DNA of 27,632 bases. Origin: a virus. Every line of letters begins with the position of its first letter. Within the stretch, counting starts at the first letter, position 1. Of this stretch, positions 1 to 27,632 are shown piece by piece. Location of the stretch: the IMG/VR virus record IMGVR_UViG_3300034523_000078, positions 1 through 27,632 of that record. One strand, given 5' to 3'. The notes beneath the pieces are model-generated. The model had not been told where the DNA came from, ran no database searches, and worked only from the letters and a program-made list of their open reading frames with translations. A program made the position numbers and the translations under genes.

Positions 1-374
1 CGAGGCGCTGAGTGGATTGACGTGGCATAATCGGTGGCTGAATTTTTGGGCGATATTGGGGAAGTTTTGGGGAGGATTTTATGCCCAAGGAAATCAAGCA
101 CTTACAGCTATATGGTATCAAAGCCTGGGATGCCGTATAAAAACAGATCGAGGCCTTTTAAATCAAGGCCTTGAGTAAGAAACCAGCACCAAAAATCACC
201 TACTTTTTCGACTCTTCTGAACCCAATAAACATTGGTCCAAACGGTTGCGTTTTGGGGAAGAAACTCCGAAGCGAAATCCATCCCGCGGCGTCCTGCGCG
301 ACCGATTACGATCTCCTATAGTCGTAGTGAAATATCCGAAAGTCGCTGGTAATCTCCCAGCCACGTTCGTCAGC
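1..374. other. Left edge, no recognised gene
   Basis: No protein family is recognisable here. On the plus strand a frame is open from the window edge to a stop near 174, and a 19-codon ORF starts at 81 behind a GGGGAGG-like site. On the minus strand a 23-codon ORF starts at 377 and, after one TAA, stays open for about 66 more codons. There is a 7-bp hairpin at 151-171 (AGGCCTT/AAGGCCT) without a T-tract. This could be the phage-host junction or the start of another module; the sequence does not decide it. Confidence 0.3.
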
Positions 375-436
375 CATTAAGGGATGGAGGCGAAAATAGA
401 AGCCCTGGAGTCGCGCACTCCGGGGCTTTGCTTTTC
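375..436. terminator. Terminator-like hairpin, repeat copy A
   Basis: A GC-rich inverted repeat (AAGCCCTGGAGT paired with ACTCCGGGGCTT) followed on the plus strand by TTTGCTTTTC and on the minus strand by TTCTATTTTC. It shares the frame 'aatagaag-ccc...ggggctttgcttttc' and the flank 'catt(a/g)agggatgg' with the copy at 501-566. Probably a bidirectional intrinsic terminator lying beyond the lysis cassette. Confidence 0.6.
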
Positions 437-500
437 AGCGATTCATCCGTGCAATTGGCTTTCATCAAATCATTTGCTACCGTGCGCTCACGCTCACCGA

Positions 501-566
501 CATTGAGGGATGGTGGTGGGAATAGAAGCTCCGAAGGTGTGGCGAATCCGGGGCTTTGCTTTTCTA
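501..566. terminator. Terminator-like hairpin, repeat copy B
   Basis: Second copy of the repeat seen at 375-436, with the same flank. The arms AAGCTCCGAA and TCCGGGGCTT are imperfectly paired and followed on the plus strand by a T-rich run. On the minus strand it starts at the stop codon of the 29-residue membrane peptide, so it would end the lysis-cassette transcript. Confidence 0.6.
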
Positions 567-653
567 CTTGGCCGCTACGTAAATAATAAGCGCAATGGCA
601 ACCATCCAGGCGATGACCAGCAGCACTCCCAGCCCAACAAAATCCTGACCCAT
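564..653 (-). CDS. 29-residue single-span membrane peptide
   Basis: A very short ORF: ATG at 653, TAG at 566-564. It begins MGQDF and then consists of one hydrophobic span (VGLGVLLVIAWMVAIALIIY, residues 6-25) ending in VAAK. The start is preceded by AAGGAAAGGCT, a good ribosome binding site. It lies about 100 bases beyond Rz1 in the same direction, and a terminator follows directly, so it looks like the last gene of the lysis cassette. I do not recognise a family. A role in lysis (holin, antiholin or pinholin-like) is possible because no other holin is visible, but 29 residues is short for a holin. It could equally be a small membrane modulator. Confidence 0.5.
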   Translation of the reverse strand: MGQDFVGLGVLLVIAWMVAIALIIYVAAK

Positions 654-757
654 AGCCTTTCCTTGTGCGCGATTCATTCCATTCGGTCTAGCTTAACGCA
701 ATATAGCCCTGACGTACGCCTGGCATGCCCGCAGCGCGATCAGTCCTTGGTCGCCTG

Positions 758-1045
758 TTATTGACAGCTGCTCACCGCCGCCACCAACTCCCGCTCATAC
801 CCGATCCGCTGCCGACGCTCGGCCAGCAGCGCGCGCACCTTCAGTTCCAGACTGTCCGATTTCTTCAAGCCCTGCGCCGCCCAAGGTGGTACCGCCACCA
901 GCGTCGTCTTGCACGGCACCAGCACTGGCACCTCCACCCGCACGGTGCGCACTTCGGGCTCCCGGCTCGCGCACCCGGCCAAAGCAATAACGATCACCGC
1001 CAGGAATAATTTCCGGAATATTTTGCAGTGGCAATTGTTGTTCAC
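758..1045 (-). CDS. Rz1: Rz1-like outer-membrane spanin lipoprotein
   Basis: 95 residues from a GTG start. The N-terminal hydrophobic signal (residues 10-23) ends in the lipobox LAGC with the acylated Cys at residue 25, so the mature protein would be anchored in the outer membrane. The mature part is short and rich in Val and Pro near its start (VRTVRVEVPVLVP), as in o-spanins. The GTG overlaps the stop of Rz as GTGA, and AGGAG stands 8 bases upstream. In lambda the two spanin genes are nested; here they overlap by only 4 bases. Together with Rz it would fuse inner and outer membranes in the last step of lysis. Confidence 0.8.
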   Translation of the reverse strand: MNNNCHCKIFRKLFLAVIVIALAGCASREPEVRTVRVEVPVLVPCKTTLVAVPPWAAQGLKKSDSLELKVRALLAERRQRIGYERELVAAVSSCQ

Positions 1046-1413
1046 AGGCCCAGCTCCTGATCGATGATGGCTGCGGCAGCCTGGGCAGGATCACCGCCGG
1101 TTCGCTCCCGCAGCAACTGATTGGCTGCGGAGTAGTCTGGCTGCGATTCCTGCCTAGCCTTGCCCTGGGCCAGGGCGGCAGCAATCTCGCGTTCCTTTCC
1201 GACCTGCACCAACTCGCCGAGCTTTCTGCCTTGCTCTCCCGCCAGTTCAACCAGGTTGTCGCGGGCAGAGGTGGTGGTGGCCAGGTCCAAGTTGGCAGCA
1301 TCGAGCAACGGGCGATAATGACGGGCTGCCAGCCAGACCCCACCGGCGGCGCCCAAGACCAGCAACAGGGTCACCGCCAGACCCAGGCCTATGAGCTTCT
1401 GCGTCGGCGTCAT
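1042..1413 (-). CDS. Rz: Rz-like inner-membrane spanin
   Basis: 123 residues from ATG 1413, whose ATGA overlaps the endolysin stop. A longer open frame exists upstream but runs through the endolysin gene, so I reject that start. Residues 6-28 form a membrane anchor (KLIGLGLAVTLLLVLGAAGG). The remainder is a charged, alanine-rich periplasmic segment likely to be helical or coiled-coil, typical of i-spanins (DUF2514-like). The order endolysin-Rz-Rz1 and the tight overlaps support the call. It would bind Rz1 across the periplasm. Confidence 0.8.
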   Translation of the reverse strand: MTPTQKLIGLGLAVTLLLVLGAAGGVWLAARHYRPLLDAANLDLATTTSARDNLVELAGEQGRKLGELVQVGKEREIAAALAQGKARQESQPDYSAANQLLRERTGGDPAQAAAAIIDQELGL

Positions 1414-2015
1414 GCCAGCACCTTCAACGCTTTGTCGTACAGAGCCTGGCGGTCGGCCTGACCATTGAGCCCACCATTGATGCGCCGCGTTACGCCTTTC
1501 AGGTCGCCGGCATCGGCCAGGGTGTTCAAACCATTCACCGACCAGAACCATGCGGCCGACAGGGCGGCGTATTGAGTCTGCTCAAGCAACTCCGGCCGAT
1601 TGACCAAGTCCAGGCCCAGGGCATCGCCACACGCTGCATAGTTCGTCTTGCCGGTCACCTGGAACAAACCACGACCGCGATATTTCCAGCCATCACCCGG
1701 CTCGGTGTTGCCCATGCGACCGGCATACACGATGTTGGCGATCTGCTCGGGCTTGCGGGCTGCTGCCGTTGCTCGAACCAGGTCGAACCGGCTTGGCCAA
1801 GTCTTCATCAGGCCTTCAGCGCTGTAGTTCAGGTTTTCCACCAGGCGCATCAACTGGCCAGACTCATGGCCGACCTGGGCGATGAATGCGGCAACACGCA
1901 GGCGAGTCACAATTGCGTACTTGCCCATGGCCGTATTCAGGACAGGAACAAAAACGCCGGCTTGGCGGCCGGCGTTCGGGAGGATCTGCAGCAGCTGCTG
2001 CTCGGTGATGGGCAT
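1410..2015 (-). CDS. Endolysin, glycoside hydrolase family 19
   Basis: 201 residues of the chitinase-like GH19 family, which cuts the glycan strands of peptidoglycan. Visible motifs are HESGQ with the likely catalytic Glu at residue 51, a second acidic residue E60 before NLNYS, and the substrate-cleft segment GWKYRGRGLFQVTGKTNY at 109-126. It has no signal peptide or membrane segment, so export should depend on a holin. The ATG at 2015 is chosen over an upstream start at 2045 because GGAG stands 6 bases before it and the upstream start lies inside a terminator. It heads the lysis cassette, and its stop overlaps the Rz start. Confidence 0.9.
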   Translation of the reverse strand: MPITEQQLLQILPNAGRQAGVFVPVLNTAMGKYAIVTRLRVAAFIAQVGHESGQLMRLVENLNYSAEGLMKTWPSRFDLVRATAAARKPEQIANIVYAGRMGNTEPGDGWKYRGRGLFQVTGKTNYAACGDALGLDLVNRPELLEQTQYAALSAAWFWSVNGLNTLADAGDLKGVTRRINGGLNGQADRQALYDKALKVLA

Positions 2016-2030
2016 GGCTTTCTCCAGGCG

Positions 2031-2053
2031 AAAAAAAACCCGCACCTGGCGGG
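2031..2053 (-). terminator. Terminator fused to endolysin ribosome binding site
   Basis: On the minus strand CCCGC-CAGGT-GCGGG is followed by eight T and then at once by CGCCTGGAGAAAGCC and the endolysin ATG. The U-tract abuts the Shine-Dalgarno sequence. The same layout is seen before the tape measure and tail chaperone genes. Confidence 0.75.
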
Positions 2054-2093
2054 CTGGATAGCTGAAACTTGTGGTCGATGGGTTGGGTGCTTC

Positions 2094-2109
2094 ACAGCGC
2101 CGGCACTGT
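2094..2109. promoter_or_regulatory. 16-bp near-perfect palindrome, possible operator
   Basis: ACAGCGCCGGCACTGT is a dyad with one mismatched pair, in the spacer between the tandem hairpins and the endolysin gene. No promoter hexamers are obvious next to it. It could be an operator or chance. Confidence 0.25.
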
Positions 2110-2150
2110 TATGATCCCGGCACGCCCTCCTTGCCCACACTTCCATAGGA

Positions 2151-2204
2151 GGGAATAGAAACCCCGAAGCCCGCGAATCTTCGGGGTTTTGCTTTTCTAT
2201 TCCC
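2151..2204. terminator. Long terminator hairpin, repeat copy C
   Basis: An extended inverted repeat: GGGAATAGAAACCCCGAA at the left arm pairs with TTCGGGG, then after a bulge with TTTCTATTCCC at the right. The core CCCCGAA/TTCGGGG followed by TTTTGCTTTTCT on the plus strand looks like an intrinsic terminator. It shares its AATAGAA...TTTTGCTTTTC frame with copies A, B and D. Confidence 0.65.
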
Positions 2205-2244
2205 GCTGTTAGCATTGCGGAACGTTCTCGATATGTCCCGATCA

Positions 2245-2293
2245 GAGAAAATAGAAGCCCTGGTGATTACAGCTCGCCGGGGCTTCGTCTTTT
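2245..2293. terminator. Terminator-like hairpin, repeat copy D
   Basis: GAAGCCC and GGGCTTC arms. On the minus strand they are followed by TATTTTCTCT, directly after the stop of the DUF1353 gene. This is the second in a row of four hairpins between the tail-fibre genes and the endolysin gene. Confidence 0.6.
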
Positions 2294-2799
2294 CAATCTC
2301 CAGACGAAGAAAACCCCGAACTTGTCGGGGTCTTGGTGTAGCTCCAGTGGCCGCCTATGCGCACGCCCATCCAGAAGATTGCGCTGCGCCATCGCGCTGT
2401 TCCGTCACCCGTGGTCAGTGCCCGGTAATAGATGTCGTCGCAGTCGCGGCGGCTGAACTGGCCGGTGGTGTACAGCAGGTCATGCAGGATCGCGGCACGC
2501 ATGCCGTAACCGACGAGCAGACCATAGATGGCCAGGGCAATGACGGCTGTCACGATCAGCGAGGCGCGGATCCACGGATAGGAATCGACCAGCGTACCGC
2601 CAGTCAGCGCCGTGACGGCGCACCACCGGCAAATCTCCCGAAGTATGCGTATCGATGCCAGATCGCTGACGAAGCCACCCGGAACCGCGATCAGGCCATG
2701 CACCGGATCGACGAACATCATCGACTGGCGCATCTCAACCTCCCACCGGCTGATGAAGCGGATGTCGGGCCGGATGTCGAACTTTCCGGCGGCGGTCAT
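2293..2799 (-). CDS. DUF1353 phage protein with a membrane span
   Basis: 168 residues from ATG 2799, overlapping the previous gene as ATGA; a GTG at 2808 is an alternative start. The DUF1353 pattern is clear: HGLIAVPGGFVSDLASI (34-50) and AAILHDLLYTTGQFSRRDCDDIYYRAL (102-128). Between them residues 77-98 (WIRASLIVTAVIALAIYGLLVG) form a strong hydrophobic segment, so the protein may sit in the membrane. The function of DUF1353 is unknown; it is common next to phage lysis genes. The last dozen codons lie over a terminator-like hairpin (2307-2330: CCCCGA/TCGGGG with a T-rich tail), so transcription may stop before the stop codon. Confidence 0.8.
   Translation of the reverse strand: MTAAGKFDIRPDIRFISRWEVEMRQSMMFVDPVHGLIAVPGGFVSDLASIRILREICRWCAVTALTGGTLVDSYPWIRASLIVTAVIALAIYGLLVGYGMRAAILHDLLYTTGQFSRRDCDDIYYRALTTGDGTARWRSAIFWMGVRIGGHWSYTKTPTSSGFSSSGD
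2307..2330 (-). terminator. Hairpin inside the end of the DUF1353 gene
   Basis: On the minus strand CCCCGA-CAAGT-TCGGGG is followed by TTTTCTTCG, like an intrinsic terminator, but it lies within the final codons of the DUF1353 frame. It may attenuate readthrough into the lysis cassette. Confidence 0.4.
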
Positions 2800-3419
2800 G
2801 CGGGCCACCCCCCTTCCAGCATCTCGGCAGTGATCGATCCGTCAGCTACCGCGCCCAGCAGTTCAGCCTCCCGATTGAAGCAGGCCTGTACAAAAGCCCG
2901 GACCTGCGAGGCAATGCCCATAACCTGCTCGCCCGTCAGATCGACGAAGCCCGTCTCCGCCTTCCATTTGATCCGGTAGTCAGGATCGATGGAGGCGGCA
3001 AAGGCCGCGCCCGTCAGCAACGACTGGCTGTCGCGGTCGGTGTTGATCTGAACATCCGCCACGGTGACGCCGCCGGTTTCTACCTGGAAGCGGCGCGCGG
3101 CGATTTGGTCTGCCCACTGCGCGGTGACCTCTTCATCCCGCGCGGCCTTCTCGCCAGCGGTCATAGCGACCTGCTTACGCTTCACCAGCACGACCTGGCG
3201 CTCTGCATCCAGTGTCAGCACCTCGGCGCCCCACTTCTTGTTGGTGCCCAGTTCGCCGGACGTATCTTCCTCTGGCCACCAGGCAGCGTCCTGAACGCCG
3301 AACTGAGGGTCGGTCCACGACAGGTCAAGGAGTGAGGCGCGCGCTTCTGGCGTGTCTTTCTGATCGAGGAAGTGAGGGATCGGCTCGCGAGTTGCGGTGC
3401 CGTTTTCGACTTTGATCAT
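2796..3419 (-). CDS. DUF4376 tail fibre-associated protein
   Basis: 207 residues. The C-terminal half (about 105-200) matches the DUF4376 pattern: ARRFQVETGGVTVADVQINT, then a DRDSQSLLTGAA stretch, then IKWKAETGFVDLTGEQV and a helical tail. DUF4376 proteins usually follow tail fibre genes and are often labelled fibre assembly or fibre-tip proteins. Here the gene follows the glycine-rich tail protein by 8 bases, which fits a role as its assembly partner. The exact role is inferred from position. Confidence 0.75.
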   Translation of the reverse strand: MIKVENGTATREPIPHFLDQKDTPEARASLLDLSWTDPQFGVQDAAWWPEEDTSGELGTNKKWGAEVLTLDAERQVVLVKRKQVAMTAGEKAARDEEVTAQWADQIAARRFQVETGGVTVADVQINTDRDSQSLLTGAAFAASIDPDYRIKWKAETGFVDLTGEQVMGIASQVRAFVQACFNREAELLGAVADGSITAEMLEGGWPA

Positions 3420-3427
3420 TTTAAACC

Positions 3428-4141
3428 TCAGTTCCAGAAGTCAATTCTGATAAATGCTTCGGTCCCTGCAGGGCCTCCGGACAGAATAGATACGCTAGAA
3501 CCGGAGCCCCCCGAAGCACCATTGCCGGGGGAGGCGCTTTGGGCGCCCGCAGCAGCTACACCACCCTTTACGGGTGGGGATATACCCGCCCATAAGCCTG
3601 CAACCCCGCCATCGCCTCCCCAATTATTAACGGTGTTGTGTCCCGCTTCTGCCGAGATAAAGTTTTGTAAAATCTCACCAGGCAAAACGTCGAGTGGGAA
3701 GCTAGGATCTTGAGTTCCTGCGGTGCCGCCTATGACACTCAGCGCATTACCTCCAGGGTTCCCCTTACCGAGTAGTAAACTGCCTGCGCTTAAAAGGGGT
3801 AGTGATATATTCAGGCCGAAATTAGTTGAGGACGTAAAAGCGCAGCGAACCGGGGTTACAGGTATTTTTGCGCTAATAAACGCGGCGCCCGGTCCACCGC
3901 CGCCGCCGCCTACGTTGGTTGAACCCTTTGACCCACTACCGCCCGCCCCTCCGGGGGCTACAGCAAAAATTTGCATGTACTTGTAGCCATCGGGGGGCGT
4001 GAAGTTAACCGGGGTCGGCGCGTTAGCCGTCTTCAATAGTAGAACTACTGATTTCCTAGGCTTGGACAAATCCCCACCACCGGCACTCGGCAGCGCCAGG
4101 GGGTTGCCTAGCGGGTTCCCTAAAGGATTGCCGAGGCCCAT
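3428..4141 (-). CDS. Glycine-rich tail protein, candidate receptor binder
   Basis: 237 residues. It opens with three tandem GNPL units (residues 4-15), then a short linker, then a Gly-rich domain: GGAGGSGSKGSTNVGGGGGGPG near 64-87, with more Gly-rich loops to the C-terminus (GASGGSGSS, LSGGPAG), ending FIRIDFWN. Such glycine-rich domains occur in phage adhesins, where polyglycine helices present variable loops. Base composition looks more AT-rich than in the neighbouring genes, as expected for a gene exchanged under host-range selection. It starts at a TAATG overlap with the previous gene and precedes the DUF4376 gene. The receptor-binding role is inferred from composition and position. Confidence 0.6.
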   Translation of the reverse strand: MGLGNPLGNPLGNPLALPSAGGGDLSKPRKSVVLLLKTANAPTPVNFTPPDGYKYMQIFAVAPGGAGGSGSKGSTNVGGGGGGPGAAFISAKIPVTPVRCAFTSSTNFGLNISLPLLSAGSLLLGKGNPGGNALSVIGGTAGTQDPSFPLDVLPGEILQNFISAEAGHNTVNNWGGDGGVAGLWAGISPPVKGGVAAAGAQSASPGNGASGGSGSSVSILSGGPAGTEAFIRIDFWN

Positions 4142-4560
4142 TAGAAGTTCGCTCCTTCTGATCGGAAGACAATGCCTGCCGCCAGCAGCACTTGCGAGCC
4201 AACATAAAGCCGCTCACCCGCTTCAAGTCTCAACGGCGTGGATGGGCTGATATTGCCGAAGGTTGTTTCGGGAATGGCGGTCGTAACTGCGAGCGTGTAG
4301 GGCGCCATCAGCTCGGAGTCGGCCAGGGCGTACGTCGCCCCCCTATCTTTACTGGTGTACAGCAGGAGCGATGAAGCCGTGACCGTAGCACGGGGCATTG
4401 CCGTGATCTTGGTTACAAGTGCGCCATTGACACCTGCAGCCTCACCGAGCGGAACCAAGTTCGTCGGCGAGTTGGTTCCGATATCGCCGACGGCCGCGGT
4501 GACCACGGCAGATCCTGTCTTTTGCGTCTGTACATATGCTGGTAGCGGAGTGTTGGCCAT
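4141..4560 (-). CDS. Small tail or virion protein, unknown
   Basis: 139 residues, rich in Thr, Ala and Val and with the alternating pattern of a beta-sheet protein; no membrane span or signal. I do not recognise a family. It lies between two probable tail-fibre genes and overlaps the next start as TAATG. A structural role, such as a small tail-tip subunit or fibre connector, is likely but rests only on context. Confidence 0.6.
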   Translation of the reverse strand: MANTPLPAYVQTQKTGSAVVTAAVGDIGTNSPTNLVPLGEAAGVNGALVTKITAMPRATVTASSLLLYTSKDRGATYALADSELMAPYTLAVTTAIPETTFGNISPSTPLRLEAGERLYVGSQVLLAAGIVFRSEGANF

Positions 4561-4569
4561 GATGATTCC

Positions 4570-4923
4570 TTATGAGGCGAGCGCAATTGCGTAGATGAGG
4601 GCGAGATTGCCGATTGATCCAGGCGCTGATTCAGCCGCTGTGGCAGAAGCAGCGGCTTGTGTAGCGGCCTGCTGCGCTGCCAGGACCTGCTCACCGACGT
4701 TGGTGTCGACAGCCTCGGCTCGGTCGGCGGCCAGGCCGGCGAACAGCGCATCAGCCGAGACTTGCGATGCAGTGGAATTCATCCAGGCGCCCAAGGCGTT
4801 TTCCGCAGTCACCATCGGCTGGAGCGCACCCATCATGGCGTCAGCTTTCGGGGTGAAGTCTTCCGGGCCATCGCTTCGCGTTGGAGCAGGCGGCAGGTTG
4901 GGAATGACAGGTGGATTGGCCAT
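4570..4923 (-). CDS. Short alanine-rich tail fibre-like protein
   Basis: 117 residues. The N-terminus PPVIPNLPPAPTRSDGPEDFTPKADAMM resembles the linker at the start of many phage tail fibres ('DPENFSEKADAFLAAL'-like). The rest is an alanine-rich helical repeat (AAQQAATQAAASATAAES, about 83-100) of the kind that forms trimeric coiled-coils. The length is far below that of a usual fibre, so this may be a reduced fibre stalk that connects to separate tip proteins. It starts at a TAATG overlap with the previous gene. Confidence 0.6.
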   Translation of the reverse strand: MANPPVIPNLPPAPTRSDGPEDFTPKADAMMGALQPMVTAENALGAWMNSTASQVSADALFAGLAADRAEAVDTNVGEQVLAAQQAATQAAASATAAESAPGSIGNLALIYAIALAS

Positions 4924-5825
4924 TAGATAACCCCTTCAACAGTAATTGAACAATCTGAAACAGTCGGGCCCGAGAACACGATCTGAAAGTCTTTGTAGAA
5001 GCCGAAAAGAATGGTGGCCTCATACGATTCCTCGCCGATCCACACCACTGGCGTAGCACGCAACTCGGCCAAAAGCCGTCGCACCCGCGTAACCTCGGAA
5101 GTGTCGAGAATGACGTCGAATTCAGCTCGATTGGAGAAAGAGCGCTGGATGACAATCGTGTTTCCGAATTCATCCGTGGATTTTCTGCTGTAGTCATTGA
5201 TGCCGACTGATGTTCCATAGAGCGCGGTGCCGATCCGCTTCACTGCACCGATGACTGTGTGCCCTATTGCAGCGACCTCTGCACCAGCATCGATTATCAG
5301 CACGATGTCAGCGGACCCGTATGGCGGCATATCCAGCACCACAACATCGGTTCGCTTGCCGATAGGCTCGAAAAACCAGTCGTACCAATTCGTTACGCCA
5401 GCGTCGACCAGACTGAGCGTCTTGCGGTAAACCTCGCCCTCGACCGGGTCGATCATCGTGATAGTCACCGACTTTCCCTGAAGATTGAACAGGGCCATCG
5501 AGTTGACCACTGCACCTGGCCTGATCCTTACTTCAATCGTGCCGGGGTTGGTGGTCAGGGACTCAACCTTGTCGTCAAACATGCGCCAGCGGTTATCCAT
5601 TCCGCGATTTTGCCACTTGGCTGGATTGTCTTTGTCGACCACCTCAGCCCCAGGCTTGACCCCCACCGCCACACTAGCCAGAGCTTCATAGATGCGGTGA
5701 TCGAGCAGCACCCGGTCACCTATCTCGTACGTCGCACTCATCGACCACGCTGGATAATCCGTCTCCGGCACGTTGCTGCTGATCAGCTTGGCCGGTGTTA
5801 TTTCAACCGGCTTGATGAGTCTCAT
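4923..5825 (-). CDS. Tail tip protein
   Basis: 300 residues from ATG 5825, which overlaps the tape measure stop as ATGA; a start further upstream lies inside the tape measure gene and is rejected. Near residues 27-45 there is a segment like those of carbohydrate-binding modules (YPAWSMSATYEIGDRVLLDHRIYEA). The rest is beta-rich. Being the first gene after the tape measure, it should be a distal tail protein or part of the tail tip. I see no lysozyme, NlpC/P60 or J-like domain. Confidence 0.65.
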   Translation of the reverse strand: MRLIKPVEITPAKLISSNVPETDYPAWSMSATYEIGDRVLLDHRIYEALASVAVGVKPGAEVVDKDNPAKWQNRGMDNRWRMFDDKVESLTTNPGTIEVRIRPGAVVNSMALFNLQGKSVTITMIDPVEGEVYRKTLSLVDAGVTNWYDWFFEPIGKRTDVVVLDMPPYGSADIVLIIDAGAEVAAIGHTVIGAVKRIGTALYGTSVGINDYSRKSTDEFGNTIVIQRSFSNRAEFDVILDTSEVTRVRRLLAELRATPVVWIGEESYEATILFGFYKDFQIVFSGPTVSDCSITVEGVI

Positions 5826-8800
5826 AGGGCGTAGTCCCTTTCTTTTGGCGTGCCTTCGGCATCCCACTTCTGAAGCATCGAGGCGACTTGCTGATTGGTC
5901 TTGGCGATCTGGAAGCGTTGCGACTTGTTCTCTTCGCGCATCTGTTTGAGTTCAGACACAAGTGCACCAATATCGCCGCCGCCTTTAAGCATTGCTGCCG
6001 TCTGGTTGGCGTTATAGATCCGGCTCGGGCCGGTGACCTCAAGCTGTGGACCGACTTCTCCGATACCCCCGCCCGCAGCGAATGCTGGGATCATCCCGGC
6101 ATTCATCTGATCAAGCAGCCCGGTACCGAACATCCGCACCGACTCGGCATTCATCACGTACTCGCCGTTGGAAAGCCTCGCCAGAATGCTGTCGCTCGTG
6201 CCGGTGCCTGGGCCAGAGATCAGGCCACCGGTGGCAAACGCCGGCGTCTTATGACTATCCAGGTAAGCCTTGGCAGCCGCCTTGGAGGCAGCGATCTGCG
6301 CCTGACTTACCGTCCCGGCGTACTTCGATGCATCCAGGGCCAGCGCCTCCTTGGCAATGGTTGCGGCAGCCTGCTCGTAAGTCACCTCTCCGCTCTGAAG
6401 CTTGGCGCCCCAGTACGAAGCACCGGCAGCCTCAGACCCGCGACCAAGCACGGACTGATACAGCGTCTCCACCAGCGTTGCGTTGTTGCCCGAGGTGTTG
6501 GCCTTGCCGGCGCCGGTCGCCTGACCTTGAAGCGCAGCAACCACTGCGGCGTTCATCGCGTTGATGGCCGCCGTCACGCCCATGATCGAGGTGTCTACGC
6601 CGTTGAGCGCATCCATCTGCGCTTGGGCGAACTCCAACTGCTGGTCGTACTGCGCCATCTGGGCGTCATACGCTGCCTTAGCCAGGTCGATCTGGGTTTT
6701 CAGGCCAGCCAGCGAAGCCTCGGCACTGGTGAGCTGCTTGCCGTTGATGGCATTCAGCTCGGCCACTACGTTGGCAGTACGACCCTGGTCCCGTGCGAAG
6801 TCCTCCATGGAACCGTACAGGTCAGTGTTGTTGTTGCTGACGGTGTCGAGCGCATCCTCGAGGCCGGTGAAGCCAGAGAGCGACTTACCGGAACGAGCGG
6901 TGGCCAATGCGCTTTGCAGCGTCGCTTGCGCCTGCGCACGCAGCATCTTCACGGCGTCATCCGAATCGCCGCGCAACGCCTTGAGGGCCGCGCTCAAGCT
7001 GCTGCTGACAGAATTCAGGCCGCTGACGTTTTCCGTCACGGTGCTGACCATGTCATTGAGCGAGGTGTTGGTGGCGTTGTACGCCTCGGTCGCCTTCTTC
7101 TGCTGGGCAGAGATTGCCCGCTGCACCGCGCTTTGGGCGTTGGTGACCGCGTTCTTCAACTGCTGCTCGAGGATCGTGTAAGCCTGCGCTGCGCTGCCCG
7201 CCAAGCTGGTGAGCGTGACGTACATCTTGCGGCCGCTTTCGGTCGTCAGGTCCAGCGCTTCGACCATGCTCCGATAACCCTCGCGGGTTTCCGGCAATGC
7301 GATATTCAGCGCCTTGAACTGTCGGGAGACAGCATCCAGGCTATCGTCGGCTTTCTCAGCGTCGCTATAGAAGTTGTCGTAGTAAGTGGCATTTGACGCT
7401 TTCAGCGCATCCAAACCACCCGCCATGGCCGACAATTGCTCAGCCATCTTGCCGCCCGATACCGACAGGTCAAACATGCCAACATTGAGGTAGCGGATGG
7501 CATCGTTTACGCCGTACAGGTTATTTACGAACGTCGTCAGGCTCTCGAAGTTGAAGCCGCCGAGGCCTGCACCGGTTGCCGCATCCACAGCGGAAACCAT
7601 CGAATCCGCCACACCACCAAACCACTTGGCGATTTCCTCCTGGATCTGCTCAGCCGTCTTGTCCTTGGTGCTGATCTTGGTTGAAGCAACATTCAGCCCA
7701 TCGAGGACGCCATCGTTAAGCTCGACATTAAGTCGATCAAACAACGAAAGCACAGATCCTTCAGTAGCGTCATACGTTGCATCGAGAGCTGACTGCATTT
7801 GAGGGTCGAGCGCAGACAGCCGGGTGCGTTTCTTGTTCTTGCCGAACAACCCGCCTTTCTTCTTCTGGTACTCGAACTGCCGGCCCGCAAAATCGCCATT
7901 TTCGACACCCAGCGAGAGGCCTTGATCCTTGGTTTGCCAGTCACCGCCGAACAGTTTCGAACCGCCGATCGCGCCCAACATGCCGCCGATGACCGCGCCG
8001 ACCGCCGTGCCGATGGGGCCGAAGTATGTGCCTCCCGTCGCACCGGCTTGCGCGCCTGCATAGCCACCGGCCGCCCCCGCCGCAGCGCCCTTAAAGCCGG
8101 AGTTTTGGTATCCCATGATTGCGCCGCTAATGGCACTAAGGTAGGGTGCCGACGCAGAGAGTCCGCCAGCCGATGAAGTGGCCATGGTCGACGACCCAAT
8201 ATTGCCAGATACCAGCGACTGACCAAGGCCGTAGCCGACATTACTGCCTGCGCCTCCTGCCAGGCTGGATGCAGCGCCGCCACCAAACAACCCGCTCAGG
8301 CCACTGCTGATGTAGTTGTAGCCGCCGCTGATCGCGCTCTGCATGCCGCCGAGGAAGCCTTCGCCCGCGCTCCAACCGGCAGAGACAGCACTGCCAAAGC
8401 CAGAGGTGGCCACGCCGTAGGCCTTGGAGGCCATATCAAACAGGCCCAGGCCACCGCTGCCACCACCGCCGCCGAATAGCCCGCCAGATTGCGCGGACAG
8501 TCCGCCAACACCCAGCGCCGCACCGATCTGCATGACGATCGGGCGGGTGATGGCCATGTGTGCCAGCTCAGCCAGCAGCTGCTTGAAGCCATCCTTCAGT
8601 CTGGTGGCGAAGCCGTCGAAGCCGTCACCAATGTTCTTCCAGGCGTCCGCGAAGGCGCCATCGACACGGTCCAGCGCGCCTTCGGTGAACTTGCCCCAGG
8701 CGGTCGCGGCGTTTTTGTTTTGCTCATATTCAAGGGCAAGCTTTGCCAAAGTATCTTGGTATAAAGCCGTATCCCCGATGCCTGAAGCGATGGCGGCGTT

Positions 8801-11242
8801 GAGCGCTTTCTGCTCTTTCGTGTAATCGCGCAGGAGCTTTACCTGCGGATTCAGCCGGTCAACGATCCCTTCAATAGAGTTGGCCTGCTCCAGCGCCTTG
8901 TTGGCGTCAAGCTGTGCTTTGGTCTGGTCCAGCAGCAGTTGGTATTCCTTGCTGCCAACCTCAATGTTTCTCCCGGCCAGCGCAACCGTCATCGCCTTGG
9001 TGATGTTGAAGGATTCAAGGGCATCCTTGCCTTGAAGGGTTGCAGCGGTTTGAGCGACCGTGTTGGCATTCTCCACGCGAAGGTTGGCAATGTACTGATT
9101 GATGTCCAAGCGATCTTTCGCATCGGCTTCGCGATTGACTGCGGCAGTTACTGCATCCCGCGCACCGACACCAGTCTTCAGCAACTCCTCTTCGATCTTC
9201 TGCTGGATCGCCAGTTCGCGCACGCTGTCGGCGCCGGAGAGGTAGGCGTCGGCCATGTCGTTTGAAGACTTGGTCGATATGGCGGATTGGGCCTCGAAAT
9301 CCTTGAGCGCTTTAGCCTGATTCTCTACAGCGGTCGCATGCTTGTTTGTTTCCGAAGTGAGTGTCTTTGTGGCGGCGGTTGCTGCGTTCGCTTTATCGAC
9401 CGTGCCAGCATAGGCAAGCGCTGCTTTTTGGTCCGTCTCTGAAAGCGTGCCAGCGTATCCCTTGCTGATCGAAATTCTGACCTTTTCAACCTCTGTCAGC
9501 TTTCCTGCAAAGTCAGACTGTCGCTTCAGCTGATCAATATATTTCTGGCCGGTCGTGTCCGTAACAATGGCGTTATTGGTAGCCGCATCCGTGTTGGCCT
9601 TGTAGGAGCCGGTCAGGGCATTCAGCCTACCCTCTACCTCGGCAATTTTTCGGCCTTCCGCTTCGCGAGACCCAGCCAGATCCTTGACAATCTGAAGTTG
9701 CTCAGCGCTTACACCGTTAACATTCGAAAGCTGAGCCAGAAGCGACGACCAATCAACCGTTCCGGTTTCCTGGAATGCTTTCTTGACGCTCTCCACAGCG
9801 CTCGCGAGTTCGCCGCTAGCAACCGTGATTCTGCTTCGACGGGGCCCGCTCATGCCCTTTGCCAGCGATTCGACAAAGGCGCTGCCGGCATCTTCACCGC
9901 TTTTGGCGTATGCGGTTTTGAGCGACTCCAGATCCTTGCTCAGACTTTCAATCTGGTTGACCTGCTCAATCTTACTGAGCTTGGTGAACTTGGTGAGAAG
10001 GCCGTCCAGAGGCCCGTCGAGCTCGGCAATCCTGGCTTTCAGAGCTCCCGTTTTCTCTCCGAAATCCAGGAACGAGAGAGCTACACTGCCTGCCATAACC
10101 GCCAATCCTACCGGGCCTCCCATCAGTCCGAGGAGTCTTCCTCCGGCGCCCATCAGGGCCGTACTGGTTACAGCGGAGGCTTTCTGGGCGACTGCAAGCC
10201 GAGCTTGCGCCGCAGCATCTGCATTTGTCGCGGCGGTCACCTCGACGTGTGAGGCGTAAGCGGCGTATCTCTGGGTTGTGGCCTTGAGATTGGCGGCAGC
10301 CTCAATCGCCTCCGCCTCTGCGAGGGCGAGCGCGGCGGTTGCGGATGATTGCTTGGCTTTCGTTTCCACTGCGAAGGCGGCAGCGCTGGTGTAAGCAGCT
10401 GCCACGCCGCGTCCGAGCGCCGCATAAAGCCCTGTCTCAAGTAGCTGGCTCACGATGGATACGTTGTCGCTCAACATCTTCAGCGATCCGACATACCCAT
10501 CTACCGCAACCCCGAAAGCCGGTTGAGCTGCGCCGCCCAGGGAAACCTTCAAATTCTCAACGTAGCGAGTCGACGACTGAAGCTTTTTGTTTGCGTTATC
10601 GAGAGAGGCCTCGTAAGCACCTGCAATGTTTTTCCCCGCCTCCATTGCAGCATTGACGCCGGCTTGAGTCTTTTCGGCGGTGGTTAGCTGATCGGCATTC
10701 TTTCCGAGCTGGGCAGCGAGCTTTTCATAGCTCTGTTGAAAGTTGACGTTGAGCCCGAGAGTTTCGAGGGTTTCTTTTTCGGCAGACTGAATGCCCTTGA
10801 TCAGGCGCTCGAATGCCTCCGAAGAGTTGGTATTGCCAACGACAGCAGCATCCTGAGCCAGTCGAGCAAGTTTCGTGGCCTGCGTAAGGTCAATGTTTGC
10901 GCTCATCATCTTGATGATGTTGTTGCGCGATTGAATAGCCGAGATGCCGGCCTTCTGGAGGGACTGATCCAGAGCCGCGAGCTCAACGGTAGTTCTGCCG
11001 GTATTCGCTCCAACGGTTTTCATGACAAGCCCGAGCTGGTCATATCTAGAGGCGAGCGTTACAGCATCCTCAACAATTCCGCCAAGCTTGAGGGCGGCAA
11101 ACGCGGCAGTGGCAGTTTTCGCCAGCTTGGCGATACCGATCTCTGTGGTTCCTGCCTGTCGCTCCAGAGCAGACAGATCACGGCCAGCCGATGCGGCTTG
11201 AGTGCTGTCAACCGCAATAACAAGGCGAGCTGTCTCTGACAT
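5822..11242 (-). CDS. Tail tape measure protein
   Basis: 1806 residues, the longest gene here. It sets tail length and is thought to leave the tail during DNA ejection. The first ~900 residues are Ala/Lys/Glu-rich helical. A hydrophobic Gly-rich stretch lies near 360-390, and long Gly/Ala/Ser-rich segments near 900-1130 are the likely membrane-active part. Near 1588-1640 there is a DUF4214-like module (VETLYQSVLGRGSEAAGASY), and near 1670-1710 the C-terminal motif found in many tape measures (GGLISGPGTGTSDSILARLS). At the usual ~0.15 nm per residue the tail would be about 270 nm. The ATG at 11242 has GGAG 7 bases upstream. Its usual neighbours, the chaperones, are separated from it by the accessory block. 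Confidence 0.93.
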   Translation of the reverse strand: MSETARLVIAVDSTQAASAGRDLSALERQAGTTEIGIAKLAKTATAAFAALKLGGIVEDAVTLASRYDQLGLVMKTVGANTGRTTVELAALDQSLQKAGISAIQSRNNIIKMMSANIDLTQATKLARLAQDAAVVGNTNSSEAFERLIKGIQSAEKETLETLGLNVNFQQSYEKLAAQLGKNADQLTTAEKTQAGVNAAMEAGKNIAGAYEASLDNANKKLQSSTRYVENLKVSLGGAAQPAFGVAVDGYVGSLKMLSDNVSIVSQLLETGLYAALGRGVAAAYTSAAAFAVETKAKQSSATAALALAEAEAIEAAANLKATTQRYAAYASHVEVTAATNADAAAQARLAVAQKASAVTSTALMGAGGRLLGLMGGPVGLAVMAGSVALSFLDFGEKTGALKARIAELDGPLDGLLTKFTKLSKIEQVNQIESLSKDLESLKTAYAKSGEDAGSAFVESLAKGMSGPRRSRITVASGELASAVESVKKAFQETGTVDWSSLLAQLSNVNGVSAEQLQIVKDLAGSREAEGRKIAEVEGRLNALTGSYKANTDAATNNAIVTDTTGQKYIDQLKRQSDFAGKLTEVEKVRISISKGYAGTLSETDQKAALAYAGTVDKANAATAATKTLTSETNKHATAVENQAKALKDFEAQSAISTKSSNDMADAYLSGADSVRELAIQQKIEEELLKTGVGARDAVTAAVNREADAKDRLDINQYIANLRVENANTVAQTAATLQGKDALESFNITKAMTVALAGRNIEVGSKEYQLLLDQTKAQLDANKALEQANSIEGIVDRLNPQVKLLRDYTKEQKALNAAIASGIGDTALYQDTLAKLALEYEQNKNAATAWGKFTEGALDRVDGAFADAWKNIGDGFDGFATRLKDGFKQLLAELAHMAITRPIVMQIGAALGVGGLSAQSGGLFGGGGGSGGLGLFDMASKAYGVATSGFGSAVSAGWSAGEGFLGGMQSAISGGYNYISSGLSGLFGGGAASSLAGGAGSNVGYGLGQSLVSGNIGSSTMATSSAGGLSASAPYLSAISGAIMGYQNSGFKGAAAGAAGGYAGAQAGATGGTYFGPIGTAVGAVIGGMLGAIGGSKLFGGDWQTKDQGLSLGVENGDFAGRQFEYQKKKGGLFGKNKKRTRLSALDPQMQSALDATYDATEGSVLSLFDRLNVELNDGVLDGLNVASTKISTKDKTAEQIQEEIAKWFGGVADSMVSAVDAATGAGLGGFNFESLTTFVNNLYGVNDAIRYLNVGMFDLSVSGGKMAEQLSAMAGGLDALKASNATYYDNFYSDAEKADDSLDAVSRQFKALNIALPETREGYRSMVEALDLTTESGRKMYVTLTSLAGSAAQAYTILEQQLKNAVTNAQSAVQRAISAQQKKATEAYNATNTSLNDMVSTVTENVSGLNSVSSSLSAALKALRGDSDDAVKMLRAQAQATLQSALATARSGKSLSGFTGLEDALDTVSNNNTDLYGSMEDFARDQGRTANVVAELNAINGKQLTSAEASLAGLKTQIDLAKAAYDAQMAQYDQQLEFAQAQMDALNGVDTSIMGVTAAINAMNAAVVAALQGQATGAGKANTSGNNATLVETLYQSVLGRGSEAAGASYWGAKLQSGEVTYEQAAATIAKEALALDASKYAGTVSQAQIAASKAAAKAYLDSHKTPAFATGGLISGPGTGTSDSILARLSNGEYVMNAESVRMFGTGLLDQMNAGMIPAFAAGGGIGEVGPQLEVTGPSRIYNANQTAAMLKGGGDIGALVSELKQMREENKSQRFQIAKTNQQVASMLQKWDAEGTPKERDYAL

Positions 11243-11256
11243 ACTTTTCTCCAGGC

Positions 11257-11284
11257 GTAAAAAAACCGCCTCATTGGGCGGTTT
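11257..11284 (-). terminator. Terminator fused to tape measure ribosome binding site
   Basis: On the minus strand AAACCGCC-CAATGA-GGCGGTTT runs into a seven-T tract, then ACGCCTGGAGAAAAGT and the ATG of the tape measure gene. It would end transcripts from the accessory block unless antiterminated. Confidence 0.8.
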
Positions 11285-11309
11285 GATGATTAACTTTTCA
11301 GGTGGTCCG

Positions 11310-11621
11310 TTATTTTTTAGCCGGCTTCGTACACAGGATATCTATAAGCCCTGACGCGTCTTCGCTAGCAACTATTGCAGTGAAGTCTCCACTATTTCCC
11401 CTAGAGGACATATATCGTTCGAACCCTGAGTATGCACCAAAGCCATTCTTTCCATTTATCTCGCCGCACACAGATCCAATACTCGTGATGTAGTCACCCC
11501 TGAACTGAGCCGAGCCAGGGTCCTTGAGGCGAGAAGCTGCGGCAGCCCTGCCCTTATCGATAGTGTCATCACCACAGCCAGCAAGCGCTACCAATGCCGA
11601 AACCAAAATAACCCCACGCAT
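11310..11621 (-). CDS. Small lipoprotein in the accessory block
   Basis: 103 residues. It has an N-terminal signal with lipobox LAGC, acylated Cys at residue 16, and Gly at +2, so outer-membrane sorting is likely. The mature part has DPGSAQFRG followed by VCGEINGKNGFGAYSGFERY, a pattern I associate with small conserved lipoproteins of Pseudomonas of unknown function; two further Cys could form a disulphide. GGGAGG stands 8 bases before the ATG. A lipoprotein between tail genes is not a virion part. Known phage lipoproteins of this size often block superinfecting phages at the cell surface, which is a guess here. Confidence 0.7.
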   Translation of the reverse strand: MRGVILVSALVALAGCGDDTIDKGRAAAASRLKDPGSAQFRGDYITSIGSVCGEINGKNGFGAYSGFERYMSSRGNSGDFTAIVASEDASGLIDILCTKPAKK

Positions 11622-11657
11622 CCGGTATCCCTCCCCAACAAAGCAGAGCCTGCGGCC

Positions 11658-12182
11658 CTACTTAGCGCCATCACAAATACTCATCGACGAGAGTCGCAGC
11701 TTGGGATCGTTGATCCTCAGCACGCGAGCCATACAGCTATCGTATGTCTCAACTGGGCGAGCGGCGTTCGTGGCGGTGGCAGCAATTGCCCCACCGTAGA
11801 CGGTTCCGCCGTTGGCGACACAGTCGAACGATTCGGGATGTTTTAGTCGAGCCGCATAACCCCATACTTGAGGCCTGGCCCAGGCGAAGAAGCCAATCTT
11901 CATGTGCTGATGCTTGTCGCCAACAATGTCTGCGCCGGATGACCGTGCAACATCTGCAAGCGCCTGGTTCACCTTCGCGTAACCGCCGTACCACTGCTGG
12001 TTGGCTACCGCACGACCGAGAAAAACCGAATCAACACTCTTAGGTAGTGGAGTTGGGAGCAGGCAAACCGGTCCTGCGTAGGGAGGCAGAGCGGACTGAG
12101 AGCCCTCCCATTTTTGGACAACTGACTTGGTCCCACAGCCCGTGAGCGCAACAACCAGACACAATCCGACAAATCCCTTCAT
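11658..12182 (-). CDS. Second lipoprotein in the accessory block
   Basis: 174 residues with lipobox LTGC and acylated Cys at residue 16, followed by Gly. The mature protein has several Cys (one in GPVCLLPTP, others near the C-terminus) and a segment with VARSSGADIVGDKHQHMKIGFFAWARPQVWGYAARL. I do not recognise a family; it looks like a periplasm-facing envelope lipoprotein. GAGGAAG stands 6 bases before the ATG. Upstream, TTGGTC and TAGATT 17 bases apart (about 12206-12236) could be a weak promoter, so the two lipoprotein genes may form a unit of their own. Confidence 0.65.
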   Translation of the reverse strand: MKGFVGLCLVVALTGCGTKSVVQKWEGSQSALPPYAGPVCLLPTPLPKSVDSVFLGRAVANQQWYGGYAKVNQALADVARSSGADIVGDKHQHMKIGFFAWARPQVWGYAARLKHPESFDCVANGGTVYGGAIAATATNAARPVETYDSCMARVLRINDPKLRLSSMSICDGAK

Positions 12183-12465
12183 TTGGCACTTCCTCTTATA
12201 GATACCGGCAATCTACCACCATCAGGAGGAACGACCAAAACCGGGGCGAGGCGAGGTAGTGGTTAATTGAGGGTTGTCTAGCGACAGACGCCGCCGGCGA
12301 ACATAGAAGGAAGGCCGGAGCGCAATTTTTCGGGCACACTAACCGCCTATTTGCGGGACCGCATCAGACGCGAGCCGGTATGAGATGCAATATACCGACG
12401 GCACCAGAAATGGTTTCCTTAGCTCGGGATCATAGCTTCAATTCAACGGAGTAATAGGAAGCACC
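12183..12465. other. Divergent intergenic region
   Basis: 283 bases between a leftward lipoprotein gene and a rightward gene of unknown function. It must hold starts for at least one strand. I see a possible weak leftward promoter near 12206-12236, a small dyad TGTC-N3-GACA at 12275-12285, and an AGGA site at 12451-12454 serving the gene at 12466. I see no convincing rightward promoter and no further ORF. Confidence 0.4.
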
Positions 12466-12969
12466 ATGTCTAAATCTGAAGTAAACCTGACGCGCAAGGA
12501 AATCAAGCAACTGCGTGAAGAGCGAAAGGATACTCTTGCGGAGTGGTTCAAAGTCGTACGCCGCAAGGTGAAAATAGGAGTAGCTTGCAACGAATCATTC
12601 ATCGGTGTAGTCAATTTCTCCAAGAGATCGAGTTTGTCTGTATCCCTTTACAAGCTTGGCACCTCGATCAGCCGGGAGGCCACAGCTAAGTACGTCTTGG
12701 AAACCACAGGCGACATTCTGGAGATGGAGCGCCGAGGCGGGGATCAGTACCAGTTCTTGAAGGATCAGTGCTTTGCAATCCGAGTTAAGCCCAGCAACCC
12801 TACCCGCTCGACTCCCGAGCATCACTTTGCATTGGTAGCGTGGAAGGAGGAAGTGTCGTACAACATTGCCGACCACTTTATGACCATTGAGCTCAATCTA
12901 AAAACGCCTATGGAGAGCAGAGAGAAGACCCGACTGTTCGGTAAAGTTGGGACTGTCTATAAACCCTGA
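12466..12969 (+). CDS. Plus-strand accessory protein, unknown
   Basis: 167 residues, read against the late transcript, with AGGA 6 bases before the ATG. It is highly charged at the N-terminus (EVNLTRKEIKQLREERKDTLAEWFK) and soluble-looking, without signal or membrane segment. The middle is beta-like (VKIGVACNESFIGVVNF, LSVSLYKLG) and there is HHFALVAWKEEVSYNIADHFMTIEL near 120-145. I do not recognise a family. Its opposite orientation and position in the accessory block are typical of a moron expressed in the lysogen. It faces a bidirectional terminator shared with the membrane protein gene. Confidence 0.65.
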   Translation: MSKSEVNLTRKEIKQLREERKDTLAEWFKVVRRKVKIGVACNESFIGVVNFSKRSSLSVSLYKLGTSISREATAKYVLETTGDILEMERRGGDQYQFLKDQCFAIRVKPSNPTRSTPEHHFALVAWKEEVSYNIADHFMTIELNLKTPMESREKTRLFGKVGTVYKP

Positions 12970-13172
12970 AGCTCGCGTCCATGCAAGCAAGGGCCGAATT
13001 GAAAAGCTCTGCTTGTTTCGGAGCTAGACAGGAAATCAAGTTGCGAGCCCCTGCGTTGGCTGAAATACAAAATCATGCGAGTACATCTGCAAGGCGAGTA
13101 ATCCGCACGCACACCCTTCTGCCAAGTGGCAATCTGCTCCATTGCAGGGGAGGCCTGAATTTCGACCCGGCA

Positions 13173-13210
13173 GATGCAAAAAGCCCAGCGCGAGGGCTGG
13201 GCTTTGCATC
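13173..13210. terminator. Bidirectional terminator between convergent genes
   Basis: A near-perfect 17-bp inverted repeat: GATGCAAA(AA)GCCCAGC pairs with GCTGGGCTTTGCATC around the loop GCGAGG. It has A and T tracts on both sides. It separates the plus-strand gene ending at 12969 from the minus-strand membrane protein gene ending at 13209. Between 12970 and 13172 I see no credible gene. Confidence 0.85.
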
Positions 13211-13631
13211 AGGACCTTGATCCCCTCACCGCGTCTGCCGTTGCTTTGATTACCTCTTTCATCATCTCCGCACTCAAGGGAAGCGGGCCCTGATCATCAT
13301 CCTGTTCAGGCTTTGGTCGATGATGGAAATATCTCAGCAGCGCGATGAGCAGCAAGGTAGGCACAGTTGATAGCGATACAACGATAGGGATGTCACCCGT
13401 GGTATGCGGCCTCACCGAGGCGAAAAAATACCAAAATCCAGCAGTCACACGAATGTTGCCAAAAAAAACGAAACCAAGCAGCGCTAAATAGAAAACGATA
13501 ACCAGGCCAATGGTGACAGTAGTTAATCGTTTTTCCCACCGGAAACGCCAAGCTTCTTTTTTAAGATAGTCGCTAATCAAGCCAAGGTTTTCGGCTTCGC
13601 CACCCGACAAATCGTCACTTGTATCGATCAT
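13209..13631 (-). CDS. Two-helix membrane protein paired with the protease
   Basis: 140 residues. The acidic N-terminus (about 1-33) is followed by membrane segments at about 37-58 (TTVTIGLVIVFYLALLGFVFF) and 81-101 (PIVVSLSTVPTLLLIALLRYF), then a charged, proline-containing tail with HHRPKPEQDDDQ. The loop of ~22 residues between the helices is probably periplasmic. Its ATG overlaps the stop of the metalloprotease gene as ATGA, so the two are co-translated. I do not recognise a family. The pairing suggests a membrane effector, or a protein whose level the protease controls. Confidence 0.7.
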   Translation of the reverse strand: MIDTSDDLSGGEAENLGLISDYLKKEAWRFRWEKRLTTVTIGLVIVFYLALLGFVFFGNIRVTAGFWYFFASVRPHTTGDIPIVVSLSTVPTLLLIALLRYFHHRPKPEQDDDQGPLPLSAEMMKEVIKATADAVRGSRS

Positions 13632-14110
13632 AAAAGCCCAATCGCCTTCAACCTGAATTCCATTGCAGCTGTCGAAACGCCAAAGGTGCTGGCCAGCCTA
13701 GATAGATCAGTGACTCGTTGCTCGAGCACCATATGCTTCACCAGCGCAGCGGGCATGAGAAGAGCTGCTGCAAATCTATTTGCTGCAACTTCTCTTGGGT
13801 CCCTAGATCTCGCACTAAATTGTTCGGACGTATCACGGGGGGCATCAAGATCGCCATGAACGTGGTGACCGATCTCGTGAGCAATAGTAAATCGCTGACG
13901 TACTGGCGCATCCAAGAAGTTGTAGGTGATTAACGGCTGCCCTTCGCGATAGGAATAATGGCCGCTCTCGTTTGGTCTCCAGGTTTCTGGCTTAAATGGC
14001 GAGAGAGCCTGCACCTCAATGCCCATAGCGGTCGCTATGGCCTGTGGATTCACCGGTAGACGGCCATCCCAGTGCGACCGAAGGACGTCGTCTGCAGTTT
14101 TGTACTCCAT
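13628..14110 (-). CDS. ImmA/IrrE-family metalloprotease
   Basis: 160 residues. The zinc motif HEIGH is at 78-82 within RFTIAHEIGHHVHGD, and the third ligand is probably E107 in REVAANRFAAALLMP, the classic ImmA/IrrE (DUF955) layout. Family members cleave or unfold repressors and toxin partners (ImmA cleaves ImmR; IrrE/DdrO). No helix-turn-helix domain or repressor gene is adjacent; the partner is a membrane protein gene that overlaps the stop. ATG 14110 is chosen over an in-frame TTG at 14155 because GGGGGGG stands 3 bases before it. A promoter with an inverted repeat lies upstream. It probably acts in the lysogen rather than in the virion. Confidence 0.85.
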   Translation of the reverse strand: MEYKTADDVLRSHWDGRLPVNPQAIATAMGIEVQALSPFKPETWRPNESGHYSYREGQPLITYNFLDAPVRQRFTIAHEIGHHVHGDLDAPRDTSEQFSARSRDPREVAANRFAAALLMPAALVKHMVLEQRVTDLSRLASTFGVSTAAMEFRLKAIGLL

Positions 14111-14113
14111 GCG

Positions 14114-14127
14114 CCCCCCCTTTTTTT
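14114..14127 (-). repeat. A7G7 homopolymer block at the protease start
   Basis: On the minus strand seven A are followed by seven G, then CGC and the ATG at 14110. The G run serves as the ribosome binding site. Runs of this length can change by slippage, which would alter spacing or strength. Confidence 0.6.
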
Positions 14128-14154
14128 GGCTGACTAAGCGTAAATACTTACTCA

Positions 14155-14210
14155 AAAATGAGGCGCGAGTCTGCCGAAGTCAAGTGGGTATGTCAATTTT
14201 TTGCTTGACA
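14155..14210 (-). promoter_or_regulatory. Promoter and operator of the metalloprotease pair
   Basis: On the minus strand a perfect -35 TTGACA (14196-14191) stands 17 bases before CAGACT (14173-14168). A second pair, TTGACT (14183-14178) with CATTTT, is also possible. The first -35 is one arm of the inverted repeat TGTCAA-N8-TTGACA (14191-14210), so a repressor bound there would block RNA polymerase. The -10 matches are weak (3 of 6). Confidence 0.5.
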
Positions 14211-14257
14211 CTTGCTTGGTGGATCTATAGAACCGCCAACCCACTGCTAGACATCCA

Positions 14258-14994
14258 TCACGCCTCATTCATCACCCGGCAGTGGATGCCGTCCATCTTC
14301 ATCAGCACCCGAGCCTCTTCCGGCTCGATCTGCCGATCCATCATCCGCGTCCAGGCGTCCATTTCTTGCCAGGTCAGCGGATCGCTGGTGCGCTTGAGCT
14401 CCCAGTACAAGCCGGCCAGATAGCCCATACCCTCGGGCATGGCTGGAATATCCAGCTCCCGAGGCTTGTGGCCGGTCATGTTCCAGACCCGCGTCAGGTG
14501 ATCGCGGGTGGTGGCAGTCGATCCTTTGACCGGCTTGTTGAGCTTGGCCTCACCTTCCCAGTGGGTTAGGAGGCTTTCAACTCTGGAGCGAAAAAACGGG
14601 CGCGGTCGCTCGCCAGTCGCTCGACATCATTCGCCAGGCCGGGGTTGTTGAGCAGCAGCTCGGCTACGGCTTCTTTGCTGTATGGCACCGGCAGCGACCA
14701 GTCGAAGGCCAGCGCGGAACGGTACAGCAGGTTGGCACGCTGAGAGATGGCGGCCTCTTCTTCTACCGACATGCCTTCCTTTCCCTCATCGCGCAGGATT
14801 CGAGTTGCTTCCAGCAGGGCTTTACGGGCAGCAGGCGCATCGGCACCCAGCACCATCAGGTGATATTCGGTTTCAGTGCCATCAGGCAGGGTCAACGGCA
14901 GTTTCTTGCCTTTCTCCAGAGCGCCCAGGGTGAAGAAGTCGGACAGAGCGAATGGCTTGATAGGTGCAGCGGCTTTTTCGGCTTTAGTGGTCAT
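14258..14994 (-). CDS. GT tail assembly chaperone via -1 frameshift
   Basis: The frameshifted product, about 245 residues. Translation starts at 14994 with the G frame, slips -1 at TTTTTTC (14596-14590), and then reads RSRVESLLTHWEGEAKLNKP and on through the T frame to the stop at 14258. The -1 frame is open without a stop from the slip to the end. The T part contains LDIPAMPEGMGYLAGLYWELKR and LTWQEMDAWTRMMDRQIEPEE. As with lambda G and GT, the long form should bring the tape measure and tail tube subunits together and is not kept in the finished tail. The internal ATG at 14479 (73 codons) is probably not a real start. Confidence 0.85.
14547..14596 (-). promoter_or_regulatory. Programmed -1 frameshift signal
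   Basis: The G frame reads CGT TTT TTC, so T TTT TTC is an exact X-XXY-YYZ heptamer; both tRNAs can re-pair after slipping back one base. Fifteen bases later the RNA can fold into GCCTC...CCC-ACT-GGG...GAGGC (14574-14547), which also covers the G stop codon. Slippery heptamer, downstream stem and open -1 frame are the three parts of the lambda-type G/GT signal. Confidence 0.85.
14566..14994 (-). CDS. G tail assembly chaperone
   Basis: The unshifted product, 142 residues from ATG 14994 (MTTKAEKAAAPIKPFALSDFF). GGAG lies 9 bases upstream; a longer ATG-less extension to 15039 is rejected because it runs through a terminator. It is Ala/Leu/Glu-rich and helical, with LPDGTETEYHLMVLGADAPAARKA near 32-55, in keeping with tail assembly chaperones of siphoviruses. 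It should be made in excess over the GT form. It is followed by the accessory block rather than directly by the tape measure gene. Confidence 0.85.
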   Translation of the reverse strand: MTTKAEKAAAPIKPFALSDFFTLGALEKGKKLPLTLPDGTETEYHLMVLGADAPAARKALLEATRILRDEGKEGMSVEEEAAISQRANLLYRSALAFDWSLPVPYSKEAVAELLLNNPGLANDVERLASDRARFFAPELKAS

Positions 14995-15011
14995 TCGGTG
15001 AATCTCCAGGC

Positions 15012-15037
15012 AAAAAGAAGCCCGCTCAGTGGCGGGC
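15012..15037 (-). terminator. Terminator fused to chaperone ribosome binding site
   Basis: On the minus strand GCCCGC-CACTGA-GCGGGC is followed by TTCTTTTTGCCTGGAGA and the chaperone start. It is the third example of the hairpin, T-tract and GCCTGGAGA arrangement. Confidence 0.75.
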
Positions 15038-15055
15038 ATTTAGGGTTCTTTAGTG

Positions 15056-15571
15056 TTAAGCGCTAAACAGTCGGTACTGACCGTCGCGCTCAATGGTCAT
15101 AATTCTGTTTTCAATGGCTGGTTTCTTGATCTGCCAGCGCTGCAAGGTTCGTCCGGCCAGGCTGGCAATGCCCTTCTCCTGCCGGTATTCAAGCATCAGC
15201 TCGTTGCGAATATGGTCGTAACTCATGGCGCGCTGGAGCAGCTGATCGGCCATCCAGTTGAAGGCGTCAATGAAGCGCTCTTTGATCTGGTCCGCTTTCT
15301 CGCCAGTCAGCCCCATGGCGACAAACATAAAGCCATCTTTGGTCATCTCGTACATGGGCCGCTGCTCACCCTTCGCGTCCAGGTATTCAACGAGCGCAAA
15401 ATTGCGCCGGTTGAATTCGGGCGAGCACTTCATGTTGGCAATCTTGCGCAACACAGCCTTGTGCGCCCTGCCAAAGTAGGCAGCAACGCGCAGCGAAGTA
15501 GTTACGACCTTTCCTTGGTCGGCCATCACCATCTGCTGAAAGTCAGCGTCGTTCAAAATCAATTCGCTCAT
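15056..15571 (-). CDS. rha: Rha-family phage regulatory protein
   Basis: 171 residues from ATG 15571 (MSELILNDADFQ), with GGAG 6 bases upstream; an in-frame ATG at 15592 is less well served. Residues ~22-115 match the pRha domain: VVTTSLRVAAYFGRAHKAVL, then FNRRNFALVEYLD, then YEMTKDGFMFVAMGLTGEKA. The last ~50 residues (SYDHIRNELMLEYRQEKGIA onward) form a separate basic tail. Rha proteins are early regulators or antirepressor-like proteins; phage P22/phi-80 relatives block growth in hosts lacking IHF. Finding one inside the tail operon is unusual, and it has its own leader with terminators and a structured RNA. Confidence 0.85.
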   Translation of the reverse strand: MSELILNDADFQQMVMADQGKVVTTSLRVAAYFGRAHKAVLRKIANMKCSPEFNRRNFALVEYLDAKGEQRPMYEMTKDGFMFVAMGLTGEKADQIKERFIDAFNWMADQLLQRAMSYDHIRNELMLEYRQEKGIASLAGRTLQRWQIKKPAIENRIMTIERDGQYRLFSA

Positions 15572-15592
15572 TGCGCACTCCTGACTCGCCAT

Positions 15593-15661
15593 TTAATAGA
15601 GGCATGCAGGCAGGGACGGAGGCGTACCCGTCCCTTTCGGGTGTACAGCCCTAGCCAGCAT
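15593..15661 (-). CDS. Possible 22-residue leader peptide before rha
   Basis: An ORF starting MLARAVHPKGTGTPP, with AGGG 6 bases before the ATG and TAA ending one base before the ATG at 15592. It reads through the structured RNA at 15603-15662, so ribosomes on it would open that structure. A longer 66-codon frame (15768-15568) covers the same stretch and overlaps the rha start as ATGA, but has no ribosome binding site. The peptide recalls the short Ash/Icd-like ORFs in front of phage antirepressor genes; this is an impression, not an alignment. Confidence 0.35.
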   Translation of the reverse strand: MLARAVHPKGTGTPPSLPACLY

Positions 15662-15662
15662 G
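15603..15662 (-). ncRNA. Structured leader RNA upstream of rha
   Basis: On the minus strand CATGCTGGCTAGGG at the 5' end can pair, with one mismatch and one bulge, with CCCTGCCTGCATG at the 3' end. Inside lies CCC-GAAA-GGG, a GNRA tetraloop hairpin. The same GGG also opens the 7-bp stem GGGACGG/CCGTCCC, so at least two folds exclude each other. This is the mark of an attenuator or antisense control RNA; c4-type RNAs control antirepressor genes in P1-like phages. Family membership is not shown. Confidence 0.45.
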
Positions 15663-15702
15663 AATATCCCTGAAGGGATTCGGTTTGCCTTGCAGCAGAA
15701 AC

Positions 15703-15729
15703 AAAAAGCCCCAGCGAGTGCCAGGGCTT
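15703..15729 (-). terminator. Terminator in the rha leader
   Basis: On the minus strand AAGCCC...GGGCTT followed by TTTG. It is the second of two terminators after the tail tube gene. Confidence 0.65.
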
Positions 15730-15740
15730 GGGGATCAGTA

Positions 15741-15765
15741 ATAAATAAGGGGCTCGAAAGCCCCT
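15741..15765 (-). terminator. Terminator after the tail tube gene
   Basis: A perfect hairpin AGGGGCT-TTCG-AGCCCCT on the minus strand, followed by TATTTATTA. It lies 17 bases after the tail tube stop codon. Confidence 0.75.
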
Positions 15766-15781
15766 CATTGCAGCGAGACGA

Positions 15782-16687
15782 TTACGCGCCAGTGCGCGTG
15801 ATCATCATGGTGGTGGCCAGCACGTCGTCGTAACCGGCGCTGACCGTGTATTGCGGGATGATTGCGCCGGGGCCACTGACCTGCTTCTGGCCCTGCGTGT
15901 AGCGGACCTTTGGAAGGTCAATCGTGTAGCTGTCGTCGCCCTCCTTCAGTTCGATGGAGTGGGCGGTAGAGGTCTCATCGAGAACCTTGTCCCACAAGAC
16001 AGCATCAACCAGATATGCGCTCATGCTACCGGTAACGACCGCGACACCGTTGGAGATGTCGAAGGCTTCACGACTGCCCAGGGCAAATAGCGCTTCCATG
16101 CCGTTATCGAGGTTGACGCTCCACTCGGTCGCATAGGCGACATCAACACCACCTTCTTTGAGCGCCAGGTTGGTGGTGATCATGATGTCGGTTGCGGTTG
16201 CAGCTAGGTAAGTCGAACCGACCGGCACAGTGAATTTCTGCGCCTGAGTGCCCATCATGCTGAACGTGACACCGACCGGAGCATTCAGCGGCGAGCTGAT
16301 TGCCATGGTGCTGACGCGACAGCCGCGATACACGTAGTCAACGCCGATGTCGGTGTGGCGCTCCAGAATCGCAAAGGTGCGCTCAACCTTGCCGATCTTC
16401 AGGACGTTGGCGGTCCAGGTGCCCTGCATAGCCGCCTGGATCAGGTCGTCGAAGCTGCGGAATGACAGCTCAACCGCGATGTCGCCGGCCACGCTGTAGG
16501 TGCCACCACGACTTGGTGGCCGCTGACGGGTCTGATTCATCTCAGCCGTGTCGATCTGGTTGATGTTCGGCGTCAGGCCTTCGCTGACGAATCGAATCGG
16601 TTTCCACGCCGGAGTGTCCGGGATTTCACCCGCGACCTCTTCGACGTAAAACGCTTGAACGGCCGAGCCGTTGGCTAACTTGCCCAT
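15782..16687 (-). CDS. Major tail tube protein
   Basis: 301 residues of the 'phage tube 2' type. Visible features are FVSEGLTPNINQIDTAEMNQ near 33-52, AGDIAVELSFRSFDDLIQAAM, and the beta-rich body with FSMMGTQAQKF near 141-151. It stacks as rings around the tape measure to form the tail tube. AGGA lies 7 bases before the ATG. Downstream come two terminators, so expression of this abundant protein is separated from rha and the chaperones. The tail terminator gene lies upstream. Confidence 0.88.
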   Translation of the reverse strand: MGKLANGSAVQAFYVEEVAGEIPDTPAWKPIRFVSEGLTPNINQIDTAEMNQTRQRPPSRGGTYSVAGDIAVELSFRSFDDLIQAAMQGTWTANVLKIGKVERTFAILERHTDIGVDYVYRGCRVSTMAISSPLNAPVGVTFSMMGTQAQKFTVPVGSTYLAATATDIMITTNLALKEGGVDVAYATEWSVNLDNGMEALFALGSREAFDISNGVAVVTGSMSAYLVDAVLWDKVLDETSTAHSIELKEGDDSYTIDLPKVRYTQGQKQVSGPGAIIPQYTVSAGYDDVLATTMMITRTGA

Positions 16688-16706
16688 TTAGGGATCCTCT
16701 TAACGG

Positions 16707-16728
16707 AAAAACCCGCTCAATGGGCGGG
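16707..16728 (-). terminator. Terminator before the tail tube gene
   Basis: On the minus strand CCCGC-CCATTGA-GCGGG runs into TTTTT, followed closely by the AGGA site of the tail tube gene. Confidence 0.7.
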
Positions 16729-16753
16729 GTGTGGGTTTTGCTCGGGGAATGAA

Positions 16754-17173
16754 TCAGGCGGTCGGAAAAATCCACGCGCTGTAATAAACGAGGATGCTCA
16801 CGCCAGTCCAGACAGCTTCTGGCGTGATCTTGGATCGCTCAGCCTTGCGGATGTGCACGCGCTGGCCTTGGTATTCCAGCCCGAGCCCGGGCGTGTAAAA
16901 GCTCAGCGCCTTGTCCACATCAGCCAGGATCGGCCCGGTGCCGGTATTGTTCGGGTGGTAGATGTCGATCTGCAGGTAACCGGTGCGCTCGACCGGGTTT
17001 ACGCCGCCGAATGCGGCCGGCTCGCGACCGGTGGGCATATCGGTAAGGCGGGCCCATGGCTGGCCCGTAGGTTTGGTGAACGCCTTGTCTTCCATGGCAG
17101 TTCGGCTTGCAGGGTATAGGTTGCTAGCCAGGTAGGCGCTGACCAGGGCGGAGTTGATTCTGGACTCGCTCAT
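16754..17173 (-). CDS. Tail terminator-like protein (DUF4128)
   Basis: 139 residues. The pattern PWARLTDMPTGREPAAFGGVNPVERTGYLQIDIYHP, with the following GTGPILADVDKALSFY, is typical of DUF4128/tail terminator proteins, which cap the tail tube at the neck. The start overlaps the stop of the tail completion gene as ATGA. It lies just before the tail tube gene, the usual position. Confidence 0.85.
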   Translation of the reverse strand: MSESRINSALVSAYLASNLYPASRTAMEDKAFTKPTGQPWARLTDMPTGREPAAFGGVNPVERTGYLQIDIYHPNNTGTGPILADVDKALSFYTPGLGLEYQGQRVHIRKAERSKITPEAVWTGVSILVYYSAWIFPTA

Positions 17174-17568
17174 ACACGATTCCTTGCGGCAGACTCGTCG
17201 ACCATCTTTTGGAATCGGTCCACGTTGCGCTTCACCATTCCGTGCGGCTGCTGCTGAGACCAGCCGTTTTCTAAGCGCTCAATGTAAACAAGGTTGGACG
17301 TGAGGCATGTAACCTGCCCTGCTCCGGCTGGCGTATTAGCCACCGCCTCAGCAATGGCGGCGCGGCCCGACGGATCAATTCGGTCTGGCTGGCCCTCAGC
17401 AGGACTGGTGACAGTCGTCTGCCAGCTTCCCTTGGCCGTCCCCTCATCAACGGGCGTCTCTGTGATGACATTCGTGAACAGCGCGATAGTGGTCTCTCGC
17501 ACCATCTTGTCGTGGGCTTTGCTGGTCTTCATTCCGAAGGCGCGGATCTGATCAGAAAATCCCATCAT
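17170..17568 (-). CDS. Tail completion protein, HK97 gp10-like
   Basis: About 132 residues. The helical N-terminus (MKTSKAHDKMVRETTIALFTNVITETPVDEGTAKGSWQTT) followed by a loop and LVYIERLENGWSQQQPHGMVKR is the HK97 gp10 pattern. Members sit at the head-tail joint. The start region reads GTG ATG ATG; I take ATG 17568, whose A overlaps the previous stop, with GAGG 5 bases upstream. GTG 17571 and ATG 17565 are equally possible. Confidence 0.8.
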   Translation of the reverse strand: MMGFSDQIRAFGMKTSKAHDKMVRETTIALFTNVITETPVDEGTAKGSWQTTVTSPAEGQPDRIDPSGRAAIAEAVANTPAGAGQVTCLTSNLVYIERLENGWSQQQPHGMVKRNVDRFQKMVDESAARNRV

Positions 17569-17960
17569 CACACCCTCAGCTGTATGGTGAATGTCGCCTT
17601 CACTGGATCTTCGCTGACGTTCAGCGCCCGCTTGCCGTTGATGATGTCGCCTATCGCCGGGACAGCAATCGCTACAGTCGCCACCCCATCCAGCGTGACG
17701 AACAGCTCGTTTTGCAGCACTAGCAGCTTTTCGTCAGTCGTCTCGATCAGGCTTCCATCGACCTCCCGAACCAAGTAGCTGCCAAACACGCCGCGCCCCG
17801 CGTAAACCAGCGTAGAGCCTTCAGTTTCGAAGCCTGTCACCGGGTCATACTCGCCGGCTACCGCGCGCATGCCCATAATCGGCTTCACTGCGTCTGCCAG
17901 CCCATCAGGATCATCAAAGGCCTCGGCCATCTCCGCTTGTATCTCTTCGCACATGCCCAT
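17568..17960 (-). CDS. Head-tail connector protein
   Basis: 130 residues from ATG 17960, two bases after the previous stop, with AAGGA 7 bases upstream; an in-frame extension to 18005 is rejected as it overlaps the previous gene without a ribosome binding site. An acidic N-terminus (EIQAEMAEAFDDPDGLADAVK) is followed by a beta-rich body. Similar phage proteins are often labelled 'glutamate 5-kinase', which I consider a mislabel since there is no kinase motif. By position it is a neck protein (stopper or adaptor). Confidence 0.65.
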   Translation of the reverse strand: MGMCEEIQAEMAEAFDDPDGLADAVKPIMGMRAVAGEYDPVTGFETEGSTLVYAGRGVFGSYLVREVDGSLIETTDEKLLVLQNELFVTLDGVATVAIAVPAIGDIINGKRALNVSEDPVKATFTIQLRV

Positions 17961-17962
17961 GG

Positions 17963-18340
17963 TCAGATCCTTTTCAGCATCATCACGCCGGAACGCTTGA
18001 TCCACGGATCCAGCAAGGCCAGGGCGAAGTTCACGCCCGCCGACTGATCGGTAGAGCCCGCTACATAGGCTTTGCTCACCGACGTGCCGGACTGCGCCGA
18101 TACTGTCTTGCTCTGCACTTCCTTCTGCGTGGCCTTGTACAAATTGCCAGCTGCCGCCTCTTTGGCGACTTGGGCGCCGGCCAACTTGATGGCGTCAGGG
18201 ACAGGATTGGAAACAGGTCGCTTAATCTTGGCCGTGAGCCAGGCGTTCGCCATGGTCACAGCAAGGACCGGATTACCGGCACCAGCCCAGCCAGGACTTA
18301 GCAGGGTGTCAACGTCGGCGACGGTGATGTAATCGGTCAT
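17963..18340 (-). CDS. Head-tail adaptor, DnaT-like phage family
   Basis: 125 residues from ATG 18340 (MTDYITVADVDTLL), with AGGA 7 bases upstream; the longer frame to 18409 would start within the previous gene. The helical pattern ITVADVDTLLSPGWAGAGNP, then MANAWLTAKIK and LAGAQVAKEAAAGNLY, fits the family annotated as putative DnaT-like ssDNA-binding protein. In phage head operons these occupy the place of the head-tail adaptor. Binding to the portal is inferred from position; I see no DNA-binding motif. Confidence 0.65.
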   Translation of the reverse strand: MTDYITVADVDTLLSPGWAGAGNPVLAVTMANAWLTAKIKRPVSNPVPDAIKLAGAQVAKEAAAGNLYKATQKEVQSKTVSAQSGTSVSKAYVAGSTDQSAGVNFALALLDPWIKRSGVMMLKRI

Positions 18341-18350
18341 GGCTCTGTCC

Positions 18351-18659
18351 TTATTCCGTTGGCACCAGGGCCTGCAGGTCTTCTTTCTTGGCGGTCGGAT
18401 CAAAGGCAATGCCTTTCTCGGTCAGCCACTCTTTCAACTCGGGGACCTTCATTTTCAGAGGGTCAGTTTCGACCTCATCTTCCTTCTCGGCCGGGCCAGA
18501 AACCGCAATGCCTGCGCGCTGGTAGGCCTCGATGATGTTCGGCCGGTCGCCGTCCACCACAACTTCCTTCGCAGAGCTGATCACGCCGAAGAACTCGTCC
18601 AGCAGGCGATAGCAAACCCCAAGCTCATTGCCCGGTGTGTCGGTATAGATAACCTTCAT
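18351..18659 (-). CDS. Small protein with C-terminal HeH/LEM domain
   Basis: 102 residues. The N-terminal half (KVIYTDTPGNELGVCYRLLD) is of unknown fold. A linker rich in Glu and Asp leads to a HeH/LEM helix-extended-helix motif at about 68-99 (LKMKVPELKEWLTEKGIAFD, ending in KKEDLQALVP). HeH domains of this kind are frequent in phage genes beside the capsid gene and may bind DNA or protein. It follows the capsid gene by ~50 bases that hold an 8-bp hairpin. Confidence 0.75.
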   Translation of the reverse strand: MKVIYTDTPGNELGVCYRLLDEFFGVISSAKEVVVDGDRPNIIEAYQRAGIAVSGPAEKEDEVETDPLKMKVPELKEWLTEKGIAFDPTAKKEDLQALVPTE

Positions 18660-18677
18660 GATTCTCTCCGTGTCGAC

Positions 18678-18699
18678 CAGGGCGCATTGAAGCGCCCTG
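18678..18699 (-). repeat. Perfect hairpin after the capsid gene
   Basis: CAGGGCGC-TTCAAT-GCGCCCTG on the minus strand, without a T-tract, between the capsid stop and the HeH gene. It probably protects or pauses the capsid mRNA rather than ending it. Confidence 0.5.
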
Positions 18700-18710
18700 C
18701 CGATGGTGGT

Positions 18711-19688
18711 TTACGGGGTGACAGTGCCGCTGATGACGGCTGCGAAAGGAACCTGCTTGCGGTCGAAGACGCGCTCCCAGTTGGCTGCGGCCGCGTATTG
18801 GGTCGCAGTCGGGCTCAGGTTGCGGTTCTCGCCACCCTTCCAGCTGAAGCCAGCAGGCTGCAAGATCATCGTCTTACGCTCCCACAGGACTTCCGCGCCG
18901 CCGCCGTTACCGCCCGATGGCTTACGCTCCAGCTCAACCGGGTTCGCCGGGTTGCCTTCGCCGTAACCGAACGCGCCTTGACCGAAGAATACGGACAGGA
19001 AGCGGCCGGAGCCGTACACCAGGCTGTCATCCATGAAAACTGGCTTGCCCAGGTAGGTGGCCAAGATGATCTTGCCGTCGGAGTCGCGCAGGTACTCGAT
19101 GAGGTCCTGCTTAACCATCTGGTTCATCACTACCGAGTGCACGCCGATAGCGGAGAACACGTCAGCAGCATCGCCGGAGGTGAACGCAGCATCCTGGAAC
19201 GCACCAGCGCTGATGGTCGCGCCCGCATCGACAACCATGTCACCCGCGTCATTGGCGATGTTCGAGGCGATGATGCCGCGAGCTGCGCCCAGCAGGTAAC
19301 GCTGCCAGCGACGGGTCCAGTAGGTGCCGAAGCGGTTGCGGATGTGCTGCATTGGCTCGGTTCGGGCCAATTCAGTGGTGAGGTCGGCTACGCCGTAGGC
19401 TTTGTTGAGGTACAGAGTGCGCGCACGCATGCTACCCATCTCTGCCTTGCCAACCAGTCCCAGGTCGTCCGGATCATCGTTGGAGATGTTCGGCTCTTCG
19501 TCTGCATCCAGATCCTGCCAGTAGGCAATCTCTGCGGTGCCCTGGCCGTTGGATGCAATAGCGTCCAGCTCGGGGGATTTGACGATGATGCCGGATTCGA
19601 ACACGGCGGTCTTTTCTGGAGAATTGACCGGCGCCAGATCGGCGTAGTAATCACTGACGAAGATGTCAGCTAGTTGCGTGGTGGCCAT
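18711..19688 (-). CDS. Major capsid protein
   Basis: 325 residues, of the gp13-like/P22-related coat group. Characteristic segments are FVSDYYADLAPVNSPEKTAVFESGI (10-34), AEIAYWQDLDADEEPNISND (52-71), ALGAARGII-like helix at 132-142, and GKPVFMDDSLVYGSG near 213-228. It assembles the shell around the scaffold. It starts 3 bases after the scaffold stop, and the ribosome binding site AAGGA lies within the last scaffold codons. Confidence 0.88.
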   Translation of the reverse strand: MATTQLADIFVSDYYADLAPVNSPEKTAVFESGIIVKSPELDAIASNGQGTAEIAYWQDLDADEEPNISNDDPDDLGLVGKAEMGSMRARTLYLNKAYGVADLTTELARTEPMQHIRNRFGTYWTRRWQRYLLGAARGIIASNIANDAGDMVVDAGATISAGAFQDAAFTSGDAADVFSAIGVHSVVMNQMVKQDLIEYLRDSDGKIILATYLGKPVFMDDSLVYGSGRFLSVFFGQGAFGYGEGNPANPVELERKPSGGNGGGAEVLWERKTMILQPAGFSWKGGENRNLSPTATQYAAAANWERVFDRKQVPFAAVISGTVTP

Positions 19689-19691
19689 GGA

Positions 19692-20429
19692 TTAGGTTCC
19701 TTGAGTGGCTTTGAGTCGCTTGTATGCTTCGGGGTTGTCTCGGGCCAACGTCGCGCGCTCCTGCTCGGTGTGCTCCCCCCACTTTTTGGTAGCCTTGCCA
19801 CCGTTGTCGCCGGTCTGCCCGGCACCCTGAGCCCTTGGCCAGAGGTGTGTTGCTGTTTCACGCAGCGATTCCGCCCATTCGAGCGGTGACAGCGGAGTCT
19901 TGCCGTCCTTCCCGTAAACGACTTCGCCGTCTTGATCAGTGGCAATCGCCTCGCCGTCTTCACTGAGTTTGAAAGTACCCCGGGCGCGGAGAATGATGTC
20001 CTCGGCAGCCTCGGGGAGCGCGCCAGCCTTGATGGCGGCGGCGCGGATGGAGTCGGCAAGTACCTTGTCGCTGTACTTGGCAGCGAATGCTTCGGCCTTG
20101 TCGGCTCGGGATTTCTCGGCGGCCAGTTGCTTGTCGTAGTCGGTGCGCAGGCGCTCGGTGCGCTTGCTGATCACCTCGTCAAGCTTGCCCTCGGCCAGGA
20201 GGCGGGTTTCTTCGTCCTGGCCGACCTTGTTGAGCAGGCCTTTCACGGCGTCGATGTCCAGGCCTTCGAACTGGGTCTTGAAGCCATCCAGTTCAGATTT
20301 GGTGGTCCGGAGCGAGCCGAGCAATTCGGTGTTTTTGTTCTTGAGGCCCAAGGTCGCGGCATCAACTGCGGCAGCGATGGCGGTTTTTACTGCCGGGTTT
20401 TCAAGGTCAATCTGGTTTTCTTCTGACAC
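19692..20429 (-). CDS. Capsid scaffolding protein
   Basis: 245 residues from GTG 20429 (MSEENQIDLENPAVKTAIAAA), with AAGGGG 8 bases upstream. An ATG at 20507 in the same frame is rejected because it lies in a terminator. The protein is acidic and helical, with a coiled-coil at roughly 80-135 (KRTERLRTDYDKQLAAEKSR and following), the hallmark of phage scaffolds. It sits directly before the capsid gene, as expected. It should be lost from the head during maturation. Confidence 0.85.
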   Translation of the reverse strand: MSEENQIDLENPAVKTAIAAAVDAATLGLKNKNTELLGSLRTTKSELDGFKTQFEGLDIDAVKGLLNKVGQDEETRLLAEGKLDEVISKRTERLRTDYDKQLAAEKSRADKAEAFAAKYSDKVLADSIRAAAIKAGALPEAAEDIILRARGTFKLSEDGEAIATDQDGEVVYGKDGKTPLSPLEWAESLRETATHLWPRAQGAGQTGDNGGKATKKWGEHTEQERATLARDNPEAYKRLKATQGT

Positions 20430-20495
20430 GTTGCGCACCCCTTGGGCTTGGTCGACCTGTCTAACAGGCTGTTTGCCACCCCTTTGGGGTGACGC

Positions 20496-20526
20496 AAAAA
20501 AGGCCAAAGGAGCGATCCAATGGCCT
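20496..20526 (-). terminator. Terminator before the scaffold gene
   Basis: On the minus strand AGGCCA...TGGCCT is followed by TTTTTTGCG. With the hairpin at 20536-20556 it closes off the endonuclease gene. A further small hairpin, CACCCC-AAA-GGGGTG, lies at 20477-20491. Confidence 0.75.
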
Positions 20527-20535
20527 GAAATGAAG

Positions 20536-20556
20536 AAGCCCGCACTAGGCGGGCTT
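20536..20556 (-). terminator. Terminator after the endonuclease gene
   Basis: AAGCCCGC-CTAGT-GCGGGCTT on the minus strand, followed by CTTCATTTC, 20 bases after the HNH gene stop. Confidence 0.7.
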
Positions 20557-20576
20557 GCTTATAAATGTGTGCGTGG

Positions 20577-21122
20577 TTAGGCGCTTAGATGACGCTGCGT
20601 GTACCCGGCACCCTCTTCATTGAGTGCTGCCATGCGCGACTCTCGCCACGCAACCGCAAGAGCGAATGCACCTTCCTTCCCATGCTTCGCGCATGAAAAC
20701 GTCTTGGTTCTGCGCTGGCCGTCCTGCTCATAGCAGGCTGCTTCATAGCAGTTACGTGGAATGTGGAGGCGGACGCCTGTGACGCCTGTCGAGTTGTCTT
20801 GTCGGGTCGCCGTATTCCGGCAATTTATGCTGTTTGTAACGAGTCGCAAGTTTCCAATGTTGTTGTTGAGCCCGTTACCATCTATGTGATCTACCTGCAT
20901 GCCGCCCGGTATAGCTCCATGGATAAGCTCCCAGATAAGGCGATGCGCTCGATGAACGACCAAATCAAGCCCGACAACCCAATAGTCGGAGCCTCGCTTG
21001 CTTGGCTTTAAGCAGCCAGCCTCCGCCCCGACTTGAATTCTTTGACGCTCAGCTATCCACCGGAGCCCAGTTTTCGAGGTCGGGTCGTATGCAATGACTT
21101 CAGATAGAATCAACTCAGCCAT
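20577..21122 (-). CDS. HNH homing endonuclease with AP2 domain
   Basis: 181 residues. The HNH core is visible: HRAHRLIWELIHG (57-69), VDHIDGNGLNNNIGNLRLV (77-95) and NCRN (100-103). It is followed by an AP2-type DNA-binding domain at about 111-165 (STGVTGVRLHIPRN, then YEQDGQRRTKTFSC). This is a free-standing selfish gene that cuts DNA of related phages lacking it. GGAG lies 8 bases before the ATG. It sits between the head morphogenesis and scaffold genes, framed by terminators on both sides, and adds nothing to the virion. Phages often carry such genes at conserved intergenic sites. Confidence 0.9.
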   Translation of the reverse strand: MAELILSEVIAYDPTSKTGLRWIAERQRIQVGAEAGCLKPSKRGSDYWVVGLDLVVHRAHRLIWELIHGAIPGGMQVDHIDGNGLNNNIGNLRLVTNSINCRNTATRQDNSTGVTGVRLHIPRNCYEAACYEQDGQRRTKTFSCAKHGKEGAFALAVAWRESRMAALNEEGAGYTQRHLSA

Positions 21123-21227
21123 TAAGTAGTCTCCCTGCTTATTGGTTAGGGCCGGAGTCGTGTTAGCGCACGCTTCGGCTCGCTTATTTTAGCACTCAGA
21201 CTGTATGCATACCCAGCGTCAGGGCAT

Positions 21228-21250
21228 AAAAAACCCCGGCATGGCCGAGG
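21228..21250 (-). terminator. Terminator before the endonuclease gene
   Basis: On the minus strand CCTCGGC-CAT-GCCGGGG (one G-U pair) is followed by TTTTTTATG. It lies after the 48-residue gene and insulates the HNH gene from head gene transcription. Confidence 0.75.
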
Positions 21251-21280
21251 CTTGAAATTGGTCTAGCTCACGAAAGATCG

Positions 21281-21427
21281 TTAGAGCGGATCGAGCTTAT
21301 CCTGCAAGTGCATGGAAATGGTGAAGATCAGCCAGGCACCCGGCCGCTCATGGGTCGGGTACAGTTCAACGATGCGGAGCTGCCACCACTGCATGAATAG
21401 CCGGTCGGCCAACTCAATGTCTCTCAC
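21281..21427 (-). CDS. Small 48-residue phage protein
   Basis: GTG start at 21427 within the last codons of the head morphogenesis gene, with AAGGA 8 bases upstream. The product begins MRDIELADRLFMQWWQLRIV and ends MHLQDKLDPL; it is rich in Trp and Leu and could be amphipathic. The frame can be extended to 21505, but that longer start lies well inside the previous gene. I do not recognise a family. A gene is likely because of the ribosome binding site, the overlap and the protein-like sequence. Confidence 0.5.
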   Translation of the reverse strand: MRDIELADRLFMQWWQLRIVELYPTHERPGAWLIFTISMHLQDKLDPL

Positions 21428-22586
21428 CGAACACTTCCTTGAAGGTTGCAGCGTCTCGCTGACGCAGCTGTTCAAGATTGTATTCCTTGCCACTTGGGTC
21501 CACAAAGCGATCCAGAGTCAGGCCACCTTCGCTGTACAGCCGATAGCGTGATGGACCAAGCCATTCACGCTGGTACTCGGCTGACTGCGCGGCAAACCAG
21601 CCGGCGTAAGTTGTTTTGGCCTTCACCTGGCCGACTTTCAGGCCCGCAGCTTCCCGCTGATTGTCGGTCATGTTGCCGATGGAGCGGAATGTGCTGCGAC
21701 CGTCCTGCCCTTTCACCCTCAAAGCCAGGACGTATGGGCGATTGCCCATCATGCCGTCGGCGATAACCGGCACCTGAACAGTCCGGCAGCGCGGGTGATA
21801 CGGCGGTCGCGGGTGACTGGTGCCGACCCTGTGCTTGCGGCCGTCAACAGAGGCGCAATACTTGCTGGTACGGCCGTCCAGAGTGGCGCAGTCCATGACT
21901 TCTTGAACATCGAGAGCCTTATAGGTCTCGTTGTAGGCGACATTGCTGATGTGGTTGCGGGCCGTGCGGACGATGGTCTCAACATCCCGGCGCGTAACCT
22001 CGATCAGCCCATCTTTGTATTTGAGCTCTTTGGTGCCGAGCAGTGCGCGGATGATCTGCTGATTGGCTTCGCCCGCCGCGACACCCTGACGGATCCTGGC
22101 ATTGAGTCGCACTGCCGAGCTTTCCGCGATACCGGACAACATCCGGCCAACCATCTCGCCCATCACTGGCGTCTGCATGCCCGCCTTGTAAGCGCTGGCA
22201 GCAGTAACAGCAACGACTGGCAAGTCTACGAGCGCCTGGCTCATCACCGACCCGGCATAAGAAGCTTCGTACCCGGCCAGCTCCTTAGCCGAGTCAGCCC
22301 ATTCTGACTGGATAGCCTCATCGACTGCCTGAGCCCATGCCTCAATCTCGGCATTCAACCGTTTCAGTCGGCTGGAGGTGTACTTGCCGGCCGCGAACGC
22401 CTGCAGCTCTGCCGCTGACAGGCCGTCCAGTCGCTCAGCAAGCGTTCTGCCGAGCTTTACGGACAACTCGCCTATCTCGGTATTGATTCGATTAACTGAC
22501 GCTGTGGAAGCTCTGTGAAGCCACGATGAATGCTGGGCGAGCGCCATGACGATTGCTCGCTGCGCCCGCTCAAGATCTTCGCTCAT
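21414..22586 (-). CDS. Head morphogenesis protein, Mu gpF / SPP1 gp7-like
   Basis: 390 residues. The signature is in the second half: VRTARNHISNVAYNETYKAL (about 207-226), CATLDGRTSKYCASVDGRKH, then PPYHPRCRTVQVPVI, the Phage_Mu_F pattern with conserved Cys and His residues. Such proteins are minor head components linked to the portal and to DNA ejection. It overlaps the portal gene by 4 bases (ATGA) and follows it as is usual in this group. Confidence 0.88.
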   Translation of the reverse strand: MSEDLERAQRAIVMALAQHSSWLHRASTASVNRINTEIGELSVKLGRTLAERLDGLSAAELQAFAAGKYTSSRLKRLNAEIEAWAQAVDEAIQSEWADSAKELAGYEASYAGSVMSQALVDLPVVAVTAASAYKAGMQTPVMGEMVGRMLSGIAESSAVRLNARIRQGVAAGEANQQIIRALLGTKELKYKDGLIEVTRRDVETIVRTARNHISNVAYNETYKALDVQEVMDCATLDGRTSKYCASVDGRKHRVGTSHPRPPYHPRCRTVQVPVIADGMMGNRPYVLALRVKGQDGRSTFRSIGNMTDNQREAAGLKVGQVKAKTTYAGWFAAQSAEYQREWLGPSRYRLYSEGGLTLDRFVDPSGKEYNLEQLRQRDAATFKEVFGERH

Positions 22587-23950
22587 GTCACCGCATCCTC
22601 AGGGTCCGGGTTATCGATGCGCGCTTGCTCATCGGCGTAAACACGCTCAGGAAGCTTCCCGGTCGTGAGGTACAGCCAGTAGCTTTCGTGTGAGATGACG
22701 CCCGCCAGAGCCGCCTGGAGCAGTTGCGTAGCCACCTGGGCATCAACACCCGGAACGATGAACTCAGGCTTAACCGTGAACACCACCTGATTAGGGTCAA
22801 ATCCCTTCCATTCGGCGGCGTAGCGAATGCCCTGCTCCAGCGCCTCGGCAACCGTCACCACAATGCTGTGCAGAGTTGCGTGCTGATCGTTCTGCCGAGT
22901 TTTGCGCGCTTCGCCAGACTCGGTGCCGCCGACATCCATGACTTTAGCGCCAGCCTCAAGAGCGGCATTCTTTTGGTCGCCCATGGCTTTTCGGTTGGCT
23001 TCAATGCCGGTGCCCTTGAACTCCAGATATTCGGCCTTGCCGTTCGGCCCCAGATCCCAAGCAGCCGACGGGCCGGTAACGCTTAACTCTACTGACTCAT
23101 CCAGGCCCGAAACCCAAGGCTGAGGATGACTGGTTTGATGCAGAGAGCTGAAGTAGTCAGCGCTAAGCTGATACGACTTCAAAGCCGCGCGCGCCATGGT
23201 CAGCAGTGGCACCTCGTCAACCTCTGGCGAGTTATCGGTTGAGCCGCAGTAGATCACCGGCAGATACGGCAGGCCCTTGACCAGTCGGTTGTCAGCACCG
23301 GTTGTGCCGAGAGGCTGACTGGCCTCAAGAATTGAGCCGTCCTCGCTGATCACTTCACTATGGCAAACACCTTCGATCATCTTGAAGACGCGATAGACCA
23401 TCTTACATTCGTGGTCGAACTCGTCCTCTTTGTTGTCGCGAAACTCTATGAACACTGCCAACGTGAGGTCCTGACGCCCACCCATTGCCCCAACCTTCCA
23501 GTTGATGGCGTTGCGCGTGGCGTAGGTCGAAAAGTAGGGCTCACCCTTATCGTCGATGTTCACTACCAGCGGAACCCGGCCATGCGAAATAGCCTGGCGC
23601 ACCATGCGGAAGAACAGCTGTTTCAGGCCGAAACCGTCCGATGTCGCGTTGTCCTCCAAACCCTTCATGCCAGAAGGCAGCTTGATTTCAGGAATCAACC
23701 GGGAAACAAGACCCATCATCGAGCGCAACGAATCCCTCACCCAGTGCTCGTACTGCGCTCGCTCGGTGTAGTTCTGGTAAAGGTACTTGTTGCCAGCAGC
23801 ATCGAGCTTCTCAGCCTCAACCATGCCGCTGGGTTTGGGCAAATTCACCGCGTTGCGCTTGATAGCGCCTTCTCCTTCGAGCGCGTCGTCCATCATTCGC
23901 CATTCGGCAATGTGTGCGTCGTAGTCGGGGTTTGTCGATTGCACTGGCAT
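22583..23950 (-). CDS. Portal protein (DUF4055)
   Basis: 455 residues from ATG 23950, which overlaps the terminase stop as TGATG; a longer frame to 24004 is rejected. Typical DUF4055 features are the N-terminus NPDYDAHIAEWRMMDDALEGEGAIK, YTERAQYEHWVRDSLRSMMGLVSR, and the C-terminal part with KGTGIEANRKAMGDQKNAALEAGAK. The dodecamer forms the DNA gate of the head and docks the terminase and neck proteins. Its place between large terminase and head morphogenesis genes fits. Confidence 0.88.
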   Translation of the reverse strand: MPVQSTNPDYDAHIAEWRMMDDALEGEGAIKRNAVNLPKPSGMVEAEKLDAAGNKYLYQNYTERAQYEHWVRDSLRSMMGLVSRLIPEIKLPSGMKGLEDNATSDGFGLKQLFFRMVRQAISHGRVPLVVNIDDKGEPYFSTYATRNAINWKVGAMGGRQDLTLAVFIEFRDNKEDEFDHECKMVYRVFKMIEGVCHSEVISEDGSILEASQPLGTTGADNRLVKGLPYLPVIYCGSTDNSPEVDEVPLLTMARAALKSYQLSADYFSSLHQTSHPQPWVSGLDESVELSVTGPSAAWDLGPNGKAEYLEFKGTGIEANRKAMGDQKNAALEAGAKVMDVGGTESGEARKTRQNDQHATLHSIVVTVAEALEQGIRYAAEWKGFDPNQVVFTVKPEFIVPGVDAQVATQLLQAALAGVISHESYWLYLTTGKLPERVYADEQARIDNPDPEDAVT

Positions 23951-25287
23951 CAGGCCAAGCCTCCAATTCGGCGTGTTCCGCCTGTGCGTTTGATGCACGG
24001 CCACTCAACGTCGATGCAATAGCCAATCGCCGTGGTGATGTGCTGGTAGTCGTTTTTCTGGTCTTCTTGGAAGGTCGAGCCCATTTGAAGCTGAACCGTA
24101 CTCAAGCCCTTGTGGCACCAGGGAGCGGTGACAGGGTTGATGAACAAGCTGGTTTCGCCTGAGGCGGTCAGGATCTTCGCCCGTACGGCGTTCTGCCGAT
24201 CCTTGATGGATGGGTGAGCAGGCTTTACCTTGCGGGTGTACGTCCAGCCATTGGCCTTCAGCACACCCTCGATGTCGGTGTAGTCGGATGCGTGTCCGTG
24301 CTTCTCGCCTGCCTTGCCCGCGGGGTCGCCGTAGATCAGGACGTGCTTGTTTTTGTGGTCCTTGAACTTGTCCACGAACTCCGCAGCCGACTGCTTCGAA
24401 ACGGCGCTGATCAGCACGATCTCATCCAGCAGATAAAGGTCTTTGCCATCGTTGCGCCGGACACCGATCGCGGATGACAGAGGGGTGAAGTTCTGGTCGT
24501 GCATCCACATCAGCTGCTCATGCGGCTCAATGGCTGCATCCGTCGTGTTCGCCTTGCTGTAGTCCTCGTAGATCCGGCCAGACGCCGTTTCGAACGATGC
24601 TTCAAATTCCTGCTTGAACTGCTTGGCCGACATGGCCCGCTTCATTGCGTCCATTACGTCAGCCGGAAGAATCTCGGCCGATTTCCAATGGAACACCCGG
24701 AAGTTAGGGTCATTGCCCGACTCCGCCTGCATGCACAGGTCGTAGTAGTGGTTCAAGCCGTCAGGTACGCCGAGCAACCAGCACCAGGCTCGGTAATCCG
24801 GCATGGTTGGGTTGACAGTGTTCAGCGCCGGGAGAATGTTGGCCTCCCAGGCATCCGGCTTGATGTCGGCGAACTCGTCGATGCCGCCACCAGTCCACGG
24901 GATACCCTCGATCCGCTGCGGCTTGTCCAGGCCGATGACGTGAATCTCACTACCGTTGTCCAGGTAGATGATCAGGTCGGACTCGGACGGCCTGCGACTG
25001 TGCATGCAGCAGAGCGTGAACGCCTTGAGGTCATCCCAGAAGATCTTTTTGGCTTGGGCGTGCGTTGGTGCGGCGGCGAAGTACATGCCGGTGTACGCCG
25101 ATGCCTGCTTCACCACGAAGCGCTTGAAACGCTCAGTCTTGCCGCTACGACGACCAGCAGGCACCAGCGGGAAGCGAATGCCTTCAGACACAGCGTCCAC
25201 CAAGGCGAGCTGCACCGGGTGATCCTTGAGCGGGTACCAACGAGACAGCTGACGATCCAGCATCAGGTTGCCAGTGTTCGCGATCAT
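23950..25287 (-). CDS. terL: Terminase large subunit
   Basis: 445 residues. The ATPase half has Walker A PAGRRSGKT (43-51) and Walker B GGGIDEF (133-139, catalytic Glu138). The nuclease half has the expected acidic residues at D264 (HDQNFTPLSS) and D321 (LIYGDPAGK), with ASDYTDIEG after it. It drives DNA into the head and cuts the concatemer. It overlaps the small subunit gene by 4 bases and the portal by 1 base. Confidence 0.93.
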   Translation of the reverse strand: MIANTGNLMLDRQLSRWYPLKDHPVQLALVDAVSEGIRFPLVPAGRRSGKTERFKRFVVKQASAYTGMYFAAAPTHAQAKKIFWDDLKAFTLCCMHSRRPSESDLIIYLDNGSEIHVIGLDKPQRIEGIPWTGGGIDEFADIKPDAWEANILPALNTVNPTMPDYRAWCWLLGVPDGLNHYYDLCMQAESGNDPNFRVFHWKSAEILPADVMDAMKRAMSAKQFKQEFEASFETASGRIYEDYSKANTTDAAIEPHEQLMWMHDQNFTPLSSAIGVRRNDGKDLYLLDEIVLISAVSKQSAAEFVDKFKDHKNKHVLIYGDPAGKAGEKHGHASDYTDIEGVLKANGWTYTRKVKPAHPSIKDRQNAVRAKILTASGETSLFINPVTAPWCHKGLSTVQLQMGSTFQEDQKNDYQHITTAIGYCIDVEWPCIKRTGGTRRIGGLA

Positions 25288-25799
25288 GACGGCAGCCTCG
25301 CGATCAAATCGGCCAGCAGCTGGGCGTTGGAGTTACCGCCGCCCTTCTCTATCAGCTTGAGCTCGGCCTTACGCTTCTCGATCTCAAGCAGTTTGATTTC
25401 TTCATCCAGCGACTTGTCAGGCTCAACGCGGCGATTGACGTAGACGTCTCCCGTCTCCTTGGCGGCCTGCTCCAATAGCTGGGCCGTTAACGCCATATTC
25501 CTTGAGCTCTCGGCCTTCTCAGCCATACGCCCAAGCGTTCGCAGCCGATGGGCTCGATTAGCTATAGGAATCTCTGCCGTCTCTTCGCGGAACCGCTTGC
25601 GGGTGTCTTCGAACAGAGTCCGCCACTTGGCTGCCAGATTGGCTCCGGCGCGCTTTGTTGGGTCGTGCTGCTCGACCTGCTGGCGGGTCACATCGATGTT
25701 GAATTCATGCTTAACGTTTTGTGAGACGAGCGTGGGAGTGTCGAAACACGCCAAAGCCTGAACGATGAAGGCTTTCACATCGTTTTTCAGGGCTGCCAT
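25284..25799 (-). CDS. terS: Terminase small subunit (DUF2280)
   Basis: 171 residues. The N-terminal part (MAALKNDVKAFIVQALACFDTPTLVSQNVKHEF) with the following HDPTKRAGANLAAKWRTLFEDTRKRF matches DUF2280. The C-terminal half is a Glu/Lys-rich helical region likely to oligomerise. DUF2280 genes sit before terL in many Pseudomonas phages and are taken to be the DNA-recognition subunit; the N-terminal helices are consistent with helix-turn-helix binding. GGA stands 9 bases before the ATG. Confidence 0.85.
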   Translation of the reverse strand: MAALKNDVKAFIVQALACFDTPTLVSQNVKHEFNIDVTRQQVEQHDPTKRAGANLAAKWRTLFEDTRKRFREETAEIPIANRAHRLRTLGRMAEKAESSRNMALTAQLLEQAAKETGDVYVNRRVEPDKSLDEEIKLLEIEKRKAELKLIEKGGGNSNAQLLADLIARLPS

Positions 25800-25831
25800 A
25801 GATTGGGTTCCGTCTCATGCCTGTCTCACAT

Positions 25832-26455
25832 TCAGGCCAGCTTGAGCAGACAGGTTCCGCAAGCCCTCGATATATTCAGTTTCCCCACCTCGGCGGGTTT
25901 GTTTGCAGCGTCCACCAGCTCTTGCACTTGAGGGCTTGCCCCATAGCGACGCACCACACCGACGAACTCTTCAACGTCGTGTCCACGCATCTCCAGCTTG
26001 GGCAAACCTTCCTGAGTGAACTTGGGTGCGCCGTACTTATCCGTCGCCTGAGCAATGTGGTACAGCTCATGCTCAACCAGAGCGCAGAAGTCGGCGTCGG
26101 AACAGTCGGCGCAGTAATCGGCAGCCAGGGTGATGATGTAGGTCGGCACGCAGCCGAACCAATCGAACATCTGCTGTTCCATCCGAGCTTTCTGCCAGCC
26201 GCCGGCGCGGAACGCTACCTGCTCGGCTTGACCGACCACCGTGCGACCCTTCTTGCTGAAGGCAGCAGATGCCCACATCACGCGAATGTCCGCATCGATC
26301 AGATGGGCATGGTCTTCGTTGTGAATGCTGCCAGTGTCGGCAAGGATCTCACTCTGAAGCCAGCCCCAAACTTCCGGGGCTGGGGTCAGCCGTATATCGA
26401 AGCCGGAGAGTTCAGACAGTTCCAGTAGTGACGCTGGAGGTATTGGCCTGCTCAC
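25832..26455 (-). CDS. Putative phage metallopeptidase
   Basis: 207 residues from GTG 26455, with GGAGG 6 bases upstream, which decides against an ATG at 26509. It has the zinc motif HELYH (129-133) within FCALVEHELYHIAQ, followed by a conserved KLEMRGHDVEEFVGVVRRYG. The C-terminus ends with CGTC, and another Cys cluster (CADCSDADFC) precedes the zinc motif, so an extra metal site is possible. These are family features of phage metallopeptidases; the substrate is unknown. It lies just before the terminase genes, a common place for this family. Confidence 0.82.
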   Translation of the reverse strand: MSRPIPPASLLELSELSGFDIRLTPAPEVWGWLQSEILADTGSIHNEDHAHLIDADIRVMWASAAFSKKGRTVVGQAEQVAFRAGGWQKARMEQQMFDWFGCVPTYIITLAADYCADCSDADFCALVEHELYHIAQATDKYGAPKFTQEGLPKLEMRGHDVEEFVGVVRRYGASPQVQELVDAANKPAEVGKLNISRACGTCLLKLA

Positions 26456-26527
26456 AGACAACCTCCGAACTTGTAATAAAGTATGGATGACTGCAAATAT
26501 GACGCTCAACCGACTAAGGAGTAGCAG

Positions 26528-26752
26528 ATGGTAATGTCATGCACGGATCCGCGAACGCTCATCCAGCATCTTAGTACTACTTACCCGGAGGCTACTCAAT
26601 TAGCCCCAAATTCTGTTGGCGCTCTGCAGTTTGTATTTCCAGATGGGCTTGTAATTAATATCTACCCGATGGGCACCATTCACTTCCAAGGCCAAGCCAG
26701 TAGCATCAGGGCTGAAGTAGAAGCTCTTGTTTTAATTATGAACAAGAGGTAG
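26528..26752 (+). CDS. Plus-strand small protein, unknown
   Basis: 74 residues with AAGGAG 6 bases before the ATG, read against all neighbours. It has ATQLAPNSVGALQFVFPDGL followed by VINIYPMGTIHFQGQ, reminiscent of the small beta fold (LPNG-x-NIY-x-TG-x-QGK) found at the N-terminus of RNase HIII-like and other nucleic-acid proteins. I make no functional claim. The 72-base gap to the divergent metallopeptidase gene must hold both starts. Its orientation suggests a moron expressed independently of the late operon. Confidence 0.65.
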   Translation: MVMSCTDPRTLIQHLSTTYPEATQLAPNSVGALQFVFPDGLVINIYPMGTIHFQGQASSIRAEVEALVLIMNKR

Positions 26753-26788
26753 CGGACCATCCCCACCGCACTAATCCTGCGGCTCACT

Positions 26789-27040
26789 TCAGTCATCAAT
26801 ATCCAGCAGCACATCAATCAGCTTCTGCTCGCCCAGGCGCATGGCACCCAGGCATTGAAGGTCGTCACACTTAGGGCCGAGACCGAACACGGTCACCTCT
26901 CCCTTAGCGCCGATCAGCGTCAGGGCGCCTACTGTGCACTCGGGATGCTCACCGGCATCAAGGTCATCAGCAATCTTGCGCAGGGTCTTCGCGGCGTCGC
27001 GCCAGTCTTCTCGCTTGAACTCCAGCACCTTGACGGTCAT
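26789..27040 (-). CDS. Small cytoplasmic phage protein
   Basis: 83 residues from ATG 27040, overlapping the previous stop as ATGA. The helical start (MTVKVLEFKREDWRDAAKTLRKIADDLDAGEH) is followed by a beta pattern with ALTLIGAKGEVTVFGLGPKCDD and LGAMRLGEQKLIDVLLDID. I do not recognise a family. It belongs to a run of three overlapping small genes before the packaging genes. Confidence 0.6.
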   Translation of the reverse strand: MTVKVLEFKREDWRDAAKTLRKIADDLDAGEHPECTVGALTLIGAKGEVTVFGLGPKCDDLQCLGAMRLGEQKLIDVLLDIDD

Positions 27041-27225
27041 TTGGTCACCTGCTGCAGCCACTCTTCAATGATCCGCTGCACCACTGGTTCAGTGAGGATG
27101 GATGAAGGCTTGTCGCCGGCGATCACCGATTGAACCAGGGCGTGCGGGATTACGTGGGCTCCATCACTGGCTACCACCTTCAGGTGCGGGCGCTGGTCGG
27201 CGATATCGTGGATGGTCGCGGTCAT
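27037..27225 (-). CDS. Small phage protein
   Basis: 62 residues from ATG 27225, overlapping the previous stop as ATGA; a much longer frame to 27444 reads through the neighbouring gene and is rejected. The sequence begins MTATIHDIADQRPHLKVVA and ends helical (VVQRIIEEWLQQVTK). No family recognised. Translation is likely coupled to both neighbours. Confidence 0.55.
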   Translation of the reverse strand: MTATIHDIADQRPHLKVVASDGAHVIPHALVQSVIAGDKPSSILTEPVVQRIIEEWLQQVTK

Positions 27226-27413
27226 TCGATCACCATTTGGTGTGTCTGTGCATGGGCGTGACCGTGGAGCAATCCAACGATCAGACCCTGGGGAAGTCCC
27301 GCAGCCTTGGCGGCGTCCACTGCATCGGCAATAGCCTTGTCGAGAGCGCTTACGGCTGCATTGATGTCTTGACCCATTGGCAGTGCGTGCCGCAGGCGGT
27401 GGACGTTGCTCAT
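27222..27413 (-). CDS. Small phage protein, Ala-rich helix
   Basis: 63 residues from ATG 27413 with GAGG 8 bases upstream; a TTG at 27419 is possible. Residues ~16-40 form an Ala-rich helix (INAAVSALDKAIADAVDAAK), followed by GLPQGLIVGLLHGHAHAQTHQ with several His. No family recognised. A strong hairpin (27425-27460) ends 12 bases before its ATG, close to the ribosome binding site. Confidence 0.6.
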   Translation of the reverse strand: MSNVHRLRHALPMGQDINAAVSALDKAIADAVDAAKAAGLPQGLIVGLLHGHAHAQTHQMVIE

Positions 27414-27424
27414 CTGCAAAACCT

Positions 27425-27460
27425 CGCGCCACGATTTGGCGCATTCGAAAACGTGGCGCG
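27425..27460 (-). promoter_or_regulatory. Hairpin next to a ribosome binding site
   Basis: A perfect 9-bp inverted repeat, CGCGCCACG...CGTGGCGCG, with an 18-base loop. On the minus strand it is followed by AGGTTTTGCAG and the ATG at 27413, so the GAGG site borders the stem. It could limit translation or act as a weak terminator. Confidence 0.5.
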
Positions 27461-27462
27461 GA

Positions 27463-27621
27463 TTACGGCGTTTGCCGCTCTACCGCCTCATTGACCTTCT
27501 CGGCTGCCTTGCTCGCGGTGTCTGCTGCCTGTACGGCGCTGTGTGATGCCTCTTGCACCTTCACTGCGGCGTCCTGCGTGCTCTCTGCAAGCTTGGTCAG
27601 TCGTAAGTCTCGCTTACCCAT
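27463..27621 (-). CDS. Small Ala-rich coiled-coil protein
   Basis: 52 residues, ATG at 27621 and TAA at 27465-27463. It begins MGKRDLRLTKLAESTQDAAV and continues as a charged, alanine-rich helix with heptad-like spacing. No ribosome binding site is visible in the 11 bases left in the window, so the frame might begin further upstream and be partial here. The hairpin at 27425-27460 follows its stop codon. No family recognised. Confidence 0.45.
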   Translation of the reverse strand: MGKRDLRLTKLAESTQDAAVKVQEASHSAVQAADTASKAAEKVNEAVERQTP

Positions 27622-27632
27622 GGCGGCGTCGT

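Follow-up and report, generated by a model that had tools for sequence, protein, structure and literature searches.

How a rha gene lying inside the tail genes of a phage is controlled, and whether the folded leader in front of it takes part, is the question raised by this locus. The window, by which we mean the whole stretch of DNA analyzed, comprises the 27,632 bases of a viral contig whose tail genes lie on the minus strand. The rha gene is flanked by the genes for the tail tube (15782-16687) and the tail chaperone (14566-15039), and terminator scans of the window placed terminators on either side of it. Sitting between terminators inside the tail genes, rha is located as a moron would be. 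The first-pass annotation had put two terminators ahead of the leader; the scan returned the one at 15729-15706, whereas the other, a perfect hairpin at 15764-15749, was absent from the scan list (Table 1). Elsewhere among the tail genes, an IrrE-like M78 metallopeptidase gene (13628-14155, minus strand) is another likely moron, and two opposite-strand ORFs of 167 and 79 amino acids lie within the tail operon (12466-13220, plus strand), the 167-aa ORF having no Pfam or PHROG match.

The same annotation had pointed to an in-frame rha ATG, that at 15592. Since this ATG is out of frame in the related locus L213 and absent in L235, the likely start is the ATG at 15571, located 6 nt after AGGAG. 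Two leader ORFs had also been described, one of 22 codons (ATG 15661, TAA 15595-15593) and one of 66 codons (15768-15568). Both exist in the window, but in L002, L003, L213, and L235 the shorter one is either absent, greatly extended, or shifted in phase, and the longer one, without a Pfam or PHROG match, is closed in L002, L003, and L235. As leader ORFs are not conserved in close relatives, the proposed likeness to Icd/Ash is not supported.

A self-folding 60-nt element with a long outer stem had been reported upstream of rha, and it was recovered at 15662-15603 on the minus strand. It ends 31 nt 5′ of the likely start codon, and its outer stem is the P1 of a three-way junction, in which the order is P1 (CATGCTGGC/GCCTGCATG), UA, P2, GAAA, P3, U, and P1′. 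The GGGACGG/CCGTCCC stem of the earlier description is real and corresponds to the P3 hairpin. The CCC-GAAA-GGG tetraloop hairpin is not the conserved fold, its GAAA being the J23 strand between P2 and P3. In relatives, P1 carries compensatory changes (GCCAGC/GCTGGC in L002, GCCGGC/GCCGGC in L003). By its folding energy alone the window RNA is only modestly supported: a 72-nt stretch folded with -26.8 kcal/mol (z -2.3), and 5 of 200 shuffles were as stable. When the leader was folded as far as the start codon (94 nt), another structure was preferred, in which the P1 3′ strand pairs with the SD region; this competing fold also buries the SD, and it counts against the proposed three-way-junction switch.

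Table 1. Features of the rha locus in the window
Feature	Position	Strand	Basis or remark
rha (Phage_pRha + ORF11CD3)	15056..15571	-	likely start ATG 15571; Pfam E 8e-29 and 7.7e-15; PHROG 518 E 5.5e-69
rha Shine-Dalgarno (SD) region AGGAGTGCG	15574..15582	-	sequence; GGAGNGCG kept in close relatives
Decoy site GGCG	15587..15590	-	kept in L002, L003, L157, L213, L216, L224, L235
int-alpA-like three-way-junction RNA (P1/P2/P3), 60 nt	15603..15662	-	RF02996 match, model R1 match, same stems in fold
P1 5′ strand CATGCTGGC	15654..15662	-	sequence coordinates; compensatory changes in L002, L003
P1 3′ strand GCCTGCATG	15603..15611	-	sequence coordinates
P2 hairpin GGG-CUGUACA-CCC	15639..15651	-	loop with 6-nt palindrome UGUACA at 15647-15642
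P3 hairpin GGGACGGG-UACGCC-TCCGTCCC	15613..15634	-	Rfam alignment and fold
Putative anti-SD segment CGCCUCC (L3), apical P3	15618..15624	-	predicted pairing; own-versus-other significance for the family, not this locus alone
Extra hairpin AUCCC-UUCA-GGGAU	15666..15679	-	only in close subfamily
P0 hairpin GCU-GCAA-GGC, 5′ of junction	15687..15696	-	in rha-type relatives as GCCGCAAGGC, GCCCGCAAGGGC or GCCUG-UUUU-CAGGC
Intrinsic terminator 5′ of leader	15706..15729	-	terminator scan, stem 15729-15706
Second hairpin, terminator-like, after tail tube gene	15749..15764	-	perfect hairpin in sequence; absent from terminator scan list
Intrinsic terminator directly 3′ of rha	15020..15037	-	terminator scan

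The RNA was assigned using covariance models. The int-alpA family model (RF02996) matched at 15661-15590 with 29.3 bits (E 6.5e-4, 801 bases searched), which is below its curated gathering cut-off of 35.8 bits, and whole-window scans reported no RF02996 match to the element. With filters off, the model R1, made from 27 sequences of which none came from the window's subfamily, returned the element as its best match in the whole window (E 5.8e-4); with default filters R1, whose seed is limited to GACG loops, missed it. Sister rha leaders from Acinetobacter (36.1 bits) and Pseudomonas phage YMC11/02/R656 (36.3 bits) scored above the RF02996 cut-off. Because of the two model matches and these sister leaders, we assign the window RNA as a diverged int-alpA-type RNA that is not a formal member by score. 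It has the stem layout P1-UA-P2-GAAA(A)-P3-CU-P1 and the conserved junction letters of the family (J12 UA, J23 GAAA(A), and J31), a tighter parse giving GAAA for J23 and a single U for J31. It differs from the family in its P2 loop, which is GUACA instead of the usual GACG, and in its tie to the SD of the next gene, the Rfam type being "Gene; sRNA." A match to Atu_C3 at 15832-15699 (32.7 bits) was rejected, since it was far below the cut-off of 100 and lay over terminator hairpins. A blastn search of one short consensus against phages gave no match. No functional work on int-alpA was found in the literature searched, and as far as that literature shows the family has no known function.

Covariation of the stems among homologues, which had been named beforehand, together with a short transcript, as a test of the first-pass reading, was strong. 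In a 27-sequence alignment, 94.3% of the cells were paired, two-sided changes occurred in 15 of the 17 pairs, and there were 160 compensatory cells compared with 41.7 after shuffling, while sliding the partner by one column lowered the pairing to about 42%. Most of these sequences had been selected by their P2 loop letters, so that loop conservation in this alignment is by construction, whereas P1 and P3 were free. Across clusters, the junction letters (near-invariant UA, GAAA, and CU) were very conserved.

RF02996-positive genomes made up 21 of 119 in the genus Acinetobacter, 20 of 250 in Pseudomonas, 8 of 248 in the order of a Providencia genome, and 51 of 399 in the whole phylum (Pseudomonadota), and every pattern scan of viral contigs gave at least about 120 matches. 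An SD and a start codon followed 24-50 nt after P1 in 102 of the 116 parsed RF02996 loci. The genes behind the RNA are diverse. For 83 clusters, Pfam gave HNH_3 (10), Endonuclease_7 (4), Rha (3), NUMOD3 (3), AntA (2), and one each of KilA-N, P22_AR_N, and AlpA, with many downstream genes left without assignment; the PHROGs of the downstream genes agreed, comprising nucleases and antirepressors, and the nucleases were of the HNH, GIY-YIG, and endonuclease-VII kinds. Among named phages, the RNA precedes a Rha-type gene in D3 (before orf11), F10, YMC11/02/R656, and Acinetobacter phage TRS1, and a small P0 hairpin lies 5′ of the junction in rha-type loci. In about one third of the clusters, -10-like boxes were found directly before P1 (about 33 matches starting at -14 to -8, compared with about 4.4 expected), which would place the transcription start at P1. 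Regions 5′ of P1 without such a box folded more stably on average (-6.9 vs. -4.1 kcal/mol). The window copy has no -10 box at P1, and the promoter scan found no sigma-70 promoter near its leader.

Two sites in the tail of the RNA have sequences complementary to the apical part of P3 (L3). One is the SD, and the other, a decoy, often lies some 17-22 nt 5′ of the start codon. In 92 clusters, L3 paired with its own decoy at -7.65 kcal/mol and with those of other loci at -4.37 kcal/mol; for the SD the corresponding values were -8.15 and -5.95 kcal/mol, and each difference was reached in 0 of 2000 permutations. Both sites paired at -5 kcal/mol or below in 73 of the 92 clusters, compared with a mean of 30 and a maximum of 41 for permuted tails. 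Start codons had been chosen by SD and frame, never by L3. The own-site preference was repeated in 22 RF02996-called loci, in 75 RF02996-only clusters, and in 36 clusters of a third, GAUC-loop viral set (among the matches listed), again with 0 of 2000 permutations, and controls with the sequence upstream of P1 were flat; the four sets overlap, the 75-cluster set including most of the 22 loci and some of the 92-cluster set. The SD is also flanked by arms that match one another and would form an SD hairpin, P4 (0/2000 permutations). In the phage D3 subfamily, the pseudoknot was 95.6% paired, with two-sided compensatory changes.

In the window, the predicted partners of L3 (CGCCUCC) are GGAGuGCG at 15581-15574 (-10.9 kcal/mol) and GGCG at 15590-15587 (-6.7 kcal/mol), two sites that close relatives retain. 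Owing to GC richness, 443 of 1000 letter-shuffled loops paired with the tail as well as this L3 did, which is not significant, and the putative anti-SD function of the window copy leans on its family. Avoidance of cross-pairing between co-resident copies in one genome was not seen (-6.7 within vs. -6.0 between), a result that lends no support to trans specificity.

The first-pass annotation had compared the layout with antirepressor operons governed by c4-type antisense RNA. As a membership claim this was refuted, since at E<=10 the window had no match to the C4 model (RF01695), while it does match int-alpA. The analogy of function has good support from the common topology, a P3 loop that is SD-complementary at the level of the int-alpA family, and the presence of C4 in the same slot before rha. 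Taken as a whole, what that annotation had observed was confirmed in part, and its interpretation likewise found partial support. The C4 RNA of phage P1 (68.8 bits) forms a P1/P2/P3 three-way junction, in which the P3 loop (b′) matches b2 at the icd ribosome-binding site and a junction strand matches a2, so that here too a second site lies right after P1. C4 likewise stands upstream of antirepressor and Rha genes: among 37 viral Rha records without an int-alpA found at rha, 22 had C4, in 20 cases 118-466 nt upstream of the rha match. Since these 20 records carry C4 where others carry int-alpA, one slot upstream of rha is filled by two RNA families that have no model match to each other. The two differ in junction and sequence, and C4 has two antisense segments (a′ and b′), whereas int-alpA uses one loop for two sites. 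Unlike a C4-type immI operon, the window has no conserved Icd-like leader ORF and has just 31 nt from P1 to the start codon. A review suggests that c4 may be the prototype for an RNA class of this kind (PMC12197685).

On these grounds we consider it probable that the window element is a diverged int-alpA-type leader RNA controlling the translation of rha, and that it belongs to a C4-like type of off-switch for phage accessory genes. The P1-P2-P3 junction would present the C-rich anti-SD loop L3 on P3. Pairing of L3 with the SD of the same mRNA would block rha, whereas the SD would remain accessible if L3 paired instead with the decoy, an SD-like site lying a few bases further upstream. The SD would be closed by L3 in cis and possibly also by processed copies in trans; trans action, like dimerization, is plausible but unproven. 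C4 of phage P1, a member of another RNA family, follows the logic proposed here for L3. Its likeliest use would be to keep accessory phage genes, such as Rha, antirepressors, and homing endonucleases, silent or only briefly expressed. Homing endonucleases of T4 (I-TevI, segB, mobE) have hairpins that sequester the ribosome-binding site (RBS) (PMC2988022). In both cases an RNA structure would hold the RBS of free-standing or intron-encoded homing endonucleases, but the T4 hairpins are local and simple, and a late promoter bypasses them, whereas int-alpA is a conserved junction RNA with a separate anti-SD loop. If this reading is true, int-alpA would be a widespread regulatory module, second to C4, in which mobile phage genes such as those for homing endonucleases and antirepressors are placed behind a structured leader. 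How morons, and endonuclease genes that stand free in phage genomes, are kept quiet would then have an explanation open to direct testing. The relatives found before many phage homing-endonuclease and antirepressor genes suggest a common, overlooked way of silencing such genes until they are needed.

Several other explanations were weighed against translational control by L3. Very conserved junction letters, a compact fold, an SD-directed pseudoknot, and the occurrence of one RNA before many genes would also suit a riboswitch, in which a small molecule at the junction decides between L3-decoy and L3-SD pairing. We regard this as unlikely, as what the downstream genes share is a mobile-DNA lifestyle and not a metabolic pathway, P2 loops differ between classes, and the same slot is filled by C4, which is not known as a riboswitch. 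The narrow distance of an SD and start codon in nearly all loci, together with the specific matching of L3 to that SD region, makes it quite improbable that the RNA is a free trans-acting sRNA with targets elsewhere and an incidental position before the gene, even though its Rfam type and the promoter boxes directly at P1 would agree with this.

A passive 5′ structure, serving mRNA stability or the insulation of a moron from the operon, could be imagined for a rha gene between terminators, and a transcription start at P1 would give the mRNA a paired 5′ end. The SD complementarity would then be that of generic C-rich loops; loops and SDs of this generic kind are already accounted for in the own-versus-other permutations, which still gave 0/2000, and we assign little probability to this explanation. 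A genuine C4 antisense RNA accompanied by an Icd-like leader ORF would have the same topology and, in other phages, the same downstream gene family, but it is highly improbable here given the missing RF01695 match, the different junction, the leader ORFs that are not conserved, and the lack of any c4-a1b1 match in the window.

The P2 loops may add a further function to an L3-based switch. Among the matches listed from scans that put no constraint on the P2 loop, which take in some chance matches, 31 of 42 distinct non-GACG loops contained a palindrome of at least 4 nt, compared with a shuffle expectation of 7.6 and a maximum of 18 over 5000 shuffles. Counted by locus, also among the matches listed, 73 of 113 loops were palindromic, 14 were GACG, and 26 were neither; in the RF02996 set, GACG was the commonest P2 loop (53/116). 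Retroviral RNA forms a two-pair GACG kissing complex. GACG tetraloops and palindromes are both named as loop types of the retroviral RNA dimer linkage (PMC516450). Because the P2 loops of int-alpA, mostly GACG tetraloops or palindromes, are of types known from these linkages, self-kissing of int-alpA RNAs via P2 is a fair prediction; the RNAs are unrelated, and for int-alpA dimerization is a prediction only. Alternatively, the P2 palindrome could reflect a DNA palindrome bound by a protein, but a common operator sequence was not seen and GACG is not palindromic. Going beyond P2 kissing, we tentatively suggest, with more doubt than confidence, that int-alpA may be a self-sensing copy-number switch, in which two copies kiss through their P2 loops, either GACG tetraloops or palindromes of 4-6 nt, and, once dimerized, one copy uses its anti-SD loop to close the SD of its partner. 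In a naive cell, an incoming phage or selfish gene would thus be expressed immediately, to be silenced as its RNA accumulates, and one RNA module would, if this is true, serve many unrelated phage, homing, and satellite genes.

A number of individual loci were also recorded. In one genome, L136 and L141 lie 1.7 kb apart and represent successive genes that by eye are of HNH type, each with its own int-alpA RNA and with differing P2 loops and L3. On the minus strand of L457 (about 7347-7330), an int-alpA-type RNA directly precedes an ORF whose start is TnpB-like by eye. Where a Rha gene lacks both int-alpA and C4, a different folded leader is present (L010:2893-3003, L011:2893-3003); in L010, CATTAGC is complementary to GCTAATG at the SD, and this is possibly a third leader type. 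Finally, a tandem pair of int-alpA-type RNAs stands before one Rha gene in phage YMC11/02/R656 (L407:1501-1663) and also in L168, L176, and L199, the first RNA of the pair seeming to have lost its SD-like target.
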